This document shows positions 1-61,407 of a DNA stretch of 61,407 nt, piece after piece. Location of the stretch: IMG/VR virus record IMGVR_UViG_3300023174_000176, positions 1 through 61,407 of that record; one strand, written 5' to 3'. Position numbers and translations under genes: made by a program. This DNA comes from a virus. The notes under the pieces were generated by a model. The model had not been told where the DNA came from, did not search any database, and was given only the letters and a program-made list of their open reading frames with translations. Every line of letters starts with the position of its first letter. Within the stretch, counting starts at the first letter, position 1.

Positions 1-1
1 T

Positions 2-622
2 CTAAAACAATACATAACCGAAAGTCTTAAAAGTTACAACTATACTATAAAGATTGCTGGTGATGTGGATAAAAACTTTATAGATATGTTTAAATACAAT
101 CTAAACAAGTTTGATCCGATCCGAATCAGCGATCCAGTGAAAACACCTATACAGAAAGATCCATATGGATTTCCTAATTTAGCAAATCAATCTGTAACTA
201 TTATTAAAGCAGACTTTAGATACCCAGCTACTGAACCTATGATTCAGCAAATTGCTCAACTTCTAGGATACAACGTTAACATGGTTCGTGTTATCAGCAG
301 TCAATATGATGATAGCATTAATAGCGAAGCTGAAGGCTATGCTAATGAAATGAAAGATAGCCCACTACTTACACATGAAGAAATGGGTGAGCAACCAGGT
401 GCTAAAGAAGCAAATAAAGCATACGGTGATAGTTATCTATCAAGTATCAAAGACCAAATGAAGGGTTCAACTATTGATATCCCTTATGCAGGACAAAAAA
501 CACCAAACTCGTTTGATCCATTCAAGCCATATTTGGATGATGAAAAAATGGGCGATAAGAGTCCAATGAGTACAATTAAACGCCCACCAAAGCCAGCAAC
601 TGGCGCTAGCGTATCAAAATAA
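2..622 (+). CDS. C-terminal part of an unidentified phage protein (5' end outside window)
   Basis: The reading frame is open from the first bases of the window, so the GTG at 65 is not a convincing start and the gene probably begins upstream. The visible 206 residues contain a folded-looking segment (around residues 65-110: IIKADFRYPATEPMIQQIAQ, then a Leu/Val-rich helix) followed by a polar, proline-rich tail ending in a basic stretch. I do not recognise the family. It sits 14 bases before the large acidic protein at 637 and may be co-transcribed with it; the neighbourhood suggests head or core morphogenesis, but that is inference. Confidence 0.7.
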   Translation, partial: LKQYITESLKSYNYTIKIAGDVDKNFIDMFKYNLNKFDPIRISDPVKTPIQKDPYGFPNLANQSVTIIKADFRYPATEPMIQQIAQLLGYNVNMVRVISSQYDDSINSEAEGYANEMKDSPLLTHEEMGEQPGAKEANKAYGDSYLSSIKDQMKGSTIDIPYAGQKTPNSFDPFKPYLDDEKMGDKSPMSTIKRPPKPATGASVSK

Positions 623-636
623 AAGGAACATATAAC

Positions 637-3000
637 ATGGATTTCAAAAGTTTATTATCACAACTAGACCAGTTGAACGAAGCAAAAGAAAAAACTAAAA
701 CTGGCTTAAAGCATACTGCTGAGCCAGGTGGTTACGGTCGTAAAGACGATGAAGATGATGAAGGCAATAAAGTTAAATCTACTGCTGTCAAAAAAGGCAA
801 AGGTCGTCCTAAGAAAGATGCTGATGATTCGGGCGAAACTAAAAAGTATGACTTCAGTGCATTTGGCGTTAAGTCCGGCAAAGATGTTAAACTACCTAAG
901 CATGATAAAAAGAAAACTACAGTAGTTAAAGGTAAATCACAAAGCCATGCCTCTAATAAAGTAGATGACGGTACTGATCCTGGTGAAGAACCTAAAACAA
1001 AGAAAAAAGGTCTAAAAGAATATTTTGATTCACTAGATAAAGCATTGAACGAAGCTGAACAGATTCAAATCAAACCAGCAAGTCAAATGCCTAAAATGCC
1101 TGGTCAGACTTCAATGGGTCAAAAGCCAGCAATGCCAGGTCAACCGCAACAAGTTGCCGGACAACCACAGAAGCAAACACAAGTTATTGCTCAAGGTAAC
1201 AAGACATTAGGCACAGTTGATAACCCACAACTAGCACAACAGATTAAACAATCTATTGGTAAAGGCGAAATGACTTTGATGCCAAATCAAATGCATGAAG
1301 AAGATATTGGTAAGCACAACAATGCTACTACAGGCTTTGACGCATTAGTTCGTAAACTAACACCTAAGTATGGTGCAGAGGCAGCTAAACGTATTGCAGG
1401 TGCACAACTAAAGAAAATCCGTGAAGCCGATCAACCACCAAACGATAGTTTGTTGAGTCCAATCAGTGAAGCACGTGCTAAAGCCGATGACAAAGCTGAA
1501 AAAGCAGGTAAGAAAGTTACTAAAGATTTAGAATACGATATGAAGCACAAAGGTAAGGATGACGATAAAGCCGAGAAAGCCGGCAAGAAAGTTACCAAAG
1601 ATATTGAGTATGATGAGAAACATAAAAAGACAGTAAAAGAAGCGGCTAAGCCAGACTTCTTAGACCTAGACAAAGACGGCAACAAGAAAGAACCAATGAA
1701 AAAAGCCGCAACAGACAAAAAGAAAGTAAAAGAAGGTATGGATCATAGATTAAAGGCAGCCCGCCATATGGGTAAAGCACATGCTCTTACTAAAGAAGGC
1801 TATAATTGCCGTTACGATGACATGGAAGAATCAAGACACTATCACGAAGGCTACAAAGAAGGTCTAGATGAGTGTTATGGTCAAATGCCAATTCAAGGTT
1901 ATGTAGGTGAAGCAAACAATGAAGTAGCTGATATGGCTAGTTATGGTGCACATACACCTACCATGGAAGATGAATTAGATGAAGTCAGCCGCGGTGAATG
2001 GATGAAGCAAAAAGCTAAATCTACCCCTGGAGATACCTTTAAAGCATTTGGACAAACTTTTAAAGATAAAGAAGTTGTAGAAAGTCCATTCTTTGAAGCA
2101 TGGGATAAAGAATTAAATGCTATTTTAGAAGGTAAAGACGTTACTGAAGGTATGACTGTATCTATCAGCAAAGGTCAACAAGGTATGCCCGATTCAGTAA
2201 GTGTTTCAGCACAAGATAGTGAAGCTGACCAATTATTAAGTATTATTAAACAATCTGGTTTAGGTTTGTTTGGTGGAGATGATGCTGGTCAACCTCAATC
2301 AGCACAACCAATGACAGTTGACGGTGGTGAAGGTCCTCAAGCTGATATTGCAGTAGTAGACGACCATGATGACATGTTATCATTAATTCGTAAGATGACT
2401 GGTCAAGGACCTGCACAATCAAACAGTGATTATGAAGAAGAAGGTGGTGAACCTGCTCATTCACATGAAGAAGGTGAAGAAGAACCCTGTAATGAATGCG
2501 GTGGTATGATGGAAGAAGGTCATGCATGTGGTGAAGCAGTTGAAGAAGATGAGTCAATGGATCAACGTGAGTATGAAGTTGCAGAAGAAATTAATCCTAA
2601 CAACAATGATGAAGCTGAAGAAGAACAATCAGATGCTACACGTGATGCCGCACTAGCAACAGCAGCCGGTAAAAACTTTGCTGATACTGATGCTCCGCTT
2701 GAAGAAGGTGGCGACGGTGGAGAAGCGTCTGATGCAGGTGCAGAGGGTGTGGATATAGCTGATGTAGCTGATGAAACACAAGAAGATTTAGAAGAATCAT
2801 TAGCCAATGGTAATGATGACACGTTTGAAACTGATATTGACTTTATGACTAAAGTTATTTCAGGTGGTTTAAACAAGCAAAAATCTACTGGTCAAACAAC
2901 AATTCCAGTTGTATCTACTCAAGTAAATCGTTTAGGTAGCCCAATGAAGGAATCTACTGATTTATTACATGATTGGAAGAAATTAAGTGGTATTAAGTAA
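637..3000 (+). CDS. Large acidic/lysine-rich modular protein, possible virion core or cargo protein
   Basis: A 787-residue protein of mostly low complexity. It starts MDFKSLLSQLDQLNEA, which contains an LNE/A site resembling the T4 gp21 prohead-protease consensus ([LI]xE/[AGS]); other such sites occur (ALNEA, IREA, ISEA, VGEA, ILEG). A 25-residue lysine-rich unit is duplicated near residues 283 and 308. An Asp-rich loop DLDKDGNKKEPM near residue 342 resembles a single EF-hand-type calcium loop. A Cys pair CNECGG near residue 617 could bind zinc. The C-terminal 200 residues are strongly acidic and the last 50 look folded. RBS AAAGGA precedes the ATG and an intrinsic terminator follows. Function unknown; processing by a prohead protease is a hypothesis. 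Confidence 0.85.
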   Translation: MDFKSLLSQLDQLNEAKEKTKTGLKHTAEPGGYGRKDDEDDEGNKVKSTAVKKGKGRPKKDADDSGETKKYDFSAFGVKSGKDVKLPKHDKKKTTVVKGKSQSHASNKVDDGTDPGEEPKTKKKGLKEYFDSLDKALNEAEQIQIKPASQMPKMPGQTSMGQKPAMPGQPQQVAGQPQKQTQVIAQGNKTLGTVDNPQLAQQIKQSIGKGEMTLMPNQMHEEDIGKHNNATTGFDALVRKLTPKYGAEAAKRIAGAQLKKIREADQPPNDSLLSPISEARAKADDKAEKAGKKVTKDLEYDMKHKGKDDDKAEKAGKKVTKDIEYDEKHKKTVKEAAKPDFLDLDKDGNKKEPMKKAATDKKKVKEGMDHRLKAARHMGKAHALTKEGYNCRYDDMEESRHYHEGYKEGLDECYGQMPIQGYVGEANNEVADMASYGAHTPTMEDELDEVSRGEWMKQKAKSTPGDTFKAFGQTFKDKEVVESPFFEAWDKELNAILEGKDVTEGMTVSISKGQQGMPDSVSVSAQDSEADQLLSIIKQSGLGLFGGDDAGQPQSAQPMTVDGGEGPQADIAVVDDHDDMLSLIRKMTGQGPAQSNSDYEEEGGEPAHSHEEGEEEPCNECGGMMEEGHACGEAVEEDESMDQREYEVAEEINPNNNDEAEEEQSDATRDAALATAAGKNFADTDAPLEEGGDGGEASDAGAEGVDIADVADETQEDLEESLANGNDDTFETDIDFMTKVISGGLNKQKSTGQTTIPVVSTQVNRLGSPMKESTDLLHDWKKLSGIK
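1486..1626 (+). repeat. Tandem direct repeat inside the 637-3000 gene
   Basis: Two copies of a 66-base unit begin at 1486 and 1561 (offset 75 bases). They encode nearly the same lysine-rich segment (AEKAGKKVTKD, then LEYD or IEYD). Most differences are synonymous, so the protein repeat is being kept while the DNA diverges. Confidence 0.8.
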
Positions 3001-3017
3001 TTAATAGTACTCAAAAG

Positions 3018-3044
3018 TACCCGGCAATAGTCGGGTATTTTTTT
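3018..3044 (+). terminator. Intrinsic terminator after the 637-3000 gene
   Basis: Stem TACCCG (3018-3023) pairs with CGGGTA (3032-3037) across an 8-base loop and is followed by a run of seven T. It separates the upstream unit from the tail-fibre genes, which have their own promoter at 3069. Confidence 0.85.
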
Positions 3045-3068
3045 GGGCTATAGTCTTTATAAAAAAAC

Positions 3069-3076
3069 GATAAATA
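3069..3076 (+). promoter_or_regulatory. T4-type late promoter candidate (GATAAATA) for the tail-fibre genes
   Basis: GATAAATA lies just after the terminator and 97 bases before the ATG at 3174. The long leader contains an 8-codon ORF (3083-3109). T4 late promoters are TATAAATA; here the first base is usually G. Confidence 0.6.
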
Positions 3077-3173
3077 CTCTATATGACTGTTCCCATTATG
3101 GAAAAATGAGAGTAAGTACAAATATGAAAAGATACCATATGAATAATTGTAAACAGAAAGAGAAGGTGGTAGG

Positions 3174-5597
3174 ATGACCCAGCAGTACATAGATTTTGGT
3201 ACCTTCCCGGATGATCCAGATGCGGATGCCATCAGAACGGCATTCCAAAAAGTACAAAATAACTTCAATGAATTATATGCAACAACAACTAGTGGTTCAG
3301 TAACATCTGTTAATGGTGGTGCAGGAGTTAGTGTTAATACACCTACCGGCAACGTTATTGTTTCTGCAAATATTGCATGTGTTCAAGTAGCAACATCATC
3401 ATTAAGTATAGGTATAGGTGGTAATGGACTTACTACTGCAATACTAAGTAACACTTCACAAACATTATATATAGATATAAACCCATCAAATGTTTTTTCA
3501 GCTAATTTTGCAGCCAATTCAAGTGGTGGATTAGCAAATATAACCGGAACACTAACAGCCGCAGCCAGTAGTCAGCCCAATCTAACAACCGCGGCCAATT
3601 TAACAACAATAGGTACACTAGGTAATTTAACTGTAACCGGCAATATAACTGGTGGTAATTTAGTAACAGCTAATTATTTAACAGGTGTATTAACTTCATC
3701 ATCTCAACCAAACATTACTACTATAGGAAATTTAGGTAATCTCGTAGTTACTGTTAATAGTAATTTAGGTAACTTAGCAACAGCTAACTTCTTTAGTGGT
3801 GATGGTGGATTACTAAGTAATATACAGGTTACAGCAGGAACCTCAATTATTAATGGTACAAGTAATGTAGTAGTGGGAGCAAGTAGTAATGTTAACATTA
3901 GTGTAGCAGGTAATACTAACGTTATTACTGTCACTGGCACCGGTGTAAATGTAACTGGATATTTAACATCATCTGGTAATATTACAGCAACTAATGCAAG
4001 TTTAGGTAATGCAGTAACTGCTAATTTCTTTATTGGTAGTGGTGCAAATTTAACAAATATTGCAGGTGCCAATGTATCAGGTACCGTAGCTAATGCAACA
4101 TATGCCGTGACAGCTGGTACCGCTAATTCAGTTAGTGGAAGTAATGTTTCCGGTGCAGTAAGTTATGCAACAACAGCAAATAGTGTAGCCGGTGCTAATG
4201 TATCAGGTGCTGTTAGTTTAGCTACATCTGCAACAACAGCAAATAGTGTAGCCGGTGCTAATGTATCAGGTGATGTAGCTAATGCTACATATGCAACTAG
4301 TGCAGGTAGTGCTACAAGTGCTACTACTGCAGGTACCGTAACAACTGCGGCACAACCAAATATAACAAGCGTTGGCACATTAAGTACACTAGCAGTTACA
4401 GGTAATATAACAAGTGAAAATGTAAATGCAACTGGTAATATTTCAGCGGTAAACTTTATTGGTAATCTTGTTGGAAATATTTCAGGTAATATCGTAGTTC
4501 CGGGAAGTAACACCGAAGTATTATTCAATAATAATGGATCTGCTGGTACAAGTAACGCTTTCACTTTTAATCAGTCTAGCAATGTAATGACATTGAGTGG
4601 AAATATTATTACTGGGAACGTATTTGCCAACTCAGGCACAATACGTGCCACAACAGTTACTGGTACATTAACAACTAATGCTCAACCAAATATTACAAGT
4701 GTGGGGACGTTAACTGGGTTAACTGTTAGTGGTGTAACTAATTTAGGTAGTAATAGTAATGTAATTATTACCGGCGGTAATGCTAATGCATTTTTAATGA
4801 CAAATGGTTCAGGTAATTTGTCATGGATTTCTGGTACAGTATCACCTGTACCGGGTAGTAATACACAAGTTGTCTTTAACGAGGCGGGCAGTTTCTCAGC
4901 TAATTCTGGGTTAACATTTAATAAAACAACAAGTACATTATCTGTTGCTAACATCACCGGAAATCTGACAACTAGTACACAAGCTAATATCACTGAAATA
5001 GGTACATTAAAATATTTAATTGTTAGTACTGCAAATGGTGGTACAGGTAATATTAATGCAATTAATGTTATTGGTACACATTATGGTGCGGCAACTGGAT
5101 TAACTTCTATACCCGGAGCCAATGTATCAGGTACTGTAGCTAACGCTACATATGCAACTAGTGCAGGTAATGCTACTACCGCAGGTACTGTGACTACTAA
5201 TGCTCAACCAAATATTACAAGTGTTGGTACGTTAGCTAATTTAACAGTAGGTAATACAATTACATCCAATGGTACTTCTGTATTATCAGTATTTTCTAGA
5301 CGAACAAGTATATCGGTTACTACAAATACAATAATTGATACTTTCCCTACAAATTCATACCGAGTAGCAAAATATACAATACGTGCTTCTGATACAACCG
5401 GCTATCAGGCTATTGAGGTTCTGTTAGTCCATAACGGAATAAATAGTACTATAACTGTATATGGAAGTTTATCAACTACAAATAATGATATTATAACAAT
5501 TAGTACAGATATTAGTGCTGGAAATGTAAATGTTTATGCCAATGCTGTGGGTTCTAGTACAACGGTAAATTTAATAGGAACTTATGTTCCAGATTAA
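3174..5597 (+). CDS. Repetitive tail-fibre protein 1
   Basis: An 807-residue fibre protein. The N-terminus (IDFGTFPDDPDADAIRTAFQ, then NNFNELYA) is of the type that starts many aquatic phage fibres and probably attaches to the tail. The body is built of short Gly/Asn/Thr/Ser/Val repeats (GNITGGN, AQPNITSVGTL, GANVSGTVANATYA) expected to form an elongated beta-rich shaft. The last roughly 100 residues (from ISVTTNTIIDTFPTNSYRVA) form a non-repetitive tip that is clearly homologous to the end of the next gene. RBS AAGGTGG-type. It begins a run of three related fibre genes; role in host attachment is inferred. Confidence 0.85.
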   Translation: MTQQYIDFGTFPDDPDADAIRTAFQKVQNNFNELYATTTSGSVTSVNGGAGVSVNTPTGNVIVSANIACVQVATSSLSIGIGGNGLTTAILSNTSQTLYIDINPSNVFSANFAANSSGGLANITGTLTAAASSQPNLTTAANLTTIGTLGNLTVTGNITGGNLVTANYLTGVLTSSSQPNITTIGNLGNLVVTVNSNLGNLATANFFSGDGGLLSNIQVTAGTSIINGTSNVVVGASSNVNISVAGNTNVITVTGTGVNVTGYLTSSGNITATNASLGNAVTANFFIGSGANLTNIAGANVSGTVANATYAVTAGTANSVSGSNVSGAVSYATTANSVAGANVSGAVSLATSATTANSVAGANVSGDVANATYATSAGSATSATTAGTVTTAAQPNITSVGTLSTLAVTGNITSENVNATGNISAVNFIGNLVGNISGNIVVPGSNTEVLFNNNGSAGTSNAFTFNQSSNVMTLSGNIITGNVFANSGTIRATTVTGTLTTNAQPNITSVGTLTGLTVSGVTNLGSNSNVIITGGNANAFLMTNGSGNLSWISGTVSPVPGSNTQVVFNEAGSFSANSGLTFNKTTSTLSVANITGNLTTSTQANITEIGTLKYLIVSTANGGTGNINAINVIGTHYGAATGLTSIPGANVSGTVANATYATSAGNATTAGTVTTNAQPNITSVGTLANLTVGNTITSNGTSVLSVFSRRTSISVTTNTIIDTFPTNSYRVAKYTIRASDTTGYQAIEVLLVHNGINSTITVYGSLSTTNNDIITISTDISAGNVNVYANAVGSSTTVNLIGTYVPD

Positions 5598-5626
5598 TCA
5601 ATAAAAATAATTTCAAAAGGTAAAAA

Positions 5627-8272
5627 ATGACTACAAAAAATTTCGTTGTTAAAAATGGTGTTACTACAGGTAATATTATTTTAGATGCGGCCACGGGTAA
5701 TATAACATCAACTAATGCTAATTTAGGTAATGCAGTAATTGCTAACTACTTTATAGGTAACTTTCAGGGTAATCTTCAAGTAGCAGGTGGAAACACACAA
5801 GTAGTATTTAATGATGATGGTAATGCAAATACAAGTGCAGCCTTCACGTTTAATAAAACTAATAATACTGTAAGTATATCAAATGTATTATCGGTAACTG
5901 GTAATATTACTGGTGGTAATGTAAATACTACTAGAGTAACTGCTAGTACCTTAGTAAGTAATGTTGCGACAGGTACTGCACCTTTTACTGTTACAAGTAC
6001 AACACAAGTTGCTAATTTAAATGTAGCCACTGCAGGTACAGCAACTTCAGCTACAAATGCAGCCGCATTGTTACAGAACACATCAACTGCTACCACTGTT
6101 TACCCAACATTCACTACTTCATCTGCAAATGGAAATTCATCAGTAGTTATTAATACATCCATTAATGCTAATTTAGGTAATGCATCAATTACTGCTACCA
6201 CATTTGTTGGTGCTTTATCTGGTGCAGCTACAACAGCAACAACAGCAGGTACTGTAACCACTAATGCTCAACCAAACATAACAAGTACCGGTACATTAAC
6301 AAGTTTAACTGTATCAGGTACATCTAATTTAGGTCCTGTTGGTAATGTAACTATTACTGGTGGATCATCCGGTCAATATTTACAAACAAATGGTTCAGGT
6401 ACATTAACTTGGGCAGCCGTACCAACTGGTACAGGAATTAGTAGTGGTACAAGTAATGTAAATATTCCAGTAGCTAATGGCAATATTAACATGACGGTTG
6501 GCGGAAATGCAAATATATTAGTAATAACTGGTACTGGTGCAAATATTACAGGTACATTTAGTGTTTCTGCAAATGCTAACGTTGGTAATTTGGGTACTGC
6601 AGGTTTGATTACTGCTACCGGCAACGTATCTGGTGGTAATTTAACTACAGCCGGTGCAGTAGCCGCTACTGGTAACGTCTCAGGTGGCAATCTAACTACA
6701 GGTGGCGCAGTAGTTGCTACTGGTAACGTGTCCGGTGGTAATCTAACTACAGCTGGTATATTAAGTGTAACTGGTACAGGTGTCAGTAGTATTGCTGGTA
6801 ACCTAGACATGACTGGTAACACGATTATCAATCTCGCAACACCAACTAGCTCAACTGATGCAGCCACAAAACAATATGTTGATGATGTTGCTCAAGGATT
6901 GAATATACATGATGCGGCCGCGGCAGCAACACCGGCTACATTAGCATCTATTACTAGCGGAACAATTACTTATAATAACGGAACTAGTGGGGTTGGTGCA
7001 ACATTAACAACATCAACATCATATACAACTATTGATAGTGTAAACATAGCTACTATTGGCACAAGAATTCTTGTTAAGAACGAAGCAAACGCAGTACATA
7101 ATGGTGTCTATACTTACTCAAGTAGTACAGTACTTACACGTGCAACTGACTATGACTCTGTTCCAGAAGTAGAAGCAGGTGATTTCATATTCGTAACCGG
7201 CGGTACATTGTATGATAACACCGGCTGGGTACAAACTTCTACAGTAACAGCAGTTGGTACTGCTGGTAATACAATTGACTTTACACAATTCTCAGGTGCA
7301 GGCACTTATCAAGCAGGTACTGGTTTAACACTAACTGGTTCAACATTTAGCGTAAATGCTAGCCAAACTCAGATTACTACTGTAGGCACATTGGGTACAC
7401 TAACGGTAAGTGGTAACGCTAACGTTGGTAATTTGGGTACTGCTGGACTAATAGTAGCTACTGGTAATGTATCTGGTGGTAATCTAACTACAGGAGGCGC
7501 AGTAGTTGCTACTGGTAATGTCTCAGGTGGCAATGTTAATGCAACAACTGCGGTAGTAGCAAGTACGTTAACTTCAAATGTAGCAACAGGTACAGCCCCT
7601 ATTACAGTAAGTAGTACAACACGTGTTAATAACTTGAACGTTGCTTATGCTAACGTTGCTGACTTCACTAATGTTACAACACAAACTAGCGGTAATGCAT
7701 ATCTACTGTTAGGTAATGCATTAACTGGCAATATAGCTGAAACAGCAAATTCAGTATTTGTTGCTAATACTAGCAATGGTGCATTATATGCAACAACATT
7801 TGTTGGATCTTTCTCAGGAGCAGCAAGCACGGCAGCTACAGTAACAACTAATGCTCAACCAAATATTACAAGTACTGGTACATTAACTTCATTAACGGTA
7901 TCAGGTAATGTAACTTCAGGTAATTTGATTACAACTAACGCATTATTATCTAGTATACAAAGTAATAGAGCTAATGTATCAGTAACTACAAATACTGTTA
8001 TTGATCAATTTGCACCAGCTACATACAGATCGGCTAAATACGTTATCAGTGCTTCAAGTGCAAATGGATTTCAATCAGTTGAAGCAATATTAGTACATAA
8101 TGGAACCGATAGTTTTGTAACAATCTATGCTTCAGTATGCTCTAATGCAACAGCAGATATTGTTGACATTAGTAGCAATATTAACGGTGTGTCAGGGAAT
8201 ACTACATTATATGCTACTAGCTCAGGCGGTACAGCAACAGTTAATTTAGTAGCAACTTACTTAAAAACTTAA
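5627..8272 (+). CDS. Repetitive tail-fibre protein 2
   Basis: An 881-residue paralogue of the preceding protein. It begins MTTKNFVVKNGVTTGNIILD and has Asn/Gly/Thr repeats, including three perfect-length 17-residue units near residues 330-380. Between about residues 405 and 565 lies a distinct globular domain (AATKQYVDDVAQGLNIHDAA, ILVKNEANAVHNGVYTY) seen in many phage tail proteins. The C-terminal tip (SVTTNTVIDQFAPATYRSAK onward) matches that of fibre 1. RBS AAAAGG. Repeats are shared with both neighbours, suggesting gene conversion. Probable adhesin. Confidence 0.85.
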   Translation: MTTKNFVVKNGVTTGNIILDAATGNITSTNANLGNAVIANYFIGNFQGNLQVAGGNTQVVFNDDGNANTSAAFTFNKTNNTVSISNVLSVTGNITGGNVNTTRVTASTLVSNVATGTAPFTVTSTTQVANLNVATAGTATSATNAAALLQNTSTATTVYPTFTTSSANGNSSVVINTSINANLGNASITATTFVGALSGAATTATTAGTVTTNAQPNITSTGTLTSLTVSGTSNLGPVGNVTITGGSSGQYLQTNGSGTLTWAAVPTGTGISSGTSNVNIPVANGNINMTVGGNANILVITGTGANITGTFSVSANANVGNLGTAGLITATGNVSGGNLTTAGAVAATGNVSGGNLTTGGAVVATGNVSGGNLTTAGILSVTGTGVSSIAGNLDMTGNTIINLATPTSSTDAATKQYVDDVAQGLNIHDAAAAATPATLASITSGTITYNNGTSGVGATLTTSTSYTTIDSVNIATIGTRILVKNEANAVHNGVYTYSSSTVLTRATDYDSVPEVEAGDFIFVTGGTLYDNTGWVQTSTVTAVGTAGNTIDFTQFSGAGTYQAGTGLTLTGSTFSVNASQTQITTVGTLGTLTVSGNANVGNLGTAGLIVATGNVSGGNLTTGGAVVATGNVSGGNVNATTAVVASTLTSNVATGTAPITVSSTTRVNNLNVAYANVADFTNVTTQTSGNAYLLLGNALTGNIAETANSVFVANTSNGALYATTFVGSFSGAASTAATVTTNAQPNITSTGTLTSLTVSGNVTSGNLITTNALLSSIQSNRANVSVTTNTVIDQFAPATYRSAKYVISASSANGFQSVEAILVHNGTDSFVTIYASVCSNATADIVDISSNINGVSGNTTLYATSSGGTATVNLVATYLKT
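6614..6763 (+). repeat. 51-base tandem repeats in tail-fibre gene 2
   Basis: Three successive copies start at 6614, 6665 and 6716 (the third slightly shorter), each encoding AATGNVSGGNLTTAG-like units. Two more copies occur near 7456-7540 in the same gene. Such in-frame repeats can change fibre length by recombination. Confidence 0.8.
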
Positions 8273-8304
8273 TCTAACAATAATTTAACAGGGAAAATGG
8301 AACT

Positions 8305-10341
8305 GTGACTACAAAATACTTTAAAGCAATATACGGTTTTACTACCGGTACAGCAATCACTTTGGACGCAAGTTCGGGTAATATATCAGCAAATAATGCT
8401 AATGTAACTAATCAACTAATATCAACCGTAGCAACCGGAACTGCTCCATTAGCTGTAACTAGTACAACACGAGTTAATAACTTGAACGTTGCTTATGCTA
8501 ACGTTGCAGATAATATTAATGTAACTGCACCTGGTACGGGTACTGGTTATATTATATTTGCTAATGCAACTACAGGGAATGTTGCTGAATGGACAAGTAG
8601 CGGAATTACATCAAACTTAGCAAATAGCTCAATTACAGCTACTACATTTGTTGGTTCGTTAAGTGGTACTGCAACATCAGCAACTACTGCAACTACCGCT
8701 ACATCAGCAACAACAGCAACAAATGCATCAGCATTATTAACAACATTAACATCTACTGGTACGGCTTTCATTCCGTTTATAAGTGCAACAGCAAACGGCA
8801 ATTATGCACATTTATCCAATGCAAATTTTTCTGCTAATTTAGCAAATGGAGCCATAACTGCTACCACATTTGTTGGTGCTCTAAGTGGTGCGGCAAGTAG
8901 TGTTACTAATGCATTGACCATTGGTTCAGGGTTGGGAGGCACTAGCTATAATGGAAGTTCTGCTGTAACAATTACTAATACAGGTGTTACTAGTATAGTA
9001 GCCGGAACAAATATATCAGTAAGTGGTGCAACTGGCGCAGTTACTGTAAATGTATCAGGTACGGTCGCCAACGCAACATACGCAAATAGTGCGGGCACTG
9101 CTACATCAGCAACAACAGCAACAAATGCATCAGCATTATTAACAACATTAACATCTACTGGTACGGCTTTCATTCCATTCATAAGTGCAACAGCGAATGG
9201 AAACTATGCACATTTATCTAATGCAAATTTTTCTGCTAATTTAGCAAATGGAGCCATAACTGCTACCACATTTGTTGGTGCTTTATCTGGCGCGGCAACT
9301 AGTGCAGGTAGTGTAACTAATGCAGTAACATTTAATAATGGAGGTACAGGAGATGTATCAGGTACTACATTTAATGGTAGTGCGGCAAGAACTATATCAT
9401 ATAATTCAGTTGGTGCACCTAGTACAACTGGTACTAATGCTAGTGGTACCTGGAGTATTAATGTTACTGGTAGTGCAGGTAGTGCTACAACAGCAGGTAG
9501 TGCTACAACAGCAGGCACAGTAACAACTGCAGCACAAGGTAACATCACAAGTGTTGGTACATTAACTAGTTTGGGGATATCAGGTTCAATAACATCAACT
9601 GCGGCTACTTGTTTGACAACTACAGTAACTGGTACAAATAGCGCAAACTTGATCTATGGTAATATGGGTGACAACGATCAATTCCGTATTTTAGTTGGTG
9701 CTACTGCAACTAATGCAGGTTTTGTTGAAATTGCTACTGCAGATGATGGCACAGAGCCAATATATGTTCGTCAATATACTGGTGTATTCACATCATTAGC
9801 TCGTACTGCTACGTTGCTTGACGGTTCTGGCAACACTAGCTTCCCAGGATCAGTAACAGCAGGTGGATTTGTACAAACAACATCACTAACTACCGGGGCA
9901 ACAGCAACAGCAGGTACAATTACTGGTAATTGGTCGTTGGGTTCTGGCTCTAGACTAAATGCAACATACGCTGACTTGGCAGAAAAATATACTTCTGATG
10001 CTGATTATGAACCAGGAACAGTTTTAGTATTTGGCGGTGAACATGAGGTTACATTGTCAACTGATTCAGATTCATTCAGAGTAGCCGGTGTAGTAACAAC
10101 TAATCCGGCATATACTATGAACAATGATTGTGTAGGTGAATACGTTGCTACTATTGCTCTACAAGGACGTGTACCGGTTAAAGTAATCGGACCAGTCTAT
10201 AAAGGTGATTTGTTAGTATCATGTAATAATGGATATGCAGTTGCTAATAACATAGCACGTGCCGGTACTATCATTGGTAAATCATTAGAAAACTTTACAG
10301 ATGTTTCGGGCATTATTGAAGTAGCAGTTGGTCGCTTCTAA
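8305..10341 (+). CDS. Repetitive tail-fibre protein 3 with C-terminal G2-type chaperone/peptidase-like domain
   Basis: A 678-residue fibre protein. GTG at 8305 is chosen because its start (MTTKYFKAIYGFTTG) aligns with fibre 2 and the ATG at 8294 is closed at once. The N-terminal 500 residues are Thr/Ala/Ser repeats, including a 66-residue duplication. The last 125 residues (from YADLAEKYTSDADYEPGTVL) match the common fibre-end domain related to Peptidase_G2-type intramolecular chaperones, which help trimerisation and may self-cleave. That relation is from memory of the family; no cleavage residue was identified. Confidence 0.85.
   Translation: MTTKYFKAIYGFTTGTAITLDASSGNISANNANVTNQLISTVATGTAPLAVTSTTRVNNLNVAYANVADNINVTAPGTGTGYIIFANATTGNVAEWTSSGITSNLANSSITATTFVGSLSGTATSATTATTATSATTATNASALLTTLTSTGTAFIPFISATANGNYAHLSNANFSANLANGAITATTFVGALSGAASSVTNALTIGSGLGGTSYNGSSAVTITNTGVTSIVAGTNISVSGATGAVTVNVSGTVANATYANSAGTATSATTATNASALLTTLTSTGTAFIPFISATANGNYAHLSNANFSANLANGAITATTFVGALSGAATSAGSVTNAVTFNNGGTGDVSGTTFNGSAARTISYNSVGAPSTTGTNASGTWSINVTGSAGSATTAGSATTAGTVTTAAQGNITSVGTLTSLGISGSITSTAATCLTTTVTGTNSANLIYGNMGDNDQFRILVGATATNAGFVEIATADDGTEPIYVRQYTGVFTSLARTATLLDGSGNTSFPGSVTAGGFVQTTSLTTGATATAGTITGNWSLGSGSRLNATYADLAEKYTSDADYEPGTVLVFGGEHEVTLSTDSDSFRVAGVVTTNPAYTMNNDCVGEYVATIALQGRVPVKVIGPVYKGDLLVSCNNGYAVANNIARAGTIIGKSLENFTDVSGIIEVAVGRF
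8698..9297 (+). repeat. About 198-base direct repeat within tail-fibre gene 3
   Basis: Near-identical copies occupy 8698-8895 and 9100-9297 (offset 402 bases). Each encodes the same 66-residue block (ASALLTTLTSTGTAFIPFIS onward). The high identity suggests a recent duplication. Confidence 0.85.
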
Positions 10342-10355
10342 TAAAAGGAAAATAA

Positions 10356-10979
10356 ATGGTAACAATAGAATTATTAACAGCAATGTGTCCAAAAACAAAA
10401 CGCTCTATATTAGAGAGTTATGTTGAACCATTAAACACAGTAGCAGAATACTACGAGATGTTTGAGAACCCTCGCCGTGTTGCAGGTTTCTTAGCACAAA
10501 TAGCACACGAATCAGGTGGCTTCAATGCCGTCATTGAAAATTTAAACTATTCAGCAAAAGGTTTGATGGGTACTTTTAAGAAGTATTTTCCTACAGAAGA
10601 ACTAGCAAAGCAATATGAACGCAAGCCAGAAATGATTGCTAATCGTGTTTATGCTAATCGTATGAAGAACGGTGATGAGAACTCAGGAGATGGATTTAGA
10701 TTCAGAGGTCGCGGATTAATTCAATTGACTGGTCGTGATAATTATACACGTTTTGCAGAAGCATTAGATATGAGTATTGAAGATACTGTAAGATATTTAG
10801 AGACACCAAACGGTGCTGTTGCTAGTGCTGGCTGGTTTTGGGATAATAACAAACTAAATCAGTTCTGTGATAAAGACGATTTCATTACATTAACTAAACG
10901 TATTAATGGTGGAACTATTGGTTTAGAAGATAGAAAACATCACTATCATTTAGCATTACAACATTTAGGCGCACATTAA
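10356..10979 (+). CDS. GH19 chitinase-like endolysin
   Basis: A 207-residue protein with the GH19 lysozyme/chitinase fold, expected to cut peptidoglycan glycan strands at lysis. The catalytic Glu is in the AHESGGF motif (Glu52), and FRGRGLIQLTGRDNY (about residues 116-130) is the classical GH19 substrate-cleft signature. No signal peptide or membrane segment is visible, so a holin would be needed for export; a holin-like gene is at 22604. RBS AAAGGAA; it follows the fibre genes by 14 bases. A second GH19 domain occurs in the 39845 protein. Confidence 0.92.
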   Translation: MVTIELLTAMCPKTKRSILESYVEPLNTVAEYYEMFENPRRVAGFLAQIAHESGGFNAVIENLNYSAKGLMGTFKKYFPTEELAKQYERKPEMIANRVYANRMKNGDENSGDGFRFRGRGLIQLTGRDNYTRFAEALDMSIEDTVRYLETPNGAVASAGWFWDNNKLNQFCDKDDFITLTKRINGGTIGLEDRKHHYHLALQHLGAH

Positions 10980-10980
10980 T

Positions 10981-13470
10981 ATGGCACAACCAATTTGGAA
11001 TACTCCAGCTGGCTCTATTGGAACATTCCCTGCTACTATATCAGCAGTAAGTCAATTATCGGCTTCCGCAGTATTGCCGGCAACAACAGTAACATACTTG
11101 CTAATTAGTGGTTCATTTCCACCAGGCATAGCGATGAATAGTGCTGGTTTAATAAGCGGTACCCCTAATTTAGTAACAGCAGATACTGTAAGTACATTTA
11201 CAATTAGAGCAACTGATAATTTATCTAATATACGTGATAGAACTTTTTCAATGCAAATTTCAGGAGTTGCTATACCTGAATTAACTACTCCAGCTGGTAG
11301 CATTTTAACTACACTTGATAGTGTTTGGGTAGAATTACCTATAACATATTCAAATCCTGATAGTACTAATGAAGTGATAATTGAACTACAAGAAGGCGCA
11401 TTACCTCCTGGATTAGAAATTAATGAAGCCGGTGTAATTAGAGGTTATGCAAATCCTCCTTTAGTTAATGTAACATTGAATGAAGTAGAAACTGTAGGAA
11501 GTATAACTGATAGCACAACTGATTTAATAACATGCACTAGTACAACCCAGTTTACAGTAGGTCGCCCAGTTGTTTTTACAAATACTGCTTTTGGTGGAAT
11601 AAATGAAGGGACTACCTATTATATAAAATCTATTAATAGCAATACTACATTTAGTATATCTATTACACAAAATGGTTCAACCTTTCCATTAACATCTAGT
11701 ACTGGCACAATGTTGATAACACTACCAGCTGTTTCTTCAGGTCAACCTACAATACGAACATATTCTTTTTTACTAAGATTAGTTAGTAGATTAGGTGGAG
11801 ATACAGCATTATATACTATTACTGTTAAAAATCAAAATGTTCCTTATAGTCAAGGAGGCCCGGGAACTGGTAATTTACCTAATACCCGCATACCTACAAT
11901 TCTTAATACTAGGCCGTTAACATACAATATTGATAATGATCCTTATTATGGTTATTATATATTACCACCGGTTAGTCCTTCAATAAATGCTACTATAGGT
12001 ACTATTAAAAGTGGAGAATATTTCTCATTTAAAATAATTGGTTATGATTTTGATGGTAATGATTTGACATATAGTTATATTAACTTACCTATAGGTTTAA
12101 CTGGTAATACAGCAACCGGATGGATTACTGGTACGCCTACACTAAATTCTATTGGATTAAGCACATATGCATTTAGTGTAAATGTATATAAAACTAATTC
12201 TCCCAGTATAGTGACTGCAAATTTTAACTTTACTTATAATTTAAGTAAGGAAATAACCGATAATATAGTTTGGATTAGTGATAGTGATTTGGGAACTATA
12301 TTTAACGGAACTATAAGTACTTTAAGTGTAAGAGCAGTAGCAGATACACAATTATCATATAGAATTGTTAGTGGTAGTTTACCACCTAATTTATTATTAT
12401 TATCTAATGGTGAAATAACAGGACGAGTAGCGGATCAACCAACTAACACACTATTACCTCAAAATGCTGAAACTACATTTACGTTTACTGTACAAGCATA
12501 TGCACCTTTATATCCGGTCGTACAATTATCAAAAGCATTTACTGTTACTGTATTACAAGAATTTGACCAACCTACTGATACTCTTTACATTAAGGCAGCA
12601 CTTAGTATTGAAGATAGACTTATTATTAATACCTTATTGACAGATACAAGATTAATCCCTGATGCAATGTTATATAGGCCCAATGACATTTATTTTGGTA
12701 AAGCAACTAGTGTAATATATGAACATGCTTACGGAATATATGCTAGTGGGATAGATGATTATTTAGCCGCAGTAACTCAAAATCATTATTGGAGAAATAT
12801 TACTTTAGGTGAATTAAAAACTGCTGTAGCAAAAAATAGTGATGGCGAAATCATATATGAAGTAGTATATAGTGAGGTTATTGATAATTTGGTTAATCCA
12901 GAAGGCATAAGTATACCACAAAGTATATATTGGCCAAGACCAATTGATTTGGGATTAGGCCCTTGGTATACAAGTATTACTGACATATATACTAGCTATG
13001 CAACAGTATTAGGACAACAATATTATACAAGTTTAACACCAGGATATGCTAGAACATTATATCCAAACAGTCTATACAATATGCGTAATCGTGTAGCACA
13101 AGTTATTGGTCAAGAATATGATAGTAGATTATTACCATTATGGATGACAAGCCAACAGGAAAATGGTGGTACATTAGGTTATACTCAAGCATGGGTTATA
13201 TGTTATGCAAAACCAGGATTTGCAAATGCTATAAAAGCTAATATAGAAGGTAATACTATTATTTGGCCATATACATTAAATCAAATTAACTTTAGAATTG
13301 ATAGATTTAGCGTAGATAAGAGTGAGACATATGATTATGATAACAACTTAAATCCACCTGCTTGGACAGAATTACCGAGTGCTACTCCGGTACCAAATCC
13401 ATTAGATAGTAAAGATTTTTATGTATTATTCCCTCGTGAAACAATTTTACCAGACCAATCACAATACTAA
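10981..13470 (+). CDS. Structural protein with putative Ig (He_PIG-like) domains
   Basis: An 829-residue protein with at least four Ig-like repeats of the He_PIG type (LPPGLEINEAGVIRGYA, FPPGIAMNSAGLISGTP, LPIGLTGNTATGWITGTP, LPPNLLLLSNGEITG), typical of surface-exposed virion proteins that bind carbohydrate weakly. An extra beta-rich segment near residues 170-255 (TTYYIKSINSNTTFSIS) is also found in the 13494 protein. The C-terminal 300 residues (from about 530) are non-repetitive and Tyr-rich. Start is ATG one base after the endolysin stop. Probable tail or baseplate-associated protein. Confidence 0.8.
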   Translation: MAQPIWNTPAGSIGTFPATISAVSQLSASAVLPATTVTYLLISGSFPPGIAMNSAGLISGTPNLVTADTVSTFTIRATDNLSNIRDRTFSMQISGVAIPELTTPAGSILTTLDSVWVELPITYSNPDSTNEVIIELQEGALPPGLEINEAGVIRGYANPPLVNVTLNEVETVGSITDSTTDLITCTSTTQFTVGRPVVFTNTAFGGINEGTTYYIKSINSNTTFSISITQNGSTFPLTSSTGTMLITLPAVSSGQPTIRTYSFLLRLVSRLGGDTALYTITVKNQNVPYSQGGPGTGNLPNTRIPTILNTRPLTYNIDNDPYYGYYILPPVSPSINATIGTIKSGEYFSFKIIGYDFDGNDLTYSYINLPIGLTGNTATGWITGTPTLNSIGLSTYAFSVNVYKTNSPSIVTANFNFTYNLSKEITDNIVWISDSDLGTIFNGTISTLSVRAVADTQLSYRIVSGSLPPNLLLLSNGEITGRVADQPTNTLLPQNAETTFTFTVQAYAPLYPVVQLSKAFTVTVLQEFDQPTDTLYIKAALSIEDRLIINTLLTDTRLIPDAMLYRPNDIYFGKATSVIYEHAYGIYASGIDDYLAAVTQNHYWRNITLGELKTAVAKNSDGEIIYEVVYSEVIDNLVNPEGISIPQSIYWPRPIDLGLGPWYTSITDIYTSYATVLGQQYYTSLTPGYARTLYPNSLYNMRNRVAQVIGQEYDSRLLPLWMTSQQENGGTLGYTQAWVICYAKPGFANAIKANIEGNTIIWPYTLNQINFRIDRFSVDKSETYDYDNNLNPPAWTELPSATPVPNPLDSKDFYVLFPRETILPDQSQY

Positions 13471-13473
13471 ATA
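13466..13473 (+). promoter_or_regulatory. Weak late-promoter candidate (ACTAAATA)
   Basis: ACTAAATA overlaps the preceding stop codon and lies 20 bases before the ATG at 13494. A purine-rich RBS is between them. It is a weaker match than GATAAATA. Confidence 0.3.
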
Positions 13474-13493
13474 TATAACGGAACAGAAAGAAT

Positions 13494-14888
13494 ATGAGCA
13501 CAATTAACACAAACGGAATTAACGTAAATTATCCTGTACCCGGGGTCAACAATAATAGTCAAGGTTTTAGAGATAACTTTGCGGCAATTAAAACTAACTT
13601 GAATACAGCTGGTACTGAAATTACAGACCTACAAAATAAAGTAGTTGTTAAATCAGCATTGGCAAATTCTACTGTAAACAATGATATGGCTAATACTCTT
13701 ATTAGTAATGCATTAACACGTAGTTTCCGTGCTAGTACATACAATTTGGGTAACGCATTGTCTGGTGTAGTAGCAGTAAATGTATCATTAGGTGATGTTC
13801 AATATGGTACTATTGCAGGTAATACAACTATTCAATTTACTGGTTGGGCCCCTACTGGTACACAAAGTAATGTACAATTACAATTAGCTGTTGCTAATAC
13901 TAATGCAGGAAAACAAGCAGTAATCTCATTACCTAGTCAAGTTACCAATGGTGTAACATCATTGGAAAATTATGCAAATATTGCAAATACTAATACAGTT
14001 TCTATCCCATATGGAGTAACAGAATTAGATTACAGATTCAGCACATTAGATTGCGGAAATACAATTACAGTAGAGCCCTTCAATAATAATAGAATTGCAT
14101 CACAGGTTCAACAACGTACTCCTGCCCCAACTGGTTTTCAAGGTGATGTTGCCGGTGATATAGCAGTAGATGCGAACTATGCATATGTATGTACTGGATC
14201 ATTTAATTCAACTGCTGTAGTTAAATCTGTTACTGCAACTTACGCTGGTAATTTAATAAATTGTGGCTCTGTTACAAGTTTAGTAACAAATGCACCAATA
14301 GTATTTACCGGAAATACTTGGGGTAACATTGTTGCTAATACTGTTTATTATATTAAATCAATACCAGACTCTGCTAATATAACAATTTCTCAAACTGGAT
14401 TTAATGGTATAGCAGGTCCAGCATTCTCTGTATCAGCGGGTACCGGCACAATAGTAGCAACTAGCTATAACGGGACAGCTATATGGAAAACTATTGCCCT
14501 AACTGGAGCAAATTCTAACCAAACTATTAATGGTAACTTAACTATTGGTGGTTTCCTAGCAGTTAGTTGTAATGATAGTATCACAGCGGCAGGTACATTA
14601 CAATCAGATGCGACTCTGATAACAAATAATATTAACATAGTACAAACAGCACCAACTAATTCGGGTGTTAAATTGCCTATCGCTGTAGCAGGATATAGAA
14701 TAATTATTAGAAATAATTCAGCTAATACAATTCAAGTTTACCCAAATACAGATGCTAATATTAATAGTGGTTCTAATAATACAGCCGTATCGTTACCTAC
14801 TTTGGCGGCAATAGAATATTTTTGCTCAACTAGTGCTACAAGTAATTTAGGTGGACGCTGGTATACATTAAATTCATCATACGCATAA
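13494..14888 (+). CDS. Virion structural protein (tail-associated)
   Basis: A 464-residue protein. Its N-terminus (INVNYPVPGVNNNSQGFRDN, then FAAIKTNLNTAGTEI) is the same type of fibre attachment module as in fibre 1 (FRDNF...L compared with IRTAFQ...NNFNEL). The region near residues 240-325 contains the VYYIKSIPDSANITISQTG segment shared with the 10981 protein. The C-terminus is a beta-rich domain with VKLPIAVAGYRIIIRNNS and IQVYPNTDANIN, common in aquatic phage structural proteins. RBS GAACAGAAAG. Role inferred from composition and position. Confidence 0.75.
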   Translation: MSTINTNGINVNYPVPGVNNNSQGFRDNFAAIKTNLNTAGTEITDLQNKVVVKSALANSTVNNDMANTLISNALTRSFRASTYNLGNALSGVVAVNVSLGDVQYGTIAGNTTIQFTGWAPTGTQSNVQLQLAVANTNAGKQAVISLPSQVTNGVTSLENYANIANTNTVSIPYGVTELDYRFSTLDCGNTITVEPFNNNRIASQVQQRTPAPTGFQGDVAGDIAVDANYAYVCTGSFNSTAVVKSVTATYAGNLINCGSVTSLVTNAPIVFTGNTWGNIVANTVYYIKSIPDSANITISQTGFNGIAGPAFSVSAGTGTIVATSYNGTAIWKTIALTGANSNQTINGNLTIGGFLAVSCNDSITAAGTLQSDATLITNNINIVQTAPTNSGVKLPIAVAGYRIIIRNNSANTIQVYPNTDANINSGSNNTAVSLPTLAAIEYFCSTSATSNLGGRWYTLNSSYA

Positions 14889-14910
14889 AAATATTGATGG
14901 ATATATATCT

Positions 14911-14918
14911 GATAAATA
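14911..14918 (+). promoter_or_regulatory. Late promoter candidate (GATAAATA) placed for a leaderless mRNA
   Basis: GATAAATA ends five bases before the ATG at 14924. T4 late transcripts start about six bases after the octamer, so the first transcribed base would be the A of the start codon. No Shine-Dalgarno sequence lies between. Confidence 0.65.
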
Positions 14919-14923
14919 TTTGA

Positions 14924-15157
14924 ATGGAACACCCATTCATTTCATCACTATCTGACAAAACTCTTGAGGAGTTGCAGACTGTCATTTCCGAATTAACTAA
15001 AAAACTAAACTTTGCATATCGTATGCAAAATGGTGCCATGATTAATCAATTGAATATGGTTATGGCTAGTTATAAAGCTGAATATGGTCGCAAAATGGAT
15101 GAAATTCTTAAAAAACAGAGTGACCGAACTCAAATCAATATTCAAAAAGAAAGTTAA
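14924..15157 (+). CDS. Small helical protein, conserved-type phage hypothetical
   Basis: A 77-residue protein, largely helical and probably coiled coil: ISSLSDKTLEELQTVISELT then KLNFAYRMQNGAMINQLNMV. I recall similar small proteins in marine T4-like phages but know no function. It has its own late-type promoter immediately upstream and no RBS, and the next gene follows after two bases. It may be a virion component expressed late. Confidence 0.75.
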   Translation: MEHPFISSLSDKTLEELQTVISELTKKLNFAYRMQNGAMINQLNMVMASYKAEYGRKMDEILKKQSDRTQINIQKES

Positions 15158-15159
15158 AA

Positions 15160-15762
15160 TTGACTACACGAATAGAACGAGAATTTTCATTTCAAGCTGG
15201 CGTTTATTTTAAAGAAGAATTTTTAATGAACGTATATACAATTTCACTGTTTATGGAAGTTGAAACAGAATCCATAAGAGAACAAAACGTAGCAATGGAA
15301 AGAATTAAGTATTTTCTTAATGATTGTTTAGAGAATAGCATTTTTGTACAAAATACAGAACATAAAATTATTGAAAAATATACTTCATGTGGGTTTAAAG
15401 TTTGTACTGTACCAGAAGAACCATATGATCAAATAATAACATTATTATTGTTAACAAAGCTTAATAGTATTACTGAAGGAAGATTGATTATAACTGATAT
15501 TACATTAGGGTCACGTATGAGTGATCAGGTAAAATTTATATCTGATATTGAAAGCCCACGTGGGCCTTTAGAAATGCCTGGATGGTGGATGGATGCTAGT
15601 ACATCTATATCTGATCCAATTAAAGCAACAGTTAAAAAAGATAAAATTGTTAAATTATTTAAAGTCCCAACAACAGATTGGGCAGAATATAATCTGATTT
15701 GGAAAGACAAAGATACTGTTTCCAAAAGTGAAATAGTTTTTACCACTGAACAGGAAAAATAA
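15160..15762 (+). CDS. Hypothetical phage protein
   Basis: A 200-residue protein of unknown function. The start is taken as TTG at 15160, two bases after the preceding stop; an internal ATG at 15229 (MNVYTISLFMEVETESIREQ) is an alternative, but the upstream residues (REFSFQAGVYFKEEF) look like real protein. It is mixed alpha/beta with a Pro/Trp-rich motif PLEMPGWWMDAS near residue 138. No catalytic motif or membrane segment is seen. The pairing with the preceding small gene suggests one late unit. Confidence 0.65.
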   Translation: MTTRIEREFSFQAGVYFKEEFLMNVYTISLFMEVETESIREQNVAMERIKYFLNDCLENSIFVQNTEHKIIEKYTSCGFKVCTVPEEPYDQIITLLLLTKLNSITEGRLIITDITLGSRMSDQVKFISDIESPRGPLEMPGWWMDASTSISDPIKATVKKDKIVKLFKVPTTDWAEYNLIWKDKDTVSKSEIVFTTEQEK

Positions 15763-15775
15763 GTATCCAAATCTA

Positions 15776-15804
15776 TTGTATTTTAGTTAGACAACTGCTA
15801 TAAT
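15776..15804 (+). promoter_or_regulatory. Sigma70-type promoter, leaderless spacing
   Basis: TTGTAT (15776-15781), 17-base spacer, TATAAT (15799-15804). The -10 box ends six bases before the ATG at 15811, so transcription should begin at or next to the start codon. Confidence 0.7.
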
Positions 15805-15810
15805 ACAACA

Positions 15811-16317
15811 ATGAAAACAGATTTGTATGGTCAATTAATATTCAATCAGAATGATTTATGTGAATTATTTTTACAAGATCCTACTCGTACAATAACTAAT
15901 GCATTAGTAGATACTAGTATTGAATTTAATGGGTTTCTTTCATTAGAAAACACACCCAAACTGACACAATATCAAGACCCTAATCTTTTAGTAGAAGAAT
16001 TTGATAGAATAAACCAATCATCATGGCACATGCCCAAAGAATACTATGAACTAGATATTGCTAAATGGGTATTAGATCAATGCAAAACTGAAGCAGAATT
16101 ACAACGTGCAGGTGATGAACTAATTAAATTCCAAGAACGTAATATGTTTGTATTATTACAATATTTAAAATACTTAGTTGATACAATGCGTAAGAATAAG
16201 ATAGTATGGGGTGTAGGACGCGGCAGTAGTGTAGCAAGTTTTGTATTGTTTTTGATAGGAATACACCGTATAAATAGTTTATATTACCAATTAGATATTG
16301 GTGAGTTTTTAAAATAA
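15811..16317 (+). CDS. DnaE/PolIII-alpha-like fragment
   Basis: A 168-residue protein whose last third (VWGVGRGSSVASFVLFLIGI, then the LDIGEFL end) resembles the conserved GRGS block of bacterial DNA polymerase III alpha (C-family) subunits. In the full enzyme this block comes just before the first catalytic Asp pair of the palm; here the protein stops exactly there. It therefore cannot be a polymerase by itself, and this phage has its own family B polymerase. It may bind host replication factors or act as a decoy. Expressed from a strong host-type promoter, probably early. The homology is read from motif similarity only. Confidence 0.6.
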   Translation: MKTDLYGQLIFNQNDLCELFLQDPTRTITNALVDTSIEFNGFLSLENTPKLTQYQDPNLLVEEFDRINQSSWHMPKEYYELDIAKWVLDQCKTEAELQRAGDELIKFQERNMFVLLQYLKYLVDTMRKNKIVWGVGRGSSVASFVLFLIGIHRINSLYYQLDIGEFLK

Positions 16318-16327
16318 GGAAAATACT

Positions 16328-16678
16328 ATGGCTAATTATAGAACAGCAATGGGCAAAACTGTTGATATGGCAGCATTAACTGCTAAAAATGAAAAAACTA
16401 GGGCAGTGGGCAATATGAAAGTTAATGCACGAGGTGACACAATTGATGCACACGGTCGTGTTATTAAAACAGCTACAACTAAAGTTAATGATTCTTACAA
16501 TAGAACTGTAGGAAATCGTTCTGCACAGCCAGTACGTAACAAACCAAATACTTCTACACCTCCAAAGCCAACAATTGACTTGAGTGAATTGAATGAAATT
16601 GAACGTGAAATAGAAGAAAATTTAGGAGATGAACTTGAAATTGAAAAAATTAAATTACAGGAACTTAAAAAGAAATGA
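16328..16678 (+). CDS. Hypothetical basic/acidic two-part protein
   Basis: A 116-residue protein: the first 80 residues are basic and polar (NYRTAMGKTVDMAALTAKNE), the end is an acidic helix (LNEIEREIEENLGDELEIEK). RBS AAGGAA precedes the ATG. Its stop overlaps the co-chaperonin start (ATGA), implying translational coupling. Similar small proteins precede gp31-like genes in aquatic T4-like phages as far as I recall; function unknown. Confidence 0.7.
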   Translation: MANYRTAMGKTVDMAALTAKNEKTRAVGNMKVNARGDTIDAHGRVIKTATTKVNDSYNRTVGNRSAQPVRNKPNTSTPPKPTIDLSELNEIEREIEENLGDELEIEKIKLQELKKK

Positions 16679-17052
16679 ACCAATACAGTAAACCGGCATT
16701 TAGCCCAACTAAAGTAGATTCAATGAGATTCTTTAAGAATCATGTTATTGTATCTGAAATGCATTTTGATGAACGTATCAGTAAAGGCGGTATCATTATA
16801 CCTGATGACGATAAGAAAAGTTCGGGCATTCGTCCTCGTTGGGCAAAGATTTATGGTTTAGGTCCGGATCAAGATGATCCTCAATTAGAGATTGGTAAAT
16901 ATATTCTTATCAGTCACGGTCGTTGGACAAGGGGTATTACAGTTGAAACACCTTCGGGTAAACAAACATTGCGTAAAGTTGATTATAATGATATACTCTT
17001 AGTATCGGATGAGCCGATGGAAGATGAAACAATGGGTGATAAGGTATATTAA
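16675..17052 (+). CDS. GroES/gp31-like co-chaperonin
   Basis: A 125-residue protein of Cpn10 size and pattern: FFKNHVIVSEMHFDERISKG at the start, a mobile-loop-like segment with GGIIIPDDDKKSSGIRPRWA around residues 38-58, then beta strands KIYGLGPDQDD and KYILISHGRWT. In T4, gp31 replaces host GroES on GroEL so that the major capsid protein can fold. The GGIIIPD segment corresponds to the GroEL-contact loop. It overlaps the upstream gene by four bases and is followed after one base by the next gene. Confidence 0.75.
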   Translation: MNQYSKPAFSPTKVDSMRFFKNHVIVSEMHFDERISKGGIIIPDDDKKSSGIRPRWAKIYGLGPDQDDPQLEIGKYILISHGRWTRGITVETPSGKQTLRKVDYNDILLVSDEPMEDETMGDKVY

Positions 17053-17053
17053 A

Positions 17054-17551
17054 ATGGCAATTTGGACAATTAGAACACACTATAAAAAATCTTGTGAACA
17101 ACGAGAATTATTCGTTCAGCGTAAAGGTGATGGAAAAATTACAGTCACAGATGGATTTCGTAGATGCGAATATACAATTGAAACTAATGATGATGAGTTT
17201 CCTGATATTCAATTTAGTGAGATGCCCAATGGGGACGGTAAGAAAGACAGCATTGACTTAAACAGTTTGATCGGTGATAACATTGAAAGTACTGAGCTTG
17301 TTGAAATGTTTGACGGTGGTTGCTGGGGAGAGGTTGAGTTTGAAGGTCTTACCCTAGAACAAGAAGAAGAACTAGAAGAATTCATCAATGAAAACGGCAC
17401 ATACGCACTAGAAGATGAAGGTGATTGGTACTTAGAAGATACCGAAGTTTGGGTATGGGGACCATTAGAAGTAGAAGATGAAGATGGTAATGTACGTATT
17501 ATCATTGCTGATAATGATGGTAATGTTATTGATTTTGTTGAGGAAGAATAA
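17054..17551 (+). CDS. Acidic hypothetical protein
   Basis: A 165-residue, strongly acidic protein. ATG at 17054 (MAIWTIRTHYKKSCEQRELF) is chosen over the upstream in-frame ATG at 17009, which would run far into the co-chaperonin gene. The first 50 residues look folded; the rest is rich in Glu/Asp with several Trp (CWGEVEFEGLTLEQEEELEE). Such proteins can mimic nucleic acids, but no evidence here supports that role. It overlaps the next start by one base. Confidence 0.75.
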   Translation: MAIWTIRTHYKKSCEQRELFVQRKGDGKITVTDGFRRCEYTIETNDDEFPDIQFSEMPNGDGKKDSIDLNSLIGDNIESTELVEMFDGGCWGEVEFEGLTLEQEEELEEFINENGTYALEDEGDWYLEDTEVWVWGPLEVEDEDGNVRIIIADNDGNVIDFVEEE

Positions 17552-17844
17552 TGAGAAATTGGCTAAGACAAAAACTACAAAACTTTTTGTATCCAATGGA
17601 TAATGATTGTGTAGTAGAAACAAAATCTGCTAGAAGAGGTGCTCTTGTTAGTCGTGGTTCACATCTTGACAGTAGAGGAATGAGTTTTACTATTCATATG
17701 GCTAATGGAGGTTATGTATTAGAATACTCATCTTATGATGAAAAAACTGATAGACACAATCACAACTTACATATCATCACATCTGACCAAGATATGGGTC
17801 AAGGTATCGCACATATTATCACACTGGAACTTTTGCGTAAATGA
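17551..17844 (+). CDS. Hypothetical protein
   Basis: A 97-residue mixed alpha/beta protein (MRNWLRQKLQNFLYPMDNDC at the start; FTIHMANGGYVLEYSSYDE in the middle). Unknown function. It is the last gene of the small-gene run and its stop overlaps the late-type promoter of the homing endonuclease, indicating that the endonuclease unit was inserted directly behind it, between it and the clamp loader gene. Confidence 0.7.
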   Translation: MRNWLRQKLQNFLYPMDNDCVVETKSARRGALVSRGSHLDSRGMSFTIHMANGGYVLEYSSYDEKTDRHNHNLHIITSDQDMGQGIAHIITLELLRK

Positions 17845-17850
17845 TAAATA
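17843..17850 (+). promoter_or_regulatory. Late promoter candidate (GATAAATA) of GIY-YIG gene 1
   Basis: GATAAATA overlaps the end of the 17551 gene and lies 60 bases before the endonuclease ATG. The same octamer is at the same distance (59 bases) from the second GIY-YIG gene on the other strand. Confidence 0.7.
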
Positions 17851-17912
17851 AGAGTGTAGTTCACGGAACGGGAATTCCCAACTACTCTAATGCTATGGAG
17901 AGCAATCAGCAT
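17851..17912 (+). ncRNA. Structured 5' leader of homing endonuclease 1
   Basis: Hairpin I: GTAGTT (17856-17861) pairs with AACTAC (17880-17885); after an internal loop (CAC/C), GGAA (17865-17868) pairs with TTCC (17875-17878). Hairpin II: ATGCT (17890-17894) pairs with AGCAT (17908-17912), placing GGAG in the loop and the start AUG in the stem. The leader at 20410-20471 has the same architecture with compensatory changes in four pairs. I infer translational control of the endonuclease, as known in principle for T4 I-TevI, though the sequence differs. Confidence 0.65.
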
Positions 17913-18522
17913 GATTATTTATTCAAAATTAAATCCACCGACGGGTTTCTATGTATACGCATATCTAAGAGAAAACGGCACGCCTTACTATATTGGAAAG
18001 GGGTCTAATCAACGTGCTTGGCGGAAAAGAAAATGCGAAATTCGTCCTCCAAAAAACAAAGATAGAATTATGATATTAGAATCAAACTTAACAGACATTG
18101 GTGCATTGGCGCTTGAGCGTAGAATGATACGATGGTGGGGACGGAAAGATTTAAGTACCGGAATATTGCACAATAGAACTGATGGCGGAGACGGAGCATC
18201 AGGGCAGATTCAGTCAATTGAAACTAGGATTAAACGAAGTCAAACAATGTTGAATCGGGTGCGTACATTAGAACATAGCCTAAACATAAGTTTAGGTAAA
18301 AAAGGAATCCCTCAATCAGTTGAATCTAATTTGAAACGCAGTATAACCCAAAAAGGTCAAAAAAGAGACCCGAAAGCTACTCTTAAAATGAGTATTAGTC
18401 AAACTGGTAAAAACAAATCACCACATATAAGACTAACATGCCCCTATTGTTTAAAAGAAGGTGGTGCATCAGGGATGAAACATTATCATTTTGAAAAGTG
18501 TAAATTTAAGGAAAATAAATGA
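17911..18522 (+). CDS. GIY-YIG homing endonuclease 1
   Basis: A free-standing homing endonuclease of 203 residues. The GIY-YIG core is at residues 10-50 ([19 protein letters not shown], then RAW), with an Arg-rich helix and conserved Glu ([15 protein letters not shown]). The middle holds repeated basic DNA-binding units ([19 protein letters not shown]), and the end is a zinc-finger-like C-x2-C-x12-H-x3-C. ATG at 17911 is chosen because GGAG precedes it and the paralogue starts identically (MIIY). Its stop overlaps the clamp loader ATG (ATGA). It likely spreads by cutting endonuclease-free relatives. Confidence 0.88.
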
Positions 18523-19448
18523 AGAATACATTATGGGTTGAGGCCTACAGACCACAAACAGTAGCAGACTATGTGTTTGTTGATGACCGACAAAAGAATC
18601 AAGTAGAGGGTTGGGTTAAAGATGGTAGCATTCCTCATCTATTACTATCAGGTGATCCGGGTACTGGTAAGACAACTCTTGCTAAAGTATTAATTCACGA
18701 ACTTGATGTAAGTGAATATGATGTATTGGAAATCAATGCATCACGTGAGAATAGTGTAGATGTGGTGCGTAACAAAATTGTTAACTTTGTACAAACGATG
18801 CCTTTTGGTAACTTCAAAGTTGTATTACTTGATGAAGCGGATTATTTAACACCAGCTGGGCAAGCGGCATTACGTAATGATATGGAAGCATATCATATGA
18901 CAGCACGATTTATTTTAACTTGTAACTATCAGCATAGAATCATCCCTGCATTGAAATCACGATGCCATGAGTTTCACATTACAAAAACAGATAAAACAGA
19001 GTTCACTGCGAGAGCGGCAACTGTGTTGGTAAGTGAAAACATTGATTTTAATTTAGATGATTTAGATAGTTATGTACGTGCTACATATCCAGACTTGCGT
19101 AAATGCTTGAATCAATTACAAGTTAATAGCAGTAGTGGTAAATTATTAGCACCTCAAAGTGTAGGTTCAGGTGAAGATGAGTTATTAGTAGAAGCAACTA
19201 ATTTGTTTAAAGCAGGAAAGATCCTTGAAGGTAGACAGCAACTATTACAATATATTGCATTGTATCCTACACGTATTGAAGATACATATGTTTGGATGTA
19301 TCAGAATTTAGATTTATGGGGTAAGTCTAATGAACAACGTGATGCTAGTATTATTGTTATTAGAAATGGTTTAGCAAACTTAAGTATGGTTGGAATTCCC
19401 GAAATATCATTGGCAGCTACATTGATTGAATTGACAGGAGATTTATGA
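18519..19448 (+). CDS. 44: Clamp loader large subunit (gp44-like)
   Basis: A 309-residue AAA+ ATPase of the RFC/gp44 type that opens and loads the sliding clamp (gp45 at 58100). Walker A GDPGTGKT is at residues 45-52, Walker B VVLLDEAD near residue 100, sensor 1 ILTCNYQ and the SRC motif (KSRCHEFHI) with the trans-acting arginine follow. The N-terminal [14 protein letters not shown] is characteristic of clamp loaders. The small subunit gp62 is not seen beside it. It overlaps the upstream endonuclease and downstream gene by four bases each, so translation is coupled. Confidence 0.93.
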
Positions 19449-19717
19449 GATATTTATTAATTACATTTATGAGAAAGCCTAATGGGCAAATTGATGAACA
19501 AGTTGCAGTAGCAAAGAAAGTTAAGCCTAGTGATTTTCAGACCTGCAATGTCATTTTAGATTATGCAAAGAAAAAAATAGATAAATGCGTAATTGAAGGT
19601 AAAGCGTTAGATAGAGAGTGGGACAAGATGCATGAATATTATGTACGGATTTATCCTAATCTAATTGCACAACTTGAAAAAGAAGCAAGTATTACTGAAA
19701 AAACAAATGGGGCCTAA
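19445..19717 (+). CDS. Conserved-type hypothetical protein after clamp loader
   Basis: A 90-residue protein ([20 protein letters not shown], then a helix-rich C-terminus with DREWDKMHEYYVRIYP). Similar small proteins follow gp44 in aquatic T4-like phages as I recall; the function is not known to me. Its position suggests gp62, but it is only half the usual length of gp62 and no similarity is evident. The stop codon lies in the loop of a bidirectional terminator. Confidence 0.75.
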   Translation: MRYLLITFMRKPNGQIDEQVAVAKKVKPSDFQTCNVILDYAKKKIDKCVIEGKALDREWDKMHEYYVRIYPNLIAQLEKEASITEKTNGA

Positions 19718-19730
19718 GCCCCATTTTATT
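19705..19730. terminator. Bidirectional intrinsic terminator between convergent genes
   Basis: AAATGGGGC (19705-19713) pairs with GCCCCATTT (19718-19726) across the four-base loop CTAA, a 9-bp stem. T-rich sequence follows on the + strand and an A-run on the other side gives Ts on the minus strand. It serves the 19445 gene (+) and homing endonuclease 2 (-). Confidence 0.9.
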
Positions 19731-20412
19731 TAATACTTTTACATTTATTACCGTGCCAGCGAGTAAAGTTACCTTTATCTACTTTCTTTTGACAATGTAG
19801 ACAAGTTAAACTAGATTTTAACATTCCTATTTTTATCTTGTTACGTTCTTCTTCGGACCATTTTTTGCCAAACATGTGATGATCCTGACCAAACTTTTTA
19901 CTCTCTTGTTTTTGAGTTTTACCGTACATAGGGTTATTTGATCCATGTTTATCTAACTGATTAACCTTCATCAAATCAATTGATTTTTTAGAATGTTTCT
20001 TACCAAACATACCATTTGCTTGTCCCTGTAGTCTTACACCAAACATGCTATTATTTTCTCCGGAACACCCTTTTTTCTTGCGTGTTTCTATAGAATCGGA
20101 GCTTGAACCTTCACCTCCGTCTGTTTTATTTCTTAATATACCTGTACCTAAATCTTTACGACCATACCAACGAATATATCTACGTTCCATTGCGAATGCC
20201 CATAACTCAGTAAGTCCACAGTGTGTAATGATAATTCGTGTGTGATCCTTAGGTGTATGTACACCTATTATTTTCCCATTGCGATTAATACGATGTTCTT
20301 CCCATGCTCTTCTGCCACTACCTTTTCCGGAATAATATGGGGTACCGTCTTCACGTAGATAAAGATAATGATAGAATCCTGGAGGTGGATTAGATTTGTT
20401 ATAAATAATCAT
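19726..20412 (-). CDS. GIY-YIG homing endonuclease 2
   Basis: A 228-residue paralogue of endonuclease 1 on the opposite strand. Core: [19 protein letters not shown] then RRAW (the YIG is YSG here), followed by [20 protein letters not shown]. Several NUMOD3-like units follow ([43 protein letters not shown]), which bind the DNA minor groove in known families, and the same C-x2-C-x12-H-x3-C end. Start at 20412 (MIIY) has AAAGGAG eight bases upstream. It is inserted between the clamp loader unit and PhoH, with its own promoter and structured leader. Confidence 0.87.
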
Positions 20413-20471
20413 GCTGATTGCTCCTTTTAGCATTAGAGTGAGTGGGCACTGGTAATGCCGCGACTCACATC
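20410..20471 (-). ncRNA. Structured 5' leader of homing endonuclease 2
   Basis: Read on the minus strand: GTGAGT (20468-20463) pairs with ACTCAC (20443-20438); after a CGC/C internal loop GGCA (20459-20456) pairs with TGCC (20448-20445). ATGCT then pairs with AGCAT over the start codon, with GGAG in the loop. Compared with the leader at 17851, four base pairs change on both sides while pairing is kept, and CTAATGCT plus GAGCAATCAGCATG are identical. Confidence 0.65.
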
Positions 20472-20479
20472 TATTTATC
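20472..20479 (-). promoter_or_regulatory. Late promoter candidate (GATAAATA) of GIY-YIG gene 2
   Basis: GATAAATA on the minus strand, directly before the structured leader and 59 bases before the start codon at 20412. It matches the arrangement of endonuclease gene 1. Confidence 0.7.
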
Positions 20480-20483
20480 TTAA

Positions 20484-21299
20484 TTAGTCATACATATTAA
20501 GTATTGGACCAATCAATCTATGACGTTGAACATCTTTTAGTTCAAATGTACATAATTTTATACCAGGAATCACCTCCTTCCCCAACCTATTTTTCAAATC
20601 CATTAGCCCGTTGTCTGCTGTTTTTCTATCTGTTTGTTCTATGTCACCACCTATAACAATTTTACTGCCTACGCCGATTCTGGTCATAATCATTTTGAGT
20701 TGACCCGGGGTTGCGTTTTGTGCTTCGTCTAATACTACCCAACTATGTTTGAAATTTCGTCCTCGACAAAATGCTAGAGGTGCTATTTCCACTATCTGTT
20801 CTTCTAGCATGTGGGCTATTTCCTTTGTGGTGTAGTACTCACGCAGAACGTCTAATAATGGTCTAGTCCATGGTTCCATCTTTTGATTGATATCTCCTGG
20901 TAAAAAACCGTGTTGTTCATCATCAACACCTACTGCTGGTCTAGATAATATGATTCTTTCACATTCACCATTACGCATAGCTTTTATGGCTGCAAGCATA
21001 GCTAAGTAAGTTTTACCAGTACCCGCAGGACCTGTGACTACGACAATATCTGTCTGCTCGTCCAGTAGTGCGAGGATATAATTTTCTTGGTTAACTGACT
21101 TGGGGATAAGTTGAACGGGCTTTTTATTGACCCGCATTTCCCTTTGTGCTTGTGCGAAATCTATCGTTTTTGATTCATGTGTGTAAAAAGTTTGATTATC
21201 TTGTTTTTTATTGTGTGAAAACCGTGTGTCTTGTGTACGTAATGCGCTAGTTTTTCTTTTGCTCAAGTTAATTCTCCTTTGTAGAGCGTGAGTTCTCAT
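20484..21299 (-). CDS. phoH: PhoH-like ATPase
   Basis: A 271-residue P-loop protein with the PhoH domain: Walker A GPAGTGKT at residues 90-97, [20 protein letters not shown], Walker [21 protein letters not shown] and [13 protein letters not shown]. The first 60 residues are basic and variable. PhoH is very common in marine phages; its exact role (RNA metabolism or phosphate stress) is unsettled. ATG at 21299 is preferred over the TTG three codons upstream. It diverges from the 21437 gene. Confidence 0.92.
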
Positions 21300-21311
21300 A
21301 ACACTCAAGAC

Positions 21312-21319
21312 TATTTACG
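21312..21319 (-). promoter_or_regulatory. Weak late-promoter-like octamer upstream of phoH
   Basis: CGTAAATA on the minus strand, 12 bases before the ATG at 21299. It is a poor match and is listed only because every other isolated unit here has such an octamer. Confidence 0.25.
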
Positions 21320-21423
21320 GTCAATATATACCATCATAGTAGCATACTTATTGTGTAGTAACCTAGCATAAATATTAGGCTACGGTATAAATTATTGTTA
21401 TTTGATGTATTCAAACTACAAAA

Positions 21424-21431
21424 GATAAATA
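21424..21431 (+). promoter_or_regulatory. Late promoter candidate (GATAAATA), leaderless spacing
   Basis: GATAAATA ends five bases before the ATG at 21437, so the mRNA would begin at the start codon. Another octamer, CATAAATA, lies at 21367-21374. Confidence 0.65.
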
Positions 21432-21436
21432 TATAT

Positions 21437-22045
21437 ATGAAAACCGCAGACGAATTTTTTGACAACGTTGATTATGTAAGCATAATTGACACCGTAAAAG
21501 GTATATTTACCAGCGACGGATCAATGTCCGTTCTACTAGACTATGAGCGAGTTCTAGATGAAGCCGACTTATATGCATTTAAAAACTGGGAATTGGGCGA
21601 ATTAGTTCAGGGACCTGACGTTAAACGCTATACAGTAGCATGTATATTCATGTATCCCTATAAACTAATGCCTGACCCACGTGGTGCTAAACGTTTGGCT
21701 AGTGTGGGATGTAAAATCAAGTTTAAAAAAACTAAGATTAAAGTTCCTGTAGCTGTTGAAAATCCAGATGATTATATCCCTGGTACAAGATATCCAAAGA
21801 CTGCTATGCGTGAAGTATGGTTAGTTTACATAGAAATGCCTAAAGAATTGATGGATGATATACGTGAAGGTTCTATTGACTTAGCTGGTCAGAATATTGA
21901 CTTGAATGAGTTAGATGATGCTTATGATGACGATTTAGATAAAGAAGATACCGGTGAAGAGGACGATCAACAACAAGATATGATGGATCAAACCGGTACT
22001 GCAGCTCCTAGCATGGGAATGCCTCCTCCATTACCGGCAATGTAA
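21437..22045 (+). CDS. Hypothetical phage protein, possibly structural
   Basis: A 202-residue protein of unknown function (TADEFFDNVDYVSIIDTVKG; central beta-rich part with VACIFMYPYKLMPDPRGAKR; acidic Asp/Gln/Met tail). ATG at 21437 is chosen over the upstream in-frame TTG because a late-type promoter would lie inside the longer version. It starts a run of three tightly spaced genes ending with the holin-like protein, so late expression is likely. Confidence 0.75.
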   Translation: MKTADEFFDNVDYVSIIDTVKGIFTSDGSMSVLLDYERVLDEADLYAFKNWELGELVQGPDVKRYTVACIFMYPYKLMPDPRGAKRLASVGCKIKFKKTKIKVPVAVENPDDYIPGTRYPKTAMREVWLVYIEMPKELMDDIREGSIDLAGQNIDLNELDDAYDDDLDKEDTGEEDDQQQDMMDQTGTAAPSMGMPPPLPAM

Positions 22046-22046
22046 T

Positions 22047-22604
22047 ATGACAAATAAAACTATATTAAATGAAGGTTTAGACTATCATGACCTTGAAGGT
22101 CAAATGCTTCCAGTTGTAACTGTAGATGAATATGCGGCTCATATGGGTGAAGATAGTGAAATAGTAACATTAGCATTTACTGTTAAAAGTGAAGCTGCCG
22201 GAAATGATTTAGCCGATTGGTTTGAACGTGGCTATGATTGGGTACTTGATTCACAAGTAAGTGAAGGAGAAGTTAAACCCGGACAATATTTAGTATTTGT
22301 TGAAATGAATCGTAGAACTAGTGTACCTAAACGTATTATTGAATTAATAGATGATTTAGAAACATTAACAGCATTACCAATAAAAGACTGGACTATTATA
22401 GTTGATGATGAAGAACATGCTCCGGAAGAAGATATTTTAAAACAAGTTATTACTATCAGTCCTCATGATTATCGTGAAACTGAAGAAGTTGAAGAAGAAG
22501 AAATTAATGAAATGCGTGAACGTGCCGGATTAGCAGTTAAAGCAATTCATATAGATAAACAAGATGCAGAAATTAAAGCATTCAAATCAATGGCAGGATT
22601 ATAA
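22047..22604 (+). CDS. Hypothetical phage protein
   Basis: A 185-residue acidic protein, one base after the previous gene and overlapping the next by one base. Residues 40-130 (VTLAFTVKSEAAGNDLADWF, KPGQYLVFVEMNRRTSVPKR) look like a small alpha/beta domain; the C-terminal third is a charged helix. I do not recognise it. Co-occurrence with the 21437 gene in one transcript suggests a shared structural or assembly role. Confidence 0.75.
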   Translation: MTNKTILNEGLDYHDLEGQMLPVVTVDEYAAHMGEDSEIVTLAFTVKSEAAGNDLADWFERGYDWVLDSQVSEGEVKPGQYLVFVEMNRRTSVPKRIIELIDDLETLTALPIKDWTIIVDDEEHAPEEDILKQVITISPHDYRETEEVEEEEINEMRERAGLAVKAIHIDKQDAEIKAFKSMAGL

Positions 22605-23206
22605 TGGCAACTATATTACCAAAAAAAACAGGTTTTGAAAAACCAATGGCATTAGACGATGACCATCATGAATTATTAGCGGCTGATCCTAGTATTTCAC
22701 AATTCCCTCAGGGAAGCACATTTGGAGATAACAATGGTTACAACACATTATCAAGCGGAAGTTCAACATTCGGCTCTACCAGTGGCTTTGGTTCATCAAC
22801 ATCAACGGGCTTTGGTGGAGGTTCAGGATTTGGAGCGCCAGCGTCTGGGTTCGGTAGCACCCAAAACGTTAACCAATCAAACAGCAACCAACCAGTACTC
22901 ACAGGAGCCGCCCCAACAAATGCCGCCAGTGGGGCAGATGTATTAGTAGCAAACGATAACACAGATTTCATAAATAAAAAATGGCGTCCATTAATGGCAT
23001 TTGTTTATATGATAACTTGTACTTGTGATTTTGTTATATTTCCAATATTATGGAGTTTACTACAGGCAATGAGTAAGGGTTCAGTAACGATGCAATGGCA
23101 ACCATTAACGTTACAAGGTGCTGGGTTATATCATATCGCTATGGGTGCTGTATTAGGTGTAGCAGCTTACGGAAGAACAAAAGAAAAATTAGAAGGAAAA
23201 CAATGA
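22604..23206 (+). CDS. Holin-like membrane protein with FG-rich N-terminal region
   Basis: A 200-residue protein with two predicted membrane segments at about residues 129-152 (PLMAFVYMITCTCDFVIFPI) and 171-190 (GAGLYHIAMGAVLGVAAYG), ending in a short charged tail. The NKKWRPL start of the first segment and the overall layout resemble phage holins of the 3-TM gene-transfer type. Unusually, residues 38-85 are Gly/Ser/Thr-rich with six Phe-Gly pairs. The lysis role with the GH19 endolysin at 10356 is inferred. Its stop overlaps the next ATG (ATGA). Confidence 0.65.
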   Translation: MATILPKKTGFEKPMALDDDHHELLAADPSISQFPQGSTFGDNNGYNTLSSGSSTFGSTSGFGSSTSTGFGGGSGFGAPASGFGSTQNVNQSNSNQPVLTGAAPTNAASGADVLVANDNTDFINKKWRPLMAFVYMITCTCDFVIFPILWSLLQAMSKGSVTMQWQPLTLQGAGLYHIAMGAVLGVAAYGRTKEKLEGKQ

Positions 23207-23898
23207 TACCATATACATATCTATTAGGTTGGCCGGAAATAGATAGATGGTATTACGGAGTTCGCTATGCTAAAACATGTCATCCTAGTGATTTATGGGT
23301 AACATACAAAACCTCAAGCAGGCATGTTAAATCAATTGTACAATTATATGGAGAACCGTCAATTATTGAAGTACGAAAAATATTTAATAATTCTATTTCT
23401 GCTAGACTTTGGGAACACCGAGTCCTAAAAAAAATGAAAGTGGTATACTCTAATAAATGGATTAATAGAACAGATAATATTTCTATTGCGCCATTATACG
23501 GATTAGATAACCCTGCAAAACGAGCTGACGTGCGTATATTAATTTCTAAGAATACTCCTAAAAAATTTGGAAATGATAATCCTATGAAAGATCCAGAAAT
23601 TGCATTAAAAGTATCTACTAAATTAAAAGGGAGAAGAAACTATTGGCAAGACGGTGATTCTAATCCAGCCAAAAGACCCGAAGTTAGAAAACAACTAAGT
23701 AAACCCGGCAATACTAATCCTTTTTATGGTAAAAAACATACGGATGCATTCCGACAACAAACATCTTTACGCTTTAAGGGAATTCCAAAAGAACAAGTTG
23801 AATGTCCACAGTGTGGAAATATTGGTGGTAAAAATACTATGGGTAGATGGCATTTTGACAATTGCAAAATAAAAGAAAAAGTAGCCGGGGTCGTATAA
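23203..23898 (+). CDS. Putative homing endonuclease 3 (GIY-YIG-related)
   Basis: A 231-residue protein. The start at 23203 (MIPYTYLLGWPEIDRWYYGV) follows RBS AAGGAAA; an upstream in-frame ATG at 23095 lies in the holin-like gene and is rejected. YTYLLGW and RWYYGVRYA look like a diverged GIY-YIG pair, with RLWEHRVLKKM supplying the conserved Glu. Repeated units (DNPAKRADVRILISK, NNPMKDP-like, NPFYGKKHTDAF) are NUMOD3-like. It ends in the same C-x2-C-x12-H-x3-C finger as endonucleases 1 and 2. It is coupled to the holin-like gene and lacks the structured leader. Confidence 0.75.
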   Translation: MIPYTYLLGWPEIDRWYYGVRYAKTCHPSDLWVTYKTSSRHVKSIVQLYGEPSIIEVRKIFNNSISARLWEHRVLKKMKVVYSNKWINRTDNISIAPLYGLDNPAKRADVRILISKNTPKKFGNDNPMKDPEIALKVSTKLKGRRNYWQDGDSNPAKRPEVRKQLSKPGNTNPFYGKKHTDAFRQQTSLRFKGIPKEQVECPQCGNIGGKNTMGRWHFDNCKIKEKVAGVV

Positions 23899-23904
23899 TA
23901 AATA

Positions 23905-23933
23905 TTGAATTAACACACTAACTGTGTTACAAT
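23905..23933 (+). promoter_or_regulatory. Sigma70-type promoter for the DnaJ-like gene, leaderless spacing
   Basis: TTGAAT (23905-23910), 17-base spacer, TACAAT (23928-23933). The -10 box ends six bases before the ATG at 23940. A late-like AATAAATA (23897-23904) sits just upstream. Confidence 0.65.
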
Positions 23934-23939
23934 AGTTAA

Positions 23940-24734
23940 ATGACAGATCATTATCAAATTTTGGGCGTAGCTAAAAACGCTACCCCCGATGAATTAAAAA
24001 AAGCATATCGCAGATTAGCAAGTATACATCATCCTGATAAAGGAGGTGATACCGCAACTTTCCAAAAGATAGAAGAAGCATATCGCATTCTTTCTGATCC
24101 ACAACAACGTCAACAATATGATAATCCAATGCCGAAAGGTAATCCATTTGGAGCACATACTGGAGGATTCCATTTCAATATGAATGGATTCAATATGGAT
24201 GATCTATTTGGACAAATGTTTAGACAACATCATCATCATAATAGTAATGTATTCCGAACAACATTTTGGATTAGTTTAGAACAGGTATATAATGGCGGAG
24301 AAGAAGTATTAAAATTACAAACTCCTACAGGAATGCATATGGTACGTGTTAATATACCAAAAGGTATTATGGATGGCGGACAAGTTAGATATGAAAAAGT
24401 AATTGAATCAAATGATTTAATTGTAGAATATAGAATACATAATCATTTAAAATATGAAAGAAGAATGAACGATTTATATTGTAATCATTCTATCTCTGTA
24501 TTGGATCTTATAGTAGGTTCTAGTTTTGAATTTACTACTATTAGTGGAAAAACATTAGAAGTAACAGTACCTCCTAAAACACAACCATTTATGCATTTAA
24601 AATTAGCAGGACAAGGAATGCCTATACACGGTACTACTGCATATGGCGACCAAATCATCTTGTTAAAATCATTTATACCTGATATAATTGATAGTCGTAT
24701 AACTGATAGCATTTTGCTAACTAAAACAAAGTAA
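23940..24734 (+). CDS. DnaJ-like co-chaperone (no zinc finger)
   Basis: A 264-residue protein with an N-terminal J domain (residues 3-62) containing the HPD motif (31-33) that stimulates Hsp70 ATPase, a Gly/Phe/Asn-rich linker, and a C-terminal substrate-binding region (FWISLEQVYNGGEEVLKLQT; VTVPPKTQPFMHLKLAGQGM). The Cys-rich zinc domain of DnaJ is absent, so it resembles CbpA/class B proteins. It likely redirects host DnaK. It precedes the ClpA-like gene by 24 bases, suggesting a chaperone unit. Confidence 0.9.
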   Translation: MTDHYQILGVAKNATPDELKKAYRRLASIHHPDKGGDTATFQKIEEAYRILSDPQQRQQYDNPMPKGNPFGAHTGGFHFNMNGFNMDDLFGQMFRQHHHHNSNVFRTTFWISLEQVYNGGEEVLKLQTPTGMHMVRVNIPKGIMDGGQVRYEKVIESNDLIVEYRIHNHLKYERRMNDLYCNHSISVLDLIVGSSFEFTTISGKTLEVTVPPKTQPFMHLKLAGQGMPIHGTTAYGDQIILLKSFIPDIIDSRITDSILLTKTK

Positions 24735-24758
24735 ATATTATTTTTAAAGGAACTGGAT

Positions 24759-27035
24759 GTGAATAATTCACCCGAAATTGAAGCCATTATTGAACAGGCA
24801 ATTGATTTTTCAAAACAGCGTAAACATCAATATTGTACTATTGAACATTTGTTATTGTCTCTAATAACACATACCCCATTTAAAAAATGTTTAGATAGCT
24901 TTGGGTGTGATACTCAAACTATGACACAAGAAGTTACTGCATACATTGATAGTTTACATGCTATTGTTGCAAAAGTAGAACCTGAGGTTCAAGTTCAACC
25001 ACGCAAAACAAATAGCTTAGAACGTGTAATGAATCGTTCAGTTACTCAAGTACTATTCACCGGACGTAGACAAGTTACAACTATTGATTTATATCTTTCT
25101 ATTTCCAGTGAAGGTAATAGTCATGCACATTACTTTTTATTAAAATATGGTATCAATAAAAATGATTTTGTTGCTCATTGGCAAAAAACATACAAGGGTG
25201 CAGAATTCACTACTAAACTTTCAGAAAATCAAGCTGATGAAATCTTAGAAGAATATACTACTAATCTAACCGATCTAGCACGTAATGGAAAATTAGAACC
25301 ATTAATCGGCAGAAGCAAAGAATTAGATGACATTGTTAATGTTCTTGCTAAAAGATTTAAATCAAATGTGTTAATGGTAGGTGATCCAGGTGTGGGTAAA
25401 ACAGCAATTGCTGAAGGTTTAGCTACAATGATTGCCGACAAAACTGTACCTGAATTCTTACATGACCATGAACTTTATTCACTTGAAGTGGGTGCATTAC
25501 TTGCGGGTAGTAAATATCGTGGGGATTTTGAAGAAAAAGTTAAAGCTGTATTAGATGCATTAAACACAAAAAAGAAATCAGTATTGTTTATTGATGAAGC
25601 ACATACTATGAAAGGTAGTGGTTCCTCAAGCAATGGTTCTATTGATTTTGCTAATATGATTAAGCCTGCAATTACTAAAGGCACATTGAAAGTTATTGCA
25701 AGTACCACTTGGGAAGAATATTACGAGAGTTTTGAAAAGGATCGTGCATTGATGCGTAGATTCTATCGTGTATCAATTGACGAACCATCACATGATAGTA
25801 CAATTCGTATCCTTAAAGGATTAAGCACACGGTTGAATGATTTTCATGAAGTTGAGATCAGTGAAGAAGCGGTAACTGCGGCTGTAGATAGTTCTGCACG
25901 TTATATTCATGACCGTAAAAATCCAGACAAATCAATTGATTTACTTGATGCGGCTTGTGCTAAACAACGTGTTGCAGGTAATAAAGGTGCAATCATTACT
26001 AAAGACCTAATACATGAACAAGTTGAACGATTTACTGGTGTGCCTGCTGACAAACTAAACGGTGACAACATGGATCGTATTCAAACACTTGAAGTTAACA
26101 TCAAGGGTAAACTGTATGGACAAGATGAAACCGTTGAACAAGTCTTAGAACGTGTTTATGTTAGTTTTGCTGGCATTGGTAATGAATCTAAACCAACAGC
26201 AAGCTTTATCTTCTTAGGCCCAACAGGTACAGGTAAAACAGAATTGGCTAAGTTGTTAAGTAAAAATCTTGACATGCCATTACTCAAATATGATATGTCA
26301 GAGTATAGCGAAAAGCATTCAGTATCAAGTTTGATTGGTCCTCCCCCTGGCTATGTTGGCTTCGGTGATAGTCAAGTGGGCGGTGGACGATTAATCAATG
26401 ACTTAAGTAAGAATCCACATAGTATTCTGTTGTTTGATGAGGTTGAAAAAGCACACCCGGATATCTTTAACATCTTCTTACAAATGCTTGATGAAGGACG
26501 TATTACCGGTAGTAATGGTAAAGAAGTTAACTGTAAGAATACTATCATTATTATGACAAGTAATTTGGGTAGTGCTGATAGCGAGAAAAACAACATTGGA
26601 TTTGGGAATCAAGAAAAGACAGGTGAAGATGATAAAGCTATCAAAGAATTCTTTAAACCAGAATTTAGAAATCGTGTTGATTTGATTTGCAAATTTAATA
26701 AACTTGATTTCTTGGCAATTAAGAAAATTGTTGTTAAGTTTACTGAAGAATTGAAGAAATCATTACTAGAGAAACATAACATTAGTTTGAACCTAAGTGA
26801 GCCGGTAGTTGATTATTTGGGTGACAAAGGCTATGACAAAAAGATGGGTGCTCGTCCATTAAGTCGTAAGATTGATGAGTTGATTCGTGTCCCGTTAAGT
26901 AAGAAAGTATTGTTTGAACGTATCAAAAATGCATCAGTAACCTGTGTGTTAATTGATGATAAGATTGAGTTTAATGTAGTACAAAAATCTATTGCGAAAG
27001 TAGGAGAAGATGGGATTATTGAAGTCAACCTATAA
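24759..27035 (+). CDS. ClpA-like AAA+ unfoldase
   Basis: A 758-residue Clp/Hsp100 ATPase. It has an N-terminal Clp_N-like domain (residues 1-145), a first AAA module (Walker A GDPGVGKT 208-215, Walker B VLFIDE 275-280) and a second (GPTGTGKT 487-494, LLFDE 557-561), with no ClpB middle domain. An IGF tripeptide (613-615) lies where ClpA carries its ClpP-binding loop. ClpA feeds unfolded proteins to ClpP; no clpP is in the window, so host ClpP may be used. Start is GTG with RBS AAAGGAACTG. Length matches E. coli ClpA (758). Confidence 0.92.
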   Translation: MNNSPEIEAIIEQAIDFSKQRKHQYCTIEHLLLSLITHTPFKKCLDSFGCDTQTMTQEVTAYIDSLHAIVAKVEPEVQVQPRKTNSLERVMNRSVTQVLFTGRRQVTTIDLYLSISSEGNSHAHYFLLKYGINKNDFVAHWQKTYKGAEFTTKLSENQADEILEEYTTNLTDLARNGKLEPLIGRSKELDDIVNVLAKRFKSNVLMVGDPGVGKTAIAEGLATMIADKTVPEFLHDHELYSLEVGALLAGSKYRGDFEEKVKAVLDALNTKKKSVLFIDEAHTMKGSGSSSNGSIDFANMIKPAITKGTLKVIASTTWEEYYESFEKDRALMRRFYRVSIDEPSHDSTIRILKGLSTRLNDFHEVEISEEAVTAAVDSSARYIHDRKNPDKSIDLLDAACAKQRVAGNKGAIITKDLIHEQVERFTGVPADKLNGDNMDRIQTLEVNIKGKLYGQDETVEQVLERVYVSFAGIGNESKPTASFIFLGPTGTGKTELAKLLSKNLDMPLLKYDMSEYSEKHSVSSLIGPPPGYVGFGDSQVGGGRLINDLSKNPHSILLFDEVEKAHPDIFNIFLQMLDEGRITGSNGKEVNCKNTIIIMTSNLGSADSEKNNIGFGNQEKTGEDDKAIKEFFKPEFRNRVDLICKFNKLDFLAIKKIVVKFTEELKKSLLEKHNISLNLSEPVVDYLGDKGYDKKMGARPLSRKIDELIRVPLSKKVLFERIKNASVTCVLIDDKIEFNVVQKSIAKVGEDGIIEVNL

Positions 27036-27735
27036 CATACCCGGCATTGATTTTTACGATTACCGTGATAGTGATTACTATGGTAAATACAAGTATCGTG
27101 TAAGATTTTCTTTAGAGGGTGTTAGATATGCTATGTATGAAAAAAACTTTGACGGGCTAATGAAGCGATATAATCTCTTAACTGGTTGGAAAAAGATTAA
27201 AGACGCAGATAGACCAATTGTTACAGAGAATCTAGAGGCTCTACAGAAGTTTATAGATTTTCGTAATATGCTTAAGGAAAACAATACTGGATTAGTTCGT
27301 ATTGAATCTAGTAAGATATCAATCTTTAGTAATGATTTAGCCGTATTAAAGACAAGTGAAAGTATTAAAGATAGTATCTCTTATGATTATACAGAAGTTC
27401 AAACAAATAATTTTGTAGGAATAAAGTCGTTTGTCAACGATCCTAAACATAAGTATAGGGTTTATTTAAAATCTAAAATGATTAAAAACTCATTTATAAC
27501 GCAATTAGATGAGTTATTAAAACGTTATAAAGAGTTACATCCTAGCCCGTCATTAAAATATTGGATACAGGGATACAATAATAATGCTCCTTCGTGGAGT
27601 TGGCGTTATAGATTTACAAATCCTAATCATTTCATTGATTATGATGACGAGAGTACATTGAGTTATTTGGCATTAATGCATGGCGAATATCTCGGAAAAC
27701 GCTATAAATTAGAAAAACGCCCTGAACCTATCTAA
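27010..27735 (+). CDS. Hypothetical protein overlapping clpA end
   Basis: A 241-residue protein of unknown function starting inside the end of the ClpA-like gene (26-base overlap; RBS AGGAGA). It seems to hold two similar halves: YGKYKYRVRFSLEGVRYAMY and FDGLMKRYNLLTGWKK in the first, KHKYRVYLKSKMIKNSFITQ and LDELLKRYKELHPSPS in the second, which suggests an internal duplication. The C-terminus is aromatic-rich (SWSWRYRFTNPNHFIDYDDE). No catalytic motif recognised. Confidence 0.75.
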   Translation: MGLLKSTYNIPGIDFYDYRDSDYYGKYKYRVRFSLEGVRYAMYEKNFDGLMKRYNLLTGWKKIKDADRPIVTENLEALQKFIDFRNMLKENNTGLVRIESSKISIFSNDLAVLKTSESIKDSISYDYTEVQTNNFVGIKSFVNDPKHKYRVYLKSKMIKNSFITQLDELLKRYKELHPSPSLKYWIQGYNNNAPSWSWRYRFTNPNHFIDYDDESTLSYLALMHGEYLGKRYKLEKRPEPI

Positions 27736-27738
27736 AAT

Positions 27739-27746
27739 GATAAATA
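27739..27746 (+). promoter_or_regulatory. Late promoter candidate (GATAAATA)
   Basis: GATAAATA directly after the stop of the 27010 gene and 24 bases before the ATG at 27771. The leader has a short ATGGAG that may act as RBS. Confidence 0.65.
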
Positions 27747-27770
27747 CTCTAATAAAATGGAGTATTTACC

Positions 27771-27935
27771 ATGGCAAAGATTGTCGAAGACGTAATCGTC
27801 ATCAAATTTAGTAAAATCGTTAAGGACAGCGAACAGGGTTCTAGTATTGCTAGTTCTGAAGTACAGCTAGCCTTAGAACAAGTAGCCCAAGAATTAGTGG
27901 GCGATAGTGTAGTAGTTGAAGTGGTACAAGCATAA
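27771..27935 (+). CDS. Small (54-residue) phage protein
   Basis: A short gene encoding MAKIVEDVIVIKFSKIVKDS, then a helix SSEVQLALEQVAQELVG and a beta-like end VVVEVVQA. It has a good late promoter, fills an otherwise empty 200-base gap, and its stop overlaps the next ATG (TAATG). I recall similar tiny proteins in front of comparable structural genes of marine phages. Function unknown. Confidence 0.75.
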   Translation: MAKIVEDVIVIKFSKIVKDSEQGSSIASSEVQLALEQVAQELVGDSVVVEVVQA

Positions 27936-28321
27936 TGAGCCAAACAACTACACTTATATTATTGCCGCAAACAGCATATCTTAATCCTGGCAATGGTGCA
28001 CCCTATACAGTTACGGGTAATAGTCAGCCTGCTGCCGCATATTATTTAGGTAATAGAGATTTACAAACAGTTAATATTAACTTGACAAATTGTACAGGTA
28101 ATATTACTATTGAGGCTAGTTTAGCTACTACTCCAACTAGTACTGATTGGTTTAAAGTATATGAGTTAGAAGCTAATGCTAATGCCGCTAGTAATAGTGC
28201 ACCGCAAATTGCTAGCAATGCTTCTGTGTATACAAATGTTAATGGCAACTTTGTTTATATGAGAGCAAGGGTAGTAGACTTTCAAGGTGGATTAGTTAAT
28301 TTTGTAAAATTAAGTTATTGA
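27935..28321 (+). CDS. Small structural-type protein
   Basis: A 128-residue beta-rich protein, Asn/Ala/Thr-rich (TVTGNSQPAAAYYLGNRDLQ; VYTNVNGNFVYMRARVVDFQ). Composition resembles the virion proteins elsewhere in the window. It is coupled to the preceding small gene and one base from the following large gene. A virion role is inferred only from composition and a shared late promoter. Confidence 0.7.
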   Translation: MSQTTTLILLPQTAYLNPGNGAPYTVTGNSQPAAAYYLGNRDLQTVNINLTNCTGNITIEASLATTPTSTDWFKVYELEANANAASNSAPQIASNASVYTNVNGNFVYMRARVVDFQGGLVNFVKLSY

Positions 28322-28322
28322 T

Positions 28323-30287
28323 ATGCGTAAAATTGTTATTATGCCGGGAGGCTTTCATCCTTTTCATGCAGGCCATGCCGCACTATATAAAAGTGCAGTA
28401 ACGGCATTTAATGATGCCGATGTATATGTAGCCGCTACTAATGATACAAAAACAAGACCGTTCCCTTTTGCTATCAAAGAAAAGTTAGCAAAACTTGCAG
28501 GTGTAGCTGATAAACACTTTATACAAGTTAAAAGTCCCTTTCAACCTAGAGAAATAACCGATCACTATAATCCTGAAGAAGATGTATTAATCTTTGTTCG
28601 TAGCGAAAAAGATCGTAATGAAAGTCCTAAACCAGGTGGCACAAAGAAAGATGGCACACCAGCTTATTTTCAACCATGGACTGGGAAAAATGTACAACCA
28701 TTTGGTAAACAAGCATATATTGCTTATTTACCTACAGTAGAGTTTGGTCCTGGTATAACAAGTGCGACTGAGATACGTAATGCTTGGCCTACATTGAATG
28801 ACAAACGTAAGACCGCAATGGTTATGAGTTTATATCCAGTAACTCAAAAGAATCCTAAGCTTGCTGATAATGTTGTTAAGATGTTAGATATGGGTATGGG
28901 TAATGAGTTAGCAGAAACTATTAAAAAAGTTGAGCCGATATCACCGTTTGTACCTATACAACAAACAATAATACAACCTAAACAACATGTACACAATCCT
29001 CTTGAAAAGAAAACAACTCCTGCAGTAGTAAATCATATTAAACCAAAAGAAGTTAAAGAATTTGCTCCTCCTAGCGGTGATGGCGGTGGTGAAAATGAAA
29101 GAAGTCGTAGAATAAGAAAACTATTAGAAATTGCTATACAAGTAGCAAAAGAAAAAAATGTTGACGAATTAGGCATGATACATGCTATGAATATGATAGC
29201 AGGTGATGACTTTTTCAATACAGCGGTTGAAGGTATACTACCAGATATAACAGATAAAGAATATATGTTTGTGCTACAGAGTGCTTATAAAACAGTAAAG
29301 CAAGGTTTAGCAGAAGGAAAGAGAAAAAAGAAAAGTAGAAAACGTAGTCTTGGAAGATACTTCTTTCCGGGTTATAGTTACTACGGTGGTAGTGGGGAAT
29401 CCGGTGAGGGTGGAGGAGATGGCGGTGGTGAAGGTGTGGCGGAAGGTGATGTTGTACCATTCAAACAACCATCAAAAACATTGACGTGGCAACAATTACC
29501 TAGAGATATTTTATTACTAGCTAATGATTGGTTCTGGGCAAGTGAAGATAACTCAGGACTTGCCGCTACTATAGATCCTGAAGGCTTTGGTAATGGTACT
29601 GCTAATGATGTAAAATATTTAACAGCAAAACTTCAACAAAAAGGTTGGACAATAGATTTTAATGATGAATATGATGGTCCAGGCGAGTTCAATCTAAGAC
29701 TTACTAATAAGCGTGGTCAAACTATATTGTTGCCTATTGAAGATGCTCAGACCTTTACTGGCTGGGCGAAGGGTACTAGTCAGTATGATTTAGAAGAAGG
29801 TCCTGTAGTTAAACGTATTGTTAATCCTACTATGATTAATATATATGTAAGACCAGGTGGTAACAAACCTCCTTTACTTGTTGCAACAGATATTCCTTAT
29901 AAAATATTTGATAAGTATGTAAACAAAGCTATTCAGAAATACCCACAGTTTAAACAAACTGATTTCTCATTTAAATCATCAGATAAAATAACTGAGTTTG
30001 CTCCACCGGGCAGTAATGATAGAGAGCCTGATGAAGAAAAAGTTCTACGTAAATTAGCCGCACAGTGGTGGAACGGCACGGAACAACAAATGATTAAAGC
30101 TGAACGAACATTAGAAGCAATGGGTTGGGAAATAGGTCAAGATGAGTCCGGTGACGATGATGCAGGTGTATTTGTAATACGTGCAGGTGATGAGAACGGT
30201 GATACTTACATTGCATTTACGAATAGTGAATTGCAGTTGGATGAAGTACGTTTGTCCGAAAGTGCTGATTACTTAGAAGAAAAATAA
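28323..30287 (+). CDS. Nucleotidylyltransferase (HxGH class) fused to virion-type modules
   Basis: A 654-residue protein. Residues 1-170 form a cytidylyltransferase/NMNAT/PPAT-like domain: FHPFHAGH (HxGH at 15-18) and ITSATEIR (146-152) match the nucleotide-binding HxGH and ISSTxxR motifs. The rest is unrelated: EFAPP linkers (near 246 and 562), a helical segment (NERSRRIRKLLEIAIQVAKE), a basic then Gly-rich stretch (RKKKSRKRSLG; GGSGESGEGGGDGGG) and two small alpha/beta domains. LAEG and VAEG sites flank the Gly-rich part and resemble T4 prohead-protease sites. Possibly an enzyme carried in the virion. Substrate unknown. Confidence 0.78.
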   Translation: MRKIVIMPGGFHPFHAGHAALYKSAVTAFNDADVYVAATNDTKTRPFPFAIKEKLAKLAGVADKHFIQVKSPFQPREITDHYNPEEDVLIFVRSEKDRNESPKPGGTKKDGTPAYFQPWTGKNVQPFGKQAYIAYLPTVEFGPGITSATEIRNAWPTLNDKRKTAMVMSLYPVTQKNPKLADNVVKMLDMGMGNELAETIKKVEPISPFVPIQQTIIQPKQHVHNPLEKKTTPAVVNHIKPKEVKEFAPPSGDGGGENERSRRIRKLLEIAIQVAKEKNVDELGMIHAMNMIAGDDFFNTAVEGILPDITDKEYMFVLQSAYKTVKQGLAEGKRKKKSRKRSLGRYFFPGYSYYGGSGESGEGGGDGGGEGVAEGDVVPFKQPSKTLTWQQLPRDILLLANDWFWASEDNSGLAATIDPEGFGNGTANDVKYLTAKLQQKGWTIDFNDEYDGPGEFNLRLTNKRGQTILLPIEDAQTFTGWAKGTSQYDLEEGPVVKRIVNPTMINIYVRPGGNKPPLLVATDIPYKIFDKYVNKAIQKYPQFKQTDFSFKSSDKITEFAPPGSNDREPDEEKVLRKLAAQWWNGTEQQMIKAERTLEAMGWEIGQDESGDDDAGVFVIRAGDENGDTYIAFTNSELQLDEVRLSESADYLEEK

Positions 30288-30288
30288 T

Positions 30289-30318
30289 TTGACTCACTTG
30301 TTTTGATGTAAATAATAC
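30289..30318 (+). promoter_or_regulatory. Possible sigma70-type promoter
   Basis: TTGACT (30289-30294) and TAATAC (30313-30318) with an 18-base spacer, 20 bases before the ATG at 30339. RBS AGAGGATC follows. The -10 match is only fair. Confidence 0.4.
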
Positions 30319-30338
30319 TATCTTAACAAGAGGATCAA

Positions 30339-31319
30339 ATGGCAACAAAGAAAACAACTGAAAAGGCAATTGCTAAACCAGCAAAAGCCGCAACAAAAAC
30401 ACCTGCTACTAAAGCACCAGCAAAATCAACTAAAGCTACTAAAGAACCTAAAACTGTTCCGGTAGAAAAAGTACAAGAAATTGCTGACCAAGCTCAGGCA
30501 GCACAAAATCAAGCACCTACTCCCGGTCAAGTACAAGTTAACGTAGACTTTTTACGTACAACTAAAGTACATATTGCTATGCCATGTTATGGTGGTATGC
30601 TAACAGAATCAACATTCATGTCATTCATCAAGTGGGCTAATACTGCCCGTCAACTTGGTATTGATTGGACATTAGAAACAATGGTTAATGAATCACTCAT
30701 TAGCCGAGCACGTAATACACTAACTGCAAAGTTCTTGGACATGCCAGATGCAACACACTTATTCTTTGTTGACGCTGACATTGGCTGGGAACCATGGCAC
30801 TTGTTAGTATTACTAAACCGTGATGTTGATGTTATCGGTGGATTATATCCGATGAAGACAATGCCAATCAAATGGGTTGTTAATGGATTTGAAGGTGCAG
30901 AAGAAGGCACTGATGGATTGCAAGAAGTATCTAAAGCAGGTACAGGTTTCTTGTTGATGAAGAAACATGTATTTGAAAAGATGAAGTCTCATCCTGCAGT
31001 TAAACAATATAAGAATGACATTGGTTTAGATCCAAAGTTTGATCAACACTTAAAGACTTACTTTGATACGGCAGTTCGTCAAAATCGCTATTATAGCGAG
31101 GATTGGACGTTCTGCGAGAACCATAGAGATTTGGGAGGTAGAATTTGGGTAGACAAGCGTGTATTATTGCGCCACAGTGGTAGTTATGTGTTCTGCCAAG
31201 AGAACCAAGAACACTTGATGAAAACAATCGGACCTATGTTCTTAGAACAGCAACAACAGGCTGGTTTAAAACTAGTTGACAAAGACGGCAACGAAGTTAA
31301 ATCAATTAAAGTGCAATAA
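30339..31319 (+). CDS. GT-A type glycosyltransferase with histone-H1-like N-terminal tail
   Basis: A 326-residue protein. Residues 1-65 are Lys/Ala/Pro/Thr-rich, like a histone H1 tail (EKAIAKPAKAATKTPATKAP). From residue 75 it is a GT-A glycosyltransferase-like domain: VHIAMPCYGGMLTESTFMSF, ETMVNESLISRARNTLTAKF, and the metal-binding DxD in FFVDADIGW (145-147); GGLYPMKTMPIKW is shared with the 43506 protein. A basic tail could hold the enzyme on DNA, making DNA glucosylation one option; modification of protein or LPS is another. An intrinsic terminator follows. Confidence 0.82.
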   Translation: MATKKTTEKAIAKPAKAATKTPATKAPAKSTKATKEPKTVPVEKVQEIADQAQAAQNQAPTPGQVQVNVDFLRTTKVHIAMPCYGGMLTESTFMSFIKWANTARQLGIDWTLETMVNESLISRARNTLTAKFLDMPDATHLFFVDADIGWEPWHLLVLLNRDVDVIGGLYPMKTMPIKWVVNGFEGAEEGTDGLQEVSKAGTGFLLMKKHVFEKMKSHPAVKQYKNDIGLDPKFDQHLKTYFDTAVRQNRYYSEDWTFCENHRDLGGRIWVDKRVLLRHSGSYVFCQENQEHLMKTIGPMFLEQQQQAGLKLVDKDGNEVKSIKVQ

Positions 31320-31322
31320 AAT

Positions 31323-31346
31323 AAAGCCCCGAAAGGGGCTTTTTTA
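31323..31346 (+). terminator. Intrinsic terminator with GAAA tetraloop
   Basis: AAAGCCCC (31323-31330) and GGGGCTTT (31335-31342) enclose the tetraloop GAAA and run into Ts. It ends the glycosyltransferase unit. Confidence 0.92.
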
Positions 31347-31382
31347 ATGTACATATTGTCATATGTTTGTCACAATATTCCA

Positions 31383-31390
31383 AATAAATA
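31383..31390 (+). promoter_or_regulatory. Late promoter candidate (AATAAATA), leaderless spacing
   Basis: AATAAATA ends four bases before the preferred ATG at 31395 and follows the terminator. Confidence 0.5.
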
Positions 31391-31394
31391 CAAG

Positions 31395-32258
31395 ATGAAA
31401 ACATATCGCAGTATCTTTGTTAGTGATGTTCACCTTGGTACCAAAGATAGTCAAGCTGGTAAGTTAAACAATTTTCTTAAACACAATAGTTGTGACACAT
31501 TATATCTAGTAGGAGATATAATAGATGCTTGGAGAATACAACAAAACAAATGGCGTTGGAAGCAAAGCCACACCAATGTGGTACGTAGGGTATTGGGGCA
31601 CGCCAAGCGTGGTACCAGAGTTGTTTACATAGCAGGCAATCACGATGAGTTTCTTAGACCAATGATTCCATATGGATTTAGTTTTGGTCTAGTAGAAATA
31701 CACAATCAAATAGAACATATAGGGGTTGATGGTAAACATTACTTAGTTACACACGGTGATTTGTTTGATGGTATTACAAGACTTGCACCGTGGATAGCAT
31801 TTTTAGGAGACAAAGCATATGATTTCATTTTATCGCTCAATAGTAAGTTCAATTGGATCCGTCATCGCATGGGTTTTGGGTATTTTAGTCTTAGTAAATA
31901 TCTTAAATACAAAGTAAAAAAAGCCATAGATTTTATGTTTCAGTTTGAAAAAAATCTTGCTGGCTATTGTAAGAAGCGTGGCTTTGATGGTGTGATTTGT
32001 GGACATATACATCATGCTGAAATAAAAACTATAGATGGTATCACATATATGAATGATGGTGACTGGGTTGAAAGTTGTACAGCATTAGTTGAACATCATA
32101 ACGGTAATTGGGAAATAATCACATGGACTAAGGAGAGTGACAATGTGGATATTGATAATAATGGCAGTTCACTTAAACGACTCAAAAGACGTGCCGGGAC
32201 GGATAGAACTGACGTTCCAAGATCAACAGTCTTGCCAACAGGCATTAAGTACAATTAA
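31395..32258 (+). CDS. LpxH-like UDP-2,3-diacylglucosamine hydrolase / metallophosphoesterase
   Basis: A 287-residue calcineurin-like phosphoesterase. Metal-binding motifs: SDVHLG (Asp11, His13), GDIIDAW (Asp41), GNHDEF (81-86), THGDLFD (His120) and CGHIHHAE, with the family ending YMNDGDWVESCTALVEH. This pattern matches the long LpxH-type proteins of proteobacteria that cut UDP-diacylglucosamine in lipid A synthesis. ATG at 31395 gives the usual start (MKTYRSIFVSDVHLG); an in-frame ATG at 31347 lies at the terminator. It is followed by a GT2 enzyme, so host surface remodelling is plausible. The end overlaps a small gene by 116 bases. Confidence 0.85.
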   Translation: MKTYRSIFVSDVHLGTKDSQAGKLNNFLKHNSCDTLYLVGDIIDAWRIQQNKWRWKQSHTNVVRRVLGHAKRGTRVVYIAGNHDEFLRPMIPYGFSFGLVEIHNQIEHIGVDGKHYLVTHGDLFDGITRLAPWIAFLGDKAYDFILSLNSKFNWIRHRMGFGYFSLSKYLKYKVKKAIDFMFQFEKNLAGYCKKRGFDGVICGHIHHAEIKTIDGITYMNDGDWVESCTALVEHHNGNWEIITWTKESDNVDIDNNGSSLKRLKRRAGTDRTDVPRSTVLPTGIKYN

Positions 32259-32313
32259 GTACAAGTTGAAGTTTGACAATTTTAAGGTAATAGCAGAATG
32301 CAAGAAACAATAA
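32143..32313 (+). CDS. Small overlapping gene, 56 residues, membrane/secretion-like start
   Basis: A +1-frame ORF within the end of the LpxH-like gene and the start of the GT2 gene. It has a strong RBS (AAGGAG) seven bases before ATG. The peptide starts MWILIIMAVHL, then has QDQQSCQQALSTIKYKLKF and ends VIAECKKQ. Small phage proteins with a MW-hydrophobic start, two spaced Cys and a CxK-type end are familiar to me from aquatic phages; I read this one as real. Function unknown. Confidence 0.6.
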   Translation: MWILIIMAVHLNDSKDVPGRIELTFQDQQSCQQALSTIKYKLKFDNFKVIAECKKQ

Positions 32314-33014
32314 GTAATAAAATAACTATCGTAGTACCTTGCAAGAATGAAGAAGATTATATTCATCATTTGTTAGACGCACTACGCTTACAATATATTG
32401 GTGATACTAGAGTTATCATTGCTGACTGTTCTACTGATAATACTAGAAAAGTCATTAAAGATAATAGTTATTCATTGAATGTTGAAATCATCGATGGCGG
32501 ACCTGTTAGTATTGCTAAGAACAATGGGGCACGATTAGTTACTACCCCATACATACTATTCATTGATGCTGACGTTCGTTTCTTTAAGAATAATGTAATA
32601 AAAGATGCAGTTAAGGCAATAGAATCAAAAAACTTAGATTTGATTGGATTAAACATCAAGTCTTATGATAATGATATACGAGCAAGCATCGGGTTCACTA
32701 TTTTTAATATTATAAATCATATATTGAAATATTCCAGTCCATTCGCAATTGGAGCATTTATGTTAACCCGCAGAGATAAGTTTGAAGAATTAGGTGGCTT
32801 TCCTGAAAAGACTGTTACATCTGAGGACTATTTCTTATCCAGAATGTATAGTCCTAAAAAGTTTAAAATCGTTAATCATTATTTTGGACAAGATAGTCGC
32901 AGATTTAAAAAGATGGGATACTTTGGTATGGGGTGGTATCTCATTAAGAACTTTATCAATCGCAACAATAAGAAATATTGGGACAAATTAGATGGATCTA
33001 AATACTGGAGTTAA
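32298..33014 (+). CDS. Family 2 glycosyltransferase
   Basis: A 238-residue GT2 protein: ITIVVPCKNEEDYIHHLLDA at the nucleotide-binding start, RVIIADCSTDNT, and the DxD in LFIDADVRF near residues 91-95; later TSEDYFLS corresponds to the acceptor/base ED motif. A hydrophobic stretch (ASIGFTIFNIINHIL) near residue 130 may touch the membrane. The start overlaps the small gene at 32143. Together with the LpxH-like enzyme it suggests changes to host or virion glycans. Confidence 0.88.
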   Translation: MQETISNKITIVVPCKNEEDYIHHLLDALRLQYIGDTRVIIADCSTDNTRKVIKDNSYSLNVEIIDGGPVSIAKNNGARLVTTPYILFIDADVRFFKNNVIKDAVKAIESKNLDLIGLNIKSYDNDIRASIGFTIFNIINHILKYSSPFAIGAFMLTRRDKFEELGGFPEKTVTSEDYFLSRMYSPKKFKIVNHYFGQDSRRFKKMGYFGMGWYLIKNFINRNNKKYWDKLDGSKYWS

Positions 33015-33018
33015 AACG

Positions 33019-33080
33019 GACACAAAATAGCGTGTCGCTGGATTTGCGTAACCAGCAATAAGGGCCTTAGGGCCCTTATT
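33019..33080 (+). other. Three back-to-back hairpins, the last terminator-like
   Basis: GACAC/GTGTC (33019-33036), GCTGG/CCAGC (33037-33056) and AATAAGGGCC/GGCCCTTATT (33057-33080, loop TTAG) follow each other without gaps in the 103-base interval between genes. The third is a 10-bp stem followed by TTATTT-like sequence and likely terminates the GT2 transcript. The whole could be a small structured RNA or 3' end protector. Confidence 0.55.
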
Positions 33081-33105
33081 TATTACATGCTATAATATAA
33101 GTATT

Positions 33106-33113
33106 GATAAATA
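33106..33113 (+). promoter_or_regulatory. Late promoter candidate (GATAAATA), leaderless spacing
   Basis: GATAAATA ends four bases before the ATG at 33118. TATAAT at 33091-33096 upstream may be a host-type -10, but no matching -35 is seen. Confidence 0.6.
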
Positions 33114-33117
33114 CTTA

Positions 33118-34884
33118 ATGAATTTAAAAGAACTTGATTCCTTTCGTATCTCTGACGCCATTAGTTTCCATGACAAATTGAATCCTAAACTTTGGAATAA
33201 TAATAACCTACGCCCAGAAGTCAAAAAACAATTATTAATCATAGCAGAAGATTTTTTAGAAGAATTAGGCATTAGTGGTTTAGATGTAGCAGACATGACT
33301 ATATCTGGATCTAATGCCGCATACAGTTATACACCAAACAGCGACCTAGACTTACATATATTAGTTGATATGAGTAAGTTGCCAAACAATGAAGTTTATA
33401 AAGAATTATTTACAGCAAAAAAATCATTATACAATGACAGCCACGATATAAAGATACACGGGATACCAGTAGAGTTATATGTACAAGACGCCAGAGAACC
33501 AGTCGTAAGTCTAGGTGAGTACAGTCTCAAAAATGATAACTGGCTTAAAATCCCATCTAAGCGCAGAGCCAATTTTGACCAAACCGCCACCAAAACAAAA
33601 TATGAAAAGTTATTAACATTAATAGAGCTAGCCCTCAAATCCAGAAAATACAGTAAAGTAAGTAATATAATTAAAACAATTAAAAGATATAGACAATCAG
33701 GATTAGATAAGGGTGGCGAGTTTGGTCCTGAGAATTTAGCATATAAAGCATTAAGAGCACAAGGTTACATCACTAAGTTATATGATTTACGTGACAAATT
33801 ACATAGTGAGAAGTTAACTATTGAAACAATGTATCAGCCTATTAATGATGACTATGATCCAAATGGTCCTCCCCCTGGCCCTGAGTTCAAGCCTACAATG
33901 CCTAAGGGCACAGTACGTGTAGATGTTAGTGATGTATATGACTGGTATAAGTTAGGTCAGCATATTAGTAATCTACATGGTTTGGGTAAACATGACTTTG
34001 GTAAAGGACCTCCCAGTACTATATTCTCATTTGGTGATGAAGATACTGAACACAAATACATTAAAGATTTAGAAAAGACAGGATTAACAACAACTGATAT
34101 TGATCCAATTGATCCCAATCAACCTAAGGGAATGCCACGTCAGAAGATAGATCCTACCTATAATGTCAATGAAATTATAGATATGCCGCCGGTTACTAAG
34201 CGCATGGATATACAATCAATGTATAATGATATACAAACTAAACTTAGATATCATGAAGCAACTCAATTAGCACCAATAAATTTTCCAATAACTAACCGGA
34301 TATTTCGTGATGGACAGAACGTATTGAAGTTTTTCTTGTTTAACAAAGAAAATAAACCAGTCTACTATCTTAGTACAAGTAAATTTCATGACGGTTTTAA
34401 AACAGGTGCGGTCGCAGGTGACGCAGAAGTTCAGGGTCAGGGATTGGGCTGGAAATTGTATAAAGCAGTAAGTGATTATTTAGGTGTGCCTTTATATAGT
34501 GATAGTACACAAACTTCTGATAGTAAGAAGGGTATTTGGCAAAAACTAATTGACAACTATCCTAAACAAGTGGTAGGGTATGACCAGTTATCACGTAAAA
34601 ATGTACCTATTAATAACATATATCAGACATTGCCGCCGGATCAATTAAAACATGTAGATGATGATACTAGAAAAAATACATTGTTATTAAAGTTTTTACC
34701 AGGTGTAATACAAGAAGCTAGCGGTTATATTCCATCTGAAAAAGAGAAGAATGACCCGCGTTTTAGTACAGCATTAACAGTAGATGTTAAGCCAGATAGT
34801 ATTAAAAAGAACGCAAAAGCATTCTATTGGAATACTAGTAGAGCCGGTATTCCCCCAACAGCGAAGCCATCAGGCAAAATCTAA
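33118..34884 (+). CDS. Nucleotidyltransferase plus GNAT-like acetyltransferase, modular
   Basis: A 588-residue protein. Residues 30-130 carry the Pol-beta-type nucleotidyltransferase signature: SGSNAAYSYTPNSDLDLHIL (GS at 64-65, DxD at 76-78) with IPVELYVQD supplying a third acidic residue. A helical region follows. Residues 425-520 look like a GNAT acetyltransferase: GDAEVQGQGLGWKLYKAVSD contains the Q/RxxGxG/A acetyl-CoA loop, then GVPLYSDSTQTSDSKKGIWQ. Such activities modify tRNA, proteins or small molecules. The leaderless late-type promoter suggests late synthesis, so virion packaging is possible. No RBS. Substrates unknown. Confidence 0.75.
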   Translation: MNLKELDSFRISDAISFHDKLNPKLWNNNNLRPEVKKQLLIIAEDFLEELGISGLDVADMTISGSNAAYSYTPNSDLDLHILVDMSKLPNNEVYKELFTAKKSLYNDSHDIKIHGIPVELYVQDAREPVVSLGEYSLKNDNWLKIPSKRRANFDQTATKTKYEKLLTLIELALKSRKYSKVSNIIKTIKRYRQSGLDKGGEFGPENLAYKALRAQGYITKLYDLRDKLHSEKLTIETMYQPINDDYDPNGPPPGPEFKPTMPKGTVRVDVSDVYDWYKLGQHISNLHGLGKHDFGKGPPSTIFSFGDEDTEHKYIKDLEKTGLTTTDIDPIDPNQPKGMPRQKIDPTYNVNEIIDMPPVTKRMDIQSMYNDIQTKLRYHEATQLAPINFPITNRIFRDGQNVLKFFLFNKENKPVYYLSTSKFHDGFKTGAVAGDAEVQGQGLGWKLYKAVSDYLGVPLYSDSTQTSDSKKGIWQKLIDNYPKQVVGYDQLSRKNVPINNIYQTLPPDQLKHVDDDTRKNTLLLKFLPGVIQEASGYIPSEKEKNDPRFSTALTVDVKPDSIKKNAKAFYWNTSRAGIPPTAKPSGKI

Positions 34885-34908
34885 TAAGTTTCCTTATTAT
34901 GGTATTTT

Positions 34909-34916
34909 GATAAATA
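34909..34916 (+). promoter_or_regulatory. Late promoter candidate (GATAAATA)
   Basis: GATAAATA 23 bases before the ATG at 34940, in the short gap after the 33118 gene. Confidence 0.6.
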
Positions 34917-34939
34917 CACTATTAGTATGGAAATCCGTT

Positions 34940-35767
34940 ATGAAAATCAAACAAATCACTGAAACTACAACATCAGGCTCAATAGCTACAATAAATTCAC
35001 CATTAGGTGGTACACAATCTAGGGGAAATCCTAGCATATATGGTGGAAAGAAAGTAGGATCTTTATTCAAGGGTAAAAAAACTAGTGCTCCATATGCCAA
35101 TAGCATCAATGAAAGTGCTGAACTTAGTGAAGCTGATTTAAGTGAACAAGATTTAATTGTTGTTCCTGGTCAGGGTCGCAAATCAAAGACAGGGTTTGTA
35201 CAACATGGTCAAAGTCGTATAGACCATGAAGTTGAAATGGCACGTAGTGATTTATTCAGTGCCGCACAGAATGCTCAAAAAGTTTATTCTATGATTAAAG
35301 ACCTCAGTGAAGAAGAAGGTCTTGAAGGCTGGGTACAAGAAAAGATTATCAAAGCTAATGACTATCTAAACACTATACGTGAATACTTAGAAGGTAAACA
35401 ACTTCAAGGTGTTGATGAAAGCATAGAGAATAATCCAGTAGCAAATGCACTCATAACTCATATAATGAAAAATCGTCCTGATTTATTAAAATATGGTGCT
35501 GATCGTGTAGGTGATGCAATTGATAGAGTTGCAAGTAATGTTAGACATATCAACTCTGATAATATAGGTAAAGTTATTAAACAAATTGAATATTATGTTA
35601 CAAGTAATAACAATGACATGTATGAAGGTGCTAAAGTAGATAGAATGGTTAAGCACATTGAAAAGTCAGAAGAAAAAGCTGGTAAAAGTAAAAAAGAAGC
35701 AGAGAACATTGCTTGGGCCACTGCTAATAAGCGTGGTATGTTAGATAACAAGAATAAGAAAGCATAA
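34940..35767 (+). CDS. Modular helical protein, possible virion cargo
   Basis: A 275-residue protein. ATG at 34940 (MKIKQITETTTSGSIATINS) is chosen because the longer in-frame version would overlap the previous gene and the promoter. The first 80 residues are low complexity with sites INES and LSEA like prohead-protease sites. The middle is helical; the end DRMVKHIEKSEEKAGKSKKE, then ENIAWATANKRGMLDNK, is a module I recall from several phage proteins. It is one base from the next large gene. Function unknown. Confidence 0.7.
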   Translation: MKIKQITETTTSGSIATINSPLGGTQSRGNPSIYGGKKVGSLFKGKKTSAPYANSINESAELSEADLSEQDLIVVPGQGRKSKTGFVQHGQSRIDHEVEMARSDLFSAAQNAQKVYSMIKDLSEEEGLEGWVQEKIIKANDYLNTIREYLEGKQLQGVDESIENNPVANALITHIMKNRPDLLKYGADRVGDAIDRVASNVRHINSDNIGKVIKQIEYYVTSNNNDMYEGAKVDRMVKHIEKSEEKAGKSKKEAENIAWATANKRGMLDNKNKKA

Positions 35768-35768
35768 T

Positions 35769-38402
35769 ATGAGTAATATTCTTAAAGGTATATTAACCGA
35801 ATCTAATTCAGTATATGGACATAGTGATCCAGCTAGAGAATATGGAGCTGATGATCCAGTGTACAAAAAACGTGGAAGATATCCACAAGATGATACATTT
35901 GACGATGATGTAGCGTATTCTAAAAAAATGTATCAATTGGGTCAACAACAAAAGGCTGCTAAAGAAAAAGCACAACGTGATAGTGACCATGATAGATTAG
36001 CAACTGGTACTAATGAAGGGTTAGATGATCCGTGGGGAGATCAAGGTAATTTTGCAGGTAGTACTCCAGTTAATCTTGGTGGTGTCTCTATTAAGAACAT
36101 ACAGACAGGTGACAATGTTAAGTATCTAGGACAACCTGCAAAAGTAGTTGCTATGAGTAAGGATCGTAAACATTCTCGTATTACAATTTCTAAAGGTATG
36201 GGTAGTGTTACCCAAGATGTATTAACAAGTGATTTACAACAATTAGGTCGTGGTACAGCAATAGAAGAAAATGACAATACTAGAATGAGAATGAATGATT
36301 ACTATGATTTAGCCGATGCTATTCAGGAAAAGCTTAAACATGCAATACAATTAGGTAATAAAGAACTCATTCAAAAATTAAACAAAGAACGTGATGAGTT
36401 AGATGCACGTGTCAAACAATATGGATTAATGCCTGAATCACAACTAGATGAAATCTCTAATGAGAAATTATCACAATATAAAACAGCGGCAGCAGCCGAT
36501 GCTAAGAAAGCCGATAGTGAAGGTGACTACAAGCGTGGAGATAAACGTTTCAGTGGTATGGTTAAAGCAACTAAGAAACAGTTTGCCAATGATACAAAGA
36601 AATCTGGTATCAGTCAAGGTATAAATGAATTTTCTCCGGGTGCTACTGGTCCTAAAGGTCCTAAAGATTACGGTCAGCCTAACAGTTCACGTTATATAGG
36701 TGGTAACAAGTTTGTAGTAGGTACTACCAACAACTATATATTAACTGCAACAATAGACAAATGGGGATTAGAATGGGATGAGGATGATGAAATATGGTTC
36801 TTAGACAGTCCGGGTGCCGCACACATTGCTGATGCTAGTGAAGGTGAAATAGAATTACCTCCGCCCCGTGAACAAAGAAATCAAATACATGATTTAGTAA
36901 CTGATTACCTTAACGCTAAAAATTCTGCAGATTTACAAAAGGTAGCTGCATATTATGGTCATAGCGATGATGGTGAAATGGCAACAAATGAAGAATTCAG
37001 ACCCACATCCGGTCAAGCTAACAATATACGTAAACAAACTGCACAAAAAATGAATCCAGGCAATAATAAATTTGTTTGGAAAAGACCTAATCAAATAGGT
37101 GGCAGTCATACAGAGAACGAACTTAAAGCATTGAATTTTAAATATTCATCAAAACATAATGTTTGGGGCGGTACACAAGACATGTGGAATAGTTTGTCTA
37201 GTAACCTAGATGAGAATTTAGGAGATCAATTAAAATCTACGTCATTAGATGCATTAGTTAAAGTTAAATTAGCTATAGAGAAACAACGTGAGGATGAAAT
37301 AGAAGCTTGGAAAAGAGATTTTGAAAAGAATACAGTACGAAAAGCACAACAAGGTTTACGTAGAGAATTTGAACCAACACCAGTAGCACAACCTGGTGAA
37401 AAGCATTCAGTATTAAAAGCCAGACTAGCCCAATTGAATAGTGCTATAGAAAAACAAGCATTATTAGATAAGTTAGTTGATAAATTAGAACGTAAGGGTT
37501 TAATGACTCCGGCAATGCAAAATGATACTGATACAAGAATGCATGTTAGATATGGTGCAAAAGATAACTATCAATCATTAAATGCAAAACTAGACAATGC
37601 TATTAAAATGTTACAGGATAGATTATATATACGTAAAAAGTCAGGGTTAAAAGAAGGCTGGAGTCAAAAGTACAAGAGTAGTATCAACTGTAGTCATCCA
37701 AAAGGATTCTCACAAAAGGCACATTGTGCAGGCAAGAAAAAACACAACGAGAGTATTGATGATGTTATGGAAATGACTTGTCCTGATTGCGGCATGTGTG
37801 AAACTCACGGTGACAATTCAAAAGAACAACTTGATGAATTAAGTTGCTGGTCTGGCTATCATAGAGTTGCTGGCACCAAAGCAGGCTTCCCCGGTAGTTG
37901 TGCTAAAAATAAAACAAATGAACAAGGTGTGGCGGAAGAACAACATAGTTGCCCACATTGTGGTGGCGAGATGGTTAGTGAAGAACTAATGAATGAAAAG
38001 AAAGATGCTTGCTACTATAAAGTAAAGAGCCGTTATAAAGTATGGCCAAGTGCTTATGCTTCAGGCGCATTAGTTAAGTGCCGTAAAAAGGGCGCAAGTA
38101 ACTGGGGTACTGGTGGCAAGAGTAATGAAAGTTCTATCTTAGAAGGTATTAATCGGGCAGATGAAAGTTTACATGATTGGTTTAATAAAGAAAAGTGGGT
38201 TCGCATGGATACCAAAGGAAAGATTAAAGGTCCATGTGCAAGAGAACCCGGGGAAGGTAAACCAAAATGCTTACCACAAAGTAAAGCACATAGTTTAGGT
38301 AAGAAGGGTCGTGCAAGTGCCGCTCAACGTAAACGTAGAGAAGATCCTAATCCAGAACGCAGTGGTAAAGCCATCAACGTTAATACAAAAAAGAAAGACT
38401 AA
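35769..38402 (+). CDS. Large modular protein with Cys-rich C-terminal modules
   Basis: An 877-residue protein starting MSNILKGILTESNSVYG (LTE/S resembles a prohead-protease site). It contains low-complexity linkers, small alpha/beta units (NYILTATIDKWGLEWDEDDE) and, from about residue 630, a series of short Cys- and Lys-rich modules: GWSQKYKSSINCSHPKGFSQ, CPDCGMCETHG, LSCWSGYHRVAGTKAGFPGS, SCPHCGGE, KDACYYKVKSRYKVWPSAYA and DWFNKEKWVRMDTKGKIKGP. The last two resemble small viral modules (DUF5872-like, from memory). The end is strongly basic. A DNA-associated virion protein is plausible; function unknown. Confidence 0.75.
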   Translation: MSNILKGILTESNSVYGHSDPAREYGADDPVYKKRGRYPQDDTFDDDVAYSKKMYQLGQQQKAAKEKAQRDSDHDRLATGTNEGLDDPWGDQGNFAGSTPVNLGGVSIKNIQTGDNVKYLGQPAKVVAMSKDRKHSRITISKGMGSVTQDVLTSDLQQLGRGTAIEENDNTRMRMNDYYDLADAIQEKLKHAIQLGNKELIQKLNKERDELDARVKQYGLMPESQLDEISNEKLSQYKTAAAADAKKADSEGDYKRGDKRFSGMVKATKKQFANDTKKSGISQGINEFSPGATGPKGPKDYGQPNSSRYIGGNKFVVGTTNNYILTATIDKWGLEWDEDDEIWFLDSPGAAHIADASEGEIELPPPREQRNQIHDLVTDYLNAKNSADLQKVAAYYGHSDDGEMATNEEFRPTSGQANNIRKQTAQKMNPGNNKFVWKRPNQIGGSHTENELKALNFKYSSKHNVWGGTQDMWNSLSSNLDENLGDQLKSTSLDALVKVKLAIEKQREDEIEAWKRDFEKNTVRKAQQGLRREFEPTPVAQPGEKHSVLKARLAQLNSAIEKQALLDKLVDKLERKGLMTPAMQNDTDTRMHVRYGAKDNYQSLNAKLDNAIKMLQDRLYIRKKSGLKEGWSQKYKSSINCSHPKGFSQKAHCAGKKKHNESIDDVMEMTCPDCGMCETHGDNSKEQLDELSCWSGYHRVAGTKAGFPGSCAKNKTNEQGVAEEQHSCPHCGGEMVSEELMNEKKDACYYKVKSRYKVWPSAYASGALVKCRKKGASNWGTGGKSNESSILEGINRADESLHDWFNKEKWVRMDTKGKIKGPCAREPGEGKPKCLPQSKAHSLGKKGRASAAQRKRREDPNPERSGKAINVNTKKKD

Positions 38403-38411
38403 AGGGTAATC

Positions 38412-38852
38412 ATGTTATCAGATAATTTAAAAGTATTATTAGCAAGTACACAAAGTTTTGCTATCAAGTCACAGAATTTTCATTGGAACGTGGAGGGAAG
38501 TAACTTCCCGCAATATCATGCATTCTTTGATACATTATACGGTGATGTAAGTGCAACTATTGATCCTATCGCTGAATACATCAGAATCTTAGGTCATTAC
38601 ACTCCTGGTAGTTTGTCACGTTATGCTGAACTAAGTATCATTCAAGACCAAACTAAGATTCCACGTGCTGAATTAATGTTTGCCGAATCATTGCAAGATT
38701 GTGAAACAATGCTTCAGTTAGTAACAGCAATGTTTGATGAGGCAGCTAATGAGAATCAACATGGTATTGAAAACTATATGGCTGAACTACAAGATTTGTA
38801 CGGCAAGAAAGCATGGTTCATTCGTTCTATATTAAAAAGAGAACGTGAGTGA
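38412..38852 (+). CDS. Dps-like ferritin
   Basis: A 146-residue four-helix protein of the Dps family. The signature SQNFHWNVEGSNFPQYHAFF is present and all five usual ferroxidase residues can be placed: His24, His36, Asp40, Asp51 and Glu55. Dps oxidises iron with peroxide, stores it and shields DNA. The N-terminal lysine tail of E. coli Dps is absent. RBS AAAGGG. It lies between virion-type modular genes, so it may be late or packaged, which would be unusual; that is inference. Confidence 0.9.
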   Translation: MLSDNLKVLLASTQSFAIKSQNFHWNVEGSNFPQYHAFFDTLYGDVSATIDPIAEYIRILGHYTPGSLSRYAELSIIQDQTKIPRAELMFAESLQDCETMLQLVTAMFDEAANENQHGIENYMAELQDLYGKKAWFIRSILKRERE

Positions 38853-38913
38853 GAGTTGAGGAACATCAGTGGATGATTTGTAGCATACTTAAAAATAGAG
38901 AATAGGTAATATT

Positions 38914-39840
38914 ATGCAATTTAGTGGAATGGTTTTAACTGGTGGATTTATTTATACTTCACCGCCCCCTCTTAGCGGACCAACGCAAAAGGCTATTTTT
39001 GGTTATGGTGGTACAAATGCAGGCAGATTATCAGTAACTAACTTGGTAAGTAATACAGGTGTAGTTAGTAATGATGTAACTGGAGTTGGTACTGCTAGAG
39101 ATGGCTTAGCGGCTGCAGGTTATGGTGGTGACAAAGCTATATTTGGATATGGTTTTTACTCTACATTAATTAATTTAGTATCAAATACGGGTGTTGTTGC
39201 TACTGATGGCGCAGGGATAGGTACTGCTAGAACTTATCTTGCGGCCGCAAGTTACGGAACTGATAAAGCTATATTTGGATATGGTATTAATGCGTCCGGT
39301 TTCAGTGTGTCATTGACTAACAAAGTATCAAACACAGGTGTAGTAGCCACAGATACAACTGGTGTAGGAACCGCTAGATATGGTATTGCAGCTGCCGGAT
39401 ACGGAACCGATACAGCTATATTTGGATATGGGGATACTGGATCTTCACAAGTGTCAATGACTAACTTAGTAAGTAATACAGGCGTTGTATCTGCAGATAC
39501 AACAGGTGTAGGTACTGCTAGAAGTTTACTTGCGGCCGCAGGTTATGGTACAGATAAAGCTATATTTGGTTTCGGTGGATCTTATTCAAATATAATGAAC
39601 AGAGTATCAAACACAGGTATAGTTGCTAATAATACTTCAGGTGTTGGTACTGGTAGGTCTCAGTTAGCAGCCGCAGGTTATGGAAGTGATAAAGCTATAT
39701 TTGGATATGGTGATACTACTAGTAGTGGTACAGTGTCAATGACTAACCTAATATCAAATACTGGTGTAGTTGCAACTGATACTACTGGCGTAGGTACTAG
39801 CAGATTTTCATTAGCAGCCGCAGGTTATTCATTTACTTAA
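38914..39840 (+). CDS. Six-repeat beta-propeller-like protein (KAIFGYG family)
   Basis: A 308-residue protein made of six repeats of about 46 residues, each with KAIFGYG, a variable loop, TNLVSNTGVV, then TGVGTARxxLAAAGYG. It starts with MQFSGMVLTGGFIY followed by a Pro-rich linker. Repeat number and length fit a six-bladed Kelch-like propeller. The sequence differs from the YGWFGGG family at 42-53 kb but has the same plan (short Gly-rich start, Pro linker, six repeats). Probable virion surface or receptor-binding protein. Confidence 0.78.
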   Translation: MQFSGMVLTGGFIYTSPPPLSGPTQKAIFGYGGTNAGRLSVTNLVSNTGVVSNDVTGVGTARDGLAAAGYGGDKAIFGYGFYSTLINLVSNTGVVATDGAGIGTARTYLAAASYGTDKAIFGYGINASGFSVSLTNKVSNTGVVATDTTGVGTARYGIAAAGYGTDTAIFGYGDTGSSQVSMTNLVSNTGVVSADTTGVGTARSLLAAAGYGTDKAIFGFGGSYSNIMNRVSNTGIVANNTSGVGTGRSQLAAAGYGSDKAIFGYGDTTSSGTVSMTNLISNTGVVATDTTGVGTSRFSLAAAGYSFT

Positions 39841-39844
39841 AATA

Positions 39845-41095
39845 ATGAGAGCAATAGAATTTATTATTGAAACTGATAACCAAGTAGCAGTTGATGCTCT
39901 GCTAAAAAAACATGGCTGGTCTATAGGTAAAACAGTTAACGGTGATCTTGCTATTACTTGGCAGGGAAGTACTTATGTGTTTTATGGTGAGCGTGTAAGA
40001 ATCACATTGCCTAATGGTAAGACTATTTCTGTTGTATGGGGTAAGAAGCCCGATTGGCGCGGCCGTAGCGATGATGAACTTAGTTTTGCACAAGCAGTAC
40101 AAAACAAATACATTACATTTGATTTACCTATTTGGCAACAATTGGATCGTGGTCAAATCAACGACTCACAGGCTATACAAAAATTTAAAATAGAGAATGA
40201 ACGTCAAGCTAGAGAAGCAATTGCACAAGGTGTGACTGAAGGCATTGTTGAACAACCAAATCCTAAAGTAGATTTGACACCTAACTATCCCAACTATCAA
40301 GTTTTAGTTGGTGAGTTTATTGGCATAAAAAAGAATAGAGCAAGATTTTTAATTGTAGCATCTGAACTTAAACCAGGGGTACGTGAGACCGATAATATAT
40401 TCAGAGCAAGAACAACTAATACACCAATCAGTATTGAGATTAGTAAAGTAAAAAATCGTACAGTATTAGAAGATTTAAGCCGTAGAGGATTCTTAGGTGG
40501 TTTAGGTGCCGCCGCATTAAGTTCAGCAGGTGTGGCACAAGCTAAACATACTCAACCCACCTCACAACAAAAATCAGAACCGATCAATTTGTTGAGTAAT
40601 CATCCTCAACATGAAGCAATATTACAACGTGCAGCCAAACAAGCTGGTATAAAAGGTATTGAATTAGCACAGTTTATGGCACAAACTAATCATGAATCAT
40701 GGGACTTCAGCAGATTAAAAGAAAAGAGCATAGGTAAAGGGTATTTTGCTAAAAAGTATGATCCTAAATATAGTCCTAAAACTGCAAAGATATTAGGTAA
40801 TAAACAGGTAGGTGACGGAGAAAAATTTCATGGGCGTGGATTTATTCAACTAACCGGCCGTGATAACTATCGTATGGCTAGTCAAGCATTAGGCATTGAT
40901 TTATTAAATCAACCTGACTTAGCAGAACGTCCTGATATTGCAGCCAAAATTGCAGTATGGTATTGGCAAACAAGAGTTAAACCACATATAAATAACTTTA
41001 ACGATACAAAAGCAGTAACAAAAAAGATTAATCCAGCACTACGTGGATTACAAGATAGACATGCAAAGTTTATTGATTACAAAAATATTTTATAA
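39845..41095 (+). CDS. Modular protein with internal Tat-like signal and C-terminal GH19 lysozyme domain
   Basis: A 416-residue protein. The N-terminus (MRAIEFIIETDNQVAVDALL) resembles short T4 capsid-targeting sequences. Residues 20-125 form a small domain; TEGIVEQP near 131 offers an E/G cleavage site. Residues 210-233 read DLSRRGFLGGLGAAALSSAG then VAQA, a textbook twin-arginine signal (SRRxFL, hydrophobic core, AxA) but in the middle of the protein. After it comes a GH19 lysozyme domain (catalytic Glu284 in NHESWDF; FHGRGFIQLTGRDNY 328-342). This suggests a precursor whose processing frees an exportable lysozyme. Activity and processing are inferred. Confidence 0.82.
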   Translation: MRAIEFIIETDNQVAVDALLKKHGWSIGKTVNGDLAITWQGSTYVFYGERVRITLPNGKTISVVWGKKPDWRGRSDDELSFAQAVQNKYITFDLPIWQQLDRGQINDSQAIQKFKIENERQAREAIAQGVTEGIVEQPNPKVDLTPNYPNYQVLVGEFIGIKKNRARFLIVASELKPGVRETDNIFRARTTNTPISIEISKVKNRTVLEDLSRRGFLGGLGAAALSSAGVAQAKHTQPTSQQKSEPINLLSNHPQHEAILQRAAKQAGIKGIELAQFMAQTNHESWDFSRLKEKSIGKGYFAKKYDPKYSPKTAKILGNKQVGDGEKFHGRGFIQLTGRDNYRMASQALGIDLLNQPDLAERPDIAAKIAVWYWQTRVKPHINNFNDTKAVTKKINPALRGLQDRHAKFIDYKNIL

Positions 41096-41105
41096 AGACA
41101 ACTAA

Positions 41106-41543
41106 ATGAAAAAAATAATAACAATCGCATTATTAGCAATATCTACTATAGCATTTGCACAAAAACAAAAACCAATGAATATATATGATTTTCCAATCAC
41201 TAGAGTTATTGATGGCGATACCGTAGCATTTCAAGCACCGTTCTTACCTCCACCATTAAAACAAGAACTAAGTATTCGTGTGTTTGGTGTTGATACACCT
41301 GAAAAAGGTCATAGAGCAATGTGTCCACAAGAAGACCAACGTGGACAAGCCGCTACAGCATTCACAAAAAATGCTATAACTAAAGCACAGAAACGTCAAG
41401 TAGCTATTATTGATTGGGATAAGTATGGTGGACGTGTATTGGGTGATATATTACTTGATGGGCAAAGTTTAAGAATGATGTTAATACAGAATGGATTTGC
41501 AAGAGAATACTACGGAGAAGCTAAGACTTCTTGGTGTAACTAA
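41106..41543 (+). CDS. Exported staphylococcal-nuclease-like protein
   Basis: A 145-residue protein with a Sec signal peptide (MKKIITIALLAISTIAFA, cleavage after residue 18) and an SNase domain: VIDGDTVAF, IRVFGVDTPEKGH and KYGGRVLGDILLDG. The catalytic Arg58, Glu66 and Arg110 can be placed. It would be a periplasmic or secreted calcium-dependent nuclease. It starts 10 bases after the lysozyme-like gene and ends before a structured gap. Confidence 0.88.
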   Translation: MKKIITIALLAISTIAFAQKQKPMNIYDFPITRVIDGDTVAFQAPFLPPPLKQELSIRVFGVDTPEKGHRAMCPQEDQRGQAATAFTKNAITKAQKRQVAIIDWDKYGGRVLGDILLDGQSLRMMLIQNGFAREYYGEAKTSWCN

Positions 41544-41544
41544 C

Positions 41545-41616
41545 ACACCTTAGGACCGGTACTAGTTACCGTGGTGTAGGCGGCTTCTGCCTTAAGTTAT
41601 CCAATTCGCTACTGGA
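41545..41616 (+). other. Intergenic region with several hairpins
   Basis: ACACC (41545-41549)/GGTGT (41573-41577) encloses CGGTA/TACCG (41557-41571); AGGC/GCCT (41578-41592) and TCCA/TGGA (41600-41616) follow. The stretch is visibly richer in G+C than its surroundings and has no ORF of note. It precedes a late-type promoter, like the hairpin array at 33019. Possible small RNA or transcript end. Confidence 0.4.
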
Positions 41617-41629
41617 CCTTATAAGTGAG

Positions 41630-41637
41630 CATAAATA
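41630..41637 (+). promoter_or_regulatory. Late promoter candidate (CATAAATA), leaderless spacing
   Basis: CATAAATA ends five bases before the ATG at 41643. Confidence 0.6.
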
Positions 41638-41642
41638 CTAAT

Positions 41643-42218
41643 ATGAGAGCAATAGAACTATACGAATCAGCCGCAAGTGAACTAGCTAAGAAACTTCCTA
41701 GCTTAGAGAAACACGACTATAATACCATTGATAAACTAATGAAAAATATAGCAAAAAAACATCAGATAACTGGTGATGCATTGCATGACTTATTTGTTAG
41801 AAAATATCACAAAACTCCGGACAGTTGGATTAAAGATAAACTAGATGAGAGTGGACAAGAAGATTTAAATAGTAATCCTATTGTACAGAAGTTTTTAGCT
41901 TGGACAAGTAAGAAGTTAAATTTACAAAGTACACCAAAGATAGAGTTTAGCTATGATAGTAAAGAAGCACAAGAAGGACATCATACTGGTAGACATAATC
42001 CAGAGACGGGTGAAGTATGGGTTTATTGTGCTAATAGAAATTTAGTAGATATATTTCGTACAGTATTCCATGAATTAGTTCATGTACGTCAAGGTGAATT
42101 AAATATGATTAAGCCTGGTGATAGTTATCCAGGTAGTCCTATAGAAGCAGAAGCAGATATGATGGCTGGAAAATATATTAAAATATTTGGTAAAGCACAT
42201 CCCGAAATTTTTCAATAA
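41643..42218 (+). CDS. HExxH zinc metallopeptidase-like protein
   Basis: A 191-residue protein. ATG at 41643 (MRAIELYESAASELAKKLPS) is preferred over the GTG six codons upstream because the promoter lies between; MRAIE is also the start of the 39845 protein. The C-terminal half has the zinc motif HELVH (143-147) and a likely third ligand in PIEAEADMMAG (168-170). LYE/S near residue 8 resembles a capsid-targeting cleavage site. It may be a protease delivered with DNA or used in assembly; the substrate is unknown. Confidence 0.82.
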   Translation: MRAIELYESAASELAKKLPSLEKHDYNTIDKLMKNIAKKHQITGDALHDLFVRKYHKTPDSWIKDKLDESGQEDLNSNPIVQKFLAWTSKKLNLQSTPKIEFSYDSKEAQEGHHTGRHNPETGEVWVYCANRNLVDIFRTVFHELVHVRQGELNMIKPGDSYPGSPIEAEADMMAGKYIKIFGKAHPEIFQ

Positions 42219-42228
42219 AGAGTAACAT

Positions 42229-43224
42229 ATGTCAGTAACAATAACAGGCGGAATATCATTTGGTGGAGGAGTAGGAATAACTGCCGGACCACCGACAATG
42301 CCTACAGCAGGATGGTTTGGTGGAGGTTATAATCTTGGTCCAGGTAGTGCAGGTAGGTCAACCGTAGAACGTATGACTTTTGCGACAGATACTTCTGCAT
42401 TGACTATCACCGGTCCTTTAAGTCAAGCTAGAAGGCAGTTAGGATCAGCGGGTACCCCTACTGCCGGCTGGTTTGCAGGTGGATATATTTTAGGTGGCGG
42501 GCCCGGCATCTTGTCCAGAGTAGATCGCATTACATATTCAACTGATACAGCAACTGCTAGCGTTCGTGGACCACTGGCTAGTGCTAGATACTATATTGCA
42601 GGCACTTCAAATTATACTACTAATGGCTGGTTTGGTGGAGGTGGTAACTTTGGTTCACCGGTATCTGCTGTACAAAGTATTACATATTCTACAGATACTG
42701 CAACTGCCGTTTTACGAGGACCATTAAGCATAGCAAGAACAGCAGTAAACTCAACAGGTACTAGTAGTTACGGATGGTTTATGGGAGGAGCCTCGCCAGG
42801 CGTGGTGTCTACTATAGACCGTATTGACTATTCAAATGATACTGCAACAGCAAGTATACGTGGTCCATTAGCATCCGCAAGATATACAGGTGTAGGAGCA
42901 GTTACTGATTTTACTACATATGGTTGGTACGGTGGAGGTAATTCCGGACCAACATCAACTCTGATACAACGTGTAACTTTTGCAACAGATACCGCAACCG
43001 CAACTAATCGCGGAACGTTATCAGGAGGTGTAAATCAATTTGGTGGTTCTGTTAATAACGGCACGTATGGCTGGATTGCTGGGGGCGGCACCCCACCTAA
43101 TGGTGGTGCAGGGAGTTCAGTTATACAACGTATTACATATGCAAATGATACCGTAGGAACAACTAATGTGAGTAATTTAAGTCTAGGTAAAGCATTTTTA
43201 GCTGGTAATTCAGGCGTACAATAA
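42229..43224 (+). CDS. Six-repeat propeller-like protein (YGWFGGG family), copy 1
   Basis: A 331-residue protein: a short Gly-rich leader (MSVTITGGISFGGGVGITAG), Pro linker, then six repeats of about 45-50 residues of the form GWFGGG-loop-STVDRITYATDTATASVRGPLSxAR-x-AGT. Conserved Trp/Gly positions and repeat count fit a six-bladed beta-propeller. Blades differ mainly in the loops after GGG. It begins the array that ends at 53394 and has an RBS-like AAAGAGTAAC. Probable surface-exposed virion protein; no ligand can be named. Confidence 0.8.
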   Translation: MSVTITGGISFGGGVGITAGPPTMPTAGWFGGGYNLGPGSAGRSTVERMTFATDTSALTITGPLSQARRQLGSAGTPTAGWFAGGYILGGGPGILSRVDRITYSTDTATASVRGPLASARYYIAGTSNYTTNGWFGGGGNFGSPVSAVQSITYSTDTATAVLRGPLSIARTAVNSTGTSSYGWFMGGASPGVVSTIDRIDYSNDTATASIRGPLASARYTGVGAVTDFTTYGWYGGGNSGPTSTLIQRVTFATDTATATNRGTLSGGVNQFGGSVNNGTYGWIAGGGTPPNGGAGSSVIQRITYANDTVGTTNVSNLSLGKAFLAGNSGVQ

Positions 43225-43235
43225 AGGTAATAAAA

Positions 43236-43469
43236 ATGGCAATAGTATTTAGTGGTGGATTTATAGCAAGTGGATTTACAATAGTAGCAGGACCGGCGGG
43301 ATCTCCACCTAACACAGAGGCGTGGTTTGGCGGAGGTAGAGATTACTTCGGAATCATATTATCAACAATAAACCGTATTACATATGCAACTGATACAAAT
43401 ACAGCATCTGTACGTGGTCCATTAAGTTCAGTCAAATATCAACATGCAGCCGCAAGTAATATTCAATAA
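43236..43469 (+). CDS. One-repeat mini version of the propeller family
   Basis: A 77-residue protein with the usual leader (MAIVFSGGFIASGFTIVAGP), Pro linker, a single repeat (AWFGGGRDYFGIILSTINRI, then TYATDTNTASVRGPLS) and the family ending (AAASNIQ). RBS AAAGGTAA. It has both intact ends, so it looks like a deletion product kept as a gene or a recombination donor rather than random debris. Confidence 0.7.
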   Translation: MAIVFSGGFIASGFTIVAGPAGSPPNTEAWFGGGRDYFGIILSTINRITYATDTNTASVRGPLSSVKYQHAAASNIQ

Positions 43470-43492
43470 TATTTTCATCACTGATATCCCCC

Positions 43493-43500
43493 GCTAAATA
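43493..43500 (+). promoter_or_regulatory. Late promoter candidate (GCTAAATA), leaderless spacing
   Basis: GCTAAATA ends five bases before the ATG at 43506. It is one of the weaker octamers but has the same spacing as the others. Confidence 0.5.
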
Positions 43501-43505
43501 TCTAC

Positions 43506-44162
43506 ATGTCAATATTAATAGGAATGCCTTGCTACGGCGGAGTAGTATCAGATAAAACAACTAATGCCCTCTTTAAATTGGGTAAACAATTAGTTAGAAA
43601 TAACATAGATCACGGAATGCTCACACTTGCAAACGAAAGTTTAATAAGTCGTGGTCGCAGTCGTATAGCTAACTTCTTCATAAACAATACTAATTTTGAA
43701 TATCTGTTCTTTTTAGATAGCGATGTTGGTTTTGAAGCTGATGATGTACTAAAACTTCTTAATCACAATAAAGAAATGGTATGCGGTGCTTACCCAATGA
43801 AAACAATACCACTAAAATGGAACTTCACACTCACAGAACCAAAACACCGTGAAGGTGATCTAGTCGCTATAGATAAAATTGGTATCGGTTTCAGTCTCAT
43901 TCACCGTAACGTATTCATTCGTATAGCAAAACAATACCCAGAACTTAAATATACACCAACAAACGAAAGTACAACACATAACCCAACTGAAGATGAATAT
44001 AATAACAGCTATCACTACTTCCATGAAATGCGTCAAGGTGATATATATTTACCAGAAGATTTAAGCTTCTTTACAAGAGCACGTAATGTAGGAATGCAAG
44101 CTTGGATGGATACTAGTATCAATCTATGTCACGTTGGTAGTCATGTCTTTCAGGAACTATAA
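43506..44162 (+). CDS. GT-A type glycosyltransferase
   Basis: A 218-residue relative of the 30339 enzyme without its basic tail: ILIGMPCYGGVVSDKTTNAL, TLANESLISRGRSRIANFFI, the DxD in FFLDSDVGF, and CGAYPMKTIPLKW. The C-terminal part has LPEDLSFFTRARNVGMQAWM, matching the EDWTFCENHRDLGGRIW region of the relative. It heads a run of four overlapping or adjacent genes (glycosyltransferase, oxygenase, unknown, sulfotransferase) under one late-type promoter, suggesting they act on one product. Confidence 0.82.
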   Translation: MSILIGMPCYGGVVSDKTTNALFKLGKQLVRNNIDHGMLTLANESLISRGRSRIANFFINNTNFEYLFFLDSDVGFEADDVLKLLNHNKEMVCGAYPMKTIPLKWNFTLTEPKHREGDLVAIDKIGIGFSLIHRNVFIRIAKQYPELKYTPTNESTTHNPTEDEYNNSYHYFHEMRQGDIYLPEDLSFFTRARNVGMQAWMDTSINLCHVGSHVFQEL

Positions 44163-44776
44163 TGAAAACTAATATTGTAATTATTGATGACTTCCTAGAT
44201 GACCCTTATCAAATGCGATTAAACGCATTAAACTCAAATTATCCAGAACCAAAAGATCATACATATCCGGGAAAAAACTCTGATAAATCTTACTTCACAG
44301 AAGAAATGCTAGAGAAGGTACAAAATCGTTGGGGTGATTACTTAATCCCAGCAGAAGGTAGTAGTTGTGGCTATTTTAGAATTAGTTTAGCAACTGATAC
44401 CTTTGAACAAAATATACATATTGATCCAGGATGGGATGTAGGTGGCGTACTATATCTTAATACACCAAATCAATGTCGTCCAGAATCTGGAACACACTTT
44501 TATTATCATAACAGATTGGGTATAGAACGTGCACCAGCTACACCAGAAGAAGGTAAGTTCTTAGGATTTAGTTGTTATGAAGAAATACGTAAAAATATAA
44601 TATATGGTGATGGGCTTGATAAAAGTTTATGGACACGTTATGCATCTAGTCCAATGAAATATAATCGTTTAGTATTGTTTGATCCACTATTATGGCACAG
44701 TCATGGTGATAACTTTGGTGACTGTTTAGATAACGGCAGATTGGTTATGTTGTTCTTCTTTACTAAACAAAAATGA
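44162..44776 (+). CDS. Iron/2-oxoglutarate oxygenase-like protein (DUF6445-like)
   Basis: A 204-residue protein. Residues 84-98 NIHIDPGWDVGGVLYLN give an HxD pair (His86, Asp88); the distal His is in LLWHSHGDNFG (179 or 181) and Arg193 could hold 2-oxoglutarate. The N-terminal IIDDFLDDPYQMR is typical of this oxygenase group. It would hydroxylate an unknown protein, sugar or small molecule. Its start overlaps the glycosyltransferase stop by one base, and its end overlaps the next gene by four. Confidence 0.72.
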   Translation: MKTNIVIIDDFLDDPYQMRLNALNSNYPEPKDHTYPGKNSDKSYFTEEMLEKVQNRWGDYLIPAEGSSCGYFRISLATDTFEQNIHIDPGWDVGGVLYLNTPNQCRPESGTHFYYHNRLGIERAPATPEEGKFLGFSCYEEIRKNIIYGDGLDKSLWTRYASSPMKYNRLVLFDPLLWHSHGDNFGDCLDNGRLVMLFFFTKQK

Positions 44777-45267
44777 AATCAGCTTACTACGTACCAAACT
44801 TCCCAATAAATCGTATCACGCAAACCGGTGAAGATGGTTGGTGTCATATGCCAAATCATCCACGTAGTCGTTATGATTATTTGGGTGCTATATTAGAACA
44901 TATGGATAACAGTAAACGTATTGACCCAATACAAATAATTATACATGATGAACAACAAGTACATGCTGGACCAAGTGGTGTATCCAGATTGTTTGCATTA
45001 ACACATCAAAGACAGTATACTCATATACCCTGTATCGTAAGTAGTGAAATATGTTATGAATGGTTTGGTGAAGATGTGGTTAAGATTAACACTACCGAAG
45101 AACTGTTAAGTTACTTTGATCCTAATTATTTACCTAAAAGCTATAGTTTAGATAACGGTGCATTTTGGCATAATGGTGCATGGAGTTATGAGGAACTAGA
45201 ACGTACTATGAATGTATCAGAAGCTACAAAATTACGTATGAAACAAATGATGACAGAAACAAATTAA
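44773..45267 (+). CDS. Hypothetical protein, weakly ParB/sulfiredoxin-like
   Basis: A 164-residue protein. The central part IDPIQIIIHDEQQVHAGPSG, then VSRLFALTHQRQYTHIPCIV, resembles the ParB/sulfiredoxin nucleotide-binding fold (beta strand, G-P-S-R, helix), but the usual metal-binding residues are not clear. A Trp-rich part follows. It is coupled to the oxygenase (ATGA) and one base before the sulfotransferase start. Function unknown. Confidence 0.65.
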   Translation: MKSAYYVPNFPINRITQTGEDGWCHMPNHPRSRYDYLGAILEHMDNSKRIDPIQIIIHDEQQVHAGPSGVSRLFALTHQRQYTHIPCIVSSEICYEWFGEDVVKINTTEELLSYFDPNYLPKSYSLDNGAFWHNGAWSYEELERTMNVSEATKLRMKQMMTETN

Positions 45268-45268
45268 A

Positions 45269-46114
45269 ATGAAACAAGAATTCTTTTTTTATAGTGGATT
45301 ACCAAGAGCTGGTGGAACAATGTTAGCTTCGGTAATGAACCAACATCCAGACTTATATGTAAGCCCATTAAGCCCAACTGTAGAGTTATTGTATTACACA
45401 GAGAAATATTTTGATGAAGGTAGTGAAGCGTATAGTGCTAATCCACAACCGTTAGCTAAACAGAGTGTATTAGAATCATTACCAAGAGAGTATTATAAGA
45501 ATATACCTAAAAAGTATATTATGGATAACAATAGAGCTTGGCCTAACAATACTGATAGAATTTGTAGATTTATGACTACTAAGCCAAAGATTGTATGTAT
45601 TGTACGAGATATACCATCTATACTAGCTAGTTTTATTGATTTAGTAAATCGTAGTAATAATCCAGGAGAGAACTTCATTGACCGTTGGTTAGTAGATAAT
45701 CGTATGGAATTGAACACTAGAAATCGTTGTTATTATTTGATGCAACCAACTGGGATTGTGAATCAGAGTTTATGGAGTATGTATCAGGGTTACAACAATC
45801 CAAGTATAAAAGCTTGTATGCATATAGTAGAGTATGACAATTTGATTAGTAAACCAGAAGAAACGATGAGTAATATTGTTGATTTTTTAGATATTCCATC
45901 ATATAAATTTGTGTTTAACAAGATTGAGAATGTAACGCCTGTAGATGATGTAACTTACAATTTAGAGGGTATGCATAGTGTACGACCTAAGCTAGCTAGT
46001 AGGAATTTAGATCCTATGGAGATATTAGGCCCTGAGTTAGTTAAGCAGTATTCTGGTTTAGAGTATTGGAGAGAAGCTAAGAAACCGAGTAAAATCAAGC
46101 TGTTTAGTATATAA
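45269..46114 (+). CDS. Sulfotransferase
   Basis: A 281-residue protein of the P-loop sulfotransferase group. The 5'-phosphosulfate loop is SGLPRAGGTMLASVMNQHPD (residues 9-28) and the 3'-phosphate motif is IVCIVRDIPSILASF near residue 112. A C-terminal segment (VEYDNLISKPEETMSNIVDF) matches the usual end region. It would transfer sulfate from PAPS to a sugar or Tyr. It ends the glycosyltransferase-oxygenase unit, so a sulfated glycan on virion or cell surface is likely. Confidence 0.85.
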   Translation: MKQEFFFYSGLPRAGGTMLASVMNQHPDLYVSPLSPTVELLYYTEKYFDEGSEAYSANPQPLAKQSVLESLPREYYKNIPKKYIMDNNRAWPNNTDRICRFMTTKPKIVCIVRDIPSILASFIDLVNRSNNPGENFIDRWLVDNRMELNTRNRCYYLMQPTGIVNQSLWSMYQGYNNPSIKACMHIVEYDNLISKPEETMSNIVDFLDIPSYKFVFNKIENVTPVDDVTYNLEGMHSVRPKLASRNLDPMEILGPELVKQYSGLEYWREAKKPSKIKLFSI

Positions 46115-46119
46115 TATTT

Positions 46120-46127
46120 GATAAATA
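46120..46127 (+). promoter_or_regulatory. Late promoter candidate (GATAAATA)
   Basis: GATAAATA 19 bases before the ATG at 46147, with RBS GAGAGA between, so this mRNA has a normal leader. Confidence 0.65.
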
Positions 46128-46146
46128 TACTAACGAGAGATAAATT

Positions 46147-47100
46147 ATGCCAGTAACGATAACAGCAGGAGTAACATTTAGCGGTGGTGGATTGACTATG
46201 GCCTTTGCACCTACACAAGCAACAGCAAGTTGGGCGGCAGGTGGTTATCCTCCATTAACTAGGTCAACAGTAAATAGGATAACATATGCCACTGATACTG
46301 CTACTGCTAGTGTTAGAGGTTCATTAACAGGTAACAATCAAACAGCCGCAGGCACCGGAACTACTATATATGGTTGGTTTGGTGGAGGATACACAACAGC
46401 CACTTATTATAGCACTATACAACGAATAACCTACACAAATGACACTGTTACAGCAACAAATAGAAGTACACTAAGTAATTCTCCTTCTAGTTTAGCAGCA
46501 AGTACAGACGGAACAACATATGGTTGGTTTGGTGGCGGTGATACCCCTGGTGCCGGTAACACATCACTTGTACAACGTTTAACTTTTGCAACAGATACTG
46601 CAGGTACTACTACTAAGGGTCCATTAAGCCTTGCAAGAAGTCAATTTAATGGTATGGGTACTAGTAGTTATGGTTGGTTTGGTGGCGGAGCAGTGCCTGC
46701 ATCAGTATCCAGAGTAGATCGTATTGATTATGCAAATGATACTGCTACTGCTAGCGTCCGTGGTGCGTTAACATCGGCGGTATATGGTGCTGCCGCAATC
46801 AGTGACGGTAGTACTTATGGATACTTCATTGCAGGAATTCCGTATACTAGTGTTACACAACGTATTACTTTTGCAAATGATACAGGACTGGCAACTACTA
46901 GAGGTCCTTATTGGACTGTTATATACGGTGCATCTGGATCAGGTAATGACACATTTGGATATGTTACTGCAGGAAACACCGGTACACCAATCTCTACTGT
47001 AGGACGCATCACATATGCAACTGATACAGCAACCGCAAGTCAGCGTGGTCCTATGACTTATTCTGCCTTCAATATAGCATCAAGTGCAGGTATACAATAA
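46147..47100 (+). CDS. Six-repeat propeller-like protein (YGWFGGG family), copy 2
   Basis: A 317-residue family member: leader MPVTITAGVTFSGGGLTMAF, then six repeats (WAAGGY, GWFGGGYTT, GWFGGGDTP, GWFGGGAVP, GYFIAGIP, GYVTAGNTG). The last two blades have lost the FGGG signature, so this copy is more diverged. It ends with the family's AGIQ. The GT4-like gene follows seven bases later. Confidence 0.8.
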   Translation: MPVTITAGVTFSGGGLTMAFAPTQATASWAAGGYPPLTRSTVNRITYATDTATASVRGSLTGNNQTAAGTGTTIYGWFGGGYTTATYYSTIQRITYTNDTVTATNRSTLSNSPSSLAASTDGTTYGWFGGGDTPGAGNTSLVQRLTFATDTAGTTTKGPLSLARSQFNGMGTSSYGWFGGGAVPASVSRVDRIDYANDTATASVRGALTSAVYGAAAISDGSTYGYFIAGIPYTSVTQRITFANDTGLATTRGPYWTVIYGASGSGNDTFGYVTAGNTGTPISTVGRITYATDTATASQRGPMTYSAFNIASSAGIQ

Positions 47101-47107
47101 ACAACCA

Positions 47108-48928
47108 ATGATCTCTGGCGCTACCCAATCTGGGTTTCACTTTCTACAAGAACATATCAACTTCCCAACTGATACTTCAGTAGATTTTGACCCGCATAAA
47201 CTAATCAATAGCAATAAACAAATAAAAATACTATGGGCACACTATGCTCATGATCAACCAATATTCTTAAACGTTGATTGGACTAAAATAACACATATAG
47301 TATGTGTAAGTGATTGGCAACGACAACAATTCATTAAGTATCTTAATATACCAAAACATAAAATATCTGTAATACGCAACGGTGGTGCAGATTATTTTAC
47401 ATACAAAGAAAAAACAAACAAAACTCTTATATACGCTAGTACACCATTTCGTGGACTAAAATATCTACCCTATATCTTTAAACAAGTATTAAAACAACAT
47501 CCAGATGCTATACTAAAAGTATTCTCGGGTATGAAATTATACGGAGATAATGATACACAAGAGTTCAAACAGATATACAATGAACTAAAAAACACCCCAA
47601 ATACATTCTATAATGAACCAATAACTCATCAACAACTAGCTAATGAGTTTAGAGAAGCATCAGTATTGGTTTATCCGAATATATGGGAAGAAACAAGCTG
47701 TGTAACATTGATAGAAGCAATGCGTTCAGGATGTTACCCAATATTAAGTGATATAGGTGCATTACCCGAAACAAGTAATGGTTATGGAACAATAGTGCCA
47801 TTAGATGCAACATATCATCCAAGTGGATGGATACCAAGCAAACAGTTTTTAGATGTGTTTGCAGATAATATTTGCCAAGCATTAACTCAAACTAAATATC
47901 ATCATACAAAAGAACAAGCTGAGTGGGCTTGTGAATATTATAACTGGAATACTATTGCCATTCAATGGCATACACTATTAAACAAACTATCAACAAAAGG
48001 ATCAACAATGAAAAAGAAAATGGAAATATCTAATCTAACATCACATACAGGTGATAAGATTGTGCATGATGAGAAAGTACTAACCCAAGTATTTGATGAA
48101 ATATTCCGTTGGGAAGAAGCAGATAAAGAACATGCTCAAGGGCGTAGCAATTTCCAAATTGAAAAGTTTATTGCACTAGATAACTATACTATTCCAAGTG
48201 CGTTCAATGCTATGTTGAAGAATCGTAGAATTATGGCAGAAGGCTTATTCAGCAAAATTACTGAGATGAAAGAACATCAACGTGAGTTTGATTATAAGTG
48301 GAACAAGAAAAACAAAGAAGAACCAATTCAATGGCCAACTAAAGATGGTGGCACTAAGTTGTGCTGGTATGATTTGGATTATTTGAATCTACAAAACTTC
48401 TTAAAGAGTAGTGAGTTAGAGATTCGTGATCGGGTACAACAGATTGCTACGTTTGATAAGATATTAGATAGATTAGTAGAACAGAATGGTGGTCCAATCA
48501 CACGTGAACAGTTTGAGAGTGAAGACCATGTATATTGGGAGCGTAGATTAGCTAACCAAGCTATGGATGAGATGATTAGTCGTAACACTGGTATTGGTGT
48601 TGGTAACATTCACAGTATGCGTAGAGCCAGTGCTCCTACATTGATTTCTGGTGATGTAAATCGTGTTAAGAATGACTTCCCTGATTTAGGTAAAGCGTTG
48701 ACTGGTGGTGAACATAGTGTAGAGTTCTTATTAGAGTTACAGAAGAAAGTTGTTGCTGGTATTGAAGAAGTTACCAGTAGTGATATTTTATCATTAGCTA
48801 ATGAGAAGGTTACTGAGCGTATTGGCATTACTGAAAGATTAGATAGAATGCATGAGAAGCCATCAACACATAGTAAACCAGAAGTTTCTCCAAAAAGTTT
48901 GTTCAATGACAAATGGAATAGTAAATGA
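47108..48928 (+). CDS. GT4-like glycosyltransferase fused to a phage protein domain
   Basis: A 606-residue protein. Residues 1-300 form a GT-B, family 4-like glycosyltransferase: VCVSDWQRQQFIKYLNIPKH, SVIRNGGADYF, IYASTPFRGLKYLPYIFKQV, and EETSCVTLIEAMRSGCYPIL with the acid motif; the N-terminal Rossmann half is short. Residues 301-606 are unrelated, helical and charged (IVHDEKVLTQVFDEIFRWEE), like free-standing phage proteins. ATG at 47108 is preferred over the GTG at 47084 in the previous gene. An internal ATG at 48008 has a good RBS (AAAAGGATC), so the second half may also be made alone. Confidence 0.75.
   Translation: MISGATQSGFHFLQEHINFPTDTSVDFDPHKLINSNKQIKILWAHYAHDQPIFLNVDWTKITHIVCVSDWQRQQFIKYLNIPKHKISVIRNGGADYFTYKEKTNKTLIYASTPFRGLKYLPYIFKQVLKQHPDAILKVFSGMKLYGDNDTQEFKQIYNELKNTPNTFYNEPITHQQLANEFREASVLVYPNIWEETSCVTLIEAMRSGCYPILSDIGALPETSNGYGTIVPLDATYHPSGWIPSKQFLDVFADNICQALTQTKYHHTKEQAEWACEYYNWNTIAIQWHTLLNKLSTKGSTMKKKMEISNLTSHTGDKIVHDEKVLTQVFDEIFRWEEADKEHAQGRSNFQIEKFIALDNYTIPSAFNAMLKNRRIMAEGLFSKITEMKEHQREFDYKWNKKNKEEPIQWPTKDGGTKLCWYDLDYLNLQNFLKSSELEIRDRVQQIATFDKILDRLVEQNGGPITREQFESEDHVYWERRLANQAMDEMISRNTGIGVGNIHSMRRASAPTLISGDVNRVKNDFPDLGKALTGGEHSVEFLLELQKKVVAGIEEVTSSDILSLANEKVTERIGITERLDRMHEKPSTHSKPEVSPKSLFNDKWNSK
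47995..48010 (+). promoter_or_regulatory. Internal ribosome binding site and start in the GT4 fusion gene
   Basis: AAAAGGATC lies five bases before the in-frame ATG at 48008 (MKKKMEISNL), at the junction of the two domains. It could give a separate product of 306 residues. Confidence 0.5.
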
Positions 48929-49629
48929 AAAACAATTTATTAACTAACATATTGATTGCACCCAATGTGATTTCCAAAGAGGGTGTAGCTTTTATTATAG
49001 AGCATGCCAAGAGACAGAAGAAAGTTGATTTATCTGTATTTGATCCAGAACAAAGTAACAAGAGTAAAGATACCAAGTTTAGTGTAGATAAGAAGGTTAG
49101 AGATACACAGATGATTGACCTAGAAGATATTGCTAGTGAGATTATTGATTTGTTTCGTAATGTTGTAACCAATGTTATTAATCCATTTTATGAGTTTGAG
49201 GTTAAAGATTCTGAGTTACCGCAGTTATTACATTATGGTATAGATGGGCATTATATGCCACATTGTGATGGAGAGTCGTTATGGAAGCCACCAGGAAATG
49301 AGCCATTAATTTGGCGTAAGAGTACTGATAGAGATTTGAGTACAGTATTATTTTTAAATGATGATTTTGAAGGTGGTGATTTTGTATTCCCTGAATTAAA
49401 AATTAGAGTTCGGCCAGAGCCAGGAATGTTAGTTTGTTTCCCCTCTACGCATGAGTATTTGCATGGTGTTGAGCCAATTACTAAAGGAACCAGATATAGT
49501 ATTGTTAATTGGATGACAGTTAAGGGTTTTCTAAGTATGGAAGAAGAAACTCAGATGATTAATCATAAATACAATATAGGTATTGATAAGCCTATTAATA
49601 AAAAGGAAAAAACATGGCTAAGTACATAA
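48925..49629 (+). CDS. Prolyl-4-hydroxylase-like iron/2-oxoglutarate oxygenase
   Basis: A 234-residue P4Hc-type protein. Iron ligands: His113 and Asp115 in HYMPHCDGE and His180 in EYLHGVEPI; Arg190 in TKGTRYSIVNW binds 2-oxoglutarate. LSTVLFLNDDFEGGDFVFPE is a strong family signature. Such enzymes hydroxylate Pro, Lys or Asp in proteins. It overlaps the fusion gene by four bases and the next gene by 16. It may modify the Pro-rich linkers or loops of the neighbouring propeller proteins (inference). Confidence 0.88.
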   Translation: MKNNLLTNILIAPNVISKEGVAFIIEHAKRQKKVDLSVFDPEQSNKSKDTKFSVDKKVRDTQMIDLEDIASEIIDLFRNVVTNVINPFYEFEVKDSELPQLLHYGIDGHYMPHCDGESLWKPPGNEPLIWRKSTDRDLSTVLFLNDDFEGGDFVFPELKIRVRPEPGMLVCFPSTHEYLHGVEPITKGTRYSIVNWMTVKGFLSMEEETQMINHKYNIGIDKPINKKEKTWLST

Positions 49630-50027
49630 AGCATTATTACGTAGATGGTGAGAATTTAGTAGAGTTCTTTGTTGATAAGAACATGGGACCAAATGGTAAG
49701 ACACATCCAAGAATTGATGGATTAGACGTTAAGTTTTGGTTTGTAGACAATAATGGAATTGATTATTGTATGAGTGTAGTACCGGATGAGACTATAATTG
49801 TTCCGACAAATGGATTAGGTGAAGGCACCTATGAGCAGTGGTCCAATGAAGTTGCTGGCCAATTTGAAGCACAGAGAGCAAGTGTAGCCAGTAATAGTGA
49901 TATGTTGACACGTTTGGGTAAGACTGAAGCTGAAGTATTAGCTATGAGTTTTGACAATAGTAGTGTTGATTCAATGTTAGCTAGTTTTGCTCAACTTGTA
50001 CCCGCACCTGAAAACTTAGGTAGTTAA
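49614..50027 (+). CDS. Hypothetical protein
   Basis: A 137-residue protein starting inside the oxygenase gene (RBS AAAAGGAAA). N-terminal beta-rich part YIKHYYVDGENLVEFFVDKN, then LDVKFWFVDNNGIDYC, followed by helices with EQWSNEVAGQFEAQRASVAS. No recognised domain. A 64-base gap with two late-type octamers follows. Confidence 0.72.
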   Translation: MAKYIKHYYVDGENLVEFFVDKNMGPNGKTHPRIDGLDVKFWFVDNNGIDYCMSVVPDETIIVPTNGLGEGTYEQWSNEVAGQFEAQRASVASNSDMLTRLGKTEAEVLAMSFDNSSVDSMLASFAQLVPAPENLGS

Positions 50028-50050
50028 TTCTTGTTCTAAGCCATAGTAGT

Positions 50051-50058
50051 TATAAATA
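50051..50058 (+). promoter_or_regulatory. Perfect T4 late promoter octamer TATAAATA
   Basis: TATAAATA lies 33 bases before the ATG at 50092, just upstream of a second octamer at 50063. Confidence 0.65.
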
Positions 50059-50062
50059 GTGT

Positions 50063-50070
50063 GATAAATA
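50063..50070 (+). promoter_or_regulatory. Late promoter candidate (GATAAATA), tandem with 50051
   Basis: GATAAATA 21 bases before the ATG at 50092; RBS AAAGGAA lies between. The two octamers are 12 bases apart. Confidence 0.65.
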
Positions 50071-50091
50071 CACTATGTTAAAGGAAAAGAT

Positions 50092-51048
50092 ATGGCGATT
50101 GAAATAGGACCAGGTTGGACAATAGGTGGTGGGATAACAGTTTCAACTCCGCCGCCATCAGAAGCAACTGCTGGTTGGTATGCAGGCGGTGCTCCTCCAT
50201 ACGTACTATCAACGATTCAGAGGGTTACTTTTGCAACAGATACAGCAACTGCTAGTAACCGCGGTCCGTTAACGGTAGCTCGTATGACTGCAGGAGCAGT
50301 TAGCACACTTACATATGGATGGGTAGCTGCTGGCTATTTTCCAGAAACATCAACTGTAGAACGTATTACTTTTGCAAGCGACACCGGTGCAACAAGTACA
50401 AGAGGCCCGGTTCTATCAAGAAATGCATTAAGTGGTGCAGGAAATGATACCTATGGTTGGTTTAGTGGATGGGACAATCCCCCACCCGGAAAATCAACAG
50501 TAGACCGTATTACATATGCAAACGATACCGCAACTGCAAGTGTGCGTGGTCCATTAAGCGCAGCCAAAAGGTATATGGGTTCCACTGGTAATAGTAGTTA
50601 TGGTTGGTGGGCCGGCGGCCTAGCCTCTCCAGGTACTACCGTATATGCTACTATGGACCGTATTGATTATGCAAATGATACTGCTACTGCTAGTGTTCGC
50701 GGAAGCTTAAATGTAGCAACGACAGGTTTATCAGCAACGACCGATACATCAACTTATGGTTGGTTTGCCGGTGGGTCAACTTCTCCGGGATCTATTGTAT
50801 CTAATATAGATAGAATGACATTTGCCAATGATACTGCAACTACATCTGCACGTGGACCATTAACACTAGCTAAAACTAAGATAGGCGGTACCGGAAATAC
50901 AACGTACGGATATTACGGTGGAGGAAATAGCCCGGCTGTATCTACTGTACAGCGTATTACATATGCAACTGATACAGCAACGGCCAGTACAAGAGGGCCA
51001 TTAGTTGCAGCCGCATATGGTACTGCTGCATGTTCAGGAATACAATAA
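50092..51048 (+). CDS. Six-repeat propeller-like protein (YGWFGGG family), copy 3
   Basis: A 318-residue member: leader MAIEIGPGWTIGGGITVSTP and Pro linker, then six repeats (GWYAGGAPP, GWVAAGYFP, GWFSGWDNP, GWWAGGLAS, GWFAGGSTS, GYYGGGNSP) each with the RITFATDTATASxRGPL core. It ends CSGIQ. It has a double late promoter and RBS AAAGGAA, and starts a run of four family members. Confidence 0.8.
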   Translation: MAIEIGPGWTIGGGITVSTPPPSEATAGWYAGGAPPYVLSTIQRVTFATDTATASNRGPLTVARMTAGAVSTLTYGWVAAGYFPETSTVERITFASDTGATSTRGPVLSRNALSGAGNDTYGWFSGWDNPPPGKSTVDRITYANDTATASVRGPLSAAKRYMGSTGNSSYGWWAGGLASPGTTVYATMDRIDYANDTATASVRGSLNVATTGLSATTDTSTYGWFAGGSTSPGSIVSNIDRMTFANDTATTSARGPLTLAKTKIGGTGNTTYGYYGGGNSPAVSTVQRITYATDTATASTRGPLVAAAYGTAACSGIQ

Positions 51049-51063
51049 AATAAAGGTTAAATA

Positions 51064-52020
51064 ATGAGTATAACAATATCAGGTGGATTTACAATGGCAG
51101 GCGGTGGATTTACACTAGTTCCCCCACCCTCAACAAATCCAACTGCAGGATGGTTTGGTGGCGGATCATATGGCGGATACAAATCATTGGTAAACCGTAT
51201 TACATTTGCAACTGATACAGCTACTGCATCAGTTAGAGGTCCTTTGAGTTTGGCTAGAGGAGGTCTTGCTGGCACCGGTAATACAACATATGGTTGGTTT
51301 GGTGGTGGTACCGGACCAACTACTTCATTAGTGGACCGTATTACGTACTCAACTGACACCGATACTGCAACTACTAGAGGTCCGTTAACGGCTGTTGCTT
51401 ATGGACAGGGAGCTACTGGTACATCAACTAATGGCTGGTTTGGTGGTGGATTTGTTGGCGGTAACGTTTCTGCTGTTTATAGAATAACATACGTTACAGA
51501 TACTGCAACTGCAAGTTCACGTGGCCCGTTAAGTTCTGCTAGATATGGTTTGGCAGCAACTACAGATAATACTACATATGGGTGGTTTGGTGGCGGTGCT
51601 AACGCTGCTCCAAGATCAATAGTGGATCGTATTACATATGCAACAGATACTGATACAGCAAGCGTAAGAGGTTCACTAACTGAAGTTAGTAGATTTAATG
51701 CCGGTACCGGCACTACAACTTATGGATATTTTGCAGGAGGTTACTTTCCGGCAGCTCCTTACTATCTGTCTATTGTAAATAGGATAACATATGCAACTGA
51801 TACTGCTACTGCAACTGCACGTGGCCCATTAAGTCAAGCAAGGACTCAGTTAGCGGCTGTTGGCAATGATACTTATGGATATTTTGGTGGTGGAGATGGT
51901 TCCCCTGCTACTTCTACTATAGACCGTATTACATATGCAACCGATACTGCAACCGCTACTAGTGTAGGACCAATGAGTCAAGTAAATAGACTTTATGCAG
52001 GAACTTCGGGTATACAATAA
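51064..52020 (+). CDS. Six-repeat propeller-like protein (YGWFGGG family), copy 4
   Basis: A 318-residue member, 15 bases after copy 3. Leader MSITISGGFTMAGGGFTLVP, Pro linker, six well-kept repeats (FGGGSYGGY, FGGGTGPTT, FGGGFVGGN, FGGGANAAP, FAGGYFPAA, FGGGDGSPA). It has the most regular blades of the set and the same SGIQ ending. The loops after FGGG vary most, and are where ligand contacts would be expected if this is a receptor binder. Confidence 0.8.
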   Translation: MSITISGGFTMAGGGFTLVPPPSTNPTAGWFGGGSYGGYKSLVNRITFATDTATASVRGPLSLARGGLAGTGNTTYGWFGGGTGPTTSLVDRITYSTDTDTATTRGPLTAVAYGQGATGTSTNGWFGGGFVGGNVSAVYRITYVTDTATASSRGPLSSARYGLAATTDNTTYGWFGGGANAAPRSIVDRITYATDTDTASVRGSLTEVSRFNAGTGTTTYGYFAGGYFPAAPYYLSIVNRITYATDTATATARGPLSQARTQLAAVGNDTYGYFGGGDGSPATSTIDRITYATDTATATSVGPMSQVNRLYAGTSGIQ

Positions 52021-52035
52021 AATAAAGGAATAAGA

Positions 52036-52103
52036 ATGTCAGTAACATTTAGTGGTGGAATAACATTTACAGGTGGTGGGTTTAGTTTTACAGCCGCACC
52101 TCC
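52036..52103 (+). repeat. 68-base exact repeat, copy A (propeller gene start)
   Basis: Identical to 53020-53087, from the ATG through MSVTFSGGITFTGGGFSFTA and the following Ala-Pro. The sequences diverge abruptly after it. Confidence 0.92.
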
Positions 52104-53007
52104 TTCATCAGCTACTGCAGGATGGTTTGGTGGCGGGTATGTATCATCTATTCCTTTCCCAAATAGACAGTTATCTACCGTTCAACGTATTACATTTGCA
52201 ACAGATACTGCAACCGCTACTATTAGAGGGCCACTAAGTGCCGGCCGACAATCAGGATCAGGTACAAGTACATTTACATATGGTTGGTTTGGTGGAGGAT
52301 ATAATGTACCTACTGCATTATCTTCTATTGACCGTATTACTTTTGCAAGTGATACTAGTACAAGTAGTACAAGGGGACCGCTAGCAATTGCAACTAATAA
52401 ACTAACTAGTACTGGTACTGATAGTTACGGTTGGTTTGTCGGTGGTTTTTTTCCGAGTGGTTTATTATCATCCAATGTACAACGGGTAGATTATGCAGCC
52501 GACACCGCCACTGCAAGTCAGCGAGGCAAGTTATATTCACCTTTTAGAAGTCAAGGGGGAGTAGGTGATACTACTTATGGCTGGTTTGTCGGAGGCACAA
52601 ATCCGGCTACTTCATACATACAAAGAATTATATATGCTACAGATACTGCAACTGGATCTTTAAGAGGTTCGTTAGATGCTAGCCGATATGCAATGGGTAC
52701 CGTTGGTACTAATACATATGGTTGGTTTGCCGGTGGGTTTCAGCCAGGGAAAGGGGGTGTATCTAGCATATCTCGTATGGAGTATGCTACTGATACTGCG
52801 ATCACTTCTAGTAGAGGGCCACTTACTGGCAGCCGCTATAATAATTCCGGGGTAGCGGATACTACATATGGTTGGTTTGGTGGAGATACAACACCAACAA
52901 CTAATATTAATCGTATTATATTTGCAACAGATACAGCTACTGCTACTAGTAGAGGGCCGTTAGCAACTGCTAGTGGTTATATGGGTTCCGTTTCAGGTAT
53001 ACAATAA
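52036..53007 (+). CDS. Six-repeat propeller-like protein (YGWFGGG family), copy 5
   Basis: A 323-residue member with six repeats (FGGGYVSSI, FGGGYNVPT, FVGGFFPSG, FVGGTNPAT, FAGGFQPGK, FGGDTTPTT). Its first 68 bases are identical to the start of the next, shorter gene. RBS AAAGGAA; same SGIQ ending. The 5' identity shows recent duplication or gene conversion in the array. Confidence 0.8.
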   Translation: MSVTFSGGITFTGGGFSFTAAPPSSATAGWFGGGYVSSIPFPNRQLSTVQRITFATDTATATIRGPLSAGRQSGSGTSTFTYGWFGGGYNVPTALSSIDRITFASDTSTSSTRGPLAIATNKLTSTGTDSYGWFVGGFFPSGLLSSNVQRVDYAADTATASQRGKLYSPFRSQGGVGDTTYGWFVGGTNPATSYIQRIIYATDTATGSLRGSLDASRYAMGTVGTNTYGWFAGGFQPGKGGVSSISRMEYATDTAITSSRGPLTGSRYNNSGVADTTYGWFGGDTTPTTNINRIIFATDTATATSRGPLATASGYMGSVSGIQ

Positions 53008-53019
53008 AAAGGATTTATA

Positions 53020-53087
53020 ATGTCAGTAACATTTAGTGGTGGAATAACATTTACAGGTGGTGGGTTTAGTTTTACAGCCGCACCTCC
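53020..53087 (+). repeat. 68-base exact repeat, copy B (mini-propeller gene start)
   Basis: Second copy of the repeat at 52036-52103; offset 984 bases. It gives a ready target for homologous recombination that would delete or swap copy 5. Confidence 0.92.
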
Positions 53088-53394
53088 ACCTACTGCAACA
53101 AATGGTTGGTGGGCAGGCGGTGCGCCATCAAACTCTGCAGTATCACGTATTACTTTTGCTACTGATACAGATTCTGCTACTACTAGAGGACCATTAGCAT
53201 TTAGTCAATTTGATGGTCCTGGTTCAACTGGTAATGGTAATTATGGTTGGTTTGGTGGTGGCTACACTCCTGGACTAGGAACACTTAGTTCAGTTGACCG
53301 AGTAGATTATAGTAATGACACTATTACTGCATCTACTAGGGGTAATACCGGAAGATATGTGCAAGATTTGGGCGCTACAGCAAATATACCGTAA
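53020..53394 (+). CDS. Two-repeat mini version of the propeller family
   Basis: A 124-residue protein with the complete leader, Pro linker and only two repeats (GWWAGGAPSNSAV, GWFGGGYTPGLG), ending ATANIP instead of SGIQ. RBS AAAAGGA. Two blades cannot close a propeller alone, so it must oligomerise or be non-functional. It is the last member of the array. Confidence 0.72.
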   Translation: MSVTFSGGITFTGGGFSFTAAPPPTATNGWWAGGAPSNSAVSRITFATDTDSATTRGPLAFSQFDGPGSTGNGNYGWFGGGYTPGLGTLSSVDRVDYSNDTITASTRGNTGRYVQDLGATANIP

Positions 53395-53411
53395 AAAGGT
53401 ATCCAATAATA

Positions 53412-53440
53412 TTGCAACATATTTCATGTTATGCTATAAT
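53412..53440 (+). promoter_or_regulatory. Sigma70-type promoter for the TilS-like gene, leaderless spacing
   Basis: TTGCAA (53412-53417), 17-base spacer, TATAAT (53435-53440). The -10 box ends six bases before the ATG at 53447. Confidence 0.75.
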
Positions 53441-53446
53441 GCATAA

Positions 53447-54043
53447 ATGATTAAGATTACAGTTCCATTACCCAAAAGTATCACAATCGCATTCAGTGGC
53501 GGTGTTGACTCTTGCGCTATCGTTGACTTTCTAAGTCGTAAACACGATGTCTCTTGTGCTTATTATCATCATGGTACTGAACATAGTAACAAAGCACTAG
53601 ATTTTGTATCTAACTTCTGTGAGGATAGAAATCTTCCATTATATTTAGGTGTACTAAATCGTGATAAACCTAAATCAATGAGCCAGGAAGAATTCTGGAG
53701 AGAAGAACGCTATAAATATTTCTCTACACTTGGTCCGGTTATTACCGCTCATCACTTGGATGACTGCGTAGAAACATATATCTGGTCAAGTCTTCATGGT
53801 ACACCCAAAGTTATTCCATTAACAAGAAACAATGTACTAAGACCATTTCTCACAACAAGAAAAGAAGATTTCATCTATTGGTGCGAAAGTCATAACATTG
53901 AATGGTGTGAGGATAAGTCTAATAAAAATAACAAATATATCCGCAATTACATTCGCAATGAACTAATGCCACACGCATTACGAGTTAACCCAGGTTTACA
54001 TAAAACGGTTAAAAAGATTGTAGAAGGTAAACAAAATACTTGA
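53447..54043 (+). CDS. TilS-like PP-loop ATPase (tRNA-Ile lysidine synthetase-like)
   Basis: A 198-residue N-type PP-loop protein: SGGVDS at residues 17-22, VITAHHLDDCVETYIWSSLH near 98-117, RPFLTTRKEDFIYWCESHNI and the IRNYIRNELMP motif, all typical of TilS and related TtcA/MesJ proteins. TilS turns cytidine 34 of a tRNA-Ile into lysidine so that it reads AUA. It is short (catalytic domain only). In an AT-rich phage that uses ATA often, protecting or boosting that tRNA would be useful; that link is inference. Confidence 0.82.
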   Translation: MIKITVPLPKSITIAFSGGVDSCAIVDFLSRKHDVSCAYYHHGTEHSNKALDFVSNFCEDRNLPLYLGVLNRDKPKSMSQEEFWREERYKYFSTLGPVITAHHLDDCVETYIWSSLHGTPKVIPLTRNNVLRPFLTTRKEDFIYWCESHNIEWCEDKSNKNNKYIRNYIRNELMPHALRVNPGLHKTVKKIVEGKQNT

Positions 54044-54068
54044 CTTCCCTGCACAATTCAAGTATACT
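54040..54068 (+). promoter_or_regulatory. Strong sigma70-type promoter
   Basis: TTGACT (54040-54045), 17-base spacer, TATACT (54063-54068). A normal leader with RBS AAGGAG precedes the ATG at 54092. It overlaps the end of the TilS-like gene and should drive the DsbA-like and polymerase genes early. Confidence 0.8.
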
Positions 54069-54091
54069 AACTAATTATTTAAGGAGAAACT

Positions 54092-54358
54092 ATGTCGGAT
54101 TATAACAGAACGTTTAATGGTGAAGCAAAAATTAAGCTTACCCAAATCGTAAATGAAGGGATGCATGTACTACATGAAATTGATACATTGAATGGTGGAT
54201 TAAATGACACTATTAAAGCGGTGGCTGATGAGCTGGAAATTAAAGCCAGTACACTAAAGAAAGCAATTAAAATTGCACACAAGGCATCATTAGGTCAGAC
54301 TAACAAGGATCACGATGAACTCAACACAATCCTAGAAACTGTAGGGAAAACCCTTTAA
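54092..54358 (+). CDS. DsbA-like dsDNA-binding protein (T4 DsbA type)
   Basis: An 88-residue helical protein (AKIKLTQIVNEGMHVLHEID, then IKAVADELEIKASTLKKAIK and DELNTILETVGK). Size and pattern resemble T4 DsbA, a small double-stranded-DNA-binding protein reported to aid late transcription. This is not the disulfide oxidoreductase of the same name. It overlaps the polymerase N-terminal gene by one base and has a strong host-type promoter, so it is probably early. Confidence 0.6.
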   Translation: MSDYNRTFNGEAKIKLTQIVNEGMHVLHEIDTLNGGLNDTIKAVADELEIKASTLKKAIKIAHKASLGQTNKDHDELNTILETVGKTL

Positions 54359-54747
54359 TGTCATATGTGGATGCTATTCACAGTAGGGATGAAGACCGTA
54401 TCTATGTAGTAGAAAGAAACAAAGACGGCAAAAGAGAATATAAAGAATATCCTACAAATTACGTATTGTATTATCCTGATCCTAAAGGTAAACATCGTAG
54501 CATATATGGTGATCCAGTCAGTCGTTTTAGTACTCGCAAACGACAAGAGTTTGAAAAAGAAAGACGCATCCACTCAAATAAAAAACTATTTGAGAGTGAT
54601 GTACCAGTCGTCTTCCGTTGTCTAAGTGAAAACTATCTTGGCATTGATGCACCTAAACTTCATACATGTTTCTTTGACATTGAGGTTGATTGGAAGCCCG
54701 CAGAGGTTGATGAAAATGTTAAGGTAAGGATACGTAAAAAAGAATAA
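54358..54747 (+). CDS. 43A: DNA polymerase family B, N-terminal fragment (gp43A)
   Basis: A 129-residue protein equal to the beginning of T4-type gp43: IYVVERNKDGKREYKEYPTN, PVVFRCLSENYLGIDAPKLH, and CFFDIEVDW with exonuclease motif I (Asp107, Glu109). It stops soon after motif I; the rest of the enzyme starts at 55512 beyond an HNH endonuclease gene. The two parts must assemble to give proofreading, as in split gp43 of some Aeromonas phages. The last residues (VRIRKKE) are probably derived from the insertion junction. Confidence 0.88.
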   Translation: MSYVDAIHSRDEDRIYVVERNKDGKREYKEYPTNYVLYYPDPKGKHRSIYGDPVSRFSTRKRQEFEKERRIHSNKKLFESDVPVVFRCLSENYLGIDAPKLHTCFFDIEVDWKPAEVDENVKVRIRKKE

Positions 54748-54773
54748 TTATTTATTGATATTGAGGTAGTTTG

Positions 54774-54781
54774 TATAAATA
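54774..54781 (+). promoter_or_regulatory. Perfect T4 late octamer TATAAATA before the HNH gene
   Basis: TATAAATA 17 bases before the ATG at 54799, with RBS AAGGATT between. The inserted endonuclease gene thus carries its own promoter. Confidence 0.65.
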
Positions 54782-54798
54782 CTAGTATAAGGATTAAT

Positions 54799-55533
54799 AT
54801 GAATTACCACTCTATTTACTACAATTTGATAAATAATGCTCTTATATTAGGTCGCACTAAAAAACCAAACGATGGATTAGACCGCCATCATATTATTCCT
54901 AAAAGCTTAGGAGGTAGTAATGATGCATCTAATTTAGTTTTGCTGACAGGCAAGGAACACTATTTGGCCCATAAATTACTTGTTAAGATGCATATTGGAA
55001 CAAATCGTAAAAAAATGATTTATGCACTTTGGTGGATGTCTAAAACCAAGATTACAGGTAATCATTCAAATAAAACAAGAATTACTTCTAGGGATTACGA
55101 ACATTCTAGAAAATTATTTATTGAAGCCAATGTAAATAATGATCCTATCCGAAAAGCAAAGTTTAAAAAAAACAGGACAGATGGTCTATACAAGTATGAT
55201 AATGCTAGTATGGGTAAATCATTAAGCCGCACTCTTGCCAAATTATCCAAAAAAGATATGAAAGAAAGAATGTTAAATTCTACTATGACTGCTGACCATG
55301 AAGCAAGAGTATTAGCAATAAGAAGGGGTAAAGCTTCAACTATTGAAGTGATAGACTTAAATGGGATAACAGAAACTATATTTTCGGATCAGGTTGTGGA
55401 TAAATTAAATCTATCGTGGCCACAGATAAAATATCGTCTAAAAGCCCATAACGGTTTACTTTTAGACGGTAGAATAGTAAAATTAATAAACAAATATACA
55501 GGTGGTAATAAGTGGAAGAAGAAGAAAAAATAA
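54799..55533 (+). CDS. HNH homing endonuclease splitting gene 43
   Basis: A 244-residue free-standing HNH endonuclease. The motif is at residues 28-58: DRHHIIPKSLGGSNDASNLV, LLTGKEHYLAHKLL. The C-terminal part (IEVIDLNGITETIFSDQVVD, then KLNLSWPQIKYRLKAHNG) resembles a NUMOD-type helix-turn-helix module. It sits inside the polymerase gene, and its 3' end overlaps the second polymerase part by 22 bases. The arrangement recalls MobE in split gp43 genes. It has its own late-type promoter and RBS. Confidence 0.9.
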   Translation: MNYHSIYYNLINNALILGRTKKPNDGLDRHHIIPKSLGGSNDASNLVLLTGKEHYLAHKLLVKMHIGTNRKKMIYALWWMSKTKITGNHSNKTRITSRDYEHSRKLFIEANVNNDPIRKAKFKKNRTDGLYKYDNASMGKSLSRTLAKLSKKDMKERMLNSTMTADHEARVLAIRRGKASTIEVIDLNGITETIFSDQVVDKLNLSWPQIKYRLKAHNGLLLDGRIVKLINKYTGGNKWKKKKK

Positions 55534-58022
55534 TAACAGTCAAAGATTTACGATCATTGCAGAATAAACAGAATTTTGAAGTATGGGATGATCGTTTGGG
55601 TGGATGGGTTGATATTGAACATTCTACTTATATGGTCAAGGGAAAACATGCAGGATTCAGTCCTACTAGTGATCCATTCAATCCTGTAACAGCTATCAGT
55701 TGTTACTTAGATTGGCTAGACCAATTAGTTACATTAGTGATTGCTCCGAAACATATGTCTAGTGAAACAGCCCAAGAAATCACTAATGAGTTTGAGAATA
55801 CAATGCTATTCACAAACGAAAAAGAAATGTTTGACGTTTTCTTTCAATTAATAGATGATGCTGATGTACTAACTGGCTGGAACAGTGAAGGCTATGATAT
55901 TCCCTACATGGTGAATCGTGTTACTAGAGTAATGAGTAAGGATGACACACGCAAGTTCTGCTTGATGGGTCAACTTCCTAAAGCTAGAGAATACGAGCGA
56001 TTCGGTAAAACAGAAACAACTTACGACTTAGTAGGTCGTATTCACTTAGATTATCTACAACTATATAAGAAGTATAACTATGAATCACGCCATAGTTACA
56101 AACTTGATAGTATCGGTGAGATGGAAGTCGGTGAAAACAAAACACAATATGAAGGTACTCTTGACCAACTGTATAACAAAGACTTTAAAAAGTTTATTGA
56201 ATACAATAGACAAGATACTATGTTGTTGGTTAAGATTCACAACAAACTTAAGTTTTTAGAATTAGCTAATCAACTTGCACATGAGAACACAGTACTGCTT
56301 CCAACAGTTATGGGTTCAGTGGCAATGATTGAGATGGCAATTTTTAATGAAGCACACGAACGTGGCTTAGTAGTACCAGATAAAAAACGAAAGGTTGAAA
56401 ATGATGAAGAAGTACAGCAGGCAGCAGGTGCCTTTGTTGCTACGCCGAAAAGAGGCATGCATGAATATGTCGGAGCAGTTGACATTAACTCACTCTATCC
56501 CTCGGTTATTCGTGCCCTCAACATGGCAGGTGAAACCATCGTTGCTCAAGTCAGACAAACTATCACAGACCAATATATGCACGACAAGGGATTACGATTA
56601 GCAAGTGAAAAGAAACGTCACAAAGAAGGTGATGATGCTGTTACAGGAAGTATTCTATGGGAAAATCTGTTTGGTGCATTAGAATATACTGCTATTATGA
56701 ACCAAGAACGTGGTACAATTCTTACTGTTGACTACGAAGATGGTCGTAGTGTAGAAATGTCAGCCGCAGAAATATGGAAGATGATTTTTGATAGTCATAA
56801 GCCCTGGATGTTAAGTGCTAATGGTACAATCTTTACTTATGAAAAAGAAGGTGTCGTACCCGGTCTACTAACTCGCTGGTACTCGGATCGTAAAGAGATG
56901 CAGAAAAAACTCAAAGAAGCAACTACTACAGAGGATAGAGAGTACTGGGACAAACGACAACTTGTTCGTAAGATTTTACTTAACTCAGCGTATGGTGCAT
57001 TGTTAAATGAACATTGTCGTTTCTATGACAAACGTATTGGTCAATCAGTTACATTATCTGGTCGGCAAATTGTTAAGCATATGATGAGTACTATCAATGA
57101 AACAGTTGAAGGTATCTATTCACATGAAGGCAATGCTATTGTGTATGGTGATACTGACAGTTGTTACTTCACAGCTTATCCAACATTAAAGCCACAGATT
57201 GAATCTGGTCTATTAGAGTGGAATAAAGAAACTTGTATTGGATTATATGATGGTATTGCTGACCAAGCTAATGAATCGTTCCCTGCATTTATGGAGAAAG
57301 CTTTTCATGCACCACGTAAGAATGGTGCAATCATTAAAGCAGGACGTGAATTGATTGGTGATCGTGCTATCTTTATCGTTAAGAAGCGTTATGCTATTAA
57401 TATCTTTGACAAAGAAGGTAAACGTAAAGATAAAGACGGACAACTAGGTGATATCAAAGCTATGGGTCTAGACTTGAAACGTGCTGATACTCCCAAGTAT
57501 GTACAAGAATTTTTAATGAATGTACTACAGATGGTTCTACAACAAGGTAAAGGTCGTGATGAGGTTATTGAAGCAGTCAAGGATTTTAAACGTATATTAA
57601 CAGCACAGGATAGTTGGACTAAAGGTTCACCTAAAGGTGTAAACAAACTTACATACTATGGTGACTTAGAATCTAAGAGCATTACAGGTCGTGCAAATAT
57701 GCCCGGTCACGTTAGAGCGGCATTGAATTATAATTACTTACGTAGAGTCAATAACGATAATTATAGTCAAAAGATCATTGATGGTATGAAGGTTGTAGTA
57801 TGTAAACTTAAAAGTAATCCATTAGGTTTTACAAGTGTAGCATATCCAGTAGATGAATTACGTTTACCCAAATGGTTTACAGAATTGCCATTTGATGATT
57901 CAGCAATGGAACAAACGTTAGTAGACGAAAAGATTGATAACTTATTGGGCGTATTAGATTGGGATATTCGTAGTAATACAGATACTAACAGTACATTCAA
58001 TGATTTATTCAGTTTCGGTTAA
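55512..58022 (+). CDS. 43B: DNA polymerase family B, C-terminal part (gp43B)
   Basis: An 836-residue protein with the rest of gp43: exonuclease motif II GWNSEGYDIPY (Asn124, Asp129), motif III EYNRQDTMLL (Tyr231, Asp235), polymerase motif A VDINSLYPSVIR (Asp324), motif B KILLNSAYGALLNE and motif C YGDTDS (545-550). Exonuclease motif I is missing and is in gp43A. Start is GTG at 55512 within the HNH gene, with RBS AGGTGG. The first 45 residues (MEEEEKIITVKDLRSLQNKQ) may be an ancestral insert or junction. It should be the replicative polymerase together with gp43A, gp44 and gp45. Confidence 0.93.
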   Translation: MEEEEKIITVKDLRSLQNKQNFEVWDDRLGGWVDIEHSTYMVKGKHAGFSPTSDPFNPVTAISCYLDWLDQLVTLVIAPKHMSSETAQEITNEFENTMLFTNEKEMFDVFFQLIDDADVLTGWNSEGYDIPYMVNRVTRVMSKDDTRKFCLMGQLPKAREYERFGKTETTYDLVGRIHLDYLQLYKKYNYESRHSYKLDSIGEMEVGENKTQYEGTLDQLYNKDFKKFIEYNRQDTMLLVKIHNKLKFLELANQLAHENTVLLPTVMGSVAMIEMAIFNEAHERGLVVPDKKRKVENDEEVQQAAGAFVATPKRGMHEYVGAVDINSLYPSVIRALNMAGETIVAQVRQTITDQYMHDKGLRLASEKKRHKEGDDAVTGSILWENLFGALEYTAIMNQERGTILTVDYEDGRSVEMSAAEIWKMIFDSHKPWMLSANGTIFTYEKEGVVPGLLTRWYSDRKEMQKKLKEATTTEDREYWDKRQLVRKILLNSAYGALLNEHCRFYDKRIGQSVTLSGRQIVKHMMSTINETVEGIYSHEGNAIVYGDTDSCYFTAYPTLKPQIESGLLEWNKETCIGLYDGIADQANESFPAFMEKAFHAPRKNGAIIKAGRELIGDRAIFIVKKRYAINIFDKEGKRKDKDGQLGDIKAMGLDLKRADTPKYVQEFLMNVLQMVLQQGKGRDEVIEAVKDFKRILTAQDSWTKGSPKGVNKLTYYGDLESKSITGRANMPGHVRAALNYNYLRRVNNDNYSQKIIDGMKVVVCKLKSNPLGFTSVAYPVDELRLPKWFTELPFDDSAMEQTLVDEKIDNLLGVLDWDIRSNTDTNSTFNDLFSFG

Positions 58023-58029
58023 ATTGGTG

Positions 58030-58058
58030 TTGCAATTCGTAATATATTCCATTATAAT
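58030..58058 (+). promoter_or_regulatory. Sigma70-type promoter for the sliding clamp gene
   Basis: TTGCAA (58030-58035), 17-base spacer, TATAAT (58053-58058). The leader has RBS AAAGGAAA before the ATG at 58100. Confidence 0.75.
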
Positions 58059-58072
58059 ACGTATTACAACTA

Positions 58073-58080
58073 CCTAAATA
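58073..58080 (+). promoter_or_regulatory. Weak late-promoter-like octamer (CCTAAATA)
   Basis: CCTAAATA lies between the sigma70-type promoter and the clamp ATG; if active, the clamp gene would be expressed both early and late. Confidence 0.3.
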
Positions 58081-58099
58081 GTTAAAACAAAGGAAAAAC

Positions 58100-58831
58100 A
58101 TGAAAGATAATTTACAAGATTTAATTCAACACACACATGGCTTAGGCTGTATTGATTTGATTAAAGTCAGTGGGACTGACACAGAGACAACTGTAAACGC
58201 AGTAGCAGAAGATAAAAGTGTTATCGTTAGCGGTGTTCTTAAACATCCTAGCGTAGAGTTTATTGGAACTTTTGGTATGCCTAACTTAGGTAAACTTAAA
58301 ACAATTCTAAGCTTTGATGACTATGATGAACATGCTAAAATCAATGTTACACGTGTTAACAAAGATGGTGTAAGTGTACCAGAATATATTCACTTTGAAA
58401 CAAAAGCAGGTGATTTCGTTAACGATTATCGTTTGATGAGTAAAGCTATTGCTGATGAGAAAGTTAAGAATGTAATGTTTAAAGGTACTACATGGAATGT
58501 AGAGTTTGAACCTTCTATTGCTGGCATTCAACGACTAAAACGTCAAGCAAGTGCTAATAGTGAAGAAAAGAACTTTACTACTAAAACAGAAAATGGTAAC
58601 CTAATGGTTTACTTTGGTGACCCATCAACACACAGTGGTAACTTTGTGTTTCATCCCGGTGTTACTGGTTCATTGAATAAAGCATGGATGTGGCCCGTTA
58701 AAGAATTCTTAAGCATTATGGATCTTCCTGGTGATAAGATTATTCGTATTAGTGATGCTGGTGCTACAGAGATTGTAGTTGACAGTGGTCTTGCAGTATA
58801 TCGTTACTTACTTCCAGCACAAGCAAAATGA
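58100..58831 (+). CDS. 45: Sliding clamp (gp45-like)
   Basis: A 243-residue processivity clamp of the T4 gp45 type: a Leu-rich start, FIGTFGMPNLGKLKTILSFD, EYIHFETKAGDFVNDYRLMS, and the C-terminal DLPGDKIIRISDAGATEIVV typical of this family. It would ring DNA, hold gp43 and, in T4, also activate late transcription with gp33/gp55. The length is near T4 gp45 (228). Promoter is sigma70-like; the end overlaps the next gene by four bases. Confidence 0.92.
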   Translation: MKDNLQDLIQHTHGLGCIDLIKVSGTDTETTVNAVAEDKSVIVSGVLKHPSVEFIGTFGMPNLGKLKTILSFDDYDEHAKINVTRVNKDGVSVPEYIHFETKAGDFVNDYRLMSKAIADEKVKNVMFKGTTWNVEFEPSIAGIQRLKRQASANSEEKNFTTKTENGNLMVYFGDPSTHSGNFVFHPGVTGSLNKAWMWPVKEFLSIMDLPGDKIIRISDAGATEIVVDSGLAVYRYLLPAQAK

Positions 58832-59190
58832 TAGACCATGTATACGGGGGTGAGTTTCTAGCTGTTACTAGTAGTAAGGGTTCAACTCCTTTTATTAACA
58901 ATAGTAACCCTATTACAGGTACGGTAGCATACGACTCTAATAGTCAGACGTTGAAAGTCTATGATGGACATAGCTTTCTAACATTAGGTGGCGGAGTTGC
59001 TAACATTCATTTGACACAAAATGCTATCAGTATCTTAAAGTGGGCTGAACAAAAAATGCTAGAAGAAGCCGAGCGCAACAAATTAGCAGAAACAACCCCC
59101 GCTATTAAAGACTTGATGGACCAGATCAAAGAAAAAGAGGAACAAGTTCGTATTGTTCAAACATTGTTAAAAGAAGAAATAAAAGTTTAA
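58828..59190 (+). CDS. Hypothetical protein with fibre-like start and coiled-coil end
   Basis: A 120-residue protein. The first 60 residues (TPFINNSNPITGTVAYDSNS, then LKVYDGHSFLTLGGG) look like a beta-rich fibre module of the kind that displays a sequence on a trimer; residues 65-120 form a helix or coiled coil (KWAEQKMLEEAERNKLAETT). It is coupled to the clamp gene (ATGA) and to the TGT-like gene (TAATG). Function unknown. Confidence 0.7.
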   Translation: MIDHVYGGEFLAVTSSKGSTPFINNSNPITGTVAYDSNSQTLKVYDGHSFLTLGGGVANIHLTQNAISILKWAEQKMLEEAERNKLAETTPAIKDLMDQIKEKEEQVRIVQTLLKEEIKV

Positions 59191-60740
59191 TGGAACAAGA
59201 TAATCTATCAGCAAAACAAAACCCTGAATGGGCATTGTTCTTACCTGCAGTCAGTAGTTTCTATATCTCTGGCTTAGGTAAACAACGTAAAGGTGAAGAG
59301 TACTTTGATAAGGCACGAATCCCTGCACAATTCAATGGTGATGTAGAGAAACTAAACTTCTTAAATAGTAATGAAGGTCTTTATTATTATAAATGGGGTT
59401 TGTATAGTGCTGGTCATGCTAACTTAGATACAACTGTAAACGATCCTAGTGAAAGTATCATTAGAGAACGTGAAGCTGGAACATTTATGTTGGGTGATTC
59501 TGGTGGATTTCAGATTCTTAAAGGTCAATGGCCAGCTGATTGGAAAGATCCTAATTGCCCTAAAGCTATGATTAAGCGTAAAGCAGTATTGAATTGGATG
59601 GATACTTATATGGACTATGGTATGGTCCTTGATATTCCTTCACAATCCTTAACTACCTTTCATATGAAAGATAAGAATGGTAATAGTCTTCATGGTATCA
59701 GCACTATTCAGGAAGCAATTACTGCTACTCATATTAATAACGAATACTTCATTAACAATCGTTCGGGTAAATGTAAGTTCCTAAATGTATTACAAGGTCG
59801 TACACATACACAGTCAGATGATTGGTATGCTGAAATGAAGAAATATTGTGACCCAAATATCTATCCAGATACTCATTTTAATGGTTGGGCATTTGGTGGT
59901 CAGAACAAGATTGATGTACATTTGATGCTAACTAGAATGGTTGATATTATCCATGATGGTTTGTTGCAAGAAGGTAAACATGATTTGATTCACTGTTTGG
60001 GTACTAGCATCTTAGAGTATGCTGTATTGTTTACTGATATTCAGAAAGCTATTCGTAAGTATCATAACCCAAAACTTCAGATTACATTTGATTGTGCAAG
60101 CCCATTCTATAGTGCGGCTAAGGGTTTAGCATATTTCAATACTAATATTGAGCATAATAAAAAATGGTCATACAGTATGGAAAAGACTGCCGAAAAGAAA
60201 GAATATGCAAGTGATACTAGAAAATATCGTGATGCTGTATTAGCTGAAGGTATCCATAAAGTCTTTACAGATAGTCCAGTTACTGATAAACTAGTGCTTA
60301 AGGACATGTGTTATAGGGGACATGGTTTCTTGGGACAGCATAACAAAGAAACTAAAACTAGTTGGGATACATTGAGTTATACATTAATTCAAAGTCACAA
60401 TGTTTGGATGCATATGAATGCTGTACAAGAGGCTAATCGTCAATATGAACAAGGTGTTGTTCCTAAGATGTTAATGAATGAACAGTTTGAACGTGTATTG
60501 TTCAAAGATGTTATTGATGAAATCTTTAGTAAGAAAACTAAACAGGAATCTATTGATTTGATTAATCAAAACAGTAGATTGTGGATGCAATTTCAATCAG
60601 GTAGTCAGGGTATTAGTGGTAAACGAACTGTTAATGCATTGAGTAAGTTTGAAGAATTATTTGAAGTTCAGAATGAACCAGAGTTTGAAGAAGTAATAGA
60701 GGATAGCGATGATGCTATGAATGAAATACTAGGAGAGTAA
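59190..60740 (+). CDS. TGT/DpdA-like guanine transglycosylase
   Basis: A 516-residue protein with the core motifs of tRNA-guanine transglycosylases: DSGGFQ (Asp103), NGWAFGGQ (231-238), HCLGTS (268-273) and FDCASPF with the likely nucleophile Asp301. The Cys/His zinc cluster of bacterial TGT is not evident. Phage relatives (DpdA) exchange guanine in DNA for 7-deazaguanines and so resist restriction. Queuosine/preQ0 synthesis genes are not in the window and may be elsewhere or supplied by the host. The C-terminal 200 residues are helical with an acidic tail. DNA rather than tRNA as substrate is inferred. Confidence 0.75.
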   Translation: MEQDNLSAKQNPEWALFLPAVSSFYISGLGKQRKGEEYFDKARIPAQFNGDVEKLNFLNSNEGLYYYKWGLYSAGHANLDTTVNDPSESIIREREAGTFMLGDSGGFQILKGQWPADWKDPNCPKAMIKRKAVLNWMDTYMDYGMVLDIPSQSLTTFHMKDKNGNSLHGISTIQEAITATHINNEYFINNRSGKCKFLNVLQGRTHTQSDDWYAEMKKYCDPNIYPDTHFNGWAFGGQNKIDVHLMLTRMVDIIHDGLLQEGKHDLIHCLGTSILEYAVLFTDIQKAIRKYHNPKLQITFDCASPFYSAAKGLAYFNTNIEHNKKWSYSMEKTAEKKEYASDTRKYRDAVLAEGIHKVFTDSPVTDKLVLKDMCYRGHGFLGQHNKETKTSWDTLSYTLIQSHNVWMHMNAVQEANRQYEQGVVPKMLMNEQFERVLFKDVIDEIFSKKTKQESIDLINQNSRLWMQFQSGSQGISGKRTVNALSKFEELFEVQNEPEFEEVIEDSDDAMNEILGE

Positions 60741-60741
60741 T

Positions 60742-60954
60742 ATGCCATATAAAAATCGTATTAAAATTTTAGAAGAATCACATAGATTAGTTGAGAATCA
60801 ACTTTTTCAATTAGAGAAATCTGGTAGTACTGATGTTGAAAAAATTAAAAACTTAAAAGAAGTTAAGGATAAGTATTTTAATGAATTGCGTGTATTGAAT
60901 AGAGCGCAATGGGATCATGACCATGAAAGGGTAGATTTAGATGATGACCGTTAA
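60742..60954 (+). CDS. Small coiled-coil protein
   Basis: A 70-residue, highly charged helical protein (KILEESHRLVENQLFQLEKS; VEKIKNLKEVKDKYFNELRV) with an acidic end. It follows the TGT-like gene by one base (RBS AGGAG) and overlaps the next gene by 14 bases. Small helical proteins of this type are common in T4-like phages; function unknown. Confidence 0.72.
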   Translation: MPYKNRIKILEESHRLVENQLFQLEKSGSTDVEKIKNLKEVKDKYFNELRVLNRAQWDHDHERVDLDDDR

Positions 60955-61168
60955 TCCATCACTTACAATGAAATCAACACTATCGTCTGACACAGAAGAA
61001 TCTACTATTTCATTTAAAGGTGGTTCCGATGAAATGTTACGTATAGCAAAAGATGGGTTTTACGTACGTGGTAAAAGGGTAAATCAGGATGACAAAGAAG
61101 CTGAATTAGTGTATAATACATTTCATCAGTGGTTAACATGGGCAACACTTAATAGGGATTATAAATGA
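60941..61168 (+). CDS. Small conserved-type phage protein
   Basis: A 75-residue protein. The conserved-looking core is ISFKGGSDEMLRIAKDGFYV, RGKRVNQDDKEAELVYNTFH and QWLTWA, a pattern I recall in several aquatic phages, where it is unannotated. The start may be ATG 60941 or 60944. The stop overlaps the next ATG (ATGA). Confidence 0.72.
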   Translation: MMTVNPSLTMKSTLSSDTEESTISFKGGSDEMLRIAKDGFYVRGKRVNQDDKEAELVYNTFHQWLTWATLNRDYK

Positions 61169-61407
61169 TAGAACAACATAAACAAGCAATGACAGAGAAA
61201 CGTTCTCGGATTAAAGATAACGCATTACGTACCATCTTTGTACGTTTTCAAAAAGAAGGTATTCATAAATACCCAGCGGCCGCAACAGACCCAGCACTTG
61301 CTACAGGTGATGAGTATGATGTTAGCTTTTTAGCTACTCCACATAGACACATCTTTCATTTTGAAGTGTCTATTGAAGTATTTCACAACGACCGTGATAT
61401 TGAGTTT
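61165..61407 (+). CDS. Conserved phage hypothetical protein (3' end outside window)
   Basis: The first 81 codons of a gene that runs out of the window. The sequence (LRTIFVRFQKEGIHKYPAAA; ATGDEYDVSFLATPHRHIFH; FEVSIEVFHNDRDIEF) matches a protein type I recall from marine T4-like phages, function unknown. It overlaps the previous gene by four bases. Confidence 0.8.
   Translation, partial: MIEQHKQAMTEKRSRIKDNALRTIFVRFQKEGIHKYPAAATDPALATGDEYDVSFLATPHRHIFHFEVSIEVFHNDRDIEF

Follow-up and report, generated by a model that had tools for sequence, protein, structure and literature searches.

A mobile homing-endonuclease cassette of a T4-like phage with a covarying structure on the strand opposite the gene, and probable built-in antisense-RNA control

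Homing-endonuclease genes were found to be preceded by a mobile sequence element of about 60 bases, in which a selected RNA structure, revealed by covariation, sits on the strand opposite the endonuclease gene. We consider it probable that element and gene together form a mobile cassette in which two late promoters face each other and a built-in antisense RNA controls the endonuclease. The window analyzed (the whole stretch of 61,407 nucleotides of IMG/VR record IMGVR_UViG_3300023174_000176) derives from a T4-like phage and contains two homing-endonuclease genes, HE1 and HE2, with the same cassette (Table 1).

By direct reading of the sequence, the shared box, the leaders of 60 and 59 bases and the identical word before the start codon that an earlier note had reported for these two GIY-YIG genes were confirmed exactly, as were its stem layout and the base-pair exchanges between the leaders. 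On the gene strand, the stems read GTAGTT CAC GGAA..TTCC C AACTAC at site 1 and GTGAGT CGC GGCA..TGCC C ACTCAC at site 2, and GAGCAATCAGC and ATGATTATTTA are common to both copies. The combined element pattern occurred twice in the window compared to 0.00 occurrences expected from shuffles. Both proteins keep the invariant YxY...YYxGKG, R and E of the GIY-YIG motif and were assigned to PHROG 314 (homing endonuclease). HE1 gave a profile match to PDB GIY-YIG chains (E 0.001), and its predicted model (mean pLDDT 68) had UvrC GIY-YIG 1yd6 as its best fold match (probability 0.93, E 0.13, TM by target 0.60). HE2 includes a Pfam NUMOD3 match (2e-9), and its site is empty in L508 and L510.

Table 1. 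Features of the two cassettes; antisense RNAs and promoter assignments are predictions.
Feature	Position	Strand	Details and basis
Late-promoter-type box GATAAATA, HE1 mRNA	17843..17850	+	Direct reading; 5 bases before first base of long stem
HE1 mRNA leader, 60 bases	17851..17910	+	Shine-Dalgarno GGAG 17897-17900; direct reading; within insert (empty-site comparison)
HE1, free-standing GIY-YIG endonuclease, 203 aa	17911..18522	+	ATG 17911; between 97-aa gene and clamp-loader gene
Late-promoter-type box AATAAATA, antisense RNA 1	17916..17923	-	TATTTA in HE1 codons 3-5; 5 bases from antisense 5' G
Proposed antisense RNA 1, body	17856..17910	-	5' G is complement of C17910; two hairpins; structure 98.5% paired, RNAalifold
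Antisense RNA 1, first hairpin	17887..17909	-	17887-17894 with 17901-17909, bulge 17904; loop carries anti-Shine-Dalgarno CUCC
Antisense RNA 1, second hairpin	17856..17885	-	17856-17861/17880-17885, 17863/17879 (A.C, G.U on antisense strand), 17865-17868/17875-17878; bulges 17862 and 17864
Proposed antisense RNA 1, 3' end	near 17843-17855	-	U-rich tail ACUCUUAUUUAU
Late-promoter-type box GATAAATA, HE2 mRNA	20472..20479	-	Direct reading (20479-20472); otherwise same basis as site 1
HE2 mRNA leader, 59 bases	20413..20471	-	Shine-Dalgarno GGAG 20424-20421; direct reading (20471-20413)
HE2 (228 aa), free-standing GIY-YIG endonuclease carrying NUMOD3	19726..20412	-	ATG 20412; between phoH stop codon and phoH terminator
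Late-promoter-type box TATAAATA, antisense RNA 2	20400..20407	+	Inside HE2 codons 3-5
Proposed antisense RNA 2, body	20413..20468	+	5' G 20413; hairpins 20414-20436, 20438-20468
Proposed antisense RNA 2, tail	to about 20479	+	AUCUAUUUAUC

An anchor-only regular expression, in which pairing was not used, retrieved 203 distinct copies of the element. Exact GAGCAATCAGCATGATTATTTA was present in 26 IMG/VR stretches, a looser pattern gave at least 120 matches, and single phage genomes carried up to 13 copies. All 60 genome-wide matches examined directly preceded homing-endonuclease genes or remnants (GIY-YIG, HNH and others); among these matches the element is restricted to endonuclease genes, and the copies sought upstream of such genes were found beyond the GIY-YIG type, before several unrelated families. 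By comparison to empty sites, the inserts at both window sites were found to consist of the element plus the endonuclease gene and nothing further. The element is portable, as had been claimed, and moves with its gene.

A model of the element matched site 2 at E 1.2e-19. Relatives were detected in two cultured phages: in Pseudoalteromonas phage XG4 both antisense hairpins are retained, the outer pair being swapped and neither promoter box present, and Caulobacter phage Cr30 keeps the second antisense hairpin directly before an annotated homing endonuclease, with altered boxes and a best-scoring single fold that differs in parts from the family structure. No model match was found in cyanophages S-SRM01, B23, RN05-S and ACG-2014f, despite related endonucleases there, nor in T4, S-PM2, Syn9, PhiW-14, HTVC008M, phage 25, RB3, Paride, PA5oct, Atu_ph07, Phosso or BcepSauron. 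A weak match in Aeh1 (E 0.1) fell inside tRNA-Ala and was rejected as chance; three exact-pattern matches in cellular genomes were also set aside, a model search of those genomes giving nothing significant. The leaders gave nothing, or short chance matches only, by blastn against named phages. The earlier statement that the element matches no described motif agrees with Rfam 15, in which no family exceeded threshold on either strand of the window and the two leaders and Cr30, when scanned at relaxed settings, gave either nothing or two chance snoRNAs.

The strand that folds was revealed by departures from Watson-Crick pairing. Among the 203 copies, non-Watson-Crick cells of the outer stem, read on the gene strand, were A.C in 29 cases and G.T in none (16 distinct versus 0). 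The R-Y pair between the bulged C residues was G-C in 164 copies, A-T in 13, A.C in 25 and G.T in 1, an association of Fisher p = 6e-10 with relatedness among copies ignored; what had been described as a CRC/C internal loop is thus an R-Y base pair flanked by two bulged C. The genome-wide set gave 13 A.C versus 1 G.T both for the outer stem and for the R-Y pair. When read as antisense, the departures amount to 65 G.U versus 3 A.C. Since A.C on the gene strand is G.U on its complement, the folded strand is the antisense strand, opposite to the one chosen in the earlier note. RNAalifold run de novo likewise gave two hairpins on the antisense strand (19 pairs, -20.98 kcal/mol) versus 14 pairs and -13.3 kcal/mol on the sense strand, and the antisense fold also pairs the invariants CTA and CAG, unexplained otherwise. 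The lower antisense energy is partly a matter of base composition, with shuffles favoring antisense by 2.2 kcal/mol, and single-sequence z-scores were modest (-0.7 to -2.5). Because the strands are mutually complementary, the sense leader can form most of the second hairpin too.

The covariation proposed earlier as a check proved strong. In the antisense structure, 98.5% of cells are standard pairs, pairing is kept in 45 stem combinations, and 131 two-sided compensating changes were counted, where shuffles gave 32 and slid controls 6-13. The second stem of the earlier note covaries strongly as well, with the correction that CTAAYGCT has AGC(A)AUCAG as its partner instead of AGCAT at the start codon. 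A mobile, multi-copy cassette might simply carry along a 5' untranslated region copied with recently spread endonucleases, with no selected structure; this reading is already excluded by the covariation, the compensating changes and the still-paired stem combinations speaking directly against it.

Boxes of T4-late type flank the structure and are likely to be active late promoters on both strands. The gene-strand box NTAAATA was found in 195 of 203 copies (absent from eight), 5 bases from the long stem in 147 copies, and a gp55-like late sigma factor was detected in 19 of 19 genomes tested; a putative late promoter thus lies directly upstream of the endonuclease gene, as in I-TevI, SegB and MobE. 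Within the window, an ORF start followed NMTAAATA at a distance of 8-45 bases in 13 of 45 cases, compared to 6 of 32 for the best permuted word. Just inside the gene, TAYTTA is kept in 196 copies (seven lack it) and is spaced 5 bases from CAGC in 162 of the 196. TATTTA here is conserved across three reading frames, and the Ile codon at the box is ATT in 133 of 135 cases versus 42% elsewhere. Read on the antisense strand, this conserved word just past the start codon has the form of a TAAATA box of T4-late type that faces the gene-strand box. A closing stem UAAAUA/UAUUUA in read-through transcripts would also fit its position and frame-independence, but it was rejected for lack of covariation and weak thermodynamics; an antisense promoter better explains a frame-independent TATTTA.

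In the proposed mechanism, the 5' promoter GATAAATA would drive the endonuclease mRNA from about the long stem's first G, and the second promoter, antisense within the first endonuclease codons, would drive an RNA of about 60-70 nt across the ribosome-binding site. This RNA, covering the Shine-Dalgarno through the base preceding the start codon, is predicted to fold into two hairpins with a single base between them. In the first, a CUCC(U) loop would be displayed that can pair with the endonuclease Shine-Dalgarno; the second, with the U-rich tail (averaging 5 T in 9 bases), probably terminates transcription, although a simple terminator scan calls no terminator there. Being fully complementary to the mRNA leader, the antisense RNA should block translation and/or trigger decay, and its likely effect would be to lower endonuclease translation and keep the nuclease scarce.

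A hairpin in the sense mRNA must be weighed, as read-through transcripts could mask the Shine-Dalgarno or start codon (through UAAAUA/UAUUUA or CUAAUGCU/AGCAU) and late transcripts starting past the box would be free. This arrangement has an exact precedent in T4-like phages (PMC2988022, PMC3014915), TAAATA is complementary to TATTTA, a few copies without TAAATA seem to re-pair (L107, L476), and the modelled opening energy falls by a mean of 0.56 kcal/mol when TAAATA is scrambled. We nevertheless find it rather unlikely: gene-strand departures are A.C and not G.U, the TAAATA/TATTTA pair shows no covariation, has a median predicted pairing probability of 0.01 and is broken by TACTTA in 12 copies, and the structure that covaries sits downstream of this box, on the antisense strand, whereas a sense inhibitory structure would need sequence upstream of the late start. 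The 2.4 kcal/mol gap in opening energy between read-through and late transcripts was also discounted, as 1.8 of it remained with the box scrambled, making the gap mostly an effect of length. Start-codon masking by CUAAUGCU/AGCAU, proposed earlier as the CTAATGCT arm with AGCAT, is not conserved: many copies have lost it (arms ACATT, ATACT and TGATT; starts CAGCAATG and CAGCTATG). Of the 'portable RNA switch' envisaged at first, the structured control element travelling with the endonuclease is supported, and masking of the start codon by a switch within the mRNA of the endonuclease itself is not supported.

An antisense RNA that uses its CUCC loop in trans against other mRNAs of phage or host, or that binds a protein, and that owes its position to hitch-hiking, would account for an anti-Shine-Dalgarno loop and for structure and single-stranded invariants conserved far beyond the needs of cis complementarity. 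It is unlikely given that every match examined lies over an endonuclease (or remnant) start and the insert holds nothing further. More improbable is a DNA-level element without RNA function, a bottom-strand hairpin or inverted-repeat binding sites for homing, recombination or autorepression. Covariation and tolerance of G.T on a single strand would also be expected of DNA hairpins, and I-TevI represses itself through an operator overlapping its own late promoter (PMC2988022), but several endonuclease families share the element, leaving no single obvious protein binder, loop and stem sequences are free to vary, and the fixed spacing of the promoter boxes on both strands is consistent with transcription.

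The proposed antisense control by the cassette may be compared to known systems. The T4 I-TevI hairpin cited earlier is a real precedent (PMC2988022), and I-TevI, I-TevII, I-TevIII, SegB and MobE of T4 and Aeh1 have hairpins that sequester the ribosome-binding site (PMC2988022, PMC3014915). The cassette resembles I-TevI, SegB and MobE in joining endonuclease genes of T4-like phages to a putative late promoter just upstream and an RNA structure at the ribosome-binding site. By contrast, those are separate, unrelated hairpins in sense mRNA, and here one conserved antisense family, with a second putative promoter in the gene, accompanies many endonuclease families. In cyanophage S-PM2, CfrI is an antisense RNA of about 225 nt over a homing-endonuclease gene and psbA and a proposed regulator (PMC2984593, PMC12197685); it is similar as an antisense RNA (here predicted) over a homing-endonuclease region of a T4-like phage, yet is longer, links two genes, is described at one locus and comes from a phage without a model match. 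Aeromonas phage 25 seg43 has a stable hairpin just before a ribosome-binding site that is left free (PMC2988022). The seg43 hairpin differs as a single locus in a phage without a model match. IS10 RNA-OUT and plasmid CopA/RNAI are short structured antisense RNAs over the translation start of their target that control a mobile or copy-number function. The sar antisense RNA of phage P22 is 68/69 nt (PMC12197685). All share with the predicted RNA a short structured form over a target's translation start, but are unrelated in sequence and fold; two predicted hairpins, putative late phage promoters and many unrelated nucleases distinguish the cassette. As for a cis-antisense RNA, a selected opposite-strand structure, a putative facing promoter box and overlap with the translation start coincide here.

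More tentatively, similar antisense RNAs may act in trans, such that RNA made by one copy dampens the remaining endonuclease copies of that genome, giving copy-number control across protein families with stems drifting into specificity groups; we regard this as possible but doubtful. If the proposed cassette is correct, it would represent a new, widespread family of structured RNAs in phages whose genetic partner is clear, and homing endonucleases would spread as complete cassettes (two promoters, antisense RNA and nuclease) with the control part swapped between families. How selfish nucleases at a dozen copies per phage genome avoid harming the phage would become testable, and the relatives in cultured Caulobacter Cr30 and Pseudoalteromonas XG4 would allow this without metagenomic material.

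Direct reading of the sequence showed both leaders of the window to match their earlier description to the base, each located between GATAAATA and the ATGATTATTTA of a GIY-YIG homing endonuclease gene (HE1 and HE2). When the two insertion sites were compared with related viral loci (L numbers), gene order was found to be unbroken in relatives without insertions. At site 1, empty in L482 and L484, the stop of a 97-aa gene overlaps the clamp-loader start, and the insert in the window begins at TAAATA and ends with the HE1 stop codon. In L508 and L510, where site 2 is empty, the phoH terminator comes immediately after the gene; in the window, GATAAATA, leader and HE2 lie between the two. Based on these boundaries, promoter box, leader and gene move as one unit, without anything else, which bears out at both sites the proposal that a structured control element travels with the endonuclease.

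Further arrangements were observed. HE2 parts phoH from its intrinsic terminator (AAATGGGGCTTAGGCCCCATTTGTTTTTT; window 19705-20484). As expected for site-specific homing, the position after phoH is likewise taken in a 364-kb phage (L039) by an HE2 relative (62% identical), which has a diverged leader of its own. In L482/L477, a relative whose clamp loader is 93% identical, both window insertion sites are empty, and a different leader-endonuclease cassette lies one gene further on, between the clamp-loader gene and a 90-aa gene, in opposite orientation. Several copies of the element (in L141, L153, L231, L432, L446, L480 and others) precede shortened or frameshifted endonuclease genes (< ~40 aa), suggesting that the element outlasts its gene, at least for a while.

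GIY-YIG-type endonuclease genes of the window
Gene	Position	Strand	Remarks
HE1, free-standing endonuclease gene	17911-18522	+	PHROG 314 homing endonuclease
HE2, free-standing endonuclease gene	20412-19726	-	PHROG 314 homing endonuclease; carries NUMOD3
HE3, third GIY-YIG-type endonuclease gene, protein MIPYTYLLGW...	23202-23898	+	neither leader nor TATTTA

The HE3 start codon and the final bases of the preceding gene overlap (AATGATACC), and HE3 is therefore probably expressed through translational coupling. In a 14-member endonuclease alignment, which matches GIY-YIG chains in PDB, the YxY...YYxGKG, R, E pattern was invariant, and the endonuclease model most resembled the GIY-YIG domain of UvrC (1yd6; Foldseek probability 0.93, E 0.13). 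Unrelated nuclease domains (HE1, HE2, HE3 and proteins in L214, L178, L083 and L471) have in common a zinc-finger-like tail at the C-terminus, CxxC...WH/YHxxxC, which is suggestive of another module exchanged between nuclease families. The label 'translation initiation factor 2' on GIY-YIG endonucleases of MW015081 (62524-63141), MN695335 (41542-42165) and PV340852 (156280-156510) is apparently a misannotation. The phage of the window is judged T4-like because gp23 is present on element-bearing contigs, a gp55-like late sigma factor was found in 19/19 genomes tested, and the clamp loader/phoH surroundings are like those of Pseudomonas phages Paride and PA5oct.

The last 22 bases of the element matched exactly in 26 viral stretches, a looser pattern in at least 120, and an anchor-only regular expression gave 203 distinct copies over all loci compared. 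The covariance-model search proposed in the earlier note, with a model built without either TAAATA word, found the element 99 times across 30 large phage records, with up to 13 copies in one genome (360 kb). All 60 hits examined lay at the start of a homing endonuclease gene or truncated remnant, nearly all flanked by TAAATA and TATTTA; homologous endonucleases lacking the leader (L031, L032, L073, L100, L106 and HE3) also lack TATTTA. Proteins downstream included GIY-YIG (phrog_314), phrog_655, I-TevIII-like HNH (phrog_12324) and endonuclease VII-like (phrog_1035) groups. Relatives of the element were also found in two cultured phages. The model matched Pseudoalteromonas phage XG4 at E 1.1e-8 and Caulobacter phage Cr30 at E 6.6e-7, and the Cr30 match lies immediately before an annotated homing endonuclease; S-PM2 and T4 gave no match.

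The earlier note had read the leader as a folded, covarying sense-strand switch that masks the start codon. Structure and covariation proved real; the folded strand, judged by the exceptions to pairing, is the one opposite to the gene. The main stem, read on the gene strand, was paired in 97.6% of cells over the 203 copies, and all 29 unpaired cells were A.C or C.A, with no G.T (as distinct cases, 16 versus 0; p = 3e-5 on the assumption that each such case arose once). The supposed internal loop instead holds an R-Y pair (A.C 25 versus G.T 1). Distinct cases were likewise A.C 15 versus G.T 2 in the second hairpin and 17 versus 7 in the inner stem, and the outer stem of the genome-wide set agreed (13 versus 1). 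Since A.C on one strand is G.U on the other, the strand on which pairing was kept is the antisense.

Unguided RNAalifold of 36 diverse copies gave two hairpins on the antisense strand (8 + 11 pairs, -20.98 kcal/mol), by comparison to 14 pairs and -13.3 kcal/mol on the sense strand. The antisense structure had standard pairs in 98.5% of cells, with 65 G.U and 3 A.C among the non-Watson-Crick cells, and two-sided changes at 14 pairs (131 cells, where shuffles gave 32 and slid controls 6-13). It also accounts for the invariants CTA and CAG, both left single-stranded by the sense reading, which pair as C-G, U-A and G.U; this G.U is changed to A-U in copy L471, and the outer C-G is swapped to G-C in XG4. 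Because folding energy favours the antisense strand in shuffles too (accounting for 2.2 of 3.2 kcal/mol) and the relatedness of copies makes them non-independent, the argument rests on the G.U/A.C ratio and alignment-wide covariation. Taken together, a conserved structured element is virtually certain to exist, and its structured strand is very probably the antisense.

TAYTTA, five bases after the CAGC that ends the leader, was conserved in 196/203 copies (same distance in 162). As the start codon shifts, three reading frames run through this word (M-x-I-Y, M-I-F/M-L-F and M-Y-L). Where the frame is M-x-I-Y, Ile is encoded by ATT in 133/135 genes compared to 42% elsewhere in those genes; thus, what is conserved is nucleic acid, not protein. 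Read antisense, the word is TAAATA, followed after five bases by the G that opens the first antisense hairpin. The gene strand is arranged similarly, with five bases (147/195) between its TAAATA and the G that opens the long stem. TAAATA forms the core of T4-type late promoters, which read TATAAATA in T4 and NATAAATA in S-PM2 (PMC2984593). NMTAAATA was enriched before ORF starts of the window (13/45, best permuted word 6/32). Given T4 spacing, in which the box lies at about -13 to -6, each transcript would begin at the opening base of a hairpin region, and transcription of the antisense RNA from the TAAATA within the gene is considered likely.

In T4-like phages, endonuclease translation is restrained by hairpins on the sense strand that are coupled to a late promoter, as for I-TevI, SegB and MobE (PMC2988022, PMC3014915), and the I-TevI hairpin, named previously as nearest precedent, is indeed of this kind (PMC2988022). 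In S-PM2, an antisense RNA of undescribed function, CfrI, lies over an endonuclease gene (PMC2984593, PMC12197685). Unlike the element, neither these hairpins nor CfrI forms a family with conserved structure travelling with the gene. The free-standing HNH endonucleases with the leader are ~38% identical to intron-encoded I-TevIII (phage RB3, L561), whose own start has a different, sense-strand hairpin around TATAAATA. No family matching the element was detected in Rfam 15, nor a description in the open-licence literature searched, in keeping with the earlier view that no described motif matches.

We propose, as the most likely mechanism, that convergent late promoters would generate the endonuclease mRNA together with an RNA of 60-70 nt that is the exact complement of the mRNA leader. 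This antisense RNA would display the Shine-Dalgarno complement in its first loop and probably end at the second hairpin and a U-rich tail; the tail averages 5 T in 9 bases, and a simple terminator scan did not call this hairpin. Loop-loop contact would lead to a duplex that blocks ribosome binding, the point of likeness to RNA-OUT, which blocks ribosome binding for the IS10 transposase. That the antisense RNA represses its own endonuclease is, in our estimate, reasonably probable. Cognate duplexes were predicted at about -110 kcal/mol. Those between copies of one genome averaged -53 to -62 kcal/mol versus -23 for the shuffled control, and thus cross-talk between element copies of one genome may be possible.
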